Assembly (NCBI GenBank): GCA_026015185.1
Contig: JAOZGX010000051.1
Span: 1 to 60,824 of the forward strand
Reading direction: 5' to 3'
DNA length: 60,824 nt
Source: Candidatus Bathyarchaeota archaeon
GTDB taxonomy: Archaea > Thermoproteota > Bathyarchaeia > 40CM-2-53-6 > RBG-13-38-9
Made by a program: the position numbers and the translations under genes. The notes under the pieces were generated by a model. The model had not been told where the DNA came from. It ran no database searches and worked only from the letters and a program-made list of their open reading frames with translations. Of this stretch, positions 1 through 60,824 are shown piece after piece; positions within the stretch are counted from its first letter, which is position 1; every line of letters begins with the position of its first letter.

Positions 1-1817
1 AAAACGTGAGTAGTTATCGTATACGTTCCAGGCGTAATACCTGAGGTCCAAGAAGCAAATTCTTGTGGTACATGGCCGTCGAACATAGTTGGAGTACCAG
101 AGTAGCAGGTAGGATTGCCGAAGAAGGTCTTGAACATCCATCTACCGGTGGCATTGGTAATATCCCACGCACAGCAGCCTGGGTATACTTCTATACCTGC
201 AGCGCCGTCAGGGTAACCTGCCTCGGTGTTAGATACAAAGCCTCCATCTTCATCCCAGATGTACTGAGCATAGTATCCCCATCTAGCATAGTCACCTGTA
301 GTAGTATCAAAAGCTGGATCTCCTCCCCAAATTGGGTTGCCTGCCCCGTCATCACCGCCTGGCCATTGGCCAAATATATAGATTGGGACAAAGTTGTTCT
401 CTGGATAGCTTGTCATAGCTACGTAATCTGGGAATGGAATCGGTCCTGCCGGACACTTGGAGAATACCGTTGTGGCTATCTTGAAGGCTGGTTGCACACA
501 TATGGTCAAGTACTTAGACTGACCAGCAAAGACCGTAATCTCTTGCGGCAACGTATACGGGACCATACCCAAAGCGTGGGCGGTTACAGTATACGTACCT
601 GGTGCAAGACCTTCAATCTCGAAGTATCCCTCAGCTGAAGCTGCGAAGTATCCCATACCAACAACATGCCTACCTTCAGGTGAGGTTCCCTCGGCAATAA
701 CTTTGCCTGGAACTAGCACACCGTCACCATAGTATAGACCATAGTAGTAGGCTGTGTGAGCACAGTAGATAACACGACCAGCTATGTAAGCTGGGTCTAC
801 TTCTGCTTTGACCACAACTACAGGGTAGTTCTCAGAAGAGATCGAGTTCTTAACTTCGTACCAACCGTTTACGTATCCGGTTGTGTATAGTACCTTGAAT
901 TGATATTTGCCTGCAATGCTAGGAGCGGTAAGGCCCCTTACTCTTATGTAATAACATCCACTGGAATTCCACAATTGAGTCTGATCGCCGACTACTGCTG
1001 TTGGGAATGATGCTGGAGCCACTTGCCTATCCCACCATGGATCTTGGAAAGCGGGATAAAGCCAGTTTGAATTTGTCGTCGCTGCTGGAGTTACATTAGG
1101 AGGTAAGGCTAGACCAGCTGGCCATTCTACCGCTGGTGCACTGACTCTGACGAACCACCAACCAGGTGCCCTCAAATCAGAGCCCTTGAACTTGCCTACT
1201 TGTATGTACCTATAGTCGTTTGTAATACTCGTTATTACAGAAGCTGCATTTCCCCAACCGCTGTTCTCAGTGGTTGGATCGTCCCAGCCTTCTGGATCAT
1301 TCCATCCCTCTGGTACACCGAACTCTGGAGGGATAGCGATGTAGAACCATTTAGAATGTGGCTGGAAGTCTGGTTTATCTGGATCGCCTATATCAGTTAC
1401 TCCATCAGGCAAAGTGCCTTGGTCAGTTGTTTCCCATGTAATGTCGATAGGTGCAGATATGTTGATGTAGAACCACATGTCACCCATAGTGTCAGTTAAA
1501 ATGGCACCGTCAGGTGAGTAGTAGTTCGCTTGTGCACTTAAAGGCAAGTAGTTCTTGCCTGGAAGCGCGTATACAACGGTTGCTTCAGCATCAACACCCC
1601 AAACATGGAAATTGCCTCCATCTGGATTTGGTTGTCCATCTACATGTGCTAGTCCAAGAGCACCAGGCTTATCAACACCTTTCGTTCCCATTGGTTGTGC
1701 GGGACCAGTGGGTGATTGATAGCCCAATGTATTGTGGGCGGCGGCTTGTGGAATTGCCATAAAGCCCGAAGTTATAAATAGCGTCACTGCGATAATCGCT
1801 AGTACTTTCTTATTCAT
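1..1817 (-). CDS. Large secreted surface protein, S-layer-like (partial, runs off left edge)
   Basis: An open frame of about 605 codons from an ATG at 1817 reaches the window edge without a stop, so the C-terminus is missing. The N-terminus is a signal peptide of about 26 residues (two Lys, a hydrophobic core, then an Ala-Ala-Ala site). The mature part is rich in Trp, Tyr, Pro and Gly and poor in Lys, as in archaeal cell-surface proteins. Around residues 340-440 and again at the edge (about 590-600) there are carboxypeptidase-regulatory-like beta-sandwich motifs of the form GLAPGTYTV and GITPGTYTI. A GAGGAAAAAG ribosome site precedes the start. The coding GC is clearly higher than its neighbours, which is common for abundant surface proteins. 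I infer an S-layer or major envelope protein; a large secreted adhesin is the alternative. Confidence 0.75.
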   Translation of the reverse strand, partial: MNKKVLAIIAVTLFITSGFMAIPQAAAHNTLGYQSPTGPAQPMGTKGVDKPGALGLAHVDGQPNPDGGNFHVWGVDAEATVVYALPGKNYLPLSAQANYYSPDGAILTDTMGDMWFYINISAPIDITWETTDQGTLPDGVTDIGDPDKPDFQPHSKWFYIAIPPEFGVPEGWNDPEGWDDPTTENSGWGNAASVITSITNDYRYIQVGKFKGSDLRAPGWWFVRVSAPAVEWPAGLALPPNVTPAATTNSNWLYPAFQDPWWDRQVAPASFPTAVVGDQTQLWNSSGCYYIRVRGLTAPSIAGKYQFKVLYTTGYVNGWYEVKNSISSENYPVVVVKAEVDPAYIAGRVIYCAHTAYYYGLYYGDGVLVPGKVIAEGTSPEGRHVVGMGYFAASAEGYFEIEGLAPGTYTVTAHALGMVPYTLPQEITVFAGQSKYLTICVQPAFKIATTVFSKCPAGPIPFPDYVAMTSYPENNFVPIYIFGQWPGGDDGAGNPIWGGDPAFDTTTGDYARWGYYAQYIWDEDGGFVSNTEAGYPDGAAGIEVYPGCCAWDITNATGRWMFKTFFGNPTCYSGTPTMFDGHVPQEFASWTSGITPGTYTITTHV

Positions 1818-1976
1818 TTTCTTTTTCCTCTTAATTTTTTAAGTAACAGAAATTATTCCTGAAACTATGAAGACCAATTAAGGTCTACCGCACATATTTA
1901 AATCAATATAACGAGATTCAATATATTTATAAAAATTAGAGTATAGTTAATAGGATTTATAAAATAATGGTAAGGC
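1818..1976. promoter_or_regulatory. Divergent promoter region between surface protein and nuclease-like gene
   Basis: For the minus-strand gene a TATA-like TTTAAATAT lies near 1897-1906, about 80 nt before the ATG, leaving a leader of roughly 50-60 nt. That leader contains the inverted repeat AGACC-AATTAA-GGTCT at 1871-1886. For the plus-strand gene TATA-like stretches lie at about 1925-1935 and 1955-1964. Position and composition only; no transcript evidence. Confidence 0.4.
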
Positions 1977-2576
1977 TTGAACTTGAAAAGATCAGAAGAG
2001 AAGCTAAAAGAGTACTATAGGGATTATATGCGGGATTACTACGGCAGAAATAAGGAATATTGGCAGAACTATTACGCAAAAAAGAGAAAAACTGGAAAGG
2101 GAGGAAGAAAGAAAGCATCAATAGCCTCTCAAAAGCATATAGCAAAGTTGCGAGATGCATGGTTTGGAAGAGATGAAAAAGGTTCTATCAAGGCAAGATC
2201 TAAAGCTAGTAAATCAAATTGGAATAAACTCACCAGATTGGTCTCAAAAGAGATATTGCCAGCTGAAGGTTTCACAAATATCAAAATATTGAACCCTTCA
2301 AATAAAGGTAGAATATTTCTTTTTGACATCCTGGCCATAAATGGAGAGAATAAATGCGGAATAATATGCACTACTTCGTATGTTAAGATATTAGCCAAAA
2401 CCGCATTTGAGAAATTAAAGCTATTATTGGATTTCTTCAATATTGAGATGCATGTATGTTTTGTAAAACCGAATCTATCAAAATACTATCTTATGAGATT
2501 TGATGGAAATAAATCTAGGACTATAATGATGGGGCTTAAGAGAATTCCAAAAATGAAAGCTGTTCCTGAAATATGA
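1977..2576 (+). CDS. Hypothetical basic protein with degenerate PD-(D/E)xK-like C-terminal domain
   Basis: 199 residues from a TTG. Residues 1-75 are highly basic and rich in Tyr, Arg and Lys, resembling the basic YYRxNKEY linkers seen next to HNH or other nucleic-acid-binding domains. Residues about 95-175 show the strand pattern of a restriction-endonuclease-like fold: an Asp in FDILAING (D117) followed by a strand ending CGIICTT. In active enzymes the last segment carries ExK; here E and K appear replaced by Ile129 and Cys131. I infer a nucleic-acid-binding protein with an inactive nuclease fold. No family is recognised with certainty, and the start is uncertain because there is only a weak ribosome site. 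Confidence 0.5.
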   Translation: MNLKRSEEKLKEYYRDYMRDYYGRNKEYWQNYYAKKRKTGKGGRKKASIASQKHIAKLRDAWFGRDEKGSIKARSKASKSNWNKLTRLVSKEILPAEGFTNIKILNPSNKGRIFLFDILAINGENKCGIICTTSYVKILAKTAFEKLKLLLDFFNIEMHVCFVKPNLSKYYLMRFDGNKSRTIMMGLKRIPKMKAVPEI

Positions 2577-2634
2577 TCTAGTCTTGAGCATTAAATTCTT
2601 TGAAATTGATTAGGCCTTGAAAATAATTCGAAAA

Positions 2635-2991
2635 TCACATAATTACCCAAATGATAGGATCTTCGCTTGGAACATTTGTAAGCAATGAATTAACTCTATC
2701 AATACTGTTTACCAATAGTTCTTCATTTTCTAGGTAGATTGGTTTTAGAACTTGTTGATTTAAATTATAGAATTCAACCTCATTAGATTTGAAAGACATG
2801 CCCGCAGAAAAGCCTGAACCAGCAGAAGCGCCATTACCTGTAGCTCCCGTACCTGTGGCTGCACAAGCGCCTACACCACAACAGCTAGAAGCTGCATGTG
2901 TAATTTGTATATGATATGTAGAACTAAATTGTAAAAGAATTATAGTCAATATTGAGAAAAGAACAATCCTAACTTTTGTATTCATTTTCAT
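2635..2991 (-). CDS. Small secreted Cys/Gly-rich protein, function unknown
   Basis: 118 residues from the ATG at 2991, chosen because GGAG sits 9 nt upstream; an in-frame TTG at 3006 would put that site inside the gene. An N-terminal hydrophobic segment (about residues 5-24) ending near Thr-His-Ala-Ala looks like a signal peptide or anchor. It is followed by a striking low-complexity stretch beginning SSCCGVGAC and continuing with Ala, Thr, Gly, Asn and Ser, then a polar C-terminal tail of about 55 residues ending Trp-Val-Ile-Met. The three cysteines in seven residues could bind metal, form disulfides or be modified. I do not recognise the family. It converges with the gene at 1977. Confidence 0.5.
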   Translation of the reverse strand: MKMNTKVRIVLFSILTIILLQFSSTYHIQITHAASSCCGVGACAATGTGATGNGASAGSGFSAGMSFKSNEVEFYNLNQQVLKPIYLENEELLVNSIDRVNSLLTNVPSEDPIIWVIM

Positions 2992-3362
2992 AAGTTGATT
3001 CTCCAATTATCAATTTGGCTTTGGAATTCAATTTTTATTATAACATAGTTATGTATTAAATTATATAAATGCTTCTAGCAATAGTATGATAAATTAGAAG
3101 AATTCTGATGCCCTTATCAAAGACTTATTTCTATGCTTGTAAATAAACATGCGATTCGCAATAGAGATTTTATAATTTTATATGAATCAAACTTTGTTAA
3201 ATTTTAATAATCGATCTTTGGTATAGGTCAAATAACCTTTAGCATTAGATTCTTAAATTCTTGAAATTAAAATTTTTTTTGAAACATGAATGATCGAAAT
3301 CTATCTGAAAGCACCCTAATTATAAAATAAGTTTAAATTTTCATAAATGGGGAAAAAGCCTT
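2992..3362. other. AT-rich intergenic region (about 370 bp) with promoters and a palindrome
   Basis: No gene is seen. It holds a TATA-like TTTATATAAT near 3060-3069 for the minus-strand gene, the palindrome ATAAC-ATA-GTTAT at 3040-3052, a T8 run near 3282, and a TTTAAATTTT box near 3332-3341, about 25 nt before the TTG of the plus-strand gene at 3363. The last point would fit a nearly leaderless transcript. Confidence 0.4.
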
Positions 3363-6332
3363 TTGAGAGAAAAAAACCTCATTCTCATTTTCATTTTATT
3401 ACTTTTTCTTTCAATAGGTTCTCAAATAATAATTGATAAAACATGCGCAGATAATATAGCAGAAACCAATGAAGGAAATTCTGCTTTATATTTGAAGACC
3501 CAAAAGGGTTCTGATTATGTAAAGATGGAAAAGAGTCTTGAAAAACCTGTTATCTCCTCAATCAACGAGTATAAAATCGAATTCACCATAAAGACATTGA
3601 GCTTCAGTTCTGCAAAGCCAGGTAACATCTTTCAATTAGACATTTACGATTCAGATGATATCATTAGATTTTCCTTCCGTTTGAAAAGAGATGAAAGCAT
3701 ATCTTTCCATTATCCACATACTTCATCTTCCATTTCTGTCAATTATAAAAAATCATGGCAAACCGCAACATGGTATAAGCTAGCAATAAAGATTGCAGAG
3801 AACCGTTCATCATTCTATTTGAATGGTGAGCTTTTAGGAGAGAATCAAGCCGAGTTACCTGCACTGATGGATGGGTATGAACTATCTAGAATTAGATTTG
3901 GTGAAGTAAATGATCAATATGCCACGTTTGAAGGATTCATTGATGACATTAGTATTTACGAGAATGAAACAATAGTATTCCATGAGGGCTTTGATTATGA
4001 TCTCAAAAAATATAATTTGAGTTCTTCTGAAAACTCTGTTATTAGGATCGAGGACCCTGAAGCTCATACCAGATTAATATTAGAGACCGATAGTAGAAGT
4101 GTTGAAGCGGGTGAAGATATTGGTTTATTTTGTACCTTGAAGGATAGTCATGATAGAGGTCTAGCGAATAAATCAATTCATCTCCAAATATCCGATAAAG
4201 AAAAGTTCAAGGAGACTGAGCTTGGAGAAACTTCTGCAAATGGTACGATTGATTATGACTGGAGAGTGCCAAAAGAACTCGAAGGTAGTATCGATATTTG
4301 GGCTGAATTCTTTGGTGATGATTTATACTCAGCTTCAAAAAGCAATTCATTAAGCTTATTCATAATTAAGAAACCTGGATTTGTTCTAGATGCAAACGCA
4401 ATTTCATTATTTATTGCATTTGCAACTATAATGACATTCATATATAGTTCTCATAGATTTGGAATTAAAGAATCTTCGAAATACCTTTTCTTTATCTCAA
4501 CCTCTATCGGCTCATTTTTATCAATAATAAATCTAGCAAAATCCTATGAAATCGAATATTATCTAATCTATAATGTTAAAATAGTTGACATTGAATTAAT
4601 CTCGCAAAATATCGATTCCTTAGCCTGGATAATATTATTTTGTTTAAGTTTTGTAACTTTCATTATCTCTGGAAATTTAAAAAGTAGATTCTCAAAATTC
4701 ATTTTGATTAATTATTTGGTCTTGGCTGCTTCTCTTGTTCTGTATGTTTTTGAATTGAAATCGTTATATGCGCTATTAATATTTCTCTTGTCAATTTTCT
4801 TGATTGGATTCTTTATTATTCATGCTACAGACGTCTTTTCAATTTCAAGGATTCGATCAATCTACTCCTTTCTTATCGCTCCTTTAACATTAATATTCTT
4901 AATTGAGTTATCATCGATTATCGGGTGGATTCTAAATGCTTTTGATCCCCATGTGCCTTTTGATGGCTCATTTAGATGGTACTTTGCAGAGATTGAATTG
5001 AATCTCACTAATATCTTATATCCGTTAACTCCATATTTGCTTGTTATTTTATTGTTCTCTTGGGCATGGATTCCTTTAATCAACAAAATTCAACTCAAAT
5101 CTTTTGAAAGGTATTTAACATTTGGTTCGGCAACCGCTAACCAAGATTCTAGCCCAAAAAAGCGGTTTATGATTTGGTTAATAATTATATCATCTATTGC
5201 CTGCGTGCTCTTCTCTTCATATTATCCATATTTTTATAATACAAGACTCGTTGGTGTAGATGCTCCCTGGTACTTTGAGCGTCTATCTGAAATGACAAAT
5301 TGGGAAGAGGCACTTAAAATCCTAACGAGTTATGATGTGGTTTCAAGATGGTCCTATCTATTTATTCTTTATATTTTCAAAATTCTAACCGGGCTATCAT
5401 CTGAGGCTATTGTAAAAATTGGACCTGCCTTACCAGCGTCTTTTCTAGCGATATCAACGTATCTTCTAATAAAGATCGTCACTAAGGATCGCGTCCTTTC
5501 CATCCTCTCTCTATTTCTAACAGCTTTTTCAATAAATACAACTGTTGGAATTTTTACAGGAATCTATTCTAATTGGTTGGCAATTTCATGGATCATGCTT
5601 CTTTTGGCAACAATTGTCTATGTTCCAATTAAGGGCCTTAGGTTCTCGATAGCTGTTGGATCCATACTAAGCGTTTTAATTCTAATCACCCATGCTTGGA
5701 GTTGGTTCTTTACTATGATATTTTTGATTACGTTTGTATTATTGACTCTAATCGACAGATTGAGTAAACGACAAATGAAGTTTGAGAAAGATTTCAGCTC
5801 GGTCCTACTCATAATTCTCTTTAATGCATTATTAGGTATTGGATTTCTTGTGTTGATGCCAAGCAGCGAGTTTATTCAACTTTCTTATAGCGTATTAGAG
5901 ACTGTTAGCAGCAAACAGATAATTGGAATTGTCTCAAATCTGAACTACATAATAAAACAGTATGTTGGAGGATTTTTTGGAAATCCTGTTTTATATATAG
6001 TCGCTATACTTGGAATTATATATCTAAGAGATTTTAGAAAAACATTTAACAGACTGATTTTGTCAATCATACTCTCTGTCTCTTTATTTGTAGTAATTAT
6101 CGATCCTTTTTGGCAGTGGAGGCTATTATACATGGTTCCCTTTCAAATATTGGCGACTTTTGGCTTTGGTTTAATAAAGAATGCATCAAAAGAAATATCA
6201 TCGAATAAGTTATCTCATGGAAATATAGATGGGAAAATGCTCAACCTACTTATTGCAATTCTATTATTGATAATAATTCTTTCCCAATTTAATTATGCCT
6301 TAAGATGCATCAATTTCGTAAGTCCGGTATGA
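3363..6332 (+). CDS. Giant membrane protein: LamG-like and Ig-like ectodomains fused to a GT-C-like multipass region
   Basis: 989 residues from a TTG. Residues 1-28 are a signal peptide or first membrane helix. Residues about 33-215 read like a concanavalin/LamG-type fold (WYKLAIKIAENRSSFYLNGELLG, then EGFIDDISIY). Residues about 235-335 form an Ig-like or invasin-like sandwich. From about 343 to the end there are some 16-20 hydrophobic helices. Near residue 630 an extracytoplasmic loop carries GVDAPWYFERL, the kind of acidic loop motif found after the first helix of GT-C glycosyltransferases (PMT/STT3-like). The neighbouring DUF2304, GT2 and nucleotidyltransferase genes support a role in surface glycan or glycoprotein synthesis. 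The exact reaction is unknown, and the catalytic assignment is inference. Confidence 0.6.
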   Translation: MREKNLILIFILLLFLSIGSQIIIDKTCADNIAETNEGNSALYLKTQKGSDYVKMEKSLEKPVISSINEYKIEFTIKTLSFSSAKPGNIFQLDIYDSDDIIRFSFRLKRDESISFHYPHTSSSISVNYKKSWQTATWYKLAIKIAENRSSFYLNGELLGENQAELPALMDGYELSRIRFGEVNDQYATFEGFIDDISIYENETIVFHEGFDYDLKKYNLSSSENSVIRIEDPEAHTRLILETDSRSVEAGEDIGLFCTLKDSHDRGLANKSIHLQISDKEKFKETELGETSANGTIDYDWRVPKELEGSIDIWAEFFGDDLYSASKSNSLSLFIIKKPGFVLDANAISLFIAFATIMTFIYSSHRFGIKESSKYLFFISTSIGSFLSIINLAKSYEIEYYLIYNVKIVDIELISQNIDSLAWIILFCLSFVTFIISGNLKSRFSKFILINYLVLAASLVLYVFELKSLYALLIFLLSIFLIGFFIIHATDVFSISRIRSIYSFLIAPLTLIFLIELSSIIGWILNAFDPHVPFDGSFRWYFAEIELNLTNILYPLTPYLLVILLFSWAWIPLINKIQLKSFERYLTFGSATANQDSSPKKRFMIWLIIISSIACVLFSSYYPYFYNTRLVGVDAPWYFERLSEMTNWEEALKILTSYDVVSRWSYLFILYIFKILTGLSSEAIVKIGPALPASFLAISTYLLIKIVTKDRVLSILSLFLTAFSINTTVGIFTGIYSNWLAISWIMLLLATIVYVPIKGLRFSIAVGSILSVLILITHAWSWFFTMIFLITFVLLTLIDRLSKRQMKFEKDFSSVLLIILFNALLGIGFLVLMPSSEFIQLSYSVLETVSSKQIIGIVSNLNYIIKQYVGGFFGNPVLYIVAILGIIYLRDFRKTFNRLILSIILSVSLFVVIIDPFWQWRLLYMVPFQILATFGFGLIKNASKEISSNKLSHGNIDGKMLNLLIAILLLIIILSQFNYALRCINFVSPV

Positions 6333-6362
6333 GCCTTTATAACACGCCTGTTTATTTTGAGA

Positions 6363-6716
6363 TCATCCTTTTTTCCTTTTTTTACTCTCGGCTATGGCTA
6401 GATGTTGGACTATTTTCGCAATTTTCTTATCAACTTCGTTAATTTTCTGGTAAAGTAAGAAAGCAAATATGAAGAGAAAGATGATAGCGGATGTTGTGAA
6501 GAGGTTTAAAGGTGTGGCTAAACCCAAAATAACGGTAATCGATTCATATATTTCTGGGAAGATTCCGGTTATGAATAGGACGACCCAAAGCGCTTCCCAA
6601 AATATAAGAGGTATTAATTTAATTTTTCCACTAAAATATTGTCTCAATGTTATAATGAAAAAAGATGTGGCTAAAATTGCTACAATGACTCCATAAGGTA
6701 CAATATTGATGCTCAC
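6363..6716 (-). CDS. DUF2304 family small membrane protein
   Basis: 117 residues from a GTG. Three hydrophobic helices (about 5-24, 33-52, 68-88) are followed by a short amphipathic coiled coil and a basic KKRKKG tail. This is the DUF2304 layout, and that family is typically encoded next to dolichol-phosphate-mannose-synthase-like GT2 enzymes, as here (the GT2 gene lies 31 nt upstream on the same strand). Likely a membrane partner of the glycosyltransferase or a lipid-sugar carrier factor. Family assignment is from pattern memory. Confidence 0.7.
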   Translation of the reverse strand: MSINIVPYGVIVAILATSFFIITLRQYFSGKIKLIPLIFWEALWVVLFITGIFPEIYESITVILGLATPLNLFTTSAIIFLFIFAFLLYQKINEVDKKIAKIVQHLAIAESKKRKKG

Positions 6717-6747
6717 AAATCCCAGACTCCATAATTATTTGCGCAAT

Positions 6748-7416
6748 TCAACTTTTTCCTTTTAAACTCAATATTCTTAAAAATATTCTTAGACCATCAA
6801 TTATACTGGTCCCACGACTTCTCTCTTTTATATATATGGTTTTTATAGGAACCTCAATGCACTTAAATTTGGATCTGATGATGTGTATCAACATTTCAGA
6901 GGCCCACGAGTAGTCAGATGATTCATGCAGTATTGATGCGAATACGTCTCGTGAATAAGCCCTGAAGCCGCTTTGTGTGTCCGTGAATTTCTCGTTAAAG
7001 AGAATTGAATTCAAGATTGACAAGATTCTGTTTCCGATCCGCTTGTGAAAGGGCATGCATTCTATATTACCTAGAAAACGGGAACCAATTGTTACATCAG
7101 CTTTTTCTAACAGTATAGGTTCGAGCAAACTTGGAATATCATTAGGATCGTGTTGACCATCTCCATCCATTGTAATAATTATATTTGCTCCTCCATCTAG
7201 AGCAATCTTAATACCAGTAGAAATGGCTGCTCCGGTGCCCAAGTTTAATAGATGGCTTATAACGTAAGCTCCGACTTCCAAAGCTCTATTGGCTGTTCTA
7301 TCAAAGCTACCGTCATCAACAACTATGATAGGTTCACAGAATTTACTTGCTTGCTTTGTAACTTTCTTAATAGTATGTTCTTCATTGAAAGCGGGTATTA
7401 CGCAGGCAATTTTCAA
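6748..7416 (-). CDS. Family 2 glycosyltransferase, polyprenyl-phosphate sugar synthase-like
   Basis: 222 residues from a TTG. A GT-A fold begins CVIPAFNEEHTI, with the nucleotide-binding VVDDGSFDRT, the metal-binding DGDGQHDPND around residue 84-93, and TIGSRFLG, all typical of dolichyl-phosphate mannose/glucose synthases. It probably transfers a sugar from NDP-sugar to a polyprenyl phosphate at the cytoplasmic membrane face. It has no membrane anchor of its own, which fits a partnership with the DUF2304 protein downstream. The product could supply lipid-linked sugar to the GT-C-like protein at 3363. Confidence 0.85.
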   Translation of the reverse strand: MKIACVIPAFNEEHTIKKVTKQASKFCEPIIVVDDGSFDRTANRALEVGAYVISHLLNLGTGAAISTGIKIALDGGANIIITMDGDGQHDPNDIPSLLEPILLEKADVTIGSRFLGNIECMPFHKRIGNRILSILNSILFNEKFTDTQSGFRAYSRDVFASILHESSDYSWASEMLIHIIRSKFKCIEVPIKTIYIKERSRGTSIIDGLRIFLRILSLKGKS

Positions 7417-7491
7417 TTTTTAAATCAACTTAAAACTGAATATTAGCGATGGATAAATTAATTTAGGATCTTATAGAATCAAGTGGGTTTT

Positions 7492-8250
7492 TTAAGAGAT
7501 TATCTTATCTAAATACTTCTCAACCTGATCATAATCTAACTTTTCGTATCGTTCAGTGGAACCTACATCGTACCAAAATGAATCGTGACTATACGCCTGT
7601 ACATTGTTGCCTTCTCCTATAAGATGGGGGATCAAATCACTCATTACATCCAAATCTTCTTTCTTTTCCTTTAGTGAATCAATGCTGCCTAGAACTTCTC
7701 CATTTATGATCAATACTCCAATAGTTACCGGCAAGTCAAGAGTGGGTTTCTCTTGTAAACCCGTGACGCGGTCATTTTCAATTTTGGCTATTCCAACTCG
7801 AATTTGATATTTCTTTGATACAGCTAGAGTAGCGATTGCATCTTTAGCCATGTGTTCCTTGTACATTGAGGAAATATCTATATCTGTAAGAATGTCTCCA
7901 TAATACAGCAGGATTCTGTCTTCGTTTGAAATTTTATTCTTTAGATCATCATTGGATAGAGCTGAAGCAGTACCCTGAACGCCAGGTTTGTCTTTAATGT
8001 AATCAATTTTAACTCCGAACCTACTTCCATCACCGAAATAATTCATAATCTGTTCGGCTTTATAGCTAACAAGAAGCATAATCTCTTTAATTCCATTTTT
8101 AGCCATTAATCTAATTATATACTCAAGTAATGGCTTTTGTAAATGCCCTATTGGAATCATAACTTTCTGAAAATAATATGTTAAAGGTCTTAGACGAGTT
8201 CCTTTACCGCCACAAAGGACTACACCTTTTAGATTGGGATAATCGGGCAT
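7492..8250 (-). CDS. Sugar-1-phosphate nucleotidyltransferase
   Basis: 252 residues from an ATG. The signature GGKGTRLRPLT at residues 14-24, an activating-sugar segment VQGTASAL, the metal-binding YGDIL, and EKP near residue 168 define the NTP_transferase (PF00483) fold. It forms an NDP-sugar from NTP and sugar-1-phosphate. It lacks the C-terminal left-handed beta-helix found in the paralogue at 15753. The usual PK that follows the signature reads QKVMIP here, so the nucleotide or sugar used may differ. It lies upstream of the GT2/DUF2304 pair on the same strand. Confidence 0.85.
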   Translation of the reverse strand: MPDYPNLKGVVLCGGKGTRLRPLTYYFQKVMIPIGHLQKPLLEYIIRLMAKNGIKEIMLLVSYKAEQIMNYFGDGSRFGVKIDYIKDKPGVQGTASALSNDDLKNKISNEDRILLYYGDILTDIDISSMYKEHMAKDAIATLAVSKKYQIRVGIAKIENDRVTGLQEKPTLDLPVTIGVLIINGEVLGSIDSLKEKKEDLDVMSDLIPHLIGEGNNVQAYSHDSFWYDVGSTERYEKLDYDQVEKYLDKIIS

Positions 8251-8323
8251 ATAAATCCTTTCCAGTTCAAGCTCAATTAAAAGTCCACAATAAAGTTGTT
8301 AAATGCTTTGGCATATAATGGTA

Positions 8324-9763
8324 TTAAGATTTTTGTTGCTTAGTGATTTTGTCCTTTACAATTTCTTTAGTTAATTCTGGGTCAGCTTTGCCCTTTGTCA
8401 TCTCCATTATTTTTCCTATCAAAAAGTGCATTGCTTTCTCTTCTTTTAAAGCATCTTTTACTGCTTCACTATGTTTCTTGAATACTTCATCAGCCAATTT
8501 CTCGATTGTAGCTCGGGAGTGAATTCGAATTAAGCCCTTTTCTTTGATTATTATTTCAGGCTCCTTGCCCGTATCGATCATTTCCTCAAGTACTTCTTTG
8601 GCAATTTTTCCACTTATAGTTCCATCGTCAATTAGCTCAAGCATGTTCATAATATGCTTTGGTCCTATCTTCAATTCAGTTAACGTAATTGACTTCTCAT
8701 GAATATAACCTAGCAAATCCCCTACCAACCAATTGCTGATAATATCAGGTTTATCATATGATTCTAAGCATTCCTCAAAAAAGTCTGAAAGAATTTTATT
8801 ATTTACCAACACTTCAGCGTTCTGTGATGATATACTATATTTTTTCATCAAGCGATCTTTATGTGCATCAGGTAGCTCTGGCATCGTTGACTTGGTCTTT
8901 TCTATCAATTCTTTTTCTATGGCTATTGGTACTAAATCAGGTTCTGGAAAATATCTATAATCTTGTTCCTCCTCTTTAACACGTAGAGTAACTGTCACCC
9001 TCCTCAATTCATCCCAATGCCTCGTTTCCATTGCTGAACTAGCTCCTCTGCTTAGCAAATTTTTTTGTCTGGATATTTCAAAGCTTAAAGCTCTCTCTAC
9101 TTCTTTGAAGGACGAGATATTCTTGATTTCCACGCGTTTCCCCCCTGCTAATGAGATGTTTGCATCACATCTCATAGAACCTTCAAGTTCAGCGGATGAA
9201 ACTTCTAAATGCTCTAGAATGGACCTCAATTTTTGTAGAAAAATCCTGGCTTCCTTCGGCGAGTTCATATCGGGCTCAGTTACAATTTCCAAAAGAGCGA
9301 TACCTGCTCTATTATAATCAACTAAGGCGCTCTTTGAAGCATAAATGGTCCCTTCATAAGATATTCTAGCAGGATCTTCCTCAATTTGTATTCTTTGGAT
9401 TCTTACTTTCTTCTCTGGTAATAGCACATATCCTCCGGTTGACAGAGTAACCCCACCGGCTTTATCATACTGCGAAATTTGAAAATTCTTTGGCATATCA
9501 GGATAAAAATAATTTTTTCTGAAAAAGAACATCTTATCTGAAATTTTAGAGTTTAATGCTAATGCTACTAAGATTGCATCCTTGACAGCCTTCTCATTCA
9601 AAACAGGTAAAGTACCAGGTAGCCCCAGACAGACCGAACACACATAGGAATTGGCATCTTTTCCGCGATAATCAGTTGGACAGCTACAGAATAGTTTGGT
9701 TCTTAAGTTGGTTAATTGAGTATGTACTTCAAGTCCAATTTTGATTTCGGTCATCCCTTTCAT
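8324..9763 (-). CDS. gatB: Asp-tRNA(Asn)/Glu-tRNA(Gln) amidotransferase subunit B
   Basis: 479 residues. The N-terminus EIKIGLEVHTQL, the zinc-type CSCP...CSVCLGLPGTLP cluster (about residues 25-52), FFRKNYFYPDMPKNFQISQYD and the C-terminal YqeY-like helical domain (about 330-479) are diagnostic. GatB binds the mischarged tRNA and phosphorylates the aminoacyl side chain before amidation. Two in-frame ATGs, 9763 and 9754, are both possible starts; the second gives the more usual N-terminus. It is the last gene of aspS-gatC-gatA-gatB. Confidence 0.96.
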   Translation of the reverse strand: MKGMTEIKIGLEVHTQLTNLRTKLFCSCPTDYRGKDANSYVCSVCLGLPGTLPVLNEKAVKDAILVALALNSKISDKMFFFRKNYFYPDMPKNFQISQYDKAGGVTLSTGGYVLLPEKKVRIQRIQIEEDPARISYEGTIYASKSALVDYNRAGIALLEIVTEPDMNSPKEARIFLQKLRSILEHLEVSSAELEGSMRCDANISLAGGKRVEIKNISSFKEVERALSFEISRQKNLLSRGASSAMETRHWDELRRVTVTLRVKEEEQDYRYFPEPDLVPIAIEKELIEKTKSTMPELPDAHKDRLMKKYSISSQNAEVLVNNKILSDFFEECLESYDKPDIISNWLVGDLLGYIHEKSITLTELKIGPKHIMNMLELIDDGTISGKIAKEVLEEMIDTGKEPEIIIKEKGLIRIHSRATIEKLADEVFKKHSEAVKDALKEEKAMHFLIGKIMEMTKGKADPELTKEIVKDKITKQQKS

Positions 9764-9782
9764 CTCATAGAGATAATTATTT

Positions 9783-11225
9783 TCACTTCTTGAGGCTTTG
9801 TTCTAAAGTATAGGATGTCTGAATGAGTGTTCCCTCATTGAATGGTTTAGTCATAAATTGTATGCCAATCGGCAGATCATTATGGGAACCACATGGAATA
9901 GATATTGCAGGAGTTCCAGTAAGATTGGCAGGAACGGTGTCCAAATCGCACATATACATCTCTAGTGGATCCTTGGTTTTCTCTCCAAGCTTAAAGGGTA
10001 GAATTGGCATCGTAGGACCCACTAAGATATCATACTGTGCAAAAACCTTTTCAAAATCTGTTTTTATTAAGGTCCTAACTTTTTGTGCTTTCAAATAATA
10101 TTTATTATAATAACCTGCAGAAAGCGCATAGGTTCCTAAAATTATCCTCCTTTTGACTTCTTGACCAAATGCTTCTTTTCTATTCTTTGAAAAAGCTACA
10201 TCCCAATCTTGGGATTCATCCTCAATTCTAAATCCATATCTTATGCCGTCATATCTAGCTAGGTTCGAACTAGCCTCTGAGATCGCGATTATATAATAAG
10301 ATGCTAAAGCATAATCAAGGCTTTCGATAGATATTTCATCAAAATCTGCACCAAGGCCATTCATAGTGTGAATTGCATTCCAGACATTCTTCGATATATT
10401 ATCGTCTGTTCCTTCTCCGAAGAATTGTTTAGGTACACCAATTTTTAATCCTTTGACATGATCCTTCAGAAAGCCAGAATAATCGACTTTTGTTGAGTTT
10501 AAGGAAGTTGAATCCTTTTTATCATGACCTATCATACATTCTAATAAAATTGTGAGATCCCGTACATCTTTTGTTATGGGAGATATTTGCTCTAAGCTAT
10601 TTGCGTAAGCGATCAGCCCATACCTACTTACAAGGCCATAGGTCGGTTTCAGACCTACTACACCACAGAAGCTTGCAGGACATCTTACAGAACCTCCTGT
10701 ATCGGATCCTAAGCCTACAGTGGCTTCATTTGAGGCTACAGCAGCTGCACTTCCACCTGAAGACCCACCAGGAACTTTGCTAATGTCCAAAGGATTTAAT
10801 GTTGGCCCGAAATAACTGAATTCAGTTGAGGATCCCATTGCAAATTCGTCCATATTTGTTTTGCCTAATATTATAGCATCTTCTTTTTCAATCAAGTCTA
10901 CTACTGTGGCATTATAAGGAGGAATAAAATTCTCAAGCGCCTTTGAAGAGCAAGTAGTCTTTATATCCTTCGTACAAATGTTATCTTTAACAGCCATACC
11001 TACTCCACATAGCTTGCCTAATTTTTCGCCATGCTTAAGCTTAGCATCAATCTTTTTTGCTTTCTTAAGAGCCATATCTTCAGTTACTGTTAAAAAGGCA
11101 TGAATTTCTGGATCAATATCATTTATTCTCTGTAACAATGCATTGATGTATTCTAAAGCCGATAATTCTCTATTCTTTATTCTTTGCGCTATTTCGAATG
11201 CGGTAAGCTCGAACAGTTTATCCAT
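9783..11225 (-). CDS. gatA: Asp-tRNA(Asn)/Glu-tRNA(Gln) amidotransferase subunit A
   Basis: 480 residues, normal for the family. It has the amidase-signature catalytic Lys in GVGMAVKDNICT (about residue 79), the cis-Ser in PGGSSGGSAAAVA and the nucleophile region GSDTGGSVRCPASFCG. It releases ammonia from glutamine or asparagine and channels it to GatB. It sits 14 nt downstream of gatC and 19 nt upstream of gatB, so the three subunits are clearly co-transcribed. Confidence 0.97.
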   Translation of the reverse strand: MDKLFELTAFEIAQRIKNRELSALEYINALLQRINDIDPEIHAFLTVTEDMALKKAKKIDAKLKHGEKLGKLCGVGMAVKDNICTKDIKTTCSSKALENFIPPYNATVVDLIEKEDAIILGKTNMDEFAMGSSTEFSYFGPTLNPLDISKVPGGSSGGSAAAVASNEATVGLGSDTGGSVRCPASFCGVVGLKPTYGLVSRYGLIAYANSLEQISPITKDVRDLTILLECMIGHDKKDSTSLNSTKVDYSGFLKDHVKGLKIGVPKQFFGEGTDDNISKNVWNAIHTMNGLGADFDEISIESLDYALASYYIIAISEASSNLARYDGIRYGFRIEDESQDWDVAFSKNRKEAFGQEVKRRIILGTYALSAGYYNKYYLKAQKVRTLIKTDFEKVFAQYDILVGPTMPILPFKLGEKTKDPLEMYMCDLDTVPANLTGTPAISIPCGSHNDLPIGIQFMTKPFNEGTLIQTSYTLEQSLKK

Positions 11226-11239
11226 TATTCCAGCTGCCT

Positions 11240-11545
11240 CTAGACTATTCTAGGTGCTTTTACATATCTTCCCTTTATTTTAGGGACGTTTTTTAATACT
11301 TCATCAGAAGCACTAGATTCAGGCTCATCGACTCTCATTACATTGATTAACTCAACAACATGATGGGTGGGCGATAATTTCTCAACATCAGCTTCATCGA
11401 TCTTTTTAAAATAAGACAATATATCATTCAGCTGCTTACTGAATAGTTCCTCCTCTTCTTTAGATAATTCAATCTTAGCCAGCCATGAAAGGTGTTTTAT
11501 TTCCTTTTTTGAGATCTTTTCATTATTTTGCTTCATATTATTCAC
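11240..11545 (-). CDS. gatC: Asp-tRNA(Asn)/Glu-tRNA(Gln) amidotransferase subunit C
   Basis: 101 residues. The pattern ISKKEIKHLSWLAKIELSKEE, then FSKQLNDILSYFKKIDEADVE and a C-terminal RVDEP segment, is typical of GatC, the small subunit that wraps around and stabilises GatA-GatB. A second in-frame Met at residue 4 is an alternative start. It lies 4 nt after aspS and 14 nt before gatA. Confidence 0.92.
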   Translation of the reverse strand: MNNMKQNNEKISKKEIKHLSWLAKIELSKEEEELFSKQLNDILSYFKKIDEADVEKLSPTHHVVELINVMRVDEPESSASDEVLKNVPKIKGRYVKAPRIV

Positions 11546-11549
11546 ATCT

Positions 11550-12875
11550 CTATGGGGTTAATCTCGAAGGATCTCGTGGAAATAGAACTACCTCTCTTAT
11601 GTTCTCTTTACCAGTCAATACCATGATTAACCTATCAAAACCCAATCCAAATCCAGAGTGTGGAGGCATCCCATAATCAAATATTTTTAAATGATATTCA
11701 AAACGCTCTGGTTCTAATCCTTTATTTTTCAAGTTAGTAGTTAATACTTCTCTTGAATCGATCCTTGTTCCGCCGGAAGCAAGTTCAAGGGAGCCATACA
11801 TCAAGTCAAAGGATTCACAAATTTTTGGCTCATCTTTCTTTGATTTCATATAAAATGCCTTTGATGAAGTTGGCCAGTCAGTGATGAAATAGAATCCTGA
11901 GATTTTCTCCGAGCATTTCTTCAAAGTTGAAGTCGTTAGATCTTCTCCCCAATCAATTTTAACACCTCCTTTATTAAGAATTTCAAGAATTTCATTGTAT
12001 GTAAGTCGCTTAAATGGTGCCTTAGGTATCTCGATTTCTGGTTTTAATATTTCCAAATCATTTTGACATTTTTTATTTACAAAATCGACTATGGAACAGA
12101 TTAGGTCTTCAAGTAATTTCATTGAGTCTTTATAATCAACATATGCTTCCTCAACATCCACGGATATGGCTTCACTCAAATGCTTTTGAGTGTTAAATTG
12201 TTCGGCTCTGAATATTGGAGCTACTTCAAAGACTTTTTCTAGTGAGCCAGTTAATTGTTCTTTATAAAGCTGTGGGCTTTGTGCAAGAAAAGCTTCTTTG
12301 TTGTAATACAATAGAGGGAAAAGCTCAGCTCCACCTTCAGTTGCTGAAGCTATAATTTTTGGAGTATTTACTTCGATAAAATCCTTCTTCCTTAGAAATT
12401 CATATATTGCCCATGATGCTGCATTCCTTATTCTGAATATGGCTTGTACTTCAGGACGGCGTAAATCCAAAGCTCTTATGTCAAGTCGCTTATCTAGGGA
12501 TGGTAATTCGCGTTTAAATGGATTGAATGGTAAAGAGCTTTTGACGTAATCAAGGATCCTTATTTCATCAGGTATTAATTCAGCCCCTTGGGGTGCTTTA
12601 TCGATACTTTTTACTGTTCCACGAATTCCAAGAATGGAGTGTTCTTGTAGATTTTTAATTGTATCTAGAACCTCCCCAGAAACTTCTTCTTCCTTAATTG
12701 TAACCTGTAATTTCCCGTATTTATCCTGCAAAATAATGAATGTTATTCCTCTTTGTTCTCGGATACTTGCCACTCTACCAAATACTGTAATTCTTGAACC
12801 ATCAAGTTTCGGATTCAAATCTGATGAATAATGAGTCCTGCGCCAGGTTCCTAATTCTTGACTTTCTTTAGGCAA
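11550..12875 (-). CDS. aspS: Aspartyl-tRNA synthetase, archaeal type (probably non-discriminating)
   Basis: 441 residues from a TTG. An N-terminal OB-fold anticodon domain (about 1-105, with ITVFGRVASIREQRG) precedes the class II core: motif 2 region FEVAPIFRAEQFNTQKHLSE and motif 3 GLGFDRLIM near the C-terminus. At about 440 residues it is the short archaeal/eukaryotic form without the bacterial GAD insertion. Being the first gene of an operon with gatCAB suggests it charges both tRNA-Asp and tRNA-Asn, with GatCAB then amidating Asp-tRNA-Asn. That coupling is inference from context. Confidence 0.95.
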   Translation of the reverse strand: MPKESQELGTWRRTHYSSDLNPKLDGSRITVFGRVASIREQRGITFIILQDKYGKLQVTIKEEEVSGEVLDTIKNLQEHSILGIRGTVKSIDKAPQGAELIPDEIRILDYVKSSLPFNPFKRELPSLDKRLDIRALDLRRPEVQAIFRIRNAASWAIYEFLRKKDFIEVNTPKIIASATEGGAELFPLLYYNKEAFLAQSPQLYKEQLTGSLEKVFEVAPIFRAEQFNTQKHLSEAISVDVEEAYVDYKDSMKLLEDLICSIVDFVNKKCQNDLEILKPEIEIPKAPFKRLTYNEILEILNKGGVKIDWGEDLTTSTLKKCSEKISGFYFITDWPTSSKAFYMKSKKDEPKICESFDLMYGSLELASGGTRIDSREVLTTNLKNKGLEPERFEYHLKIFDYGMPPHSGFGLGFDRLIMVLTGKENIREVVLFPRDPSRLTP

Positions 12876-13130
12876 CTCTATACTCGCCGCAACTATATCT
12901 TGTAAATAAAATGATTTGTGGGTAATTTTATTATCCTATCATTTCATCATAATGTCTTTATTAAGTAATTCTGAACTAACAGTCTATTTGAATCTTAATC
13001 TAAAGCCTTTTAATAAAAGTCATGCAAAAACGTTTCGATTTTCACATTAAATTAAAAATGTTATAAAATCCAAAAAAACAATGCGATTAGTTTAAGTAAA
13101 TAATTACAATTTCTATCGTGGGATAATCTA
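12876..13130. promoter_or_regulatory. Divergent intergenic region between aspS and DUF1786 gene
   Basis: About 255 bp of AT-rich sequence between divergently read genes, so it must hold both promoters. TATA-like stretches occur near 12960 (minus) and near 13060-13075 (plus). I see no strong inverted repeat or RNA gene. Confidence 0.35.
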
Positions 13131-14201
13131 TTGAAAATTCTGGCTATGGATATCGGCTCAGGAACCAAGGACATTCTATTATACGATGAACGAAAAAATT
13201 TAGAAAATTGTACAAAGATGGTCTTACCTTCCCCTACAACTGTCTATGCTACTAAAGTAAATGAAGCTACTAAATCAGGGATCAATTTGCTTATTACAGG
13301 AGATACAATCGGAGGGGGCAAGATGACTTCAGCAATATCAAATCACCTAAAAAATGGTTTAGAGGTCTATATGTATCAAAAAGCAGCCTATTCCATAAGG
13401 AATGATATTGATGAGGTCAAAAGCTATGGTATAAAAATTATTGATGATAATAGATTGCCTAAAAATTTTGATGGTAAAATCTTAGAGATAAATGAAGTCA
13501 ATATAAATGATTTACATGAATTCCTATTAAACTTCAATGAGGATTTATCTGACGTTGACGTTGTTGCTATAGCTGTCCAAGATCACGGAGTTCCGCCTAA
13601 AGGCATGAGTAATAGAAAATTTCGAATAGACTTTATAAGAAAAAGAATATTTAAGAATCCAAACTTAGAAAGTTTAGCATTTATTGAGGATGATATTCCG
13701 AATAATTTCCTAAGAATGAAATCTGCTATTCAAGCTTCCAAAAGAGAACTTCCAAAATCCAAAGTTCTAGTAATGGATACAAGTTTAGTAGCTTTGAAAG
13801 GTTGTTCTTTAGATCCGATGGTTGTAAAAGACAATGCTATTCTAGCCGTCAACTTTGGAAATGAACATACTCTTGCTGCAATATTAATAGGGAATGTTGT
13901 TATTGGTATGATGGAACATCATACAGAATTATTAACAACAAAAAAAATTGCCTCTTTTCTAAACAAATTCATCGTTGGAGAATTAACTAACAAGGAAATG
14001 TACGATAATGGAGGGCATGGAACCTTTTATACTTCCAAGTTTCATAAAACGAAAATTGATAGTATTGTAGTTACTGGACCTAATAGAAACCTAATAGAGG
14101 ACACAGGATTGGACTATATTTTTGCATCGCCAGCTGGTGATATGATGATGACAGGACCTATTGGACTAGTTGAAATTTCTAAAGAATCCTTTTTCAGGTG
14201 A
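13131..14201 (+). CDS. DUF1786 family protein (actin/sugar-kinase-like ATPase fold)
   Basis: 356 residues from a TTG. The start ILAMDIGSGTKDILLYD followed by ENCTKMVLPSPT is the hallmark of the DUF1786 family, once labelled as putative pyruvate formate-lyase activating enzyme but lacking radical-SAM cysteines. The MDIGSGT phosphate-binding loop and a second GNEHTLAAI-type motif around residue 240 suggest an ASKHA (actin/hexokinase) nucleotide-binding fold. HGVPP at about residue 150 is also family-typical. The substrate is unknown. A TrmB-type regulator follows 91 nt downstream on the same strand. Confidence 0.85.
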   Translation: MKILAMDIGSGTKDILLYDERKNLENCTKMVLPSPTTVYATKVNEATKSGINLLITGDTIGGGKMTSAISNHLKNGLEVYMYQKAAYSIRNDIDEVKSYGIKIIDDNRLPKNFDGKILEINEVNINDLHEFLLNFNEDLSDVDVVAIAVQDHGVPPKGMSNRKFRIDFIRKRIFKNPNLESLAFIEDDIPNNFLRMKSAIQASKRELPKSKVLVMDTSLVALKGCSLDPMVVKDNAILAVNFGNEHTLAAILIGNVVIGMMEHHTELLTTKKIASFLNKFIVGELTNKEMYDNGGHGTFYTSKFHKTKIDSIVVTGPNRNLIEDTGLDYIFASPAGDMMMTGPIGLVEISKESFFR

Positions 14202-14292
14202 TTTTTAATCCGAGTAAGCCGTTTATTAGTCGAGATATTCAAATATATTCATAATATATTTAATAATTGATGATTCGACATAGGCGTTTTCC

Positions 14293-15087
14293 ATGAATAA
14301 AAGTAAGGAACTCTTAAAATCTCTAGGATTTTCAGATCATGAGAGTGAAATTTATCTAAGTCTTTTGGATAAACCTGAAGGAGAATCCATAGATTCCATA
14401 ATTTCGACTTATAAAATTCCGCCTGAGAAATTTGAAGAGGCCATAGGTAAATTAGTTGAAAAGGATCTCGTTAGCATAAAGAGCAACATTATGCTTGCAA
14501 ATGACCCTACACATTTTCTATCGAGAATCGTTGAGGAAAAACGTAATGAAACTGAGAATCTACTTCAGGAATTTTATGATAAAGCCTCGATCCTAGAAAG
14601 AGTTCTAAAACCAATTTATTTAGAAAAAAGACTTGGGATTAAACCAGAAGAACTGCTTGAGTCCATTGATGGGCTAGATAAAATGGAAAAAAGAACTTCT
14701 AAAATCATATCTGAAGCAGATAAAGAGATTTTCGTATTTGCTGAGAAATTTGATTGGTATGAAGATGTTCAGAAGAATTTCAAAAATGCACTTTCCAGAG
14801 GAGTAAAAGCCAAGATATTGATGATGGTTATTGATGAATACACGAAAAAAAGAGCGAAGGAATTACAGGAACTAGGGGCAGAGGTTAAACACTGCACTGA
14901 GAAATGGTATCCAGTTAGAGGAACTATGGTAGACAATAATGAGCTGATATTTGTGATATGGGCTACAAAGAAAGATGTGCCAAGACCATTACATTACAAG
15001 CCTCATTATACTAGAAACATAGGATTAATCAGAGTATTTTCTGACGCATTCAAAAAACGTTGGGAAGAAGCTTTACAGATCAAATGA
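14293..15087 (+). CDS. TrmB family transcriptional regulator
   Basis: 264 residues from an ATG. Residues 1-75 are a winged helix-turn-helix of TrmB type (LLKSLGFSDHESEIYLSLLD). A coiled-coil linker (about 80-105) leads to a C-terminal PLD-like regulatory domain (about 120-264: KEIFVFAEKFDWYEDVQ, then RGVKAKILMM). TrmB proteins regulate sugar uptake and metabolism genes in response to bound sugars. No transporter is adjacent; the nearest candidate targets are the DUF1786 gene before it and the nucleotide-sugar genes after it. Confidence 0.85.
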   Translation: MNKSKELLKSLGFSDHESEIYLSLLDKPEGESIDSIISTYKIPPEKFEEAIGKLVEKDLVSIKSNIMLANDPTHFLSRIVEEKRNETENLLQEFYDKASILERVLKPIYLEKRLGIKPEELLESIDGLDKMEKRTSKIISEADKEIFVFAEKFDWYEDVQKNFKNALSRGVKAKILMMVIDEYTKKRAKELQELGAEVKHCTEKWYPVRGTMVDNNELIFVIWATKKDVPRPLHYKPHYTRNIGLIRVFSDAFKKRWEEALQIK

Positions 15088-15098
15088 CTAATTGACTT

Positions 15099-15614
15099 TT
15101 AATAAACAATACTCTCAACAAACGATAATTCAGATTTACTAGTCCGTACAGATTTTATTAACTTAGGAGAAAGTTCAAATTCTAAAAAAATTCTTTCTAA
15201 GTTATCCAACAAATTCACATTACCATCCTTAATTTTGAAAAAATGTGTCAAGCAACTGCAATCAGATGAACCGAATTTATCTACTGGTATTGAAGCATAC
15301 AAATTCTTTTCTATTCTTTTTACAATTTTACATTCTAAATCAGTAGTAGAAGTAGCTAACATAACATGAGTAATTCTGACCATATTACTCTTAAGAAAGT
15401 AATCAATATGCCAAAATGCTTTCTTTTTAATTTTAATATGTCTTCTAATCCTACCTTCCAAAGAGCTTGAACCTTGGCCCAGTGCAGAACCAATATATAG
15501 GTATGTCCCTTCTTTGAAGGAAAATGAACCCATTTTTCCTATTTTTATTCGTGTAGATTTTGGTAAGTTAATTATCAGCGTATATATGCCCTTCAAGGGA
15601 GTGATTCCTACCAA
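15099..15614 (-). CDS. DUF123 (GIY-YIG-like) protein
   Basis: 171 residues. GIYTLIINL and GTYLYIGSALGQGSSSLEGRIRRH match the GIY-YIG-related DUF123 family, followed by the conserved WHIDYFL and SSDCSCLTHFF blocks. The family is found alone or fused to endonuclease III in archaea and some bacteria and is predicted to act in DNA processing. Activity is not established. It converges with the TrmB gene, leaving only 11 nt between the stops. Confidence 0.88.
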   Translation of the reverse strand: MVGITPLKGIYTLIINLPKSTRIKIGKMGSFSFKEGTYLYIGSALGQGSSSLEGRIRRHIKIKKKAFWHIDYFLKSNMVRITHVMLATSTTDLECKIVKRIEKNLYASIPVDKFGSSDCSCLTHFFKIKDGNVNLLDNLERIFLEFELSPKLIKSVRTSKSELSFVESIVY

Positions 15615-15752
15615 GAGATTTTAAAACAAAATAATTCTAAATCTTAATCAGAAGTATTATATCAAATAGATGCCTTTTTAGTTTCATTCTTAAGTGGACA
15701 TTTTCGATAATTTATTAGATCTGTTCTCCAAAGGATAGGAAGTGTCTAATCA

Positions 15753-16850
15753 ATGAAGGGTTTGATACTGGCGGGAGGTTTTGGGACGAGATTAAGACCT
15801 CTATCTTGTACAAGACCGAAATTACTTTTTCCAATAGCTGGCAGAACGATGTTAGAGTGGATTTTGAAAAATATCTGTGGAAGTGATGTTGAAGAATTAA
15901 TTCTAGCGGTAAATTATTTTGCAGAAATTCTTGAAAAGAGAGTTGGAGATAGAATGGGCGATACCAAGATTACATATTCGCTTGAATCCAAATCTCTAGG
16001 AACTGCTGGACCTGTGAAGAATGCAGAAAAAGAATTGCAAAATGGAGATACCTTTCTCACAATTAATGGAGATATTCTTGCAGAGATTCCTCTTAAGGAA
16101 ATGCTAGAAATCCATTCGAGTAATGAAGCCATAGTAACGGTTGCATTACACAAAGTTCAAGATCCAAGCAGATATGGTGTGGCGGAATTTGACGAAGAAA
16201 TGCATATTAAAAGATTCGTAGAAAAACCTAAGGAAAAGGAAGCTCCAAGCAGATGGATCAATGCAGGCATTTACTTGATGGAACCTGATATTCTGAAATA
16301 CATAACATCTGGCAAGAAAGTAAGTTTGGAAAAAGAAATATTTCCAGTTTTGGTGAAAGAGGAAAAATTATATGGATATAGGCTTGATGGAATTTGGTTC
16401 GATGTTGGAAATTTAAATGATTATAAGAAAGCTAATTATACAATGATTGAAGCTGAATCGAATAACCAACGTCTTTCAGATAAAGTCTTTGAAATAAATG
16501 ATAAAACGACTCTAGTCTCACCTTCTGTAATAAAAGAGGGAGTTACGATTGGAGATTACTCCGAGATTGGGCCGAATTCTGTAATAGGACATAATTCAAA
16601 TATCGGCAAAAGCAGCACTATTAAGAATTCTATCCTATTCGAGAACGTTAGTATTGGTGAGAATACAAAAATCGAAAACTCCATAATAGGTGGAGGAGTC
16701 TATATAGGCAACAATGTTACGATAGGCTGCGAATGTGTAATTAGTGATTATGTAGAAATACATGATGGAATTTCTATTTCCGAAGGTGCCATTATCTGCC
16801 CTTATAAAGAAGTTGAAGAGAATATTTCAGTTAATTCTCATATACTATAA
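15753..16850 (+). CDS. Nucleotidyltransferase with beta-helix domain, mannose-1-phosphate guanylyltransferase-like
   Basis: 365 residues from an ATG. N-terminal domain: AGGFGTRLRPLSCTRPK (about 6-23), LGTAGPVKNAE, the metal-binding NGDILAEI, VEKPKE and GIWFDVGNLNDY. The C-terminal third (about 250-355) has hexapeptide repeats (IGDYSEIGPNSVIGHNSNIG) of a left-handed beta-helix. This layout is that of archaeal GDP-mannose or dTDP-glucose pyrophosphorylases; GDP-mannose is my first guess. It begins a plus-strand run of sugar-activation genes and feeds NDP-sugar to glycosylation. Confidence 0.88.
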   Translation: MKGLILAGGFGTRLRPLSCTRPKLLFPIAGRTMLEWILKNICGSDVEELILAVNYFAEILEKRVGDRMGDTKITYSLESKSLGTAGPVKNAEKELQNGDTFLTINGDILAEIPLKEMLEIHSSNEAIVTVALHKVQDPSRYGVAEFDEEMHIKRFVEKPKEKEAPSRWINAGIYLMEPDILKYITSGKKVSLEKEIFPVLVKEEKLYGYRLDGIWFDVGNLNDYKKANYTMIEAESNNQRLSDKVFEINDKTTLVSPSVIKEGVTIGDYSEIGPNSVIGHNSNIGKSSTIKNSILFENVSIGENTKIENSIIGGGVYIGNNVTIGCECVISDYVEIHDGISISEGAIICPYKEVEENISVNSHIL

Positions 16851-16900
16851 TCAACATCCGACAATAGTGCAATCTCTTAATATAAATCATTAATTGTAAA

Positions 16901-17037
16901 GTCCGCGCGCTTTATATTGGATAGATCAAAAAGTTGTTCTCGATTTGCTTGAAGAAATCAATGCAAAAGTAATAGATTTTCAAAAAATCGAAGAACAAGG
17001 TTGGGAAAGTATACGTTATTTTGTTACGAAATTATAG
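16901..17037 (+). pseudogene. Possible gene remnant without a start codon
   Basis: About 44 open codons end at a TAG at 17035-17037 and read like a real protein tail (KVVLDLLEEINAKVIDF, then EEQGWESIRYF), but there is no usable start and a stop lies just upstream. It sits between two sugar-activation genes. It could be the tail of a deleted gene or chance. I do not recognise the family. Confidence 0.25.
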
Positions 17038-17126
17038 AATACATTAACTAATATTGATAAGTAGGAACATGAGAATAGAAAACCGCTAAAAAAGCTTGAA
17101 TTTCAATTATACATGGACTTGATTGG

Positions 17127-18512
17127 ATGAAAAAAGAGAGCTCAGATAAAAAAAGATTATTCGGCACAAATGGAGTTAGAGGGATCGTAAATGAAGAGAT
17201 GACTCCACAATTAGTTCTTAATCTTGGGCACTCAATCGGTACTTTTTTCAGTGGAAAGAAATTTCTCCTTGCTTATGATGGAAGATTAAGCAACATTATG
17301 CTCTCAGATGCCATGGCATCTGGTTTGATAGGAGCAGGATGTAAGGTATATGATGCTGGTATGATGCCGACTCCGGCACTGCAATACCTAACTAGAAAAT
17401 GGAAGATGGATTCAGGAGTAATGATAACAGCGAGCCACAATCCCCCTGAATACAACGGTGTTAAAGTTATCGATGGGGATGGAATTGAGATCCCTAGAGA
17501 AAAAGAAATAGAGATTGAAAAGATCTTCTTCAAAGATGCATATGTTCTCTCTGAGTGGGATAAATTAGGTAATAGAATCCCTAAGCCTGGTGGTTTGGAT
17601 GAATATAAAGCAAGTATAAAAATTCAAGTCGATGAAGGCCTAATTAGGCATGCAAAATTGAAAGTTGTTATCGATCCAGCGAATGGAGTTGGCGGATTAG
17701 TTACTCCATATTTATTGCATGAATTAGGATGCGAAGTACGCACTATAAATTCAAATATAGATGGAAAATTTCCTGGAAGACCGCCTGAACCAACATTAAA
17801 TAATATTTCGCAATTATGTGAGGTTGTCAAAGCTTGTAATGCGGATCTTGGGATTGCACATGATGGAGATGCGGACAGGACAATCTTTGTGGATGAGAAA
17901 GGTATAGCTCATTGGGGCGACAAGAGTTTTGCTATAATTGAGGACTATTATCTATCAAAAAATCCAGGAAAATCGGTTGTGACACCAGTTAGCTCCTCTA
18001 AGGCAATTGAAGAGATCGCTGTAAAGCACGGAAGTAAAATAATATGGACAAAAGTAGGTAGTATAAACGTTTCTAGGAAAATGCAGGAAATGAAAACGCC
18101 ATTAGGAGGGGAAGAAAATGGTGGAATTTTTTACGGTCCTCACCAACCTGTAAGAGATGGTGCAATGGTTGCTTCCCTTATGATCGAGATAATGGCTCAT
18201 GAAAAAATTGGACTTTCTAACCTTGTTAAAAAATTACCCCTGTATTTTTCAGCTAAAGATAAAATTCCCTGCCCAGAAAATTTAAAGGAGAAGGCTCTTG
18301 AGCATTTGTTAGACAAATCCAAAAACCAAAAAAATGAAACTCTAGACGGTTTGAAAATATGGTTATCAGATAAAAGCTGGGTATTAATAAGGCCAAGCGG
18401 TACAGAACCGATTTATAGAATATTTGCAGAGGCTTCCAAAGAAAAAGATGCCCATAATTTAGTAAGAGAATATAAGACGATCATAAGCGGAATTATTGAA
18501 AAATTACGATAA
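17127..18512 (+). CDS. glmM: Phosphoglucosamine mutase / phosphomannomutase family
   Basis: 461 residues from an ATG. Domain order is that of alpha-D-phosphohexomutases: FGTNGVRGIVNEE at the N-terminus, the phosphoserine loop ITASHNPPEYNG (Ser103), the magnesium loop DGDADRT, the sugar-binding GGEENGG and the C-terminal phosphate site RPSGTEPIYRI. It interconverts sugar-6-P and sugar-1-P. The FGTNGVRG start favours glucosamine over mannose, but archaeal members are often bifunctional. It is followed after 12 nt by a GlcNAc-1-P transferase gene, consistent with UDP-GlcNAc supply. Confidence 0.88.
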   Translation: MKKESSDKKRLFGTNGVRGIVNEEMTPQLVLNLGHSIGTFFSGKKFLLAYDGRLSNIMLSDAMASGLIGAGCKVYDAGMMPTPALQYLTRKWKMDSGVMITASHNPPEYNGVKVIDGDGIEIPREKEIEIEKIFFKDAYVLSEWDKLGNRIPKPGGLDEYKASIKIQVDEGLIRHAKLKVVIDPANGVGGLVTPYLLHELGCEVRTINSNIDGKFPGRPPEPTLNNISQLCEVVKACNADLGIAHDGDADRTIFVDEKGIAHWGDKSFAIIEDYYLSKNPGKSVVTPVSSSKAIEEIAVKHGSKIIWTKVGSINVSRKMQEMKTPLGGEENGGIFYGPHQPVRDGAMVASLMIEIMAHEKIGLSNLVKKLPLYFSAKDKIPCPENLKEKALEHLLDKSKNQKNETLDGLKIWLSDKSWVLIRPSGTEPIYRIFAEASKEKDAHNLVREYKTIISGIIEKLR

Positions 18513-18524
18513 GCTAGGATCCTT

Positions 18525-19526
18525 TTGAACAACTCAATTTTAAATCTTGCTGCAGTGTTTATGACTGGATTTCTATTAACCTATTTATTGACCCCTATTA
18601 TTGCAAAAATAATGTCTTATTTCAATAAGACCGGTATAGATATCCATAAATTAGATAAGCCAAAAATCCCGGAAGCGTGCGGTATTTCTATAATAATATC
18701 TATGACGGTTTCGGTTATTCTTTTAATTCTGCTTTTTCCCCAATTTGGAACGGAATTTCTAGCTTTTATTATATCAGGATTGATAGCTGGAGTCATCGGT
18801 TTTATTGATGATCTAAAAGGCCTTGGAGCCAGAATGAAACCTTTCCTAACCGCATTTTCATGTATCCCCATCTTAATCTTAGGAACCTATAATCCCTATC
18901 CTATTCTTCCATTTATAGGGAAAGTAAGATTAACACTAGTCTATCCTTTTCTTCTCCCTTTTGCTTTAGCTGTTCCCGCAAATGCTGTAAACATGATGGA
19001 TGTATTTAATGGCTCTATGACCGCAACAAGCGGCATAATTCTTTTTACATTATTCGCATGTCTAATGCTTGCTGGAAAATTGGAATATGCTGCTCTAGCT
19101 TTAGCATTATTGGGTTGTTTAATCGCTTTCTATTTGTTTAATAGATATCCGGCCAAGGTATTCGCTGGAGATACTGGTAGTTTATTTATTGGAGCTTCAA
19201 TTGGTGCTTTAGCCATACTAGGTTCAATTGAATTGGTAGTTATTGTCGCTTTGATGCCTTACATCATGAATGCCTTCTATGGTCTCTCAACAGTCGGGAG
19301 ACTTTATGAAAGAAGAGAGTTGAAAACTAGACCTATACAATTACTTAATAGCGGAAAATTGGCCATAACCAAAGATAAGAAAGCACCTATGACTCTAACT
19401 AGACTGATATTAGTTAGAGGGGCTTTAAAAGAATATGAAATTATCAAAAAGATGTGTATCCTCACAGCAATAGCATCAATATTGGCCATAATTACTTACC
19501 TACTTATTGGAGCGGTTCGAATATGA
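18525..19526 (+). CDS. UDP-GlcNAc:polyprenyl-phosphate GlcNAc-1-P transferase (AglH/MraY-like)
   Basis: 333 residues from a TTG, with about 10 membrane helices. Cytoplasmic-loop motifs of the family are present: an Asp pair in GFIDDLKGLG, NMMDVFNGS, and the metal-binding VFAGDTGS. It attaches GlcNAc-1-P (or a related sugar-P) to a lipid carrier, the first step of N-glycan or surface-glycan lipid assembly. It is 12 nt downstream of glmM. Its stop overlaps the next start by ATGA. Confidence 0.88.
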   Translation: MNNSILNLAAVFMTGFLLTYLLTPIIAKIMSYFNKTGIDIHKLDKPKIPEACGISIIISMTVSVILLILLFPQFGTEFLAFIISGLIAGVIGFIDDLKGLGARMKPFLTAFSCIPILILGTYNPYPILPFIGKVRLTLVYPFLLPFALAVPANAVNMMDVFNGSMTATSGIILFTLFACLMLAGKLEYAALALALLGCLIAFYLFNRYPAKVFAGDTGSLFIGASIGALAILGSIELVVIVALMPYIMNAFYGLSTVGRLYERRELKTRPIQLLNSGKLAITKDKKAPMTLTRLILVRGALKEYEIIKKMCILTAIASILAIITYLLIGAVRI

Positions 19527-19756
19527 GAATAAGTCTTAATTTACCAGTAATTTTCCTCATAGTATGGATCATGATGATAATGGGTTTCTTCTTAATCGAT
19601 CAATTTTACAAAATACTTCTGATTTTTGAGATCCAATTTGGCAGTACTGTAATTAACATAATAATGGTATCGATTGGAGTCATAATGACAATTAGTTGGT
19701 TATCTATATGGAGAAAATTGGCGATATTATATTATCGTAGGAATTTAATGAAATAG
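19523..19756 (+). CDS. Small two-helix membrane protein, unknown
   Basis: 77 residues starting at the ATG that overlaps the stop of the preceding gene (ATGA). An upstream in-frame ATG at 19454 would overlap that gene by over 70 nt and is less likely. Two hydrophobic helices (about 6-27 and 41-62) are followed by a short basic tail (RRNLMK). The translational overlap suggests that it works with the GlcNAc-1-P transferase. No family recognised. Confidence 0.6.
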   Translation: MRISLNLPVIFLIVWIMMIMGFFLIDQFYKILLIFEIQFGSTVINIIMVSIGVIMTISWLSIWRKLAILYYRRNLMK

Positions 19757-19768
19757 AGTTGTACTATT

Positions 19769-20845
19769 CTAGTCATTAGTCTCTAATCCTTTTATTATAA
19801 CTTCCAATGGATCGTCCATTTTATCCATCAGATTTTTAGCTCCTTGTTTTAATTCCTTCTTCGATATTTTTCCAGCTAATACTTCTGAAACCCATGCCAC
19901 TACCTTCTCAGCATCCATAATCCGCTTCAATAGTCCATGTTTAGATAAAAATTGTTCAACATATGTTGACCCACCTGGAAAACAACTTATTGCAGGTATA
20001 CCTAGCAAAGCTGCCTCGGCGGTCATAGTTCCACCGCCACCAATAAAGAATTCGCTTACCAATAGCAGAGAAGGTGCATAGACTAATGAAGTTGGGATGA
20101 TTATTCTATCTGAAAATTTTTGTTTTAATAGATTGATCTGTTCCTTATACCTTGGAAGAACAACAATTTGCATATCAGGTTTTTCATTAAGAAGACGATC
20201 TATAACTTCAAAAGTTATCGAATACTTCATTGAATCAGTGTCTAGGAGATATGAGGCGAAAGTCTCCTCAAGTCTAACTGTTATGGTGTCTTTATTAGGA
20301 TTCAAATTTAGACAAGTTAAATCGTTTTGGTTGGGTTTAGTATCTTTAATCCAGACAACAGGATCGATGGCATCATAAGTAAATATCTTGTTTGATTCAA
20401 TTCCATATTGCATCCATTCTTTCTTTGGAATTATACTCGGTGCGAAGAGTTTATCAGATAAAGGAAGTGATAATCTCGATACAGCAATAGCATGAGGAGA
20501 ATCACTCACACAAAAATGTGGAATAGATAAACCAAATGAAGATCTTGCTGCTTCAACTGAAGAGAAAGATATAACCAAATCTATTCCAAGATCTAGCTCA
20601 AATTTAGCCAACTCTCGTGTGCGATCAAGGCTGTTTAATAATTTCTCTTGTAAAGTCTTCCCATATTCGCCTATTATCCTAGCATTTTTGTTGTTTCTTT
20701 CCAGTATCTGAATTGTCTCATCATAATTTCTTGAGGTTAAATGAACGTTGTATCCTCTATCTTGAAGCTTCTCTGTAAGCTTACAAAAGAATAATGCCTG
20801 CTTTGGAGTAAGAATATCTATTAATATGTTACTATAATTTTTCAT
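19769..20845 (-). CDS. DUF354 family protein (GT-B glycosyltransferase/epimerase-like)
   Basis: 358 residues from the ATG at 20845, preferred over one 45 nt upstream because AAGGAAT sits just before it and the family starts here (ILIDILTPKQALFF). The pattern LVISFSSVEAARSSFGLSIPHFCVSDSP and the late GGGGTMTAEAALLGIPAIS (a nucleotide-sugar-binding helix start) match DUF354, which resembles UDP-GlcNAc 2-epimerase and GT-B enzymes. The substrate is unknown. It is the only minus-strand gene in this sugar block and ends 13 nt from a convergent gene. Confidence 0.82.
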   Translation of the reverse strand: MKNYSNILIDILTPKQALFFCKLTEKLQDRGYNVHLTSRNYDETIQILERNNKNARIIGEYGKTLQEKLLNSLDRTRELAKFELDLGIDLVISFSSVEAARSSFGLSIPHFCVSDSPHAIAVSRLSLPLSDKLFAPSIIPKKEWMQYGIESNKIFTYDAIDPVVWIKDTKPNQNDLTCLNLNPNKDTITVRLEETFASYLLDTDSMKYSITFEVIDRLLNEKPDMQIVVLPRYKEQINLLKQKFSDRIIIPTSLVYAPSLLLVSEFFIGGGGTMTAEAALLGIPAISCFPGGSTYVEQFLSKHGLLKRIMDAEKVVAWVSEVLAGKISKKELKQGAKNLMDKMDDPLEVIIKGLETND

Positions 20846-20902
20846 TAAGAATTCCTTTTCTAATAGGCCGTTTATAATGAATTTATGCAAACGAATTAAT
20901 GA

Positions 20903-22327
20903 TTGAATTTCAACTTAATAAAATTGTTAACAAGTGAGAATTTAAAATTGTCAGTTTTCAAGATGAAACCAAAGGATTTCAAAAATGAAGTTAAAAAAGG
21001 CAAGATAAAGATAGCCGTTGTCGGCCTTGGTTGGATGGGTCTACCATTAGCTTGCTTGTTAGCAGATTCTGGAGGAAAAGTTATAGGAGTAGATATTAAT
21101 CACAAAAAAGTTGATACGGTAAATAAGGGGAATTGCCTAATTTCAGAAGAAGGGCTTCCTAAATTATTAAAGAAAAATGTTTCAAGCGGAAAATTAAAAG
21201 CAACAAAAAGCATCAGAGAAGCTATAACAAAAAGTCGGGTAGTCTTCATAACAGTACCAACTTTGGTAGATAAACACGGTATGAGTGATTATTCAATACT
21301 TGAGAATTTATGTCAGAATATTGGTAGGAATCTTCAAGAAAATTCATTAGTAATTCTTGAAAGTACGGTCGCCCCAAATATTACAGAGAGAATTGTTAAA
21401 TCTACATTAGAAAAACATTCAGGGTTGAAAGCTGGAAAAGATTTTGGATTAGCTTACAGCCCCATAAGAGCAATGGGCGGAGGAGTATTAAAAGATGTAA
21501 AAAGATATGATAAAATTGTTGGGGCTAATGACAGAAAAAGCCTTGAATTGACTAGTGCAATTCATCAGTTAATAGTCAAAGGAAAGGTAAGAAAAGTTAA
21601 GGATTTGAAAACGGCTGAAGCTTCAAAAATATTTGAGACTATTTATAGAGACATCAATATAGCGCTTGTAAATGAACTGGCAAAATTTTGTGAAAAAGCC
21701 GAAATCGATTTTATAGAGGCAAAAAATGCAGCCAATACACAGCCATACTCCCATTTACATATTCCAAGTATTGGTGTCGGAGGTCATTGTCTACCCTTGT
21801 ATCCTCATATGCTTTTTACTGAGGCCAAGATGCTAGACTTGCAGCTGAAGTTCATCAAAGAAGGGAGGAAAGTCAATCAGGATATGCCTAGACATATTCT
21901 CAGATTGATTGCGAGCGGATTGAGGGCTTGCGGTAAAACTCTCAAAAGATCCAAAGTTACTATACTTGGAATTGCGTATAGACCAGACATAAAAGAAGTG
22001 CGATTTTCCCCTGCATTAGATTTAATACAGCTGCTAAAAAGGCGAGGCTGTAGAATCAAAGTTTATGATCCCTATTTCAGTCACTCAGAAATATTAAAAA
22101 TGGGATATAAAACAGAGCCTACTTTGAGAAGAACTATTGAAAATTCTGATTGTATTGTGTTGACAGTGGCTCATGAAGAATTTAAAAAATTGAGGCCACA
22201 ACGAATTGTAGTCAATGCTTCTAAGCCTTGTGTTATTGTTGATGGAACTCATTTACTTGATCCTAAAGAAGTAGAGAAAGTTGGGGCAATTTATCGAGGA
22301 GTAGGAAGAGGGATCTGGAACAAGTAG
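20903..22327 (+). CDS. Nucleotide-sugar dehydrogenase (UDP-ManNAc/UDP-GlcNAc 6-dehydrogenase type)
   Basis: 474 residues from a TTG, or 454 if the ATG at 20963 is used. The N-terminal NAD domain has VVGLGWMGLPLACLLADSG, then FITVPT and ESTVAPN. The central domain has the substrate Asn/Lys region, and the catalytic Cys lies in GVGGHCLPLYPH. The C-terminal domain has LGIAYRPDIKEVRFSPA. It oxidises the sugar 6-OH of an NDP-sugar to a carboxylate with two NAD+. The GVGGHC motif points to the WecC/UDP-HexNAc branch. An 11-nt gap to an oxidoreductase gene suggests joint synthesis of a modified uronate. Confidence 0.88.
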   Translation: MNFNLIKLLTSENLKLSVFKMKPKDFKNEVKKGKIKIAVVGLGWMGLPLACLLADSGGKVIGVDINHKKVDTVNKGNCLISEEGLPKLLKKNVSSGKLKATKSIREAITKSRVVFITVPTLVDKHGMSDYSILENLCQNIGRNLQENSLVILESTVAPNITERIVKSTLEKHSGLKAGKDFGLAYSPIRAMGGGVLKDVKRYDKIVGANDRKSLELTSAIHQLIVKGKVRKVKDLKTAEASKIFETIYRDINIALVNELAKFCEKAEIDFIEAKNAANTQPYSHLHIPSIGVGGHCLPLYPHMLFTEAKMLDLQLKFIKEGRKVNQDMPRHILRLIASGLRACGKTLKRSKVTILGIAYRPDIKEVRFSPALDLIQLLKRRGCRIKVYDPYFSHSEILKMGYKTEPTLRRTIENSDCIVLTVAHEEFKKLRPQRIVVNASKPCVIVDGTHLLDPKEVEKVGAIYRGVGRGIWNK

Positions 22328-22337
22328 GATTGAATAT

Positions 22338-23294
22338 ATGAAGACTCTAGGAGTTGGAGTAATCGGTGTTGGATTTTGGGGGAAAAATCATGCAAGAGTA
22401 TATAATGAAATAAAAAAAGCTAGATTAGTCGGAGTTAGTGACTTAGATAAAACAAGAGCAAAAGATCTTGCTAGCAAATATAAATGTGGATTTTATGAAA
22501 AGAATCATCAGCTTCTCAAAGATGATGAAATAGATGCGGTAAGCATTTGCACGCCAACATCAACTCATTTTGAAATAGCCCTCCAAACCATAGAGAACGG
22601 TAAGCATGTATTAGTCGAAAAACCATTAGGAAGAAATCTAAAAGAGAGTGTTAAAATAGTAAGGGAAGCTGAAAAAAAAGGAGTAAAACTTACGGTAGGT
22701 CATATTGAAAGATTCAATCCTGCTGTACAAAAATTAAAGGAGTTAGTGGAAGAGGGTACAATTGGAGATATTATCCTAATTCTTTCAAGGCGAGTTACTC
22801 GTTGGCCGGAAAGAATTGGCGATGTAGGAGTAGTAAAGGATTCTGCAATCCACGACATAGATGTGATGAGGTATATATTGGAAGATGATGTGGTCAGAGT
22901 ATATGCCAAGGTGGGGAAATTGAAGCATAGATTTGAAGATTATGCTGAAGCTTTGCTCCATTTTAATAAAGGAGGAACAGGTTTTATTGACTCGAATTGG
23001 CTAACTCCCAAAAAGATCAGAAACTTGATAGTCACAGGAAGTGAGGCAACAGCTTCTTTAGATTACCTAAATCAGCAAATATCGATTGAAAGTTCTAAAT
23101 TTGTGAAAAAGGTTCAAAAGAAATGGAAGGAACCGCTGAAGTTAGAGTTAAACCACTTTGTTGAAGTTGTTTTAGATAATAAAGAACCTTGCGTGACGGG
23201 ATTAGATGGTATAAAAGCGATTCAAATATGCGAAAGCATTATAAAATCAGGTGCCAGCGGAAAAGTAATTAACCTAAAACCTATCGCTATTTAA
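22338..23294 (+). CDS. Gfo/Idh/MocA family oxidoreductase, probably NDP-sugar 3-dehydrogenase
   Basis: 318 residues from an ATG. Rossmann start VGVIGVGFWGKNHARVYNE, then CTPTSTHFEIA and the catalytic-type VEKPLG (Lys near residue 96), GHIERFNPAV, and DSAIHDIDVMRY. Archaeal relatives include the UDP-GlcNAc 3-dehydrogenase of methanogens, and the position directly after a nucleotide-sugar 6-dehydrogenase makes that role likely: oxidation at C3 before transamination. The specific substrate is inference. Confidence 0.85.
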   Translation: MKTLGVGVIGVGFWGKNHARVYNEIKKARLVGVSDLDKTRAKDLASKYKCGFYEKNHQLLKDDEIDAVSICTPTSTHFEIALQTIENGKHVLVEKPLGRNLKESVKIVREAEKKGVKLTVGHIERFNPAVQKLKELVEEGTIGDIILILSRRVTRWPERIGDVGVVKDSAIHDIDVMRYILEDDVVRVYAKVGKLKHRFEDYAEALLHFNKGGTGFIDSNWLTPKKIRNLIVTGSEATASLDYLNQQISIESSKFVKKVQKKWKEPLKLELNHFVEVVLDNKEPCVTGLDGIKAIQICESIIKSGASGKVINLKPIAI

Positions 23295-23354
23295 TAGAAT
23301 AAGTGCATGAATCCATATCAAATATTTAGTCTCAATTCAATAAGGGTCCAAATA

Positions 23355-23633
23355 ATGAAAAGAAGCTTGATGGAAATACTTGCATGTCCTATGGATAAAT
23401 ACAATCCACTTCAATTACTAATTTTCAAGCAAAAGGATGAGATAGTAGAAGGTTTGATAACATGCAAAAAATGTAACAGATTTTATCCGATAATTGACGA
23501 GATTCCTCACATGCTCCCTGATGACCTGCGCTCTGAAAAAGAAGATTTAGCATTTTTAAAAAAGTGGAGTAACAAAATACCTGAAGAAATCCTGAAAGAT
23601 GGAAAGCCATTTAGCTTAAAAAAGAAGAAATGA
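23355..23633 (+). CDS. Trm112-like zinc-ribbon protein
   Basis: 92 residues from the ATG at 23355; an in-frame ATG at 23307 would add 16 residues not seen in the family. MKRSLMEILACPMD, then GLITCKKCNRFYPIIDEIPHMLPDDLR is the Trm112 pattern: a zinc-ribbon protein that activates tRNA, rRNA and release-factor methyltransferases. The first knuckle is CPMD rather than CPxC, a variant known in some members. A long charged C-terminal tail ends in lysines. Confidence 0.85.
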   Translation: MKRSLMEILACPMDKYNPLQLLIFKQKDEIVEGLITCKKCNRFYPIIDEIPHMLPDDLRSEKEDLAFLKKWSNKIPEEILKDGKPFSLKKKK

Positions 23634-23708
23634 CATAAGCTTTTTGAAGAGTTAAAGATTTAAGAAAGATATGCTGATAAGAGTCTCTCGGCCCGGGAGT
23701 CAATATTT
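23634..23708 (+). promoter_or_regulatory. Promoter and leader of the tRNA-Gln gene
   Basis: A TATA-like TTTAAGAAA at 23659-23667 would place transcription near 23690, giving a short 5' leader. The leader holds GGCCCGGGAG (23690-23699), which is complementary, with one 2-nt bulge, to the tRNA 3' half CTCCCCCGGGC (23850-23860). Confidence 0.4.
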
Positions 23709-23718
23709 AGCCCGGTGG

Positions 23719-23746
23719 AGGAAGAGTTTCATAATCTTCCGCCGAG
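23719..23746 (+). other. tRNA-Gln intron 1 (28 nt, after position 10)
   Basis: Central helix CGGT (23713-23716) with GCCG (23741-23744), the last pair being U-G. Bulges are GG|A and AG|T. An inner stem GGAAGA/TCTTCC lies directly against the central helix with a 9-nt loop. Noncanonical position in the D-stem. Confidence 0.88.
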
Positions 23747-23761
23747 TGTAGCGGACAAGCA

Positions 23762-23784
23762 CAAGTCTAAAAAGACTTCTTGAA
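23762..23784 (+). other. tRNA-Gln intron 2 (23 nt, after position 24)
   Basis: Central helix CAAG (23756-23759) with CTTG (23779-23782). Bulges are CA|C and AA|T. Inner stem AAGTC/GACTT with a 6-nt loop. Noncanonical position at the end of the D-stem. Confidence 0.88.
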
Positions 23785-23797
23785 TTGCGGGCTTTGG

Positions 23798-23813
23798 ATC
23801 AAAAGTAGAAGAC
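23798..23813 (+). other. tRNA-Gln intron 3 (16 nt, canonical 37/38)
   Basis: Central helix CTTT (23792-23795) with GAAG (23808-23811), the last pair being U-G. Bulges are GG|A and AC|A, the outer helix is the anticodon stem, and a 9-nt terminal loop replaces the inner stem. Confidence 0.88.
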
Positions 23814-23828
23814 ACCCGCCGACGGGAG

Positions 23829-23842
23829 AGCGATTTCCCGAA
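23829..23842 (+). other. tRNA-Gln intron 4 (14 nt, after position 53)
   Basis: Central helix CGGG (23823-23826) with CCCG (23837-23840). Bulges are AG|A and AA|T. Outer helix CGA/TCG and a 7-nt loop GCGATTT. Noncanonical position between T-stem and T-loop; one of the shortest introns possible for this enzyme. Confidence 0.88.
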
Positions 23843-23865
23843 TTCGAATCTCCCCCGGGCTACCA

Positions 23866-24096
23866 CATACTTTCTCTAATCCAGATACAAAATTTATTGT
23901 CATTTAGATTAAATGAGCTATGGAACATTATGTATTTTGTTAAAACTGGATTTGAATTATGGATAACATAATTCCGATAGCTAATCCTTTAAAATACATA
24001 TCAATAGCTTTTTTAATATCTGATTAATGCGCCAAATTATCAACATAATAATAAATTACGATTTCATTAATATTTCAATATGCAGAAGGGAAAAAT
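23866..24096. other. Intergenic region between tRNA-Gln and heme cluster
   Basis: About 230 bp of AT-rich sequence. No gene for glutamyl-tRNA reductase or any other protein is present here. A weak AAGGG site precedes the TTG start of the next gene. TATA-like sequences are abundant and cannot be ranked. Confidence 0.35.
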
Positions 24097-24750
24097 TTGT
24101 TAATTAATTTGAAACTCGATGATAAAACAATTCTGATATTCGGCGGTGGAAGTATTGGCGAAAGAAAGACCAAGAAGTTTCTACATACTAACTCAAAAGT
24201 TATGATTTTGGGCAAGGATTTTACGTCTGAGTTAAAAAAAATAAGTAAAAGCCATAATATCGAGTTAAAACAAATTGATCTAAAGAAAAATTTCTCATCA
24301 ATAATTCCCTTAATTGCAAAATCAGATATAGTCATTGCTGCATTAGACGATTCCTTGTTAAACAAGAGAATATCCTCTGAGGCAGGGAAAAAAAATATTT
24401 TAGTAAATGTTGTTGATGATCCTACCTTAAGTGATTTTTACGTTCCTGCAACGACAAGCATAGGTGAAATAGATGTTGCAATAAGTACAGACGGTAAAAG
24501 TCCAGCTATGGCTGGAATTCTACGTAAGAAAATAATAAAGTGCATTACAACCGAAGAAATTCTTCAAGTTGGACTTCAAGATTATGCGAGAAAGCTTTTA
24601 AAGAATTGTGATTTTGATAGAGAAACTCGTCGTGAGATTTTGTATAAAATAATTCAAAATTCCAGAATTAAACAACTACTAAAAGAAGAAAAATTAGATG
24701 AAGCAAAGGATCTTGTAAATAAAATCATTAAAAATAATCAAAAAATATGA
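24097..24750 (+). CDS. Precorrin-2 dehydrogenase / sirohydrochlorin ferrochelatase (Met8/CysG-N type)
   Basis: 217 residues from a TTG. It starts as the family does (LINLKLDDKTILIFGGGSIGERKTKKFL), with a Rossmann NAD site, then VIAALDDSLLN, NVVDDPTLSDFYVPAT and STDGKSPAMAGILRKKI. It oxidises precorrin-2 to sirohydrochlorin and may insert iron to make siroheme, the entry compound of the Ahb heme route encoded downstream. The C-terminal dimerisation helices are present (about 145-217). First gene of the plus-strand heme cluster. Confidence 0.92.
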   Translation: MLINLKLDDKTILIFGGGSIGERKTKKFLHTNSKVMILGKDFTSELKKISKSHNIELKQIDLKKNFSSIIPLIAKSDIVIAALDDSLLNKRISSEAGKKNILVNVVDDPTLSDFYVPATTSIGEIDVAISTDGKSPAMAGILRKKIIKCITTEEILQVGLQDYARKLLKNCDFDRETRREILYKIIQNSRIKQLLKEEKLDEAKDLVNKIIKNNQKI

Positions 24751-24789
24751 TTAAATATAGAATCGCTAGATTTTGGAGTAAGAAATTTT

Positions 24790-25773
24790 ATGTTTCCTGA
24801 ATCAAGGTTGAGAAGGCTTCGGAAGCCCCAAATAAGGAAACTTGCCAAAGAAACATTGTTAGACGCAAGTGATTTTGTTTATCCAATCTTTATCAAAGAG
24901 GGCATTGATTCTCCAGAGCCTATAAAAGCCATGCCTGGTCAATTCCAGCTTCCTTTGAATAAGGTAGTTAATGAAGCTGAAAATCTTATTTCATTAGGTA
25001 TACCTGGAACAATTCTATTTGGGATTCCTATCGAAAAAGATGAGACAGGTTCCTCAGCATATAATAAAAAAGGAATAATTCAAAAAGCCATTAGGAAAAT
25101 AAAAGAACAAGCGAAAAATGATTTAACAGTTATTACCGACATCTGTCTTTGTCAATACACAACTCATGGTCATTGTGGCATAATTAAGGACAATGAAGTA
25201 TTAAATGATCCAACTCTTGAGGTAATGGAAAAAATTGCTGTGAGTCATGCCGAAGCTGGTGCAGACGTAGTAGCGCCATCCGCTATGATGGATGGACAGG
25301 TTAAAGCAATAAGGAAAGCGCTTGACCAATCCGGATTCTCAGATGTGGCCATAATGGCTTATTCAGCCAAACATGCCTCTAATTTCTATGGACCATTCAG
25401 GGAAGCAGCGCAATCCGCTCCTTCATTTGGAGATCGAAGAAGCTATCAAATGGATTTCTCAAATCCGAATGAAGCACTTCGTGAAGCGGAGCTTGATATT
25501 AAAGAAGGAGCCGATATAGTCATGGTAAAACCTGCATTGGCCTATCTGGATTTGATATTCAGAATAAGAAATGAATTCAAGTTGCCAACTGCAGCATATA
25601 ACGTAAGTGGAGAATATTCTATGATTAAAGCTGCTGCTGGGAATGGCTGGATAAATGAAAAAGCAATTATAATTGAAGTCTTGACCGCTATAAAGAGAGC
25701 TGGAGCCGATATAATTCTCACATATTTTGCCAAAGATGTTGCGGGTTGGTTGAAAAAAAATGAAAAAATCTAA
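24790..25773 (+). CDS. hemB: Porphobilinogen synthase (5-aminolevulinate dehydratase)
   Basis: 327 residues from an ATG, full length. The zinc-binding cysteine cluster DICLCQYTTHGHCG is intact, as are the two active-site lysines in YSAKHASNFYGPFREAA and MVKPALAYLD. It condenses two 5-aminolevulinates to porphobilinogen. It overlaps the start of hemL by 14 nt, so the two are probably translationally coupled. Confidence 0.97.
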   Translation: MFPESRLRRLRKPQIRKLAKETLLDASDFVYPIFIKEGIDSPEPIKAMPGQFQLPLNKVVNEAENLISLGIPGTILFGIPIEKDETGSSAYNKKGIIQKAIRKIKEQAKNDLTVITDICLCQYTTHGHCGIIKDNEVLNDPTLEVMEKIAVSHAEAGADVVAPSAMMDGQVKAIRKALDQSGFSDVAIMAYSAKHASNFYGPFREAAQSAPSFGDRRSYQMDFSNPNEALREAELDIKEGADIVMVKPALAYLDLIFRIRNEFKLPTAAYNVSGEYSMIKAAAGNGWINEKAIIIEVLTAIKRAGADIILTYFAKDVAGWLKKNEKI

Positions 25774-27040
25774 TTCCGAAATTTCCTACTCAAAAGCTAA
25801 GAAACTCATGCCTGGTGGAGTCAATAGTCCAGTTAGAGCGTTTGAACCATACCCGTTTTTTACTTCCTATGCTGAAGGTTCAAGACTTCATGATATCGAT
25901 GGAAATGCTTACATAGACTACTGCTTGGCTTATGGTCCGCTTATACTAGGGCATTCGAATCCAAGAATAATTGAAGCTGTAAGAACTCAGATTGATAAAG
26001 GGACTTTATATGGAACTCCAACTGAAATTGAGGTAGAACTAGCGGAACTTATTACGAAACTTGTGCCTTCTATAGAAATGCTGAGGCTCGTGAATACAGG
26101 TACTGAGGCAACGATGCATGCAATTAGGCTAGCTAGAGGATATACCGGACGCAATAAAATTATAAAATTCGAAGGTTGTTACCACGGTGCTCATGATTAT
26201 GTCCTAGTTAAAGCAGGATCTGGTGCAACAACTTTTGGTGCACCCGATTCACATGGAATTCCAGAAGATACTACAAAAAATACAATCGTAATACCGTTTA
26301 ACGATATTAAATCCTTTATGGATGTAATTAAACAAAATCAAGATGAGATTGCTGCAGTAATAATCGAGCCCATTATCGGAAATGCTGGTGTGATACTACC
26401 TATAGAAGAGTATCTAAATTCCATCCGTAAAATTACTGAGGAAGAGGGAATTGTTTTAATCTTCGATGAAATTATTACAGGTTTTAGATTGACTCTGGGT
26501 GGAGCGCAAGAATATTACGGAATAAACCCCGATATTACTACCCTTGGAAAGATAATAGGAGGGGGTTTTCCAATTGCCGTCTATGGTGGAAAAAAGGAAA
26601 TCTTTGAACTGGTATCTCCTTTAGGAAAAGTGTATCAAGCCAGTACTTTTGCTGGAAATCCGATCTCTACAACCGCAGGTTTAGCTACTCTAAAAATCCT
26701 CTCTGAGAATAAAAATGTCATATATAAAAAATTGGAAAATAACGGAAATAAGATTAGAAATGGACTCCAAGATATAATTAGAGACAAAGGGATTTCTGCA
26801 CAAGTAAATGGATTAACTTCTATGTTCCAAATCTTCTTTACAGATGAGGACGTAATTGATTACAAGACGGCTAAAAGCTCAGATATAGTCAAATTCATGT
26901 CCTATCAGAAGTACCTTGTGAGTAATGGAGTTTTTATTCCACCATCGCAATTTGAGACTTGTTTCATATCGACTACTCATACTGACGAAGACATAACCGA
27001 GACTTTAGAAGCAATGAATCAAGCCATTAGTGTATTATAA
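25760..27040 (+). CDS. hemL: Glutamate-1-semialdehyde 2,1-aminomutase
   Basis: 426 residues. PMPGGVNSPVRAF-type N-terminus (LMPGGVNSPVRAFEPYP), VNTGTEATMHAIRLARGYTGR, and the PLP lysine in TTLGKIIGGGFPIAVYGG. It makes 5-aminolevulinate from glutamate-1-semialdehyde, proving use of the C5 route. Its partner glutamyl-tRNA reductase is not in this window. It overlaps hemB by 14 nt and precedes hemC by 11 nt. Confidence 0.97.
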   Translation: MKKSNSEISYSKAKKLMPGGVNSPVRAFEPYPFFTSYAEGSRLHDIDGNAYIDYCLAYGPLILGHSNPRIIEAVRTQIDKGTLYGTPTEIEVELAELITKLVPSIEMLRLVNTGTEATMHAIRLARGYTGRNKIIKFEGCYHGAHDYVLVKAGSGATTFGAPDSHGIPEDTTKNTIVIPFNDIKSFMDVIKQNQDEIAAVIIEPIIGNAGVILPIEEYLNSIRKITEEEGIVLIFDEIITGFRLTLGGAQEYYGINPDITTLGKIIGGGFPIAVYGGKKEIFELVSPLGKVYQASTFAGNPISTTAGLATLKILSENKNVIYKKLENNGNKIRNGLQDIIRDKGISAQVNGLTSMFQIFFTDEDVIDYKTAKSSDIVKFMSYQKYLVSNGVFIPPSQFETCFISTTHTDEDITETLEAMNQAISVL

Positions 27041-27051
27041 TTGGGGTTTCC

Positions 27052-27969
27052 ATGAAACTAACCGTTGGAACACGAGGTAGCAAGTTATCTCTAATTCAAA
27101 CTGAAGGCGTTATTAGAAAAATAAAACAAAAAATTCCAGAATTAGAAATAATCGTAAAAGTAATTAAGACAACAGGCGATAAGAAAGCTGACGAATCCCT
27201 ACTATTGATTGAAGAAAAAGGAATGTTCGAAAAAGAGATAGATGAGGCATTAATTCGAGGAGATATTGATTTCGCAGTCCATAGCATGAAAGACGTACCA
27301 ACAATACAGCCTCCAAGATCAGTAATTGTTGCTGTTCCAGAACGTAGCTCTCCAAATGATGTACTAGTCTCAAAGGATAATATCAAATTGATGGATTTGT
27401 CTGAAAGCAGCATAATTGGAACCGGTAGTCCAAGGAGAAGCGCTCAAATAAAATATAAAAGGCCAGATCTAGAGGTCAAACCTATACGCGGTAATGTTGA
27501 TACCCGATTAAACAAGCTTAACCAAGGATTGTATGATGCGATTATAATTGCAGAAGCAGGACTAGATCGTCTTAAAATGGAAAAATATGTGACTGAACGA
27601 TTTTCACTAGAGGAATTTACTCCAGCTGCAGGTCAAGGAGCTTTAGCAGTTGTTGCAAGAGAAGATGATAAGAAAATCACTGAAATCCTAGGTCTAGTAA
27701 ATCATCAACCATCGAAGACAGCAGCTTTGACCGAGAGGGAATTTGTGGAATCTATCGGTGGAGGGTGCAAAGTTCCTTTGGGAGCTTTTTCATGTTTGCA
27801 AGGCAATAGGTTATTGCTTTATGTTTGTATTCTTTCACCTGATGGTAAGACAAAAATTCAATTAAAAGATTCTGGAGATCCGAATTTGCCAAAAGAACTT
27901 GGAAAGAAAACTGCGATGAAGATGCTTGAGATGGGGGCAAAAGTATTGATTGAACGTTGGAGGGCTTGA
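27052..27969 (+). CDS. hemC: Hydroxymethylbilane synthase (porphobilinogen deaminase)
   Basis: 305 residues from an ATG. VGTRGSKLSLIQT at the start, VHSMKDVPT, the arginine-rich GTGSPRRSAQIK, and the dipyrromethane-cofactor cysteine in ESIGGGCKVPLGAF (about residue 237). It polymerises four porphobilinogens into hydroxymethylbilane. The 3' end overlaps the next open frame by about 20 nt. Confidence 0.97.
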   Translation: MKLTVGTRGSKLSLIQTEGVIRKIKQKIPELEIIVKVIKTTGDKKADESLLLIEEKGMFEKEIDEALIRGDIDFAVHSMKDVPTIQPPRSVIVAVPERSSPNDVLVSKDNIKLMDLSESSIIGTGSPRRSAQIKYKRPDLEVKPIRGNVDTRLNKLNQGLYDAIIIAEAGLDRLKMEKYVTERFSLEEFTPAAGQGALAVVAREDDKKITEILGLVNHQPSKTAALTEREFVESIGGGCKVPLGAFSCLQGNRLLLYVCILSPDGKTKIQLKDSGDPNLPKELGKKTAMKMLEMGAKVLIERWRA

Positions 27970-28720
27970 ACTGAAGAAAGGGACAGTATATCTAGTAGGC
28001 AGTGGCCCTGGGGATCCTGATCTAATAAGTGTTAAGGGTCTTAGGTTATTGGAAAATGCAGACGTGGTTATTTATGATCGTCTAGTATCCAGATCCATTA
28101 TTGAAATGATTCCAAAAAAAATTGACAAAATATTTGCAGGAAAATATCCAGGCAAACCGCATTTGAATCAAGATGAAATTAATGAGCTTATGATAAGAGA
28201 GGCAAAGAAAGGTAAGAAGGTGGTTCGTTTAAAAAGTGGAGATGTCTTTCTTTTCGGAAGAGGTGGAGAAGAAGCTCAAATACTTATGGAGGCTGGAATC
28301 GATTATGAGATAGTGCCAGGAATTTCATCGGCATTTGCCGCCCCCGCTTATGTTGGCATACCCTTAACTCATCGTGACTATGCATCCTCAGTTGCGATAG
28401 TTACTGGTCATGAAGATCCCACGAAATCGAAAAATCGCGTCGATTGGAAAAAACTTGCCAAATCGGTTGACACTTTGGTAATAATGATGGGTGTAAGAAA
28501 ATTGGAAACCATTATAGGATCATTGATGAAAGGGGGGAAATCTCCTGAAACAAGTATTGCGATAATAGAAAGTGGAACTACAAAAGATCAAAGAGTGACA
28601 ATCGGCGTTCTCGGTAACATAATTGATAAAGCACGAAATCGAAAAGTAAAAGCACCAGCTGTAATTGTTATCGGAGACATAGTGAAGTTGCATGAGGAAA
28701 TTTCTTGGCTAAAGAGATGA
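27950..28720 (+). CDS. cobA: Uroporphyrinogen-III C-methyltransferase
   Basis: 256 residues from the TTG at 27950. VYLVGSGPGDPDLISVKGLRLL, VIYDRLVS, RLKSGDVFLFGRGGEEA, VPGISSAFAAPAYVGIPLTHR and the C-terminal VIGDIVKLH are diagnostic. It methylates uroporphyrinogen III to precorrin-2. The start is uncertain: a strong GGAGG at 27959-27963 lies 7 nt before an in-frame CTG at 27971, which would give the family-typical N-terminus KKGTVYLVG, whereas the TTG has no ribosome site. Confidence 0.94.
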   Translation: MNVGGLELKKGTVYLVGSGPGDPDLISVKGLRLLENADVVIYDRLVSRSIIEMIPKKIDKIFAGKYPGKPHLNQDEINELMIREAKKGKKVVRLKSGDVFLFGRGGEEAQILMEAGIDYEIVPGISSAFAAPAYVGIPLTHRDYASSVAIVTGHEDPTKSKNRVDWKKLAKSVDTLVIMMGVRKLETIIGSLMKGGKSPETSIAIIESGTTKDQRVTIGVLGNIIDKARNRKVKAPAVIVIGDIVKLHEEISWLKR

Positions 28721-28726
28721 GATATT

Positions 28727-29521
28727 TTGTCATTAAGAGGAAAAGTCATTGCCATCACTCGCCCAGAAAAGCAAGCGAATGAATTAACAGATACAATAAG
28801 CCGTTTTGGGGGAAAGCCTTACAAAGTCCCTACTATAGTAATCAAACCATCATTAAGTGATAATTTAATTAAACGATTTACTGAAAAAATTCACAATGAA
28901 CAAGTGGATTTTCTAATCTTTACCAGTGTTAACGGCGTAAAGATACTGATGGATTATCTAAAGCCTAACCTTGAGTTCCGTAAGAAAATTGAAAAAACTA
29001 CTATTATTGCAATAGGGCCTAAAACTAAAAAAGAACTTGAGGAGAATAAAATAAAAGTAAACCTAGTCCCCGAAAGTTTCAGTTCGGAAGGGATTATAAA
29101 AGAACTAAAGAATATTGATGTCAGAAATAAGACTGTTGTTATCCCTCGATCAATGGAAGGTGGCGAATATTTAGTTGAAGAACTTAAATCATTAGGTGCT
29201 AAAGTTACAGAAATCCCGATCTATGAGTGTATAGTTCCAAGCGACCATTCTAAAGTATCGGTCTTTATTAAAGATCTAATTCAAAAAAGAATTGATGTGA
29301 TAACATTTACCAGCCCATCTACCGCTCAGAATTTATTTAAATTATCTGTGAAATTTATCTCGATTGGAGATCTTAGGAAATTATTAAATGGAATTGTTGT
29401 TGTTGCTATAGGTCCAACAACCAAGGGAGCGTTAAAAGAATTAGGTATCAATACTGATTTAATGCCCAGTAAATATACAATTGAGGCTATGCTTGATTCT
29501 ATTATTCAGCATTTCAATTAA
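28727..29521 (+). CDS. hemD: Uroporphyrinogen-III synthase
   Basis: 264 residues from a TTG. GKVIAITRPEKQANELTDTISRFGG at the start, FTSVNGVKILMDYL, IAIGPKTKKELEE, the hinge IPIYEC, and the second-domain ITFTSPSTAQNLFKL and VVAIGPTTKGALKELGI. It cyclises hydroxymethylbilane with D-ring inversion. The family diverges strongly, and these features plus position between cobA and ahb genes make the call firm. Confidence 0.92.
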   Translation: MSLRGKVIAITRPEKQANELTDTISRFGGKPYKVPTIVIKPSLSDNLIKRFTEKIHNEQVDFLIFTSVNGVKILMDYLKPNLEFRKKIEKTTIIAIGPKTKKELEENKIKVNLVPESFSSEGIIKELKNIDVRNKTVVIPRSMEGGEYLVEELKSLGAKVTEIPIYECIVPSDHSKVSVFIKDLIQKRIDVITFTSPSTAQNLFKLSVKFISIGDLRKLLNGIVVVAIGPTTKGALKELGINTDLMPSKYTIEAMLDSIIQHFN

Positions 29522-29546
29522 GATTATAATAAACAAGGAGAACTAA

Positions 29547-30698
29547 ATGAAAAATCAAACTGATACTGTAAAGATAAGGAACAATAAAGAATCCTCCAAT
29601 AGGAGTCAAATAACTTTATCAGAAAATTTTGTTCCATGTGTTATTTCGTGGAATATCACATCCAAATGCAATTTGAAGTGCGCTCATTGTTACATGGATT
29701 CAAATCTAAAGAGAACCGAAGGGGAACTTAACACTAGGGATGGAAAATCGCTAATAGATCAGATCGTTGAAGTTAGTCTACCTATGTTGATATTAAGTGG
29801 CGGAGAACCGTTACTTAGAGCTGATGTCTTCGATATTTCAAAGTACGCTACTGATAAAGGATTAAGAGTTGTAATGGGAACTAATGGGACTTTAATTACA
29901 GATAAAATAGCTAGAAAATTGAGTTCAAGCGGTATAAAAGCGGTTGCTATTAGTATAGATTCCAAATCACCTGAACAACATAATAAGTTCCGCGGAATAG
30001 ACAATTCGTGGGAACTTGCAATTAATGGAATTAAAGCATGTATAAGAAATAATATTGAAGTTCAGATAAATACCACCGTGACAAAGCTAAATTATGATGA
30101 AATAGATGATATTATGAGATTGGGGGAAAAGCTTGGAGCCTCAAATTTCCACTTATTCTTTCTCGTTTCTACAGGTAGAGGAATTAAGGTAAAGGACATA
30201 TCCCCAATTAAGTATGAAAATAAGATTAGAGAAGTTCTTGAAAAAAGCCAACGCTATAAACTCAATGTGAGACCAACATGTGCGCCGCAATTTATGCGTA
30301 TAGCTAAACAGATGGGCTATGAGAAAAAAAATCGATGGAGCAGGGGATGCATGGCGGGACTTAGTTATTGTAGAATTTATCCTACAGGAGAGGTTACTCC
30401 CTGCCCTTATCTGCCTATAAGACTTGGTAATATTAAAGAAAGGAATTTCAGAGATATTTGGTTCAACTCCAAGATTCTCTTATCATTACGAAATTTTGAC
30501 AATCTAAAAGGCAGATGTGGAGTATGCGAATTCAAAAGCATCTGTGGAGGATGTCGCGCTCGTGCATATGGGCTTACAGCTTCTTTCTCAAATATCTGTG
30601 GTAGCCTCCACGAGCCCACAGAACTGAAAGGAGATTATTTAGCTGAGGACTCATGTTGCACATATATTCCAAACGCTTCGGATGGGAATAAAATTTGA
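29547..30698 (+). CDS. ahbD: Radical SAM heme synthase AhbD
   Basis: 383 residues from an ATG with AAGGAG upstream. The radical-SAM cluster is CNLKCAHC (Cys41, 45, 48), with SGGEPLLR next. The C-terminal SPASM-like half has TCAPQF, GCMAG, VTPCPYLPIRLGN and CGVCEFKSICGGCRARAYG. TCAPQF and the late Cys-rich block match AhbD, which decarboxylates the propionates of Fe-coproporphyrin III to give heme b. Unlike the AhbC call at 31694, it lacks the ISKL-type N-terminus. It overlaps the start of ahbA by 4 nt. Confidence 0.88.
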   Translation: MKNQTDTVKIRNNKESSNRSQITLSENFVPCVISWNITSKCNLKCAHCYMDSNLKRTEGELNTRDGKSLIDQIVEVSLPMLILSGGEPLLRADVFDISKYATDKGLRVVMGTNGTLITDKIARKLSSSGIKAVAISIDSKSPEQHNKFRGIDNSWELAINGIKACIRNNIEVQINTTVTKLNYDEIDDIMRLGEKLGASNFHLFFLVSTGRGIKVKDISPIKYENKIREVLEKSQRYKLNVRPTCAPQFMRIAKQMGYEKKNRWSRGCMAGLSYCRIYPTGEVTPCPYLPIRLGNIKERNFRDIWFNSKILLSLRNFDNLKGRCGVCEFKSICGGCRARAYGLTASFSNICGSLHEPTELKGDYLAEDSCCTYIPNASDGNKI

Positions 30699-31171
30699 CA
30701 ACTGGAAACAGCATCGATGAAATAGACTTAAAACTATTGCAATTGTCTCAAGATGATTTTCTTCTTACAAAGAGACCATGGGCACACTTCGGGAATACGC
30801 TTGGAATTTCAGAGGAAGAGGTGATATCCAGATTCAAAGATCTTCTCCAAAGAAAAATAATTCGTAAAATTGGCCCAATCCTTGACGCTAAAAAGATTGG
30901 CTTAAGCTATTCCGCTTTAATTGGAATTAAGATTTCAGAAGAAAAGATCGATGACCTTGCAAATATTCTAAATGAATACGAGGGAATAACACATAATTAC
31001 GTACGCGACTATGCATACAATGTTTGGTTCACTCTTTCCAGTCAAGACAAGAAAGAACTAGGGGAAGTTATCGAGGAGATAAAGCAAAGAACTAAAATTC
31101 TGGATAATGATGTGTTGATACTGCCGACAGCGCGAAAATTCAAAATCGATGTCCGTTTCAAATTTACCTAA
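30695..31171 (+). CDS. ahbA: Siroheme decarboxylase subunit AhbA (Lrp/AsnC-like)
   Basis: 158 residues. Lrp-like helix-turn-helix N-terminus (IDEIDLKLLQLSQDDFLLTKRPWAHFG) and the conserved GITHNYVRDYAYNVWFTL, where the His and Tyr belong to the decarboxylase active region. ILPTARKFKIDVRF ends the protein. With AhbB it decarboxylates siroheme to 12,18-didecarboxysiroheme. Despite its regulator-like fold it is taken as an enzyme subunit because of the THNY block and position between ahbD and ahbB. Overlaps ahbD by 4 nt. Confidence 0.9.
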   Translation: MTTGNSIDEIDLKLLQLSQDDFLLTKRPWAHFGNTLGISEEEVISRFKDLLQRKIIRKIGPILDAKKIGLSYSALIGIKISEEKIDDLANILNEYEGITHNYVRDYAYNVWFTLSSQDKKELGEVIEEIKQRTKILDNDVLILPTARKFKIDVRFKFT

Positions 31172-31196
31172 TTTAAGCTAGTTGCGTGAAAAAATA

Positions 31197-31691
31197 ATGG
31201 ACGATAAAGACTATGCTATCTTGCGAAATATTCAAGATGGTATACCATTAGCCATTGAACCGTTTGCTGAAGTTGCTAAGAAAGTTGAGATCACTCAGGA
31301 AGAAGTCATAAAACGTTTGAAAAAACTAAATGAAGAAGGTATTATTCGAAGATTTGGCGCATCAATATCCCACAGGAAAATTGGAATGTTAGAAAACGCA
31401 ATGGTGACTTGGAGAGTGCCTGATGATAGAATTGATAAAGTTGGAAAGTCTTTAACAAAATATAAAGAGATAACGCATGTTTATGAACGTCTGACTATTC
31501 CTAAAAAGTGGAATTACAATTTATTTGGAGTGATCCACGGAAGAGACAGAGATTCTATAAAGGGATTTATCAAAGAAATCTCAGAGTCATTGGATCTTGA
31601 AGAATATTTGATTTTATTTAGCATTAGGCAACTGAAGAAATCAAGCATAAGGTTACCGGAGCATCATTATTTGAAAAGAGACGGCGATTAA
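31197..31691 (+). CDS. ahbB: Siroheme decarboxylase subunit AhbB (Lrp/AsnC-like)
   Basis: 164 residues from the ATG at 31197; a TTG at 31182 is an alternative. MDDKDYAILRNIQDGIPLAIEPFAEVA is the Lrp-like start, followed by IIRRFGASISHRKIGMLENAMVTWRVPDD, THVYERLTIPKKWNYNLFGVIHG and LFSIRQLKKSSIR, a pattern specific to AhbB. It pairs with AhbA. The stop is 2 nt before the ahbC start. Confidence 0.9.
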   Translation: MDDKDYAILRNIQDGIPLAIEPFAEVAKKVEITQEEVIKRLKKLNEEGIIRRFGASISHRKIGMLENAMVTWRVPDDRIDKVGKSLTKYKEITHVYERLTIPKKWNYNLFGVIHGRDRDSIKGFIKEISESLDLEEYLILFSIRQLKKSSIRLPEHHYLKRDGD

Positions 31692-31693
31692 GA

Positions 31694-32875
31694 TTGATAC
31701 GGATCACTAAACTTTTGCATGGGAAAGGAACAGTAAGTGAATTAATCAAACGTAAAAAAGCTCCTTTTGATGATGTTCCTAGTGAATTATTGGCTTTCAC
31801 TGAAGTAAATAGGCCACTAGTATTCTGGAATTTAACAAATAGATGTAATCTGTTATGCTCTCAATGCTATATCAATGCTAAATCAGACAACAGTAATATT
31901 GAGGAATTATCAACTGATGAATCTAAAACTTTCATTGATGATCTGGCTGAAATGAAAATTCCTTTATTGATGTTTAGTGGTGGCGAACCGTTACTACGGA
32001 AGGATTTATGGGAACTTGCATCTTATGCGAAATCAAAAGGATTGAAAACAGCCTTAAGCAGTAATGGAACACTAATTACAAAAGAAATTGCGGCTAGGAT
32101 AAAGAAGGTCGGTATTGAATACGTTGGAATTTCATTAGATGGTGCTAACCAAAAGACTCATGATGCAATACGAGGAAAACCTGGAAGCTTTAGGAAATCT
32201 ATTCAAGCATTGAAAAATTGCGTCGATATTGGTCTGAAGTGCGGTGTAAGAATTACCACGACAGCTGAGAACCTCAACGAAATTTTAAGCTTACTTGATC
32301 TAACTGTCAAACTAAAAATTCCAAGATTCTGCTTATATTGGCTCGTCCCTAGCGGAAGGGGTAGGGAACTCTCTCGTTCAAAAAATCTCAAAAAAAGCGA
32401 TGTTGAACAAATCCTTGAGGGATTATATGAGAAAACAAAAGAACTCGATCCAAAAGAATTCGAAATATTGACTGTTGATGGACCTCAAGATGGTATATAC
32501 ATCTTAAAAAAAATGGAGAAAGAAAATTTGCCAGGATACAAAGATGCTCTAAAGCTTCTCCAATTAACAGGCGACTCTTGTAGTGCGGGGATTCGTATAG
32601 CAAATGTTGATCCCTTTGGTAACGTATTTGTCTGTCAATTTGCTCAACTGGATGAATTAAAAATAGGAAACGTTAGGGATCGAAAGTTTAGTGAGATTTG
32701 GAAAGACAATAATAATCCAATACTATCTGCTTTCAGAAATAAAATAGAGAATTTGAGTGGAAAATGTGGAGAATGCGATTATAAGGAATTATGCGGCGGG
32801 GGATGCAGGATAAGAGCCTATATTCAATATAATGATCTATGGGCCGAGGATCCGTTATGCCCAATAAATGAATAG
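31694..32875 (+). CDS. ahbC: Radical SAM 12,18-didecarboxysiroheme deacetylase AhbC
   Basis: 393 residues from a TTG. The N-terminus IRITKLLHGKGTVSEL and RPLVFWNLTNRCNLLCSQC match AhbC, which carries a conserved SKLL-type leader before the radical-SAM CxxxCxxC (about Cys52-59). The C-terminus has a SPASM-like cysteine set (CSAGIRIANVDPFGNVFVCQF, then CGECDYKELCGGGCRIRAY). It removes the two acetate groups to give Fe-coproporphyrin III, the substrate of AhbD. Last gene of the cluster; converges with the GPN GTPase. Confidence 0.88.
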   Translation: MIRITKLLHGKGTVSELIKRKKAPFDDVPSELLAFTEVNRPLVFWNLTNRCNLLCSQCYINAKSDNSNIEELSTDESKTFIDDLAEMKIPLLMFSGGEPLLRKDLWELASYAKSKGLKTALSSNGTLITKEIAARIKKVGIEYVGISLDGANQKTHDAIRGKPGSFRKSIQALKNCVDIGLKCGVRITTTAENLNEILSLLDLTVKLKIPRFCLYWLVPSGRGRELSRSKNLKKSDVEQILEGLYEKTKELDPKEFEILTVDGPQDGIYILKKMEKENLPGYKDALKLLQLTGDSCSAGIRIANVDPFGNVFVCQFAQLDELKIGNVRDRKFSEIWKDNNNPILSAFRNKIENLSGKCGECDYKELCGGGCRIRAYIQYNDLWAEDPLCPINE

Positions 32876-32882
32876 TGCATTA

Positions 32883-33635
32883 TTAAGACAGGTCTCCACA
32901 CTCACATAAACTCTCATTTATCAAATCGAAAAGTTGACTCATACCTTCACCTGTTTTAGCTGAAACCTTAACGAGCCTTTGCGATGTAGAAAGAGATTTC
33001 AATGCTTCCACAAAGTTTAATGCTAATCCTTTCATTGTGCCATGCTCTTCCTCTTCTATCTCTTTTTTCAAATAATTGTAATCAGAAAACATTTTCAAAA
33101 TTTTATCATTGTTTATCAAATCAGACTTGTTTAGCACGTTCACAGTCGGTATACCTAACCTCAGTCGTGATGCAAGTGATAATGAGAGTGCAGCTGCTAC
33201 ATTAATTCCATTATCCGTTGAAATTCCATCAATTACATAAACGCACATTGTTGCAGAGATGGTTTTCAATTGATCACATATCGCTGGTCCAGCAGATTGG
33301 AATACGAATATTTCGCTCTGGCCGGGTGTATCTATTAAAACGAATTCACTTTGAGCATCATTTATACTTTTGATAATCCTTTTAATGGACTTATTAGTTA
33401 ATTCCGCTCCTCTTACCATAGCTCCACTAGGTCCAAGTTTTTCTTTTTCCATTATTTCCATTATAGTGATATGATCTCGTATATCATAGTCGCACTTGTA
33501 TGGAACCATTAAGCATCCGGGATCTAAGTTTATGTATGATAGTGATGAATTAGAGTGAACCTCTAACCATTCACCAAATTTCTTAACCAAATTAGTTTTT
33601 CCTGATCCAGCTGGTCCAATGAAGAGAATTTGCAT
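32883..33635 (-). CDS. GPN-loop GTPase family protein
   Basis: 250 residues from an ATG. The P-loop is FIGPAGSGKTNL (residues 6-17), then INLDPGC, LIDTPGQSEIFVFQSAG, and VLNKSDLI as the base-specificity motif. The family's signature Gly-Pro-Asn loop reads LGPSGAM here (Gly68-Pro69-Ser70), with Ser in place of Asn. Archaeal GPN proteins form homodimers that use the GPN Asn in GTP hydrolysis; the cellular role in archaea is unclear. Gene stands alone between convergent ahbC and the upstream AEC gene. Confidence 0.88.
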   Translation of the reverse strand: MQILFIGPAGSGKTNLVKKFGEWLEVHSNSSLSYINLDPGCLMVPYKCDYDIRDHITIMEIMEKEKLGPSGAMVRGAELTNKSIKRIIKSINDAQSEFVLIDTPGQSEIFVFQSAGPAICDQLKTISATMCVYVIDGISTDNGINVAAALSLSLASRLRLGIPTVNVLNKSDLINNDKILKMFSDYNYLKKEIEEEEHGTMKGLALNFVEALKSLSTSQRLVKVSAKTGEGMSQLFDLINESLCECGDLS

Positions 33636-33734
33636 CGTGCTTATTCCTATGAATAATAGTCTTGCTTATTTCATTTTGCGATTACAGTTAGAATTAATTC
33701 AGTATTATTAAAAGTGTGAGATAATAGGTCTAAA

Positions 33735-34667
33735 TCATTGAATTCCTAAGATGAAAAGCCATAAATTCAAGTATATGATTGCTCCGAAGTTGGTAATTAA
33801 AACCAAAGAAGCCACTACTTCTTTGAAGAAATTATAACGTTCACTTAGAATTACAGTGGAAACGGCAAGAGGCATGCTGTGCATAAGCACTATAACTGAT
33901 TTCTCCAAATCAGACAGATTAAACAATTTCAAAATGAGAAGCGCCAATAAGGGCAAGAATATTATTCTTAGAAGACTTAATTCCATGGCTTTTATGATCT
34001 GTCCGTATTTCCTACCATATAGGAAAGCGCCTAGCATAAAAATTGCTACCGCAGCAGATGTACCGCCCAACATATGTAAAGCAGTCGATATGACTGCTGG
34101 GATTGTAATACCTATAAGAGATAGAAGAGTTCCTAAAATAACCGATAGAATTAATGGATTCTTCGAAAGCCTTCTAAAAACATATTTTACTCCTTCAAAT
34201 TTCGCAGATTTCTTCAGCCCTCGCAATTCAAGGATTGTGATAAGCATAGGGACTACTACAACCGATATTGAGGCTGCAGATAACGTTGCCAGTCGCTCAC
34301 CTTCCCCCATAGGGAAAGCAAAGATAATAAAGGGTATGCCAAAGAAAGCTAAACTTCCAAAAATAGAACTGAAGATCAGTAAGAATATAGTATCCTTCTT
34401 TAATCCAAGAATAATAGAAATGGCAATAATTATGAATGATATTATAAGTATTGGTATAATCCCTGCGATTATATATCTAAAAGCTTCGATTGAAAATATA
34501 GTCTCAGCAAGATTAACAATAAACAAAGCTGGTAGTGCAAAATAGTATACATATGCACTAAGAACTCTTTCATCACCTTGTTTTAGAACACCGGTTCTCT
34601 TAGAAAGCAGGCCTGCTGCAATAAGAATAATTATTGGAATTGTGGTCCTAAGAACTACATTGTCCAT
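33735..34667 (-). CDS. AEC (auxin efflux carrier) family transporter
   Basis: 310 residues from an ATG, with about 10 membrane helices arranged as two inverted five-helix halves. LLSKRTGVLKQGDERVLSAYVYYFALPALFIVNLAE is the family's N-terminal signature, and the C-terminal HSMPLAVSTVILSERYNF is also typical. Bacterial and archaeal members export small organic acids or amino acids; the substrate cannot be read from the sequence. Flanked by 99 and 127 nt gaps, so probably a single-gene unit. Confidence 0.85.
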   Translation of the reverse strand: MDNVVLRTTIPIIILIAAGLLSKRTGVLKQGDERVLSAYVYYFALPALFIVNLAETIFSIEAFRYIIAGIIPILIISFIIIAISIILGLKKDTIFLLIFSSIFGSLAFFGIPFIIFAFPMGEGERLATLSAASISVVVVPMLITILELRGLKKSAKFEGVKYVFRRLSKNPLILSVILGTLLSLIGITIPAVISTALHMLGGTSAAVAIFMLGAFLYGRKYGQIIKAMELSLLRIIFLPLLALLILKLFNLSDLEKSVIVLMHSMPLAVSTVILSERYNFFKEVVASLVLITNFGAIIYLNLWLFILGIQ

Positions 34668-34794
34668 TTATTTTCGAACTCACATTTATGAAGATTACTA
34701 TCTTAAATGGTAAATGCTAATTTATGATTGTAAAAGTATGATAGAAGACTAATAAAGAAAAAAAATGTCGGGATTATAAAGGAAAGATAGATAT

Positions 34795-35214
34795 TTACAT
34801 ATCTTCTAACAGACTCGTAAAGAAATCATGGTGTTCTTCTTCATCTTCCAATGTGTCTCTAAAAAGTTCTGCTGTTACCAAGTCACCCTCTTTCATCGCG
34901 ATCTCTATTCCCTGCTTATACAAGTCAATTGCTCCTTCCTCATCCTTCTTATCTTGTTCAATCATATCCTTTAGTTCATCTCTAACATTGATAGGATCAG
35001 GTTTTATCGTCGGGGTTCCGCCGAGATATGAGAGCCTTTCAGCAAATGCTTCAGCATGCTTCATCTCTGTTATTGCAATATCCTTCAATTCATCTTTTAC
35101 AGCAAACCCACTAATACCTTTCCAAAGAACATGTTGCCACATGTATTGAACCGATACTTGTATCTCTCTTGCGATTCCTTTATTCATAATTTCCAACAAT
35201 TCTTTTGATGTCAT
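34795..35214 (-). CDS. Ferritin-like / bacterioferritin-like di-iron protein
   Basis: 139 residues from an ATG. Four-helix bundle with the di-iron ligand pattern: Glu in REIQVSVQYMWQH (about residue 17), EMKHAEAF (about 50-57), a Glu in the third helix (KDEEGAIDLY), and EDEEEHHDFF near 125-134. It probably stores iron or detoxifies peroxide. At 139 residues it is shorter than classical ferritins (about 160), being a Bfr-like or Dps-like variant. A palindrome (35265-35280) lies about 50 nt upstream. Confidence 0.85.
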   Translation of the reverse strand: MTSKELLEIMNKGIAREIQVSVQYMWQHVLWKGISGFAVKDELKDIAITEMKHAEAFAERLSYLGGTPTIKPDPINVRDELKDMIEQDKKDEEGAIDLYKQGIEIAMKEGDLVTAELFRDTLEDEEEHHDFFTSLLEDM

Positions 35215-35264
35215 ATTACCATCACGCAGATGTTACTTAATTCTAATAAACAGGTCAATAAAAG

Positions 35265-35280
35265 TTTCACTATGGTGAAA
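35265..35280. promoter_or_regulatory. Palindrome TTTCAC-TATG-GTGAAA upstream of ferritin-like gene
   Basis: A perfect 6-bp inverted repeat with a 4-bp spacer lies about 50 nt before the ferritin-like start and next to a TATA-like CTTTTATTG on the minus strand. Position and symmetry suggest an operator for a dimeric regulator, possibly metal- or redox-responsive. Confidence 0.45.
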
Positions 35281-35385
35281 ACAGGACTCGATTATTAATT
35301 AGAATTGCGACATATCGAAATTTTAAGATAAGTTTAAGAGAGTCTCGATTTTGCTAGTAAATAAAAACAATTAAGTTGAGAACGC

Positions 35386-36306
35386 TTGAGCAAAGGAAAA
35401 AGATCCAATACAAACTGGAATTATGTAATAGCATTTAGTCTAATAGCTAACATAATACTAGGACTGGGTTTAGTTTTAGTTATTCATAATCACTTAGTAT
35501 TAAATGAACAGATGAAATCTCTAATTGAAAGAGATGAAAATTTGACAAGGAATATAACCTCCTTAAACCAAGAATGTGCAATGTTAGAGAATCAGTTAGA
35601 ATATTACAAGCAACAAGCAGAGTATTATTCTGGATTGCTAGATCATAATGAAACTGCTGAGGGACTCATCGGTCAAGCTAACATTAACATTGTTGCAGTT
35701 AAACAAGTCACACAGGATTTCTTCGAAATTGGATACGAGGGTGTAGCTATGAGAGTAAATGTTGAAATGGAAATCGGAGAGGGGCGTTTGCTCATAGACA
35801 CTCAACCAAGAGTTGGAATAGATTTGCAGACAAGTGCTAAAACATCTTTATTGGTTGTAGAGAATTTCACAGGGATTTCTTTTAGAAAAACTGATGTAAT
35901 ACTCACTGTCATCTCTGAAAAGGATGTAGAAATAGTTGATGGACCTAGTGCCGGTGCTGCAATAACTATTGCGATCTTGGCTGCAATTTTGGATAAAGAA
36001 ATTGATCATAATATTGTGATAACGGGTACAATAAATCCAGATGGAACAATAGGTCCAGTAGGAGGTTTAGCAGAAAAAGCGATAGCTGCTTATGAAAAGG
36101 GTGTTGAAACTTTTCTAGTTCCAAAAGGGCAGAATGTGGTTACTGTTTATACGTATGAAGTGCATGAACCAATTCCGGGTTTTAGCGTACGAGTGTCAAA
36201 ACCCGAGCAGGTTATGTTAGAGGATTATCTAAAGGATAATGGATATGAAATTAAGATTAGTGAAGTTGGGAATATAGAACAAGCATATGAATTAATTGTT
36301 CATTAA
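35386..36306 (+). CDS. Membrane-anchored Lon-type (S16) serine peptidase without ATPase domain
   Basis: 306 residues from a TTG. One membrane helix (about 9-31), a coiled coil (about 35-90), then a Lon-C peptidase domain: the nucleophile Ser in DGPSAGAAITIA (about 188) and the catalytic Lys in GLAEKAIAAYEKG (about 230). GTINPDGTIGPVGG between them is family-typical. This matches the archaeal stand-alone Lon-like protease group (COG1750). No AAA domain is present in this gene or beside it. The peptidase domain probably faces outside. Confidence 0.88.
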   Translation: MSKGKRSNTNWNYVIAFSLIANIILGLGLVLVIHNHLVLNEQMKSLIERDENLTRNITSLNQECAMLENQLEYYKQQAEYYSGLLDHNETAEGLIGQANINIVAVKQVTQDFFEIGYEGVAMRVNVEMEIGEGRLLIDTQPRVGIDLQTSAKTSLLVVENFTGISFRKTDVILTVISEKDVEIVDGPSAGAAITIAILAAILDKEIDHNIVITGTINPDGTIGPVGGLAEKAIAAYEKGVETFLVPKGQNVVTVYTYEVHEPIPGFSVRVSKPEQVMLEDYLKDNGYEIKISEVGNIEQAYELIVH

Positions 36307-36332
36307 TTCTAGCATTAGGACTATTGAATTAC

Positions 36333-36728
36333 TTACATGTGGCTTTGAAGTTTAGATTCCAGTAATGTTTTTGGAACCGCACCTATTATCTGATCAACAG
36401 CTTTTCCTTCCTTGAAGATCATTAAAGTTGGAATGCTCATAATACCAAACTTTGAGGCTGTATTTGGACACTTGTCAACGTTAATCTTTAAGAATAGAGC
36501 CTTTCCAGCATATTCCTTTGCTAATGTTTGGATAACGGGGGCTACCATCTTACAAGGACCGCACCATTCAGCCCAAAAATCAACCATTACTAAGGAATTG
36601 GATTTTATTATCTCATCAAAACTCTCATCCGAACCATCTACAGGAGAGTCAGATTCCTTGCTTCCAGATTCTTTTTTTTCCACCATTTCTTTCATTTTTT
36701 TTTCTCGGATTTCATCAAGTTCATCCAA
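36333..36728 (-). CDS. trxA: Thioredoxin with charged N-terminal extension
   Basis: 131 residues. The first 35 are highly charged (Lys, Glu, Ser). The thioredoxin fold then follows with VDFWAEWCGPCKMVAPV (Cys56, Cys59) and the cis-Pro loop SIPTLMIFKEGK. It is a general disulfide reductant in the cytoplasm. The extension is absent from E. coli-type thioredoxins and is of unknown purpose. Converges with the Lon-type peptidase gene. Confidence 0.93.
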   Translation of the reverse strand: MDELDEIREKKMKEMVEKKESGSKESDSPVDGSDESFDEIIKSNSLVMVDFWAEWCGPCKMVAPVIQTLAKEYAGKALFLKINVDKCPNTASKFGIMSIPTLMIFKEGKAVDQIIGAVPKTLLESKLQSHM

Positions 36729-36892
36729 TGATATTCACCAAATAAGTCTTTTATAACCGCACTTCAAGCTCAATATTAAGTTTTTCCCATTTATGATCTG
36801 AATTACCTCTCAACTTACCAGAAAATTATATCAATATTGAAAAACCTTTCAAGAGATAGAAAATATATACTTGTAATAGACTAAATCGTCTT

Positions 36893-36909
36893 GACTATTA
36901 ATAATAGTC
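36893..36909. promoter_or_regulatory. Perfect palindrome upstream of argH
   Basis: GACTATTA-A-TAATAGTC is an 8-bp inverted repeat around one base, 28 nt before the TTG start of argH. It overlaps the place where a TATA box would lie for a leaderless transcript, so a protein bound here would block transcription. A candidate operator of argHG. Confidence 0.45.
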
Positions 36910-36937
36910 CACTAAATTTTCCTAAAGTGAAAAAAAT

Positions 36938-38428
36938 TTGAGAAAAGGCGTGTATAGATCTCGGTTGCGTGGGGAGCCCGATAGTATTGCGATGAAATAC
37001 ATGTCATCTGCTTTAATTGATGATTGGATATTGGAAGAAGATATCGACAATACTGAAGCCCATGATATCATGCTTTATGAGCAGGGAATAATTCGACTAG
37101 ATGATTTAGAAAAGATCCTTGAAAAATTAGAGGAAATTCGGGTAAAATTCCTCAAAAAGGAGATATCCATTCCTTTGGATGTAGAAGATGTTCATGAGTT
37201 CTTGGAGCATTATGTTACAATAGGTACAAGTATCGAAGTAGGCGGAAAGATACATACGGGCAGGTCAAGAAATGACCAAGTTGCCACCGATATCAGATTG
37301 AAAGTCAGATCAGAATTGAATAAAGTGTCTCAAGGAATTCAAGATCTAATTGAGAATCTTATTTCGCTTGCAAAAGAGAATATTCATACTATAATGGTCG
37401 TATATACTCATACACAACATGCCCAGATAGGAACTTTTGCTCACTATCTCAATGCGCATATAGATCATCTATTAAGAGACTTAGATAGAATAGAAGATTG
37501 TTATAAAAGAGTAAACCTGAATCCTTTGGGTTCTTGCGCAATAAGTGGTTCTAGTTTCAAATTAGATAGAACAAGAACAACCGAATTATTAGGCTTTGAA
37601 GGTTTAGTAGAGAATTCTATAGATGCGGTGAGTTCACGGGATTTCGCTTTGGAAGCTGTTTCAATATTAGCTACTCTAATGTCGAATCTTAGTCGAATCT
37701 CAAACGATATAATTTTGTGGTCAACAAGTGAATTTGGATATGTGGAGATCGCAGATGAGTATGCCTCAACATCCAGCGCCATGCCACAGAAGAAAAACCC
37801 ATGTACCCTTGAATTGATCAGAGCAAAGACATCAATAGTCTATGGTAACTTGGTAGAATTATTAACGATTATGAAGGGATTGCCCACAGGATATAATAGA
37901 GATTTACAGGAGACCAAACCACCGCTTAGAATGAGTTTCCAGATTACTAAAGATACTTTAGAATTATTGACGAGGATCTTTTCAAGTATCATAATAAATA
38001 AAGAAAGAATTCGAAAAAATGCAAACGATAGCTATGCTACAGCAATAGATCTGGCTGAAGAACTAGTAAGACAGGGCCTGTCTTTCAGAGAAGCCCATAA
38101 AGTAGTGGGAGAATCTGTAAAAACCTTAGTAGATGCCAATAAGAAATTAATTGAATTAAGCCCCGAAATTTTGGATAGATCAATAAAGAAAATAATAGAG
38201 AGGAAATTAACAATTAATTTTGAAAAACTGAGAAATGTTTTAAACCCTGAAAATGCATTAAGTAAACGCTTAACAAGGGGTAGCGCTAATCCCCAAGAAG
38301 TGAAGAGGATGATCAAAGTTAGGGAGAGAGATCTCGCCTCTTCCAAATTAAAGCTAGGAAAACGTATTGGGAAAATTGACAAATCAAAAAAATTGTTATC
38401 AAAAACTGTAAATAAAATATTGAGTTGA
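36938..38428 (+). CDS. argH: Argininosuccinate lyase
   Basis: 496 residues from a TTG. SRLRGEPDSIAMKYMSS at the N-terminus, DVHEFLEHYVT, HTGRSRNDQVATDIRL, HTQHAQIGTFAHYL and the signature STSSAMPQKKNPCTLELIRA with the catalytic Ser. It cleaves argininosuccinate into arginine and fumarate. About 30 residues longer than usual because of a basic C-terminal tail. It precedes argG by 17 nt; the lyase-before-synthase order is less common. Confidence 0.95.
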   Translation: MRKGVYRSRLRGEPDSIAMKYMSSALIDDWILEEDIDNTEAHDIMLYEQGIIRLDDLEKILEKLEEIRVKFLKKEISIPLDVEDVHEFLEHYVTIGTSIEVGGKIHTGRSRNDQVATDIRLKVRSELNKVSQGIQDLIENLISLAKENIHTIMVVYTHTQHAQIGTFAHYLNAHIDHLLRDLDRIEDCYKRVNLNPLGSCAISGSSFKLDRTRTTELLGFEGLVENSIDAVSSRDFALEAVSILATLMSNLSRISNDIILWSTSEFGYVEIADEYASTSSAMPQKKNPCTLELIRAKTSIVYGNLVELLTIMKGLPTGYNRDLQETKPPLRMSFQITKDTLELLTRIFSSIIINKERIRKNANDSYATAIDLAEELVRQGLSFREAHKVVGESVKTLVDANKKLIELSPEILDRSIKKIIERKLTINFEKLRNVLNPENALSKRLTRGSANPQEVKRMIKVRERDLASSKLKLGKRIGKIDKSKKLLSKTVNKILS

Positions 38429-38445
38429 AAGAGGGGTAAATTAGA

Positions 38446-39630
38446 TTGGCAAAATCTTCTAAAGTGGTTCTGGCCTATTCGGGCGGCCTAGACTCTACGT
38501 TATTAATGATCTTGTTAAAAGAGAAATACAAATTTGATGAAGTCATACCAGTTTGCATGGATGTTGGGCAGGGAGATGATGAGATTCGAATAGCCCGTGA
38601 AAGAGCAGAGTCACTTGGGGAAAAGGCTATTTTCTTTGATACAAAGGAAGAATTTGTCAACGACTATATTTTCCGTTGTATAAAGGCAAATGGCAGTTAT
38701 GAGGGCTATCCCATAGGAACTTCAATGTCTCGTGTGTTAATAGCTACCAAAGTAGCAGAGATGGCAAAAAAGCATGATGCAGAAGCAGTAGCTCACGGAT
38801 GTACAGGCAAAGGTAATGATCAATTTAGAATGGAGACTACTTTCAAATATTTAACTCCTGAAGTAAGAATTGTAGCTCCAATTAGAGAACTTGACTTATC
38901 TAGACCTGATGAAGAGGAGATCTTAAAGAAACACGGAATCGACCCCAAAAAAAGAGTGGGTACACTAGGCGGGGACGTAAATATGTGGTCCCATTCAATT
39001 GGGAGCGGACAGGTTGAGGATCTAAAAAGTCAATATGAAAAGGACTATATCTGGGCAGCTCCAGTTGAGAAAGCACCAGATAAACCTACGGAGCTCACGC
39101 TGAAATTTGAAAAGGGTGTTCCAGTTGATATGGATGGAACAAAAGATCCAATTGAGATAATCTTAAAGCTCAATGAAATCGGTGGAGCCAATGGAGTTGG
39201 CAGAATAGATATTCTGGAAGACGGTATAATTGGGCTTAAATCAAGAGAATTGTATGAAGCGCCCGCTGCAACGATTCTCCTAAATACTCATGCGAATTTG
39301 GAACATTTGATCTTGACCAAAGAACAATTGAGATTGAAACGCGAAGTAGATTCTCTTTGGGCGGATATGGTATACCATGCAATGTGGTTGCATCCACTTA
39401 GAAAAGATTTAGATGCGTTTATAGACTCCACTCAAAAACATGTTACTGGTGAAATAACTATTAGACTTTACAAAGGTAACATTGAAACAGTAAAGAGAGA
39501 TTCTCCTGAGTCATTATTTGCTCCTGAATTAAGATCGATAAAAAGAGGCGGATTTGACCAACGTGAAGCAACTGGAGCTGTTAAAGTCTATACTCTACCA
39601 TATGGACTATATGGTAAAAAAAGAAGATAA
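38446..39630 (+). CDS. argG: Argininosuccinate synthase
   Basis: 394 residues from a TTG. The PP-loop VVLAYSGGLDSTLLM, then CMDVGQGDDEI, GTSMSRVLIATK, AHGCTGKGNDQFRMET and GVGRIDILEDGIIGLKSRELYEAPAA. It joins citrulline and aspartate using ATP. Length and motifs are normal. Forms an operon with argH, so the last two arginine steps are together; other arg genes are not in the window. Confidence 0.96.
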   Translation: MAKSSKVVLAYSGGLDSTLLMILLKEKYKFDEVIPVCMDVGQGDDEIRIARERAESLGEKAIFFDTKEEFVNDYIFRCIKANGSYEGYPIGTSMSRVLIATKVAEMAKKHDAEAVAHGCTGKGNDQFRMETTFKYLTPEVRIVAPIRELDLSRPDEEEILKKHGIDPKKRVGTLGGDVNMWSHSIGSGQVEDLKSQYEKDYIWAAPVEKAPDKPTELTLKFEKGVPVDMDGTKDPIEIILKLNEIGGANGVGRIDILEDGIIGLKSRELYEAPAATILLNTHANLEHLILTKEQLRLKREVDSLWADMVYHAMWLHPLRKDLDAFIDSTQKHVTGEITIRLYKGNIETVKRDSPESLFAPELRSIKRGGFDQREATGAVKVYTLPYGLYGKKRR

Positions 39631-39640
39631 TATAAAAAGC

Positions 39641-41032
39641 CTATATTGAAATAGTCTTCAATTCTTTACCCGCGTGTATCAGATGAACAGTACAAGCAAG
39701 GCAAGGGTCGAATGATCTAATTGTGTTGACAACTTCTTTTTTATTTTCCGTATCGGTGATCTGGGTTCCAATCAAAGCTTGCTCTATAGGTCCATTTTGA
39801 CCCGAACTATCTTTAGGTGAACAATTCCAAGCTGTCGGTGTAATTATCTGATATCTTGAAATCTTCTTATCCTCAATTTGTATCCAATGTCCGAGAGCCC
39901 CTCGAGGAGCTTCCCATAAACCTAAACCTGAAGCACTCGTTGGAACCTCGTATTTAGTAGATGTCGGTTCACCCGGTTTTAATTTACTGACCCAAATAGG
40001 CATTGCTTCTATCAATTTCTCAATCTCTAATGCTCTTGCATAAATTCTGTCATATACTGATGCCCCATGCGGGGATTTCGGTGTGTATAGTCCTGAAACT
40101 ATCATTCTAGCTAGAGGGCCAACTTCGAATGCTTTACCTTTATAACGAGGTGCTTTAGCCCATGTGTATGCTTTCTCACCTGTTCTAGTTAGTTTACCAT
40201 ATTGAGGTTCAGGTGGAATTTCTACCTCGGGATTTCCTGCGCTTTCTTCAGTATACCATGAATATGTAACATCCTCAGTAATCTGTTTTACATTGAATTC
40301 TTGTTTTTCGCCATTTGAAATAATGCCTCTTTTAAAATAAAATAAATCTTCATCTTCAGGATTATCAGGATCACGATAAACGCCATATGATATGAAGTTA
40401 TTAGGACCTACTCCATATTCTTTCAATTCTTGATTATCATCTAAGTAACCCAAAATAGTTGGAGCATGCTGCTTAAAGGTTTCTTCAATTTGATTTAATC
40501 TTTCTAGAATAGCGGTACGAGTTTCTGCGGTAGGTTTCTTAGTCTCTCCCCCAGCAACACTAGACCAATGATGAGGAGTTTTTCCTCCAAATATAGCGAT
40601 TATTTGATGGCAGAGTCTTTGGGCTGGAATAATAACTTCTCTATATATTTGATTATAATTATCGTTCCCTAAACCGTAAAAATCATAATCCGGACCACAA
40701 AGGGCTAGAATGCTCAGTAGATGGGAATAAATCGTAGTAGCAGTCTCAATTATATTCCTGATAGCATAAGCATTTGCTGGAAGCGTAATACCAGCAGCAT
40801 CTTCTAAGCAAAAAGAAGATGTCATCTGATGTGTTTCATGACAAACTCCACAGATTGCACAAGTAATAATAGGGGCGTCTCGGGGATCCCTTCCCACCAA
40901 TATCGTTTCAATGCCTCTATATAGAGTGCCTATACACTGTGCGTCTACAATTTCATCGTTTTCAATTTCAACTTTTACCTTTAAATGACCTTCAAGTCTA
41001 GTTACAGGGTCTACTACAAAAGTCTCTGACAT
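39641..41032 (-). CDS. [NiFe] hydrogenase large subunit, group 1-like
   Basis: 463 residues from an ATG. VDPVTRLEGHLKVKVE (the Glu is the proton gate), L1 motif CAICGVCHETH with NiFe ligands Cys61 and Cys64, and L2 motif DPCLACTVH with Cys444 and Cys447. The 13 residues after His450 would be clipped by a maturation protease. The residue two before the first ligand Cys is Ala59, where Arg is usual. It follows the Tat-exported small subunit by 25 nt, so the enzyme probably faces outside and oxidises hydrogen. No cytochrome b or maturation gene is directly adjacent. Confidence 0.9.
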   Translation of the reverse strand: MSETFVVDPVTRLEGHLKVKVEIENDEIVDAQCIGTLYRGIETILVGRDPRDAPIITCAICGVCHETHQMTSSFCLEDAAGITLPANAYAIRNIIETATTIYSHLLSILALCGPDYDFYGLGNDNYNQIYREVIIPAQRLCHQIIAIFGGKTPHHWSSVAGGETKKPTAETRTAILERLNQIEETFKQHAPTILGYLDDNQELKEYGVGPNNFISYGVYRDPDNPEDEDLFYFKRGIISNGEKQEFNVKQITEDVTYSWYTEESAGNPEVEIPPEPQYGKLTRTGEKAYTWAKAPRYKGKAFEVGPLARMIVSGLYTPKSPHGASVYDRIYARALEIEKLIEAMPIWVSKLKPGEPTSTKYEVPTSASGLGLWEAPRGALGHWIQIEDKKISRYQIITPTAWNCSPKDSSGQNGPIEQALIGTQITDTENKKEVVNTIRSFDPCLACTVHLIHAGKELKTISI

Positions 41033-41057
41033 TTTTAATCCCTCAACATTTTAGAAT

Positions 41058-42095
41058 TTATTTTTTCTTTGCCTGAGCTTTTCTTTTACCTCGTCTTTGT
41101 AATGCATAAGCCCCAGCACCTGCAGCAACTGCAGCGGTTGCAGCCCCTGCAACAATCATTGGATCTACTGGGAATTCAGGTGTAGTAGGCTCGATGATTT
41201 CCCAAGAATAGAATGGGCTTAAGGGCGGATCTGGAAAGGTGGGCTCTACACAGGCTCGGCATGGTACTCCACCTAAAGTACACATATTTACTCCATTATT
41301 CCATAATCTTGATGGGCATTCACCATGTGATATTGGGCCTTTACATCCAAGTCTAAATAAGCATTCAGGATCTTCAAAAGATTCTGCAAATTGTCCCGCT
41401 TCATAATATCCTAGCCTTGAGCATGCTTCGTGAACCGTTTTACCGTAGAATGCTTTTGGCCGATTATATTCATCTAATTCAGGAGGGATGCCTTGCAGAA
41501 CATTGGCAAGAGTTAATATTACCCAATCAGGATGTGGTGGACAACCAGGCAAATTTACTACTGTCTTTTCAGGAATGATCTCACTTACTGGTCTAACGTT
41601 AGTAGGATTTGGATCTCCTGAAGGTATTCCTCCAAAGGCAGCGCATGATCCGAGTGCTACTACTTGACTTGCTTTAGCTCCTAATAGTTTCACCCATTCT
41701 TCAAAAGGAACAGGATCACCATCTATCTCTCCTACAGTGCAGAAGTAGCCTTCAGGAACGCCGCCCTCAACAATTAAGAGATCGGGTGAGGGTTTACCAT
41801 CAGCAGCGTCTTTTAACCTGTTTAAAGCCTCTTCTCCTTCAGCGATCATGATAGATGGCTGATAGTTTAAAGATAGTCTAAAATCTGTTATTACATCAAT
41901 TAGATCAGGATTCGCACCCTGTAACATCGAAACTGTACATCCACTGTCTTGAGACCCTTGAAGCCATATTACATTAACTTCTTGCTGTGCTACTGCTTTG
42001 AAGATCTTGCGAAGATCAGAAGTATAATATTCAATTACAGCGCCAGTAGTCATAACGGTGCTAAGTTTGATAAAATCTCTTCGAGTTATTTTCAT
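41058..42095 (-). CDS. [NiFe] hydrogenase small subunit with Tat signal and C-terminal anchor
   Basis: 345 residues from an ATG. Tat signal RRDFIKLS at residues 5-12. Fe-S ligands for the proximal cluster: SGCTVS, GSCAAFGG and LPGCPPHPDW. For the distal and medial clusters: the VHEACSRLGYYEAG His/Cys, LGCKGP, CPSRLWNNG, then CTLGGVPCRACVEP. A C-terminal membrane helix (about 315-333) is followed by a basic KRKAQAKKK tail. It carries electrons from the NiFe site toward the membrane. The promoter appears leaderless. Confidence 0.92.
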   Translation of the reverse strand: MKITRRDFIKLSTVMTTGAVIEYYTSDLRKIFKAVAQQEVNVIWLQGSQDSGCTVSMLQGANPDLIDVITDFRLSLNYQPSIMIAEGEEALNRLKDAADGKPSPDLLIVEGGVPEGYFCTVGEIDGDPVPFEEWVKLLGAKASQVVALGSCAAFGGIPSGDPNPTNVRPVSEIIPEKTVVNLPGCPPHPDWVILTLANVLQGIPPELDEYNRPKAFYGKTVHEACSRLGYYEAGQFAESFEDPECLFRLGCKGPISHGECPSRLWNNGVNMCTLGGVPCRACVEPTFPDPPLSPFYSWEIIEPTTPEFPVDPMIVAGAATAAVAAGAGAYALQRRGKRKAQAKKK

Positions 42096-42112
42096 TGATA
42101 TACAACTCTTTG

Positions 42113-42128
42113 GGTTATATATACAACC
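42113..42128 (-). promoter_or_regulatory. Hydrogenase promoter: TATA box inside a palindrome
   Basis: On the minus strand GTATATATAA is centred about 24 nt before the ATG, so transcription should start at or next to the start codon (leaderless). The TATA box is flanked by GGTT and AACC, making a near-perfect 16-bp palindrome that a dimeric regulator could cover. Confidence 0.5.
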
Positions 42129-42227
42129 ACTCTAAACTATAATTTATTTGAAAGGATTCCAAGTGAGTATAATTTATAAATTTTAGTTCCACTCGCAATT
42201 GCTTGTAAAAAAACAATAGGGATCATA

Positions 42228-42244
42228 TTATAACATTGTTATAA
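42228..42244. promoter_or_regulatory. Palindrome TTATAACA-T-TGTTATAA upstream of hydrogenase genes
   Basis: A perfect 8-bp inverted repeat around one base, about 130 nt upstream of the small-subunit start and 80 nt past the end of the preceding membrane-protein gene. It shares the ATAAC-N3-GTTAT core with sites at 3040-3052 and 49496-49508. It could be an operator or part of a terminator. Confidence 0.4.
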
Positions 42245-42323
42245 ATCTGTCTGTATCTTCTTCAATCTTCAATCGAAAAATAGAGTATAATCATGATTCC
42301 GTGAAAAGTTACGATGATATTTG

Positions 42324-43103
42324 TTAACCCGCTAAGTCTTTGACTAGGTCAATTATTGAGAATTCTAGTTCAGCATGAGATCTGTAAGCGAAGTATATGA
42401 AAGCTAATGTGAATATATAATATACAACGAAATTGTATACTATTACTGGTGCGGTAGATTCGTACCACGTAGGAGCTCCTGTTAAACTAGGATTAATAAG
42501 AGTCCAGATCATAGTGATAATTCCAATGATCATCCCCGTAATATAAGCGATTTTGACGGACTTAATTAGAAATGGTAGTAATATTAAATAGATTATAGTC
42601 ATAATTGGCAGCACAAGTTCTTGAATCCCACCAAAAGCGCTATATCCCCAAGAAAATGTAAGAGCCCACACTACGATACCAAATAGAGTGGCTACAGTAC
42701 CAGTTTGATTAAGTGTATAAGTTGCCTTAGTCGATGTTTCATTCATGGATCTGTAACTGAAGTATATTAAGGCCACTAATACCAAATAGAGTAGAATGTA
42801 AGCAACGTGAAAACGTGTAAAAGTAAATTCACTCCAAGGTGGAGCGCCTACAAGAGGTGGGTAAACTGCAAAAATAATAGCAGCAAAAATTCCCAGTACT
42901 ATTCCAACTATGTAAGCTAGATTGACCCGCTTAGCATAAAGAGGAAGTAAAAATAAAGCAACAATTATCATAATCGAAAAAACTAGTGGATTAGCATGAC
43001 CGAATATCTTAGCTATTCCATAAGCAGCTATTCCCCACATCATATTTGCGGATAAGAAGGCTATTGCGCCTGCTTGATTAGAGGTATATGTAGCTTCCGC
43101 CAA
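42324..43103 (-). CDS. Internally duplicated eight-helix membrane protein, unknown
   Basis: 259 residues with about eight membrane helices. The two halves are clear repeats: residues about 5-119 and about 127-246 each begin TYTxNQxGxxA, continue with a LLPxxxKxVxxAYIxGxxxGI segment and a PxLxGAPxW loop, and end FxYRS. So a four-helix unit was duplicated and fused. No catalytic or ligand residues are obvious. It lies upstream of the hydrogenase on the same strand, 228 nt away. Its link to energy metabolism is only positional. Confidence 0.65.
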   Translation of the reverse strand: MAEATYTSNQAGAIAFLSANMMWGIAAYGIAKIFGHANPLVFSIMIIVALFLLPLYAKRVNLAYIVGIVLGIFAAIIFAVYPPLVGAPPWSEFTFTRFHVAYILLYLVLVALIYFSYRSMNETSTKATYTLNQTGTVATLFGIVVWALTFSWGYSAFGGIQELVLPIMTIIYLILLPFLIKSVKIAYITGMIIGIITMIWTLINPSLTGAPTWYESTAPVIVYNFVVYYIFTLAFIYFAYRSHAELEFSIIDLVKDLAG

Positions 43104-43202
43104 ATTGAACCAACTCTCCTGCTTTCTATCTTAAACTATCTGTGATACTTTAGTTTATAAAATTAATTACTTTTACGTGGACTCAATCATTAAGAACTTC
43201 TA

Positions 43203-43961
43203 CTAAGCCTCGCCAACGCCATAGAAGACACTTTCTTGAGGGTAGATCTCGATTCCATTTTCAGTTATTCTATAAGGTCTTATTTTTGGATCTATAGGTG
43301 TTCCTCTCATCTTCTCAATACGAAAAGCTCTGGTAGATTCCTTTCCTATGTGGAGTGTTTGAAGTATGACAACTCCGTGGGATAAATATTCCTCTAATAC
43401 TATACTTCTTTCAAGCCCACTCGTCTTTAATTCAGTTGTAACTATACTGGTTGCATTGGTTTTGGTCAACGCATCAATAAGTTTCAATACAGCCGATCTT
43501 CTTTTGATGGATTCAGGATAGTGAAAAACTAGAGAGGTGAGTGGATCAACTATTATTCTTTGTGCATTAATCTCTTTAGCTTTTTTTTGAATTTCTTCAA
43601 TCAAATTAGACATTGTGAAATCTTTATTTCCAACAGTAATCTTGCCAGTCTCGGATTTAGATTCTTCTTTGATTGGTGAGGCGTCAATAAAGCACCATTT
43701 TTTTTCTTTTTCAAGATTCTCAAGATCCCACCCGAAAGAATTCATTTCCGTCAAATAGTGGTTCTTGCTTTCATCAAGACTTACGAAGATACCATTTTCA
43801 CCTAGTTCTCTAATGCCATGCATTAAAAATTGAGTGGTAAAAATCGTTTTACCCGTACCAGGTCCACCAACCAGTAATATAACCCTACCCTTTGGAAGAC
43901 CGCCATAAAGCATTTCATCAAGTCCAGGTATTCCGGTCTGAACTTTTTCTGTTTTAGACAA
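43203..43961 (-). CDS. KaiC-like RecA-superfamily ATPase
   Basis: 252 residues from a TTG or the like. VQTGIPGLDEMLYGGLPKGRVILLVGGPGTGKTIFTTQFL has the KaiC-family start and Walker A (about 32-39); LDESKNHYLTEM and the Walker B RIIVDPLTSLV follow, with a late EKMRGTPIDPKIRPYRITENGIEIYP typical of archaeal single-domain KaiC homologues. Such proteins often act in signalling, and archaeal genomes carry many. Partner unknown. Confidence 0.88.
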   Translation of the reverse strand: MSKTEKVQTGIPGLDEMLYGGLPKGRVILLVGGPGTGKTIFTTQFLMHGIRELGENGIFVSLDESKNHYLTEMNSFGWDLENLEKEKKWCFIDASPIKEESKSETGKITVGNKDFTMSNLIEEIQKKAKEINAQRIIVDPLTSLVFHYPESIKRRSAVLKLIDALTKTNATSIVTTELKTSGLERSIVLEEYLSHGVVILQTLHIGKESTRAFRIEKMRGTPIDPKIRPYRITENGIEIYPQESVFYGVGEA

Positions 43962-44112
43962 AGTATCAACTCAAAAAACGAGGTTTTATTAAAAGCGCCA
44001 GAGCGCACTATTTTACTAAATATAGTTTAAAAGTAAAATAAACTTTGCTAGATTTTTTTTAATAATTAAGTTTACTTCAGATTTGGAAAATATTGAATAA
44101 TATTGTTTTTCC

Positions 44113-44661
44113 ATGTTTTCAAAACAATTAATGATATTTTTGTACACGCGTTTTTATACTTGGGTTTTGAATATATTATTCTGGATGATCTTGCCTCAAG
44201 ATAGAGCTAACAATGCTTATTTCCCTGAAGATGAAGAATTGAAGGGTTGGATTAGGGATCTTTCCGAAAATGGTACAATTACAGTTGAAACCGCTAAAGT
44301 AAGACTCAATAAACTATGTGAGTTGCTTTCACTATCGCCTAAAGAGTTATTACAATTAGCTAGAAATGATTTGAAAAAATTCAAGGATTCATTAATAAAA
44401 GCTATTTCAAAATTGGAGGATGAAGAAAAATCTCCAGAATATATTGTTGAAATGTTTAAGGCTGTTAGAATTTGGTTTAGTTGTAGCGATATTAAACTAA
44501 ACACTCGAGCTTTATTTGAAATTTATGAGGATGAGATAGGGAGGTTAAGAATAGTCCTTAAAAAACTTAAAGAGGAAAAATTAGAATCCGAGAATAAAGT
44601 AGTTACTGAGAAAGAATTAGAAGAGTATGTTATCAATGATTTGGGCATAAATTATCTGTAA
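44113..44661 (+). CDS. Orphan integrase-type core-binding (SAM-like) domain protein
   Basis: 182 residues in the longest form. The segment about 42-125 (LKGWIRDLSENG, ITVETAKVRLNKLCELLSLSPKELLQLA, SPEYIVEMFKAVRIWF) resembles the N-terminal SAM-like DNA-binding domain of tyrosine recombinases. The catalytic domain with R-H-R-Y is entirely missing; a coiled coil and a short tail replace it. The first 28 residues are oddly hydrophobic and may not be translated: an ATG at 44185 is a likely start. It may be an integrase relic or a regulator derived from one. Confidence 0.5.
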   Translation: MFSKQLMIFLYTRFYTWVLNILFWMILPQDRANNAYFPEDEELKGWIRDLSENGTITVETAKVRLNKLCELLSLSPKELLQLARNDLKKFKDSLIKAISKLEDEEKSPEYIVEMFKAVRIWFSCSDIKLNTRALFEIYEDEIGRLRIVLKKLKEEKLESENKVVTEKELEEYVINDLGINYL

Positions 44662-44726
44662 TAGGATTAAGATGTCAATACATTCTATGTTTGAGCGCAA
44701 ATAATTGATTTATTAACATTTTAAGC

Positions 44727-44753
44727 GCGCGTTTTAAATTACGAAATTTTTTT
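44727..44753 (+). terminator. Possible T-tract terminator after the integrase-like gene
   Basis: A GCGCGC palindrome followed by TTTT and, after a short gap, a T7 run lies about 70-90 nt past the stop at 44661. Archaeal terminators are often simple T-tracts. Confidence 0.35.
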
Positions 44754-44803
44754 AATCATTAAAAGGTAAAATAAGTGATTAGAATTTAATCTAGTGATTT
44801 ATT

Positions 44804-45559
44804 ATGGGTAAAGCAATAGCTATTCATTCTTATAAGGGTGGTACAGGAAAGACAATTATTGCTGCTAACCTTGCGCATCTTTTTGCAAAAGAAGGAAAAA
44901 ATGTCTTTTTAATTGATTATGATTGCCGTTCACCAAGTCAGCATATATTATTCAAAGAACAGTCTAAAAAATTCTTTAATGATTTTCTTGAAGGAAAAAT
45001 GAATTTATTAGACGTTTCCACTGAAATGAGTTCTAAATACAATACTAAAGGAAAATTCACTGTTGCTTTTTCAAATCCGTCCGCATCAGCAATATTTGGT
45101 GCAATACTCAAGGATAAAAAATGGGAAGCAAACGCTTATCAAAGAATTGCCAGCGCAAAAGACGAATTATTGAATAAACACGGTTACGATTATTTTATCC
45201 TCGATACTAGTCCAGGAATATACTTTGCGTCGGTAAACGCCATTGTTGCAAGTGATTTGATGCTTTTAATAATGAAGCCTACCGAATTTGATTTTACAGG
45301 AACTAAAGAACTTATTCATGGAATCCAAGATAAACTTAGTAAACAAAGACTTCTGATATTGAATAATTATGTAGTCCAAGAAGATAGTGATGAGGAAAGC
45401 ATTCGAAAAGATCTAGAGAGCAATTTTGATTTTAAATTGGGACATATGATACCCCACTTCTGCGATCTATTAATTCATGGAACCAAAGGTTTGTTAGCTA
45501 TAAATAAACCTGAACATGAATTTCTAAAGCATATTGATGCCCTATCTAAAAAAATCTAA
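44804..45559 (+). CDS. MinD/ParA-like ATPase linked to Tmc-like genes
   Basis: 251 residues from an ATG. The deviant Walker A SYKGGTGKTIIAANLA has both lysines (about 11 and 16). LIDYDCRSPSQH is the switch/Walker A' region, and YFILDTSPGI the Walker B. These proteins dimerise on ATP and act in positioning, Fe-S carriage or nitrogenase-like roles. It is 18 nt upstream of the cytochrome b gene, so it should be transcribed with the electron-transfer genes. No CxxC for a bound cluster is visible. Confidence 0.85.
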   Translation: MGKAIAIHSYKGGTGKTIIAANLAHLFAKEGKNVFLIDYDCRSPSQHILFKEQSKKFFNDFLEGKMNLLDVSTEMSSKYNTKGKFTVAFSNPSASAIFGAILKDKKWEANAYQRIASAKDELLNKHGYDYFILDTSPGIYFASVNAIVASDLMLLIMKPTEFDFTGTKELIHGIQDKLSKQRLLILNNYVVQEDSDEESIRKDLESNFDFKLGHMIPHFCDLLIHGTKGLLAINKPEHEFLKHIDALSKKI

Positions 45560-45577
45560 TACTCACAAGCGAGCGCT

Positions 45578-46300
45578 ATGCCAATAAACCCAATCTTATT
45601 TTTTATTACTGCTATTCTGCCTTATATCGCAATCATTATTCTTGTTAACGGTCTACTCTATAGGTTGTACAAGTGGATGAGTAAGCCCAAGGCACCAGCA
45701 TCATTCACTATTTTTCCTGCATCAAAGAATATAGGCAAAGCATTTACGAAGGTATTGGGGGACATTCTCTATTTCCCAAGATTGCTTAGAGAGGAAAAAG
45801 CGCTATGGCTAGGTGCCTGGCTATTTCACATTTCCTTATTGATGGTAGTAATCAGCCACTACAAGGTATTTTACAGCTATATGTGGTTGTGGGAAAACCT
45901 GAATGTTAGTGCGGATACCTTCGCCCTAATATCAGACATATTCGATGGGGCCACAGGAGTCATAATGGCCACATCCTTAGTATTCCTATTGGGAAGGCGT
46001 TTCACTAAGTTCTTGAGAAAACTTTCAGTCTTTGAGGATTACTTTGCACTTTTGCTTATTCTAGCTATAGCTATAGCTGGAATCTATATCAGATTCATCT
46101 CAAGGGTTAATCTCTTGGGTCTTAGAAGGTATTTCTTAAGCCTTGCAATGTTTGCACCTTCTAATCTTCCCACCGATATGGGCTTTATTATACACTATCT
46201 TCTGATAATGATCCTGGCTATCTACTTCCCTCTAGGCAAGATGGTGCATACTATAGGGGCGGGTATTACAAGCCTTTTGGTAAGGTTGGAGAAAAGATGA
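45578..46300 (+). CDS. NarI/DsrM/TmcC-like membrane cytochrome b subunit
   Basis: 240 residues from an ATG. Five to six membrane helices. Heme-ligand histidines are likely in WLFHISLLMVVISHYK (about 88-101) and IIHYLLIMILAIYFPLGKMVHTIG (about 205-228), matching the paired-His pattern of NarI, DsrM and HmeC. It probably exchanges electrons with menaquinone or another quinone-like carrier and with c-type heme. Its stop overlaps the start of the Fe-S gene by 4 nt, a strong sign that the two form one complex. Confidence 0.82.
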   Translation: MPINPILFFITAILPYIAIIILVNGLLYRLYKWMSKPKAPASFTIFPASKNIGKAFTKVLGDILYFPRLLREEKALWLGAWLFHISLLMVVISHYKVFYSYMWLWENLNVSADTFALISDIFDGATGVIMATSLVFLLGRRFTKFLRKLSVFEDYFALLLILAIAIAGIYIRFISRVNLLGLRRYFLSLAMFAPSNLPTDMGFIIHYLLIMILAIYFPLGKMVHTIGAGITSLLVRLEKR

Positions 46301-47742
46301 CGGCACAAAAAATGGATTTAGCTAAGGAACTTGATACCAGGTTAACCAGGCAAGCATTCTATCATTTCGATGTCTGTACTCGATGCAATGCATGCTCTGA
46401 TAGATGCCATATGTATGTGGAGACAGAAGAACCTATTCACTCACCAGCTTACAAATTGGCTTTACTTAGAAGGGCCTATAAAAGATACCATACCATTGGT
46501 GGTAAAATAGCTTCAAAACTCTTCAAAGCCATAGACCTCTCAGATAAGAATCTCAAAGAGATTTCTAGTGCAATGTTTGAATGTACACGGTGTAGAAGAT
46601 GTGCAACTCATTGCCCTTTTGGCATAGACCCTAATTGGATAGTCTCAGCTGGAAGATACTTCTCAAGTATGGGAGGTCGGGCTCCAAAAACACTAACAGC
46701 AATGGCCAAAGCTGGAGTCAAGAGAGCGAAGTTTATTGAAAATTATGAATATCTGTATACATTGCAGATTAAGACGCTAGAGAACGAACTTCATGAAATA
46801 ACTAACGATCCAGATGCAGAAATTCCAATTAGAAATCCAGATGCAGATGTTCTCTATGTTCCATTAGCAGTACAGTATGTCGTAAATAGTGAAAAATGCA
46901 TAGGATGTGGATTATGTAGAAAACTTTGCCCTCAAGGAGCGATAAAGGGGGAATTCAAAAAGTCTTCTTTTATTTCCCAAGAAGAATGTATCGCTTGCGG
47001 TACCTGCCATAAAAACTGTAGGCTTGAGGCAATAACTGTCAAAACTCCAGGTGCACATAGTACAATAATGCCAGCAGCTAAAATTTTCAATGCTACTGAT
47101 GAGAATTGGTCTTTGAGCCTTTACGATGCAGCAAACTACAATTATTTCTTGGGAGATATTGATATCGCAAAAGAAGTTACCAGTTATCTTATCAACGAGG
47201 CTGAACAATTAGGAGTCAAGACTGTAGTAATGTCGGAAAGCGGTCATGGATTCTACATAATGAGACATCTTGCTCAAAAATGGTTTAAGAGGAATTTTCC
47301 ATTTAAGGTTAAAAGTACAGCTGAGATAATGGCTGAGTATATTAAAGAGGGGAGATTAAAACTTGATCCATCTAGGTTTTCAAAAAGTATATCATATCAT
47401 GATCCTTGCGAAGTTGGACGCAATGGTGGAATTTTCGAAGAGCCTAGATTCATTCTAAATCATGTTGCAAAGGAATTTGTAGAACTCGCGCCTCCAAATC
47501 GTGAATATAACTGGTGTTGTGGGGGCGGTGGGGGATTAGTTGCAGAAACAGAGTTTAAAGATCTTAGAGTGAAGACCGGTAAAAGGAAAGCCCAGCAAAT
47601 AAAGGAAACGAAAGCAAAAGTTGTTGCTTCAACGTGTGAGAATTGCAGATCTCAATTGACTGATCTCAATGAAAAATATAATCTTGGAATCAAAGCAGCT
47701 TCTCTAATGGACCTTGTTGCTAATGCTATTAAGAAAAAGTGA
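46297..47742 (+). CDS. HdrD/DsrK/TmcB-like Fe-S protein with embedded 2[4Fe-4S] ferredoxin
   Basis: 481 residues. Two N-terminal [4Fe-4S] motifs, CTRCNACSDRC (about 27-37) and CTRCRRCATHCP (about 96-107), are followed by a ferredoxin module, CIGCGLCRKLCP and CIACGTCHKNCR (about 200-245), set inside the first CCG-type domain (VLYVPLAVQY before, AKIFNATDENWSLS after). The second CCG domain has DPCEVGRNGG (about 369) and WCCGGGGG (about 406). CCG domains bind the special cluster that handles disulfides or thiols in HdrD. It sits at the cytoplasmic face with the cytochrome b subunit. The final substrate is unknown. Confidence 0.85.
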   Translation: MTAQKMDLAKELDTRLTRQAFYHFDVCTRCNACSDRCHMYVETEEPIHSPAYKLALLRRAYKRYHTIGGKIASKLFKAIDLSDKNLKEISSAMFECTRCRRCATHCPFGIDPNWIVSAGRYFSSMGGRAPKTLTAMAKAGVKRAKFIENYEYLYTLQIKTLENELHEITNDPDAEIPIRNPDADVLYVPLAVQYVVNSEKCIGCGLCRKLCPQGAIKGEFKKSSFISQEECIACGTCHKNCRLEAITVKTPGAHSTIMPAAKIFNATDENWSLSLYDAANYNYFLGDIDIAKEVTSYLINEAEQLGVKTVVMSESGHGFYIMRHLAQKWFKRNFPFKVKSTAEIMAEYIKEGRLKLDPSRFSKSISYHDPCEVGRNGGIFEEPRFILNHVAKEFVELAPPNREYNWCCGGGGGLVAETEFKDLRVKTGKRKAQQIKETKAKVVASTCENCRSQLTDLNEKYNLGIKAASLMDLVANAIKKK

Positions 47743-47749
47743 GCTCAAG

Positions 47750-48238
47750 ATGAAACAAAGAATTCAAAATACAAAAACTCTTTATAAAAGTATTATTTCG
47801 ATTACGCTCATATTGATGGTGTCGTCTACTCATTATGCTATCGCTGCTGAAACAAGCGATATCAGTTGTACTGACTGCCATGATAAAAACATGGAGACTC
47901 ATTGGTTCCCAAGAGATACTTGTACAACATGCCATAGCCCCGATATGTCTAATTTGTCTCTTAAGAGCGGAATAAAAATTCCTATAGAATATTCTGATCC
48001 TTTATGTGTTGAATGTCATAGCGATATATTTCAAGCTTGGATAGCTGGAGGACATGGATTAGAAGGAGTAAATTGTGTTGAATGTCATAATCCTCATGCA
48101 GAGTCTCTTCAATTTGCTATGGCCTCTAAAACCTCAACTTCTTTTACGCTAATTCTTCAAATTCTAGCAACACTGGGGGCAATAGTCGGTTTTGTATTAG
48201 TTGTATTATTAATAGCTAAGAAGTTAAAAGAAAAATAA
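47750..48238 (+). CDS. Membrane-bound tetraheme cytochrome c
   Basis: 162 residues from the ATG at 47750; the open frame extends 36 nt upstream into the previous gene, but GTGAG before this ATG and the signal-like N-terminus favour it. An N-terminal hydrophobic segment (about 13-31) ends Ala-Ile-Ala-Ala. Four CxxCH heme sites follow: CTDCH, CTTCH, CVECH and CVECH, with spare histidines (HDKNMETH, GGHG) as distal ligands. A C-terminal membrane helix (about 134-156) ends KKLKEK. It is the outside electron carrier of the complex and overlaps no other gene. No cytochrome c maturation genes are in the window. Confidence 0.9.
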   Translation: MKQRIQNTKTLYKSIISITLILMVSSTHYAIAAETSDISCTDCHDKNMETHWFPRDTCTTCHSPDMSNLSLKSGIKIPIEYSDPLCVECHSDIFQAWIAGGHGLEGVNCVECHNPHAESLQFAMASKTSTSFTLILQILATLGAIVGFVLVVLLIAKKLKEK

Positions 48239-48255
48239 TAGCACTTTGATAGTCA

Positions 48256-49467
48256 TTATCTTAATCTTGGTAAAGTCTCGAAATCCCTAGTTCTTTTGAT
48301 AAAGTAAAGTGATAATATTCCCAAGATTATGAAGAAGGATGAGATTTTAAGTATAGTTGGTATTGGCAAGATCAGTGTCGTAGATCCTGCTAAAAGCGAT
48401 CCTAGAGTCATGCCTAAGAAAGCATTTAACCATAATAACGAAGAGGCAATGTTAATCTCATCTGATTTAACATTATCAGCTAAGAAAGCTGCTGATGAAG
48501 GTATTCTAGCACCCCAACCAACTCCATAAATGCCCATTAAAAGAGCAAGAATCCATATCTCCTTCATATCTGGAATAAGAAATATTGCAAGAAAGGCTAA
48601 TGAATGTGAAATAATTATTGGTGCAAGTCTGCCTATTCTATCTGTAAGGGCACCAATAGGAATTCTGATGATAGAATTTGGTAAACCTCTCGCTGCATAT
48701 AGTAGACTAATGGTAGAAGCAGTTAACCAAAGACTTTCTCTTGCATATATTGGAAAAAGCGTATCGAATACACCCGTAGCTATGTAGAAACTCAATTGAA
48801 CAAAGCATATTATGAAAACATTCCTTAATAATAAAATTCTACGCATTGTCACAAAGGTCTTGAAACTTCCTTTTTGATCATAAGAGCTATTTATCTGCAA
48901 TGTGATCAATTTTCTTTTAAGACTTACCAGAAAGAAAGAGATACAAAATAGTGGTAAAAGAGAAGCAATAATTAACATCGTTTTAAAGTCAAAATGTAAA
49001 GCAAGAAAGCTAGCAATGGTAGGACCTATAATCATAGCTACTCCTATTGCGCCAAAGTATCTACCCATAATCGTTCCTCTTCTTGTAGATGGTGCCGAAT
49101 CTAATGCGATCGACATACTTATTGGGCCAAAAGCTGCAAAAGATGTCGCGTAAAGAATAGTAATTGGATAAAGAAAAATGGAAGAAGGCGTAATAGAGTA
49201 CAAAATAAAAGATGCTAATTGTAAGGACATCGAAAACAATAATGTCAACCACTTTCCGATACGTAATGCAATTAATCCTGAAAGGAGAATAGTCAAAATA
49301 GCAAATCCTCGGAATACTGATAGTATTAAACCTAGTTCAAACTTGGATGCTCCAACATCAACAATGTAAAGAGGAAGAATAGGATAGAATGTATGATAGC
49401 CAACGAAAAATATCAAAGTGAAAAGAACAATCATGTAAAGTTCCGATGAGCCTTTGTTACTTCTCAT
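48256..49467 (-). CDS. MFS transporter
   Basis: 403 residues from the ATG at 49467; a GTG at 49485 would add six. Twelve membrane helices. Loop motifs of the major facilitator family are present: LRIGKW between helices 2 and 3, and IPIGALTDRIGRLAP between helices 8 and 9. STRRGTIMGRYFG in the fourth-fifth loop is typical of drug or sugar exporters. The substrate is unknown. Convergent with the tetraheme gene (17 nt between stops). Confidence 0.85.
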   Translation of the reverse strand: MRSNKGSSELYMIVLFTLIFFVGYHTFYPILPLYIVDVGASKFELGLILSVFRGFAILTILLSGLIALRIGKWLTLLFSMSLQLASFILYSITPSSIFLYPITILYATSFAAFGPISMSIALDSAPSTRRGTIMGRYFGAIGVAMIIGPTIASFLALHFDFKTMLIIASLLPLFCISFFLVSLKRKLITLQINSSYDQKGSFKTFVTMRRILLLRNVFIICFVQLSFYIATGVFDTLFPIYARESLWLTASTISLLYAARGLPNSIIRIPIGALTDRIGRLAPIIISHSLAFLAIFLIPDMKEIWILALLMGIYGVGWGARIPSSAAFLADNVKSDEINIASSLLWLNAFLGMTLGSLLAGSTTLILPIPTILKISSFFIILGILSLYFIKRTRDFETLPRLR

Positions 49468-49495
49468 AATGCCAATTACCCACACATTAGGATTT

Positions 49496-49508
49496 ATAAC
49501 TATGTTAT
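49496..49508. promoter_or_regulatory. Palindrome ATAAC-TAT-GTTAT between divergent MFS and tusA genes
   Basis: A perfect 5-bp inverted repeat around three bases, 28 nt from the MFS start and 36 nt from the tusA start. Same core as the sites at 3040-3052 and within 42228-42244. Well placed to control either gene. Confidence 0.4.
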
Positions 49509-49544
49509 GGAATATTTCATTATATTATATGGAGGAAAGTATTC

Positions 49545-49784
49545 ATGTCTAATAAACTTCAACCTGACCGAAAATTAGATTGCCTTGGTTTATACTGCCC
49601 TGAACCTGTATTCAGAACTAGGATGGAGCTCGATAAGATGAAAGCAGGCGAGGTGCTTGAAGTAATAGCTGATGATCCAGCTGCTGATCCTGACATTAAT
49701 AGCTTAGTTAAGACTCTAGGATATCAGGTGTTAGATTTTCGAAAAGAAAATGAAAAAATCATTTTCTTCATCAAGAAGAAGTGA
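49545..49784 (+). CDS. TusA/SirA-like sulfur carrier protein
   Basis: 79 residues from an ATG with GGAGGAAAG upstream. RKLDCLGLYCPEPVFRTRMELDKMKAGEVLEVIADDPAADPDI is the TusA pattern, with the sulfur-carrying Cys in the CPEP motif (about residue 19). It accepts persulfide sulfur and passes it on for tRNA thiolation, molybdopterin or other uses. Another Cys lies five residues before. It precedes the iscS-iscU pair by 109 nt. Confidence 0.92.
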   Translation: MSNKLQPDRKLDCLGLYCPEPVFRTRMELDKMKAGEVLEVIADDPAADPDINSLVKTLGYQVLDFRKENEKIIFFIKKK

Positions 49785-49821
49785 AAATAAAAATTCTTAA
49801 AAGTAACAAAAAAGACCGAAA

Positions 49822-49830
49822 TTTTTTTTT
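49822..49830 (+). terminator. T9 tract after tusA
   Basis: A run of nine T begins 38 nt after the tusA stop, the simple form of archaeal intrinsic terminator. It separates tusA from iscS. Confidence 0.5.
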
Positions 49831-49893
49831 AAAATAATCTTATTTTTCAAGATTCCATTTACCAAATAATTGAAAAAATTTGGTGGTTAAGTT

Positions 49894-51078
49894 TTGGCAA
49901 ATGTCTACATGGATTATGCCGCTGGATCTCCTTTAGACAAAAGGGTCTTAAAAGAAATGATGCCCTATTTAGCAGAGCAATTTGGAAATCCATCATCTCC
50001 CCACTCATTTGGGCAGATGGCTAAGAATGCAATAGAAGTTTCGAGAGGTAAGATTTCAGATTCCATCAATGCAAAAGATAGCGATGATTTAATATTTACT
50101 TCAGGAGGTACAGAGTCCAATAACTCGGCCATTAGAGGCATCGCCACTCGTCATAAAGACAAGGGAAATCATGTAATAACATCTGCGATTGAGCATATGT
50201 CTGTGATAAACACATGCAAATCATTGATGAGACAAGGATTTGAAGTCACATTCATACCAGTGGACAATCATGGTTTTGTAAAAATCGAAGAGCTTGAAAA
50301 TTCTATTACCAAAAAGACCATTCTTATTACAATCATGCATGCGAATGGTGAAATTGGGACAATTCAACCCATTAAAGAGATTGGAAAGATAGCACAAGAA
50401 AATGAAATACCTTTTCATGTAGATGCAGTAGCATCTGCTGGAAAAATACCAATTGATGTTAGAGGGAATTTCATTGATTTGTTATCAATCTCTTCAAATG
50501 ATATTTATGGCCCTAAAGGAGTGGGAGTTTTATACATCAGTAAAGAGACCCGAATACAACCAGTAATCTATGGCGGCGGACAAGAAAGGGGATTAAGATC
50601 CGGCTCTGAGAACGTTCCAGGTATAGTGGGCATGGGAAAAGCCATGGAAATAGCTAAAGCTGAATTAAAAGAAGAAGGTGCAAGATTAACTAAGCTCAGA
50701 GATAAATTAATAGATGGTGTAACTAGCACCATAAAGAGGGCTTATCTAAATGGGCATCCCAAGAAAAGGTTACCAAATAACGCAAATATTGGATTCGATT
50801 ATATCGAAGGGGAATCTTTGATACTGAGTCTAGATGCGATTGGTATTCAAGTCTCTTCAGGTTCCGCATGTACTTCCAAAACTTTAGAACCCTCGCATGT
50901 ATTGAGGGCAATCGGTCTTCCTCATGAAAAAGCACATGGTTCTTTGTTATTTACATTAGGTAGGTTTAATAAAGAAAACGACATCGAAATTGTTTTATCA
51001 AAACTGCCCAATATTGTTAAAAGATTGAGATCAATGTCTCCTTTAACGCCTAAGGAAATTCTAGAAGGGGTGGAATAG
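49894..51078 (+). CDS. iscS: IscS/NifS-like cysteine desulfurase lacking the PLP lysine
   Basis: 394 residues from a TTG. VYMDYAAGSPLD, FTSGGTESNNSAIRG, AIEHMSVINT, HVDAVASAGKIPID and the catalytic-loop Cys in SSGSACTSK (about 326) are all present. At the PLP site the usual HKxxGPKG reads S201-N202-D203-IYGPKG, so the Schiff-base lysine is replaced by Asp203. From memory, the Archaeoglobus fulgidus IscS has the same kind of change and acts mainly as an IscU partner. One nt separates it from iscU. It probably binds IscU, with desulfuration without PLP lysine doubtful. Confidence 0.9.
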   Translation: MANVYMDYAAGSPLDKRVLKEMMPYLAEQFGNPSSPHSFGQMAKNAIEVSRGKISDSINAKDSDDLIFTSGGTESNNSAIRGIATRHKDKGNHVITSAIEHMSVINTCKSLMRQGFEVTFIPVDNHGFVKIEELENSITKKTILITIMHANGEIGTIQPIKEIGKIAQENEIPFHVDAVASAGKIPIDVRGNFIDLLSISSNDIYGPKGVGVLYISKETRIQPVIYGGGQERGLRSGSENVPGIVGMGKAMEIAKAELKEEGARLTKLRDKLIDGVTSTIKRAYLNGHPKKRLPNNANIGFDYIEGESLILSLDAIGIQVSSGSACTSKTLEPSHVLRAIGLPHEKAHGSLLFTLGRFNKENDIEIVLSKLPNIVKRLRSMSPLTPKEILEGVE

Positions 51079-51079
51079 T

Positions 51080-51451
51080 ATGTACAGTAAGAAAGTTATG
51101 GATCATTTTATGAATCCCAGGAATGTAGGCGAGTTAAAAGATGCAGATGGAGTGGGGACTGTTGGCAATCCAGTATGTGGCGATTTAATGACTATGTATA
51201 TCAAAGTGAAGGGTGATAAACTTACTGACATAAAATTCAAAACATTTGGTTGCGGTGCCGCTATAGCTACAAGCAGTATGGTTACAGAAATGGCAAAAGG
51301 TAAGACTTTAGAAGAGGCAAAAAAAATTACGCGCCAAGATGTTGCGGATAGTCTAGACGGATTGCCTCCACCAAAAATGCATTGTTCAAATCTTGCTGCG
51401 GATGCTTTGAATGCTGCGATAAAGGATTACTTAAGTAAGAAAAAAAAGTGA
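51080..51451 (+). CDS. iscU: Fe-S cluster scaffold protein IscU
   Basis: 123 residues from an ATG with GAAGGGGTGG upstream. YSKKVMDHFMNPRNVGEL at the start and the three cluster cysteines in GNPVCGDLM, FGCGAAIATSSM and PKMHCSNLA. It builds [2Fe-2S] or [4Fe-4S] clusters that the many Fe-S proteins encoded in this window need. Encoded directly after iscS (1 nt). Confidence 0.95.
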   Translation: MYSKKVMDHFMNPRNVGELKDADGVGTVGNPVCGDLMTMYIKVKGDKLTDIKFKTFGCGAAIATSSMVTEMAKGKTLEEAKKITRQDVADSLDGLPPPKMHCSNLAADALNAAIKDYLSKKKK

Positions 51452-51458
51452 GCGGGAT

Positions 51459-51989
51459 TCATTTAGTAATTGTATAAATAGCTTGAGCTATTATTCCCGC
51501 TATTGGTGGGAAGAAGAAAGTACTGAGAAGACGAATCAGTGTAAATTTCCAACCTAAAAATCCAACTTCCATAGGTAATCGGCTAAATGCCAATAGTGAC
51601 CATCCTGTTATAAAGGCAACCATTGTTCCTACGCTGGCTCCCGATCGCAAAAGACCTGCGGCTATTGGTAGACTTACAAAAGGACCGCCCGGCGCAAAAC
51701 CACCAGCGACAGAACCGATGAGTATCCCGCGTATTCCCGACTCGGCGCCGATCCAGCGTGATAATAGTTCTGGTGGGAGAAGAATTTGGATCATCCCGGC
51801 AACAATAAATGCAAAAATCAATAATGGTAGTATCTCAATTGTCATACTTAGAGCGGATTTCATACCTAAAATATGTTGTCCTTGACCTCTATAATATCCA
51901 ATACAGAGAAGTATAATTGCAAGAATTAACATTAAAATAGTTGGGATTAACATAGCAGATCTCCTTTTTTTCAGATCGATTTCCTTCAT
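51459..51989 (-). CDS. DUF318 (permease-like) half-size membrane protein
   Basis: 176 residues from an ATG. Five or so membrane helices. GILIGSVAGGFAPGGPFVSLPIAAGLLRSGAS is the conserved block of the DUF318 predicted permeases. Full-size members are about 300 residues with the block twice; this one has a single copy, so it may dimerise. Substrate unknown (relatives include organoarsenical and possibly sulfur-compound transporters). Position between iscU and trpA gives no strong clue. Confidence 0.75.
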   Translation of the reverse strand: MKEIDLKKRRSAMLIPTILMLILAIILLCIGYYRGQGQHILGMKSALSMTIEILPLLIFAFIVAGMIQILLPPELLSRWIGAESGIRGILIGSVAGGFAPGGPFVSLPIAAGLLRSGASVGTMVAFITGWSLLAFSRLPMEVGFLGWKFTLIRLLSTFFFPPIAGIIAQAIYTITK

Positions 51990-51996
51990 CGCTATG

Positions 51997-52009
51997 TTGT
52001 AAAATACAA
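51997..52009. promoter_or_regulatory. Palindrome TTGTA-AAA-TACAA before the permease gene
   Basis: A perfect 5-bp inverted repeat around three bases, 8 nt before the permease start on the minus strand. Could be an operator near the transcription start, or chance in AT-rich DNA. Confidence 0.3.
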
Positions 52010-52022
52010 TCAGATGAAATAT

Positions 52023-52838
52023 TTATTGATTCTTAGTTATGGTTGCGCTCTTTAAGCTCATTGCGAAGTTAGAAATATCGCTTAATAGCTTTGAAGAATT
52101 GTTCAGATTATTTTCAATAATTTTTACAAAAGCGCTTCCGACTATTGCACCATCTGCCCCATTATTTATTACGGATCGCACATGCTCACTTTTAGAGATT
52201 CCAAAACCTACCGCTAATGGACTGGATTTTGAAGTAAATGGTTTGAATTTCTTTATCGTATTAGTCGTAAGTTGATCCAATCGCTCTCTGGTTCCTGTGA
52301 TTCCAAAAACAGACACTAGATATAGAAAGCCCGAGGTAAAATCAATTATATTTTCAAGTCTATTCTTTGAGGTTGCCGGCGTAGCAAGAAAAATTGTATC
52401 TATGCTTTGCTTATGCGCATATTCTCTATAATTCTCTGCTTCTTCTATTGGTAGATCGGGTATAATAAGACCATCAACACCATATCTGTGAGCAATTTTA
52501 AGAAAATTATCTACACCTGTTTTGAATAAGATATTAAAATAGGTCAATAGTACTATTGGAACATCAACTTTCTTCTTTGTTTCATTTACTATTTTCAATA
52601 TAGTATGTGGTGTTGTACCAGCTTTTAGGGCACGATCACCAGCTGCTTGAATTATTGGTCCATCTGCAATTGGATCAGAAAATGGAATGCCAATTTCTAT
52701 TATATCTGCACCACCATTAACTAAAGCTTCAATAATCATTGGGGTATGCTTAGGAGTTGGGTCACCTCCAGTTACATATGCGATAAGCGCACCTTCAGAA
52801 TGCTTATCTAGCCTCCGAAAAACATCTTTAATACTCAT
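52023..52838 (-). CDS. trpA: Tryptophan synthase alpha chain
   Basis: 271 residues from an [16 protein letters not shown] at the N-terminus, [21 protein letters not shown] with the catalytic Glu and Asp, [12 protein letters not shown], and [30 protein letters not shown]. It cleaves indole-3-glycerol phosphate to indole. Last gene of trpEGDCFBA; overlaps trpB by 4 nt. Confidence 0.97.
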
Positions 52839-54034
52839 ATTTTTTCACCAATTTTTTTAGCAACAACCTCAGCGTCTTTATCTCCTCTTCCGGATAGATT
52901 TATAATGAGAATCTCGTTCTTCTTCATCTTCTTAGCTAATTTCTTAGAATAAGCTAATGCATGGCAAGGCTCTAGAGCCGGAATAATTCCTTCACATTTT
53001 GAAACCTCAGTAAATGCCTCAAGAGCTTCCTCATCTGTAACAGCATCATATTTTACTCTTCTAGTATCTTTCAAGTAACTATGCTCTGGTCCTACACCAG
53101 GGTAATCAAGTCCAGCAGAGACGCTATGTGTTGTAAGAATTTGTCCATGCTCATCTTGCATAATATAGGTTAACATACCGTGGAATACACCTTCAGTTCC
53201 AGCGCATATGGCTGAAGCATGTTTTCCAGTTTCGATGCCTTCTCCTGCAGCTTCTACTCCATATAATTTTACTTTTTCATCCTGTAGGAATGGATAGAAA
53301 GCACCGATAGCATTGCTACCTCCACCAACACAGGCGACTATCGCATCCGGAAGCCTATTTTCCTTTTCAAGTATTTGATCCTTTATTTCATCCCCAATTA
53401 TTCTTTGACAATCTCGAATAAGCATAGGATATGGATGGGGGCCCACAACTGAGCCGATTAGATAATAAGTTGTTTGAACATTAGTTACCCAATCTCTCAA
53501 TGCTTCATTTATAGCATCTTTCAATGTTTTAGAACCGGATTTCACTGGATGGACTTTTGCACCAAGCAATCTCATCCTAAAAACATTGAGCTTTTGCCTT
53601 TCCATATCTTCCGAGCCCATGTATATCTCAGCTTTCAATCCCAATACAGCGCAAGCTATTGCAGTCGCTACACCATGTTGTCCCGCCCCAGTCTCGGCTA
53701 TTATTCTATTCTTTCCCATCTTCTTAGCAATTAGAGCTTGTCCAAGAGTATTGTTTATTTTATGAGCCCCACCGTGAGCCAAATCTTCTCTTTTGAGGTA
53801 AATCTTTGGTCCATCAAACCTCTTTGTTAAATTTGAAGCGTTATAAAGTGGAGTAGGTCTACCAACAAATTCCTTTAGGTAATATTGTAGTTCCCCTTTA
53901 AATTCAGCATCATTTTGAAGTTTCTTATAAGATTCTTCCAACTCTTTCAATGCGGGCATTAAAGTTTCTGGAACGAATTTTCCACCAAACTTCCCGAATT
54001 TACCGTTCTTGGGATAGATATATGATTTAATCAT
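52835..54034 (-). CDS. trpB: Tryptophan synthase beta chain (TrpB1 type)
   Basis: 399 residues. [17 protein letters not shown], the PLP lysine in [32 protein letters not shown], and the phosphate-binding GGGSNAIG. The HGGAHKINN region and length mark TrpB1, the form that pairs with TrpA, not the stand-alone TrpB2. It joins indole and serine. Overlaps trpF and trpA by 4 nt each. Confidence 0.97.
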
Positions 54035-54666
54035 AATCCAACCTCCTTAGCTTTAGTAATAAATTCCAACATTCTCTCATGATCCTTGATTCCAGGTTTT
54101 TCTTCAACTCCACTTGCCACATCCACACCATACGGCTCCACCTTACTTATTGCATTGACAACATTTTCAGGGGTCAAACCACCAGCAAGAATCATATGTG
54201 CTGGATGTATTGAGTTTCGAATTTTCCTGCTTCTATCCCAGCTATGTACAACACCCGTTCCTCCAGTTCCATCTTCTCTAGTAGAGTCTAGTAACACAGC
54301 TTTAGCAATGCTTGCATAAATATTTGCTAATTCAGAGGAATCTTTTGAAGTTGCGTTAATAGCTTTTATTATATTTATCTTTGAGGATAAATCGCGTAAT
54401 GTAGCTAAATCCATACGTCCATGTAATTGTAGAAAATCAATGTTCAATTCTCTATAGATCTCTTCTAATTCCTTTGAATCGCTTGAAACTGTAACTGCTA
54501 CACGGCTCACATTCCTCGGAACTTCGGAGATCAGGTTTTTCGCCTTTGCAAGATTAAGATTTCTCAAAGAAGAAGGAGTTCTTACAACAAACCCTAGCGA
54601 ATTTACACCAGCATTTACAGCTGCCTTAATGTCTTCAGATCTTGTAATTCCACATATTTTTATCAT
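54031..54666 (-). CDS. trpF: Phosphoribosylanthranilate isomerase
   Basis: 211 residues. [27 protein letters not shown] (catalytic Cys near residue 5), [28 protein letters not shown] (catalytic Asp) and [35 protein letters not shown] single-domain TIM barrel, not fused to TrpC. It isomerises PRA to CdRP. 7 nt after trpC. Confidence 0.95.
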
Positions 54667-54673
54667 TTCTAGA

Positions 54674-55456
54674 TCATCCCTCTACCAATTCCCTTACTTT
54701 CAACTCGATATCTTGAGCTAACATTACTGATGTACCCACAAGAAATGCGCGGGACCCTGCAGCTTTCAGGAAATGTATGTGATTTGGGGATTCAATACCA
54801 CTTTCAGATACGATTATGTGATTACTGTGATTATGTTTGCTTAGAATTTTTTTAGTTGTTTGAATATCCACATTCAGAGTTTTCAGATCTCTATTATTGA
54901 TTCCAATTAAGTCTGAGTCGGACTTTAGCGTTTTCAGAAATTCTTCTTCTGTATGAGCTTCCAACAATACTTCTAACTTATGTTCATGAGCATATTCGAT
55001 CATCGAATGTAGGTTACTATCACAATAACCTCTATCAAAAAGCGTTTGAATAAATAAGATTGCATCTGCTCCAATTTTATTTGCAGCATCAATCTGGATT
55101 TTACTAATGATGAAGTCTTTCATTAAAAGAGGGATTGAAAAATTCTTTCTAACTTTTGTAAAGTTGAGAAGAGACCCCCTAAATTTTTTTGGCTCTGTTA
55201 TTATTGATAAACCTAATGCACCACCACGTTCCATCGAAGTAGCCACATCTAAAACATCAATATCATTTTCAATAATGTGTTTAGATGGGGAAGATAATTT
55301 AATCTCAGATATGATTGGGTTCTTCCTGCAATTAATAATAGTCTCTTTCAAACTGAGCTTATCATGCACGGTTTTTTCGACTTCATAGTAACCACTAGCA
55401 ATAGTATTCCTCACATCTTCCACTATATCATCTAGGAAGTCACTCATTACTTTCAA
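54674..55456 (-). CDS. trpC: Indole-3-glycerol phosphate synthase
   Basis: 260 residues. PIISEIKLSSPSK (catalytic Lys), ERGGALGLSIITEPKKFRGSL, LLMKDFIISKIQI, VLLEAHTEEEF, IGINNRDLKTLNVD and IVSESGI. The TIM-barrel enzyme closes the indole ring. It overlaps trpD by 17 nt. Confidence 0.96.
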   Translation of the reverse strand: MKVMSDFLDDIVEDVRNTIASGYYEVEKTVHDKLSLKETIINCRKNPIISEIKLSSPSKHIIENDIDVLDVATSMERGGALGLSIITEPKKFRGSLLNFTKVRKNFSIPLLMKDFIISKIQIDAANKIGADAILFIQTLFDRGYCDSNLHSMIEYAHEHKLEVLLEAHTEEEFLKTLKSDSDLIGINNRDLKTLNVDIQTTKKILSKHNHSNHIIVSESGIESPNHIHFLKAAGSRAFLVGTSVMLAQDIELKVRELVEG

Positions 55457-56525
55457 ATTCCTCTAATCTAGACAAATCTCTGCCACTAAACTTGACTAAA
55501 GACTTTAATTTCTCATAAGCAGAGCCACTTCGAATCGATTCCTGTGCTAGCTCAATTCCATCTTTGATAGTTTCAGCTTTACCTCCTATTTGAATGGCGG
55601 CAGCTGCATTGATCAAAACAATGTTGGTCTTTGGGACATCTACATTGCTATCTGATTCTTTATTTTTTAGAATGTTGAAAGTTATTTGTGCACTCTCTTC
55701 AGGGACTGTCCCCTCGAGATTTTCTATTTTATCGGTCTTTACTTCCAATTCTTCAGGATCAATATAGAATGTGTTTATATCACCATTATTCAGTGAAGTA
55801 ATTTTGGTTCGGCAGAATGTAGATATCTCATCTAAGCCATCGACGCCATGAACTATCATAGCCCTTTCTACTCCTAAATTTTTTAGCACATTTGCTAAAG
55901 GTTCAGTCAAACTTTCATCGTATGCTCCTAAAAGTTGGGCTTGAGCGTTTGCTGGATTTGTAAGTGGTCCTAAAATATTGAAAACTGTTCTAATACCCAT
56001 CTCTTTACGTGGTCCTATAGCATGCTTCATAGCTGGATGGAAACTAGGTGCGAACATAAATCCAATTCCGACTTCTTCTATTGATTTTTCAACCGATGCT
56101 GGATCCATCTTCAGGTTAAATCCTAACGATTCGAGTATATCTGCGCTCCCAGATCGGCTTGTTACAGAGCGATTCCCATGTTTAGCTATTGGTATCCCTG
56201 CTCCTGCTGCAACAAAGGCTGCAGTGGTACTTACATTGAAAGTCTTTATTCTATCGCCTCCTGTACCACAAGTGTCAACAAGAAGACCTGATACTTTGGG
56301 ATGAATTTGTCTGCAAAACTTCCGCATAACTGAGGCGAAAGCTGTGATCTCATTGATCGTCTCACCCTTCATTCTCAATGCAGTTAAAAGGGAACCTATT
56401 TGCGCATCTGTGGCTTTTCCTGACATTATTTCATTCATTGTGTACTCTGCTTCTTTGCCAGTAAGATCTCTTCCTTCAATGAGTTTTGAAATACCTTCTT
56501 TTACCAATTCACTTATCACCATCAA
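55440..56525 (-). CDS. trpD: Anthranilate phosphoribosyltransferase
   Basis: 361 residues. The Gly-rich loop LVDTCGTGGDRIKTFNVSTTAAFVAAGAG, HGNRSVTSRSGSADILESLG, FAPSFHPAMK and FNILGPLTNPA are diagnostic. A stand-alone TrpD, not fused to TrpG. It attaches PRPP-derived ribose-5-phosphate to anthranilate. It overlaps trpG and trpC by 17 nt each. Confidence 0.97.
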   Translation of the reverse strand: MMVISELVKEGISKLIEGRDLTGKEAEYTMNEIMSGKATDAQIGSLLTALRMKGETINEITAFASVMRKFCRQIHPKVSGLLVDTCGTGGDRIKTFNVSTTAAFVAAGAGIPIAKHGNRSVTSRSGSADILESLGFNLKMDPASVEKSIEEVGIGFMFAPSFHPAMKHAIGPRKEMGIRTVFNILGPLTNPANAQAQLLGAYDESLTEPLANVLKNLGVERAMIVHGVDGLDEISTFCRTKITSLNNGDINTFYIDPEELEVKTDKIENLEGTVPEESAQITFNILKNKESDSNVDVPKTNIVLINAAAAIQIGGKAETIKDGIELAQESIRSGSAYEKLKSLVKFSGRDLSRLEEFESNE

Positions 56526-57093
56526 GAAAGTTCTTCAGAATTTTTTTTCCTTCGGCAGTAAGAATAGACTCAGGATGGAATTGTATGCCATCAATCGGAT
56601 ATTCAGCATGACGTATGCCCATAATCTCACAATCGTCTAATGAGTATGCAGTTATTTTGAAACAAGACGGAATCTTGAAAAGATTCGCAACTAAGGAATG
56701 ATAACGTGTAGCTTCAAATGGATTTGATATACCTTGGAATATTCCCTCTTCATCATGCCTAATCCTACTAGTCTTACCATGCATTAACCTACAAGCATGA
56801 GATACATTCCCGCCGAATGCATATGCAATTCCTTGATGGCCTAAACATATTCCTAAGGTAGGAATTTTTGGGCCTAGAACCTTGATTATAGATAAACAGT
56901 TACCAAAGTATCTCTCTGCTTCAGGTGTTCCTGGACCAGGAGAGAGTACGATCCTATCGGGTTGAAGATTATCTGCCTCTTTAACAGATATCTTATCGTT
57001 TCTATAGACTAGTGGTTTAGCTCCAAGCTCACCCAAATACTGTGCAATATTGTAGACAAATGAGTCATAATTATCTATCAATAATACCTTCAT
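56509..57093 (-). CDS. trpG: Anthranilate synthase glutamine amidotransferase component
   Basis: 194 residues from an ATG. LLIDNYDSFVYNIAQYLGELG, LSPGPGTP, the nucleophile Cys in LGICLGHQGIAYAFGG, RYHSLV, and the His-Glu pair in IDGIQFHPESILT. A class I amidotransferase supplying ammonia to TrpE. Overlaps trpE by 4 nt. Confidence 0.96.
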   Translation of the reverse strand: MKVLLIDNYDSFVYNIAQYLGELGAKPLVYRNDKISVKEADNLQPDRIVLSPGPGTPEAERYFGNCLSIIKVLGPKIPTLGICLGHQGIAYAFGGNVSHACRLMHGKTSRIRHDEEGIFQGISNPFEATRYHSLVANLFKIPSCFKITAYSLDDCEIMGIRHAEYPIDGIQFHPESILTAEGKKILKNFLDGDK

Positions 57094-58472
57094 AATTTTT
57101 CACCTGCTTGCCCTAGAGCTTTCATCAATGCCTCAGCTTTACTCTCGGCCTCAAACCATTCTCTTTCTGGGTCTGAGTCGGCAACGATGCCCGCACCAAC
57201 TTGGATATAAGCCCTATCACCAGTTGCAACTAACGTCCTGATTGTAATTGCAAAATCTGCATTGCCGTTATATGAAAAGTAACCTACTGCTCCAGCATAA
57301 GGGCCTCTTCTAGTAGGCTCAAGTTCTTCAATAATCTCCATCGCTCTTACCTTTGGGGCTCCGGAAACAGTACCGGCAGGTAGCATTACCCTCAATGCAT
57401 CAAGGCTATTATTATTTGATGATATTTTTCCAATAACTCTTGATACAATGTGTTGAACATGACTAAATTGATGGACTTTCATTAAATCGGATACACTTAC
57501 TGTTCCATATTCAGAAACTCTTCCAACATCATTCCTGGCTAGATCGACAAGCATTACATGTTCTGCTCTTTCCTTAGGATCGGAAAGCAATTCTTCAGCT
57601 AGTTCAAGGTTTCTTTTTTGATCATCTACTCTTGGACGTGTTCCAGCAATTGGATAGGTTTCTACTTGATTTCTATCTACTCTGACAAGCATTTCAGGAC
57701 TTGAACCAATGATTTGGCGTTCTCCAAATTTTAGATAGTACATATATGGGGATGGATTGATTCTGCGCAATGCTTTGTAAAAGTTAAGTAGGTCACCTCG
57801 AAACTGGAAACCGTATCGCTTTGAAAGGACTACCTGGAAGATATCTCCATCGTAGATATACCTTTTAGCTTTTCTTACGGACTCTTCAAAATCCTTTTTC
57901 TTAGTATTTGATCTAGGCTGATAAAATTCTAAATTCTCTGAAGTTGCAGAGGGTTTTTGAAGGCACTTAATTACTTCCTTATAACGATTGTCACTTGAGT
58001 AATAATAATAGGCCTTTTTGTTAATATGATCTAAAACTATTCCATCATCATATATTCCCATCTCAATATCTGGAAACGCCAAGTCATCTGAAGCAGACTC
58101 AGTAAGTTTCTCCCAATATCGGATGGAATCATATGAAACATATCCTATAGCGCCTCCTATTAAGCGAAATCTACCATTTTGAATCTTATGATCATTCAGC
58201 TCTTTTTCTATAGCATCCAAAGGATTTCTTGCTTGTATAGCACGTTCATCTTTGCCTTCGAAAATCTTTGTTTCTCCATTTTTAACCTTAATCACTTTTC
58301 TTGGATTAAAACCTATGAAAGAGAATTCCGTAAGTTTCTTTGGACCTTCAACTGATTCCAAAAAGTATAGATGATCGTATTCATTAACAAATCTAGAAAA
58401 CAATGAGAAAGGGTTTCCGTAAGGAATTTTTTTGAAATTTATCGTGTTAGATCCTTGAGGTTGAGCTTTCAT
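57090..58472 (-). CDS. trpE: Anthranilate synthase component I
   Basis: 460 residues from an ATG. The chorismate-binding core has KRYIYDGDIFQVVLSKRY, PSPYMYYLKFG, IGSSPEMLVRV, PIAGTRPR, LSDPKERAEHVMLVDLARND, and the C-terminal AGAVGYFSYNG, QVGAGIVADSDPEREWFE. The N-terminal half holds the tryptophan-feedback site region (FLESVEGPKKLTEFSFIGFNP). First gene of the operon; regulated likely by feedback and by the TGTACA boxes upstream. Confidence 0.97.
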   Translation of the reverse strand: MKAQPQGSNTINFKKIPYGNPFSLFSRFVNEYDHLYFLESVEGPKKLTEFSFIGFNPRKVIKVKNGETKIFEGKDERAIQARNPLDAIEKELNDHKIQNGRFRLIGGAIGYVSYDSIRYWEKLTESASDDLAFPDIEMGIYDDGIVLDHINKKAYYYYSSDNRYKEVIKCLQKPSATSENLEFYQPRSNTKKKDFEESVRKAKRYIYDGDIFQVVLSKRYGFQFRGDLLNFYKALRRINPSPYMYYLKFGERQIIGSSPEMLVRVDRNQVETYPIAGTRPRVDDQKRNLELAEELLSDPKERAEHVMLVDLARNDVGRVSEYGTVSVSDLMKVHQFSHVQHIVSRVIGKISSNNNSLDALRVMLPAGTVSGAPKVRAMEIIEELEPTRRGPYAGAVGYFSYNGNADFAITIRTLVATGDRAYIQVGAGIVADSDPEREWFEAESKAEALMKALGQAGEKL

Positions 58473-58548
58473 CTTTAAAGACCGTCCAAACGTGATCCCT
58501 CATTCGATGTTTACCCTCCAAAGGTGTGTCATAACATAGACATGTGTG

Positions 58549-58558
58549 TTATATATAA
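58549..58558 (-). promoter_or_regulatory. TATA box of the trp operon
   Basis: The minus strand reads TTATATATAA here, about 80 nt upstream of the trpE ATG, predicting a transcription start near 58525 and a 50-nt leader. The tandem TGTACA boxes lie just upstream of it. Confidence 0.55.
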
Positions 58559-58566
58559 GACTAATG

Positions 58567-58582
58567 TGTACATAATTGTACA
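58567..58582. promoter_or_regulatory. Tandem TRP-box-like operator: TGTACA-TAAT-TGTACA
   Basis: Two identical palindromic hexamers whose centres are 10 bp apart (one helical turn) lie directly upstream of the trp TATA box, between trpE and the divergent HPr-kinase-like gene. From memory TGTACA is the consensus bound by TrpY, the tryptophan-responsive repressor of Methanothermobacter. No TrpY-like gene is in the window. Confidence 0.6.
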
Positions 58583-58663
58583 TTCAATATTTAATTCTTG
58601 CTTTGAAGAATTTCATTTAATTATTTATTATTCTTCAGTATAATCTTAGAGAGGTAATCCAAC

Positions 58664-59614
58664 TTGTCTTATTCGGTAGAGCCAATATCCATTGAAGTTA
58701 AAGAGGAGCTCTCTAGATTCTATTCGAAACAGATTCTTTATGAAACAAAATCAGACATATATGGATGTTGCATAAAGCTACTTACTGGAATTCAATGGGT
58801 AAAGGATAGATGGGAAGAAAATTTTTACTCCATGTCATACAGCATAAGATCCCATGGGCGTTTGTACGTTGTCGAAGATTCCTCTAGAGAAGAAAATACC
58901 ATATTATATAACTCTCAATCCAAGACTGCCTTTTTGATAAATCTAGATTACTATGGTTGGGTAAAGTCTCTGGCATTAAGCGTGGCCGGGGATATACTTG
59001 AAGATGAGCATGATATTTTCTCAGTACATGGAGCATGCTTAGATATAAAAGGCAAGGGTATAAGCATACTAGGAGGGCCGGGAGTTGGCAAGACAACCCA
59101 TACTTACGGACTTCTTAGGAATTCGGATGTGCGAGTTGTCTCAGATGATTGGTTTTTCTCCAGAAAATTTGAATCAATGATTTTGGCGTTTGGTTCAGAA
59201 AGAAACTCTTACATTAGGGCTGATTTAGCAAAGATCTGGCCAGAATTTAAAGAACTTATAGAACACGCAGAATTCGATGATAAACAGAGAGCTGTAGTTG
59301 ATCTTAGATGGGTCATTGGTAAAGGGAGAATTATCCCATTTACAACATTAAGAAATATAATTATTTTAAAGCGCGATTCTAAAGACCCAGAGGTATGTAA
59401 AGAGCTCGATATAAAAGAAGCTTTGAAAATACTGGAAGGTAATAATTACTTCAATCCCCATTTATTAGTGAAAAATAAATTTAAGCGAAATTTAAGAAAT
59501 GAATTTTTTAAAGCATTATTGAAAGTTTCCAAAGTAAATATTGTCAATACAATAAAACCCCCAGAAGAAAGCCAGAAGATTATTGGGCAATTATTGGAAA
59601 TTGAAAAAGCTTAG
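58664..59614 (+). CDS. HPr-kinase-like P-loop protein
   Basis: 316 residues from a TTG with GAGGTAAT upstream. After about 120 residues without clear similarity comes an HPr-kinase/phosphorylase-type core: FSVHGACLDIKGKGISILGGPGVGKTTHTYGLL (Walker A about 141-149), VVSDDWFF (Walker B-like with paired Asp), and a long helical end. Archaea lack a standard HPr-based sugar PTS, so the substrate is probably something else. It diverges from the trp operon across the TRP boxes. Confidence 0.75.
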   Translation: MSYSVEPISIEVKEELSRFYSKQILYETKSDIYGCCIKLLTGIQWVKDRWEENFYSMSYSIRSHGRLYVVEDSSREENTILYNSQSKTAFLINLDYYGWVKSLALSVAGDILEDEHDIFSVHGACLDIKGKGISILGGPGVGKTTHTYGLLRNSDVRVVSDDWFFSRKFESMILAFGSERNSYIRADLAKIWPEFKELIEHAEFDDKQRAVVDLRWVIGKGRIIPFTTLRNIIILKRDSKDPEVCKELDIKEALKILEGNNYFNPHLLVKNKFKRNLRNEFFKALLKVSKVNIVNTIKPPEESQKIIGQLLEIEKA

Positions 59615-59816
59615 GTTCCATAGTTAAATTCGTTTTCGTATAGTCTCACTTATTGTTTCATAACCAAACAAATCAAAGTAGCTCTACCTTCTACGTTCTT
59701 TAAGGTAAGCACATAGTTCATTTGGATAGTTATAGAGTGGATCAAAACAGATTCGTGTAAAGAAATCCTTTCTTTATGAAAAAGAATTCCAATTCTGGTT
59801 CTTTTTAAAAGTTCTA
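59615..59816. other. Intergenic region, convergent genes
   Basis: About 200 bp between the stops of two convergent genes. I see no RNA gene or strong repeat. Confidence 0.3.
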
Positions 59817-60686
59817 TTAAGTGAACTTTACCTCTGCAAGACCATCTTTACCGAAAGACACCCTATTGCCAAAGAGGTTCCTGATACTATTGGCTTCATT
59901 TGGTTGGTGCGCATTAGGATTGAAAAGGAATAGACTGGTGGATTTGTAATCAGCAAGTAATTCAAGAATTTTTCTTATAAAATTATATGCTGGTTGGAAT
60001 CCCATAGAAATTATTAACTCAGTCAAGTTATCGTATATAATGGCTAAAGACTTCTCTTTATATTTTGCAAAAATAGGTGAAAGGATTTTGTTGTCGAAGG
60101 GAATAAATTCCAAGCTCTCTTCTCCTTCAAGAGTAGTATGTACATTGCTAGATTTAGGCGAGATTATGAGAAGGATATCTTCGTGAGCACGACACTCTAT
60201 TACAAAATCTCTAGCAAATCTCTCATAATTAGCAGTCGGATCAAACTCAAATAAGATATTATGACCAACTAATTGTTCGTGTTCTATATCTAATAATTTT
60301 GAAAATTTTTTAGGCTGAATCTTTTCAATATGCGTTTTTATTTCATTCACTAATCCTTCTGGGGAAAATGGTTTTACCAGATGGCCGTCAGCCCCAGCAT
60401 CTTTGCTCAATTTTTTATCTACATCCCTTCCGAGTACGGTGAAGATTAAAATTGGAATCAATTTTGTTTGAGGTTTATTCTTTAGGATCTTACAAACTTC
60501 TAAACCGCTCTTACCTGGCATGACTACATCGGATAGTATGAGATCAGGCCTTTCAGACAATGCTTTTTCAATTGCATCATCTCCATTATCAGCTTCAACT
60601 ACTAGATATCCAGACCTTTCCAAGATTATTTTGGCCGCATTGAGAAGGTCAGGCTCATCATCGACTACTAAGATTTTATCTGGCAA
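59817..60686 (-). CDS. Response regulator: receiver domain fused to a degenerate RecA/KaiC-like domain
   Basis: 289 residues from a TTG. Receiver domain, residues 1-122: acidic pair Asp9-Asp10, phospho-acceptor Asp53 in LILSDVVMPG, the Thr in FTVLG, and Lys in LVKPF. Residues about 135-289 (GHNILFEFDPTANYERFARDFVIEC, IIYDNLTELIISMGF, SLFLF) look like a KaiC-like fold without a P-loop, as in archaeal DUF835/DUF7504-type domains. There is no DNA-binding domain, so output is probably protein-protein. It starts 2 nt after the histidine kinase stop, forming a two-component pair. Confidence 0.8.
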   Translation of the reverse strand: MPDKILVVDDEPDLLNAAKIILERSGYLVVEADNGDDAIEKALSERPDLILSDVVMPGKSGLEVCKILKNKPQTKLIPILIFTVLGRDVDKKLSKDAGADGHLVKPFSPEGLVNEIKTHIEKIQPKKFSKLLDIEHEQLVGHNILFEFDPTANYERFARDFVIECRAHEDILLIISPKSSNVHTTLEGEESLEFIPFDNKILSPIFAKYKEKSLAIIYDNLTELIISMGFQPAYNFIRKILELLADYKSTSLFLFNPNAHQPNEANSIRNLFGNRVSFGKDGLAEVKFT

Positions 60687-60688
60687 AT

Positions 60689-60824
60689 TTATCCACCTTT
60701 TTTCTTTACTTTAGTACTTTTTAATTTTGGTAAAGTGAATGTGAATGTAGAACCTTTGCCCAAGCCTGGAGATTCTGCCCATATTTTTCCACCATGTTCA
60801 TTTACTAAACCTTTTGTAACGCTA
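60689..60824 (-). CDS. Sensor histidine kinase, C-terminal end only (partial)
   Basis: The last 44 residues enter from the right edge: [26 protein letters not shown] is the HATPase G2-box end of a histidine kinase, followed by a basic tail ([10 protein letters not shown]). Sensor and dimerisation domains lie outside. It is directly followed by its likely response regulator. Confidence 0.85.

Follow-up and report, generated by a model that had tools for sequence, protein, structure and literature searches.

Transfer RNA genes interrupted by several bulge-helix-bulge (BHB) introns are known from the Thermoproteales (Pyrobaculum) and from Thaumarchaeota/Caldiarchaeum, where short introns at canonical and noncanonical sites go together with a heteromeric splicing endonuclease (EndA) and where no more than three introns have been described in any one tRNA gene (PMC8450103, PMC4033280, PMC3293823, PMC4390854). 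The (alpha-beta)2 form of EndA has been linked to relaxed intron recognition (PMC4090602, PMC4033280, PMC12397907). Sequences upstream of a tRNA are involved in several other described systems. In the split tRNAs of Nanoarchaeum and Caldivirga, complementary leader and trailer sequences base-pair in trans next to the splice site; at the Caldiarchaeum tRNA-Thr(GGU) locus, a 5' tRNA piece lies at least 1.8 kb upstream of an intron-rich tRNA (PMC3293823); and in bacteria, according to one report (PMC9433436), pairing between the leader and the 3' RCCA extends the acceptor stem and affects processing.

The window analyzed here, a stretch of 60,824 nucleotides from a Candidatus Bathyarchaeota archaeon (contig JAOZGX010000051.1), contains a tRNA-Gln(UUG) gene that resembles each of these systems in one respect and differs from it in another. 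It has the short introns, mixed sites, and heteromeric EndA genes of the multi-intron class, but both tRNA-Gln genes of its genome have four introns, one of them at position 2/3. As in split tRNAs, a leader-derived pairing appears to be needed for a BHB substrate, but there is only one transcript, on which the leader would take the place of the 5' strand in pairing with the 3' acceptor strand. Where Caldiarchaeum has a distant tRNA piece, the upstream element here is conserved and isotype-specific, complements the 3' strand over 7-10 nt, and sits 0-20 nt from the tRNA; it would replace the 5' strand of the acceptor stem rather than extend the stem as in the bacterial case.

A tRNA-Gln(UUG) gene in five exons

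Judged from its sequence, the locus is a four-intron BHB tRNA gene (Table 1). The four-intron solution ranked best in a BHB solver working through combinations of introns, and the coordinates, intron lengths (28, 23, 16, and 14 nt), Sprinzl positions, central helices, and 3-nt bulges given in the earlier note were all confirmed. All four junctions form a strict BHB, with a 4-bp central helix, two flanking 3-nt bulges, and a cut after the second bulge base. Removing the introns in silico yields the 76-nt product with invariant bases and genomic CCA that the same note had claimed; ARAGORN identifies it as tRNA-Gln(ttg), its acceptor, anticodon, and T stems are perfect, and U8, A14, G18G19, A21, U33, and TTC at 54-56 are all in place. 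Neither ARAGORN nor Rfam detected anything in the unspliced window. The tRNA score was 35.5 as against 25.0 for the best shuffle, with none of 400 interior shuffles that kept the favorable ends reaching the real score, and a chance origin of the four-intron solution is excluded.

The five exons are contiguous and in order within 157 bp, so the gene is neither split nor permuted. It belongs to the BHB-intron kind of tRNA and exceeds the described size of that kind, having four introns where the described multi-intron class has at most three. The earlier note's statement that three is the most described per gene agrees with the literature (PMC4033280, PMC8450103, PMC4390854); our searches, mostly outside subscription journals, found no four-intron tRNA. 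The gene is flanked by a Trm112-like gene and a tetrapyrrole cluster (window positions 23307-23633 and 24097-28720), the latter with precorrin-2 dehydrogenase-like, ALAD, class-III aminotransferase (probably HemL), porphobilinogen deaminase, and tetrapyrrole methylase members.

Table 1. Features of the tRNA-Gln(UUG) locus (window positions) and other tRNA genes of the same genome discussed in the text.
Feature	Location	Strand	Remarks
TATA-like box TTTAAGAA	23659..23666	+	starts 31 nt upstream of leader element; putative promoter function
Leader element GGCCCGGG	23690..23697	+	putative surrogate 5' acceptor strand; complementary to C65-U72, 8 bp, one G-U
tRNA-Gln(UUG) gene, unspliced	23709-23865	+	157 bp; 5 exons, 4 BHB introns
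Exon 1	23709..23718	+	positions 1-10, AGCCCGGTGG
Intron 1	23719..23746	+	28 nt, 10/11; BHB central helix C5G6G7U8 : GCCG (CGGT/GCCG)
Exon 2	23747..23761	+	positions 11-24
Intron 2	23762..23784	+	23 nt, 24/25; BHB CAAG/CTTG
Exon 3	23785..23797	+	positions 25-37, anticodon TTG
Intron 3	23798..23813	+	16 nt, canonical 37/38; BHB CTTT/GAAG
Exon 4	23814..23828	+	positions 38-53
Intron 4	23829..23842	+	14 nt, 53/54; BHB CGGG/CCCG
Exon 5	23843..23865	+	positions 54-76; T-loop, 3' acceptor strand, encoded CCA
tRNA-Gln(CUG)	G000:C44:20508-20653 (L143:609-754)		
tRNA-Asn(GUU)	L360(-) 9403-9539	-	8/9 intron; leader 8 bp to own 3' strand, shuffle p 0.0
tRNA-Phe(GAA)	L020(-) 1746-1861	-	8/9 intron; leader 7 bp, shuffle p 0.008
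tRNA-Thr(CGU)	L243(-) 16525-16632	-	8/9 intron; leader 8 bp, shuffle p 0.0

Copies, relatives, and splicing genes

That CAA is decoded by another tRNA, and that the gene studied here is decaying or not expressed, is very improbable in our view. The assembly is a metagenome-assembled genome in 118 contigs from which a copy might be missing, and tRNA finders had passed the gene over; against this, no other tRNA-Gln(UUG), which if intact and with this copy unexpressed would by the earlier note have overturned its reading, turned up in a tRNA search of the 96.6%-complete genome or in the DNA that was read (1.39 of 1.81 Mb), and the exons are identical at 76 of 76 positions in another genus while the introns have diverged. 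That genome, G002 (same family), and G009 (other family, same order; exons 75/76, introns likewise diverged) keep the same four introns, which answers the question of intron number in relatives that had been put forward as a check; G016, G019, and G011 are without the 53/54 intron only. In G002, the central helix of intron 2 contains a single mismatch, which makes this a relaxed motif. Across 30 distinct BHB 1 sequences, compared in a constructed alignment of fixed-frame extracts with loops replaced, the central helix is invariant and all four pairs of the intra-intron helix covary (39 double-changed cells versus 9.6 in shuffles; covariation score 0.450 versus 0.145).

The only other tRNA-Gln found in the genome is a tRNA-Gln(CUG), and it too has to lose four introns, of 16 nt (2/3), 21 nt (linear 22/23), 19 nt (37/38), and 14 nt (53/54). 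Once spliced it is tRNA-Gln(ctg), and the arrangement is identical in G002. The central helix (TTGT) of its 2/3 intron sits in the leader. An A2-C71 mismatch in this gene was dismissed, as the 2/3 intron, found in the same place in two genera, accounts for it. Four-intron genes therefore recur, in both tRNA-Gln of this genome, of G002, and of G009, and in one each of G013 (UUG) and G036 (CUG). Most tRNA genes of the genome carry introns; tRNA-Pro(UGG) (L256(-) 2207-2373) has three including 13/14, and tRNA-Leu(GAG) (L269(-) 18247-18416) has two to four.

The genome also encodes an endonuclease and a ligase for such introns, with two PF01974 genes and RtcB. The 186-aa EndA alpha is closest to Aeropyrum pernix EndA (E 9e-44) and has Tyr, His, and Lys in the catalytic-type motifs FAVY, DHAP, and VRK, and a further lysine aligns in its crenarchaeal loop; EndA beta, of 171 aa, has no histidine. 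By these features the pair matches the (alpha-beta)2 pattern, and the heteromeric enzyme that the earlier note had expected is represented by genes for both subunits.

A leader complementary to the 3' acceptor strand

Just upstream of the coordinates proposed for the tRNA lies the leader element. BHB 1 uses the 5' acceptor strand; the leader, which complements the 3' strand, appears to stand in for the strand that the intron motif takes. Measured from the start of the TATA-like box, the element lies at a median of 30-32 nt in 78 genes, a spacing at which the transcript would be expected to start at the element. We rejected the idea that the leader is itself a promoter element, since its sequence tracks the 3' strand of each isotype; among cross-isotype leader scores, few were not low (18 for Gln leaders on Thr, 20 for the Asn leader on Phe). 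We found no account of an element of this kind in the literature searched, which is weak evidence of absence.

In relatives, a conserved RGCCCGG lies 0-20 nt upstream of tRNA-Gln. All 30 tRNA-Gln genes collected across the class with the 10/11-intron pattern carry the element, and most of 30 genes without the intron do not. A phylum-wide search extended this set by genes from four further families; when an uninterrupted run of at least 6 pairs over most of the acceptor 3' strand was required, the element was present in 47/48 tRNA-Gln genes with the 10/11 intron versus 4/30 without (Fisher p=2e-15, a value that ignores kinship, as occurrences across genes are not phylogenetically independent). 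The match is shorter in L366, the sole failure among the intron-bearing genes. Among the four exceptions lacking the intron, two have T-arm introns (L233, which is L121, at 53/54, and L237 in the T loop, by eye), L220 has a local hairpin leader, and L238 has a 6-bp match only. The tRNA-Gln(CUG) genes L119 and L121 (G017 and G012) have a 53/54 T-arm intron, no acceptor-proximal intron, and a leader match of 11-12 bp that runs into the T stem; in G036 (L122), also with a 53/54 intron, the match is weak. L237 (G005), a tRNA-Gln(CUG), seems to have an intron of 11 nt in the T loop, near 59/60, and a hairpin, TAGCCCGAACTTTCGGGCTA, in its leader.

The association extends beyond tRNA-Gln. In a class-wide search, all 29 scored tRNA-Asn genes with an 8/9 intron carry the element, and GCCGAG lies directly upstream of 10/12 tRNA-Phe genes with GCCGAGGT and an 8/9 intron. 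Within the genome itself, the five tRNAs with introns at 2/3, 8/9, or 10/11 (Gln(UUG), Gln(CUG), Asn, Phe, and Thr) all have a leader pairing of 7-9 bp, that of Gln(CUG) being formed by TGGCCCGGG, whereas none of about 28 other tRNAs has the element. This census drew on 1.39 Mb of the 1.81-Mb genome and on the loci that the tRNA search had found, and it counts as element-free several Leu/Ser and odd-anticodon class I genes whose intron lists are unreliable (long-variable-arm solutions). A leader complementary to the tRNA's own 3' acceptor strand goes with introns at 2/3, 8/9, or 10/11 and is otherwise rare.

Because the element resembles a short copy of the 5' strand, it might be a functionless 5' fragment, duplicated in tRNA-gene recombination and left beside an otherwise ordinary four-intron gene, as the fragment near the disrupted tRNA-Thr of Caldiarchaeum (PMC3293823) would suggest. 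We consider this improbable. The element is kept across many families and several isotypes, 0-20 nt from the tRNA, and it is mostly absent from the Gln genes of genomes in which Asn and Phe carry it: in family f3, Asn and Phe have both intron and element, and Gln lacks the 10/11 intron and mostly lacks the element. It also matches the complement of the 3' strand where the 5' strand differs. In Thr, the leader AGCCCCGG forms Watson-Crick pairs along all of CCGGGGCU, N73 included, and has C opposite G69 where the true 5' strand, GCCUCGG, has U. Many leaders add U opposite A73, the Thr leader adds A opposite U73, and leaders that reach into the T stem do so as GGG or C, matching that strand. In these matches the leader follows the 3' strand and not the 5' strand.

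The resemblance to positions 1-7 would also fit a leader copy that is the true 5' end, joined to the rest by a fifth intron for which CCGG/CCGG could make the central helix. Such a splice, however, swaps the invariant U8 for G or A in nearly all genes, we saw no BHB that keeps U8, and the main copy already makes a perfect acceptor strand; a fifth intron with the leader as exon 1 was rejected on these grounds and has next to no likelihood. A stand-in strand remains the reading we prefer.

Folding of the precursor and a proposed order of processing

Because BHB 1 requires C5G6G7U8, it and the acceptor stem are in competition. Modeled folding of the window gene gives P(BHB1) 0.00 and acceptor stem 0.98-1.00 when the element is missing; with an 18-22-nt leader, P(BHB1) rises to 0.99 and the acceptor falls to 0.00-0.01, with about 7-8 leader:3' pairs. 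In leaders of 24-40 nt a local hairpin brings P(BHB1) down to 0.02-0.25; the switch would therefore work only if transcription starts at the element. Over 47 tRNA-Gln genes, mean P(BHB1) was 0.51 with the native leader, 0.17 with a shuffled leader, and 0.03 with none; the native leader beat the shuffled one in 35/47 and was no better in 12/47. With or without leader, nearest-neighbor folding, which models BHB bulges poorly, yielded neither BHB 1 in Asn nor BHB 1-3 in this genome's Gln(CUG) gene, and we did not rely on it for these genes; leader:3' pairing is predicted in both.

We think it quite probable that tRNA-Gln(UUG) is a working gene with four BHB introns whose leader acts as a surrogate acceptor strand enabling BHB 1. 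BHB 1 can form only by taking C5-U8, mostly 5' acceptor strand, which leaves the 3' acceptor strand partnerless. The leader element at the predicted transcript start would then pair with C65-U72, a pairing to which the complementarity and the phylogenetic association point, giving a precursor with a closed acceptor-like helix and a 5' strand free for BHB 1. An (alpha-beta)2 endonuclease would cut the four introns and RtcB would join the exons; once intron 1 is out, the true 5' strand would displace the leader, and RNase P would trim it. Other tRNAs of the lineage with 2/3, 8/9, and 10/11 introns appear to share the device.

In Methanopyrus kandleri, the ends are trimmed before the introns are removed (PMC3695527), so the order of processing would have to differ here. 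This bears on a different function for the same pairing, namely, that it blocks early RNase P and enforces splicing before 5' processing rather than aiding BHB 1. Trimming first, as in M. kandleri, would strip any leader helper, and the bacterial report (PMC9433436) has leader pairing with the 3' RCCA inhibiting RNase P binding. A block in place of help for BHB 1 is possible but rather unlikely, as the element occurs specifically with introns that use up or break the 5' acceptor strand, and folding gives a direct BHB 1 effect in most Gln genes. The two functions are compatible, and a leader that aids BHB 1 may also hold back RNase P until splicing is finished.

More generally, it is likely that an undescribed archaeal device is at work, in which the first 7-10 nt of a pre-tRNA replace the 5' acceptor strand, free it for a splicing motif, and are swapped out afterwards, letting a tRNA tolerate acceptor-domain introns and reach four introns, one above the published maximum. 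The leader would answer how a BHB in the acceptor strand can form when the acceptor stem should fold first, a problem we did not see raised in the literature searched. It predicts an obligatory strand exchange and an order, splicing and then RNase P, opposite to that inferred for M. kandleri. For tRNA finders, the leader offers a signal toward hidden multi-intron genes of the kind that ARAGORN and Rfam missed here.
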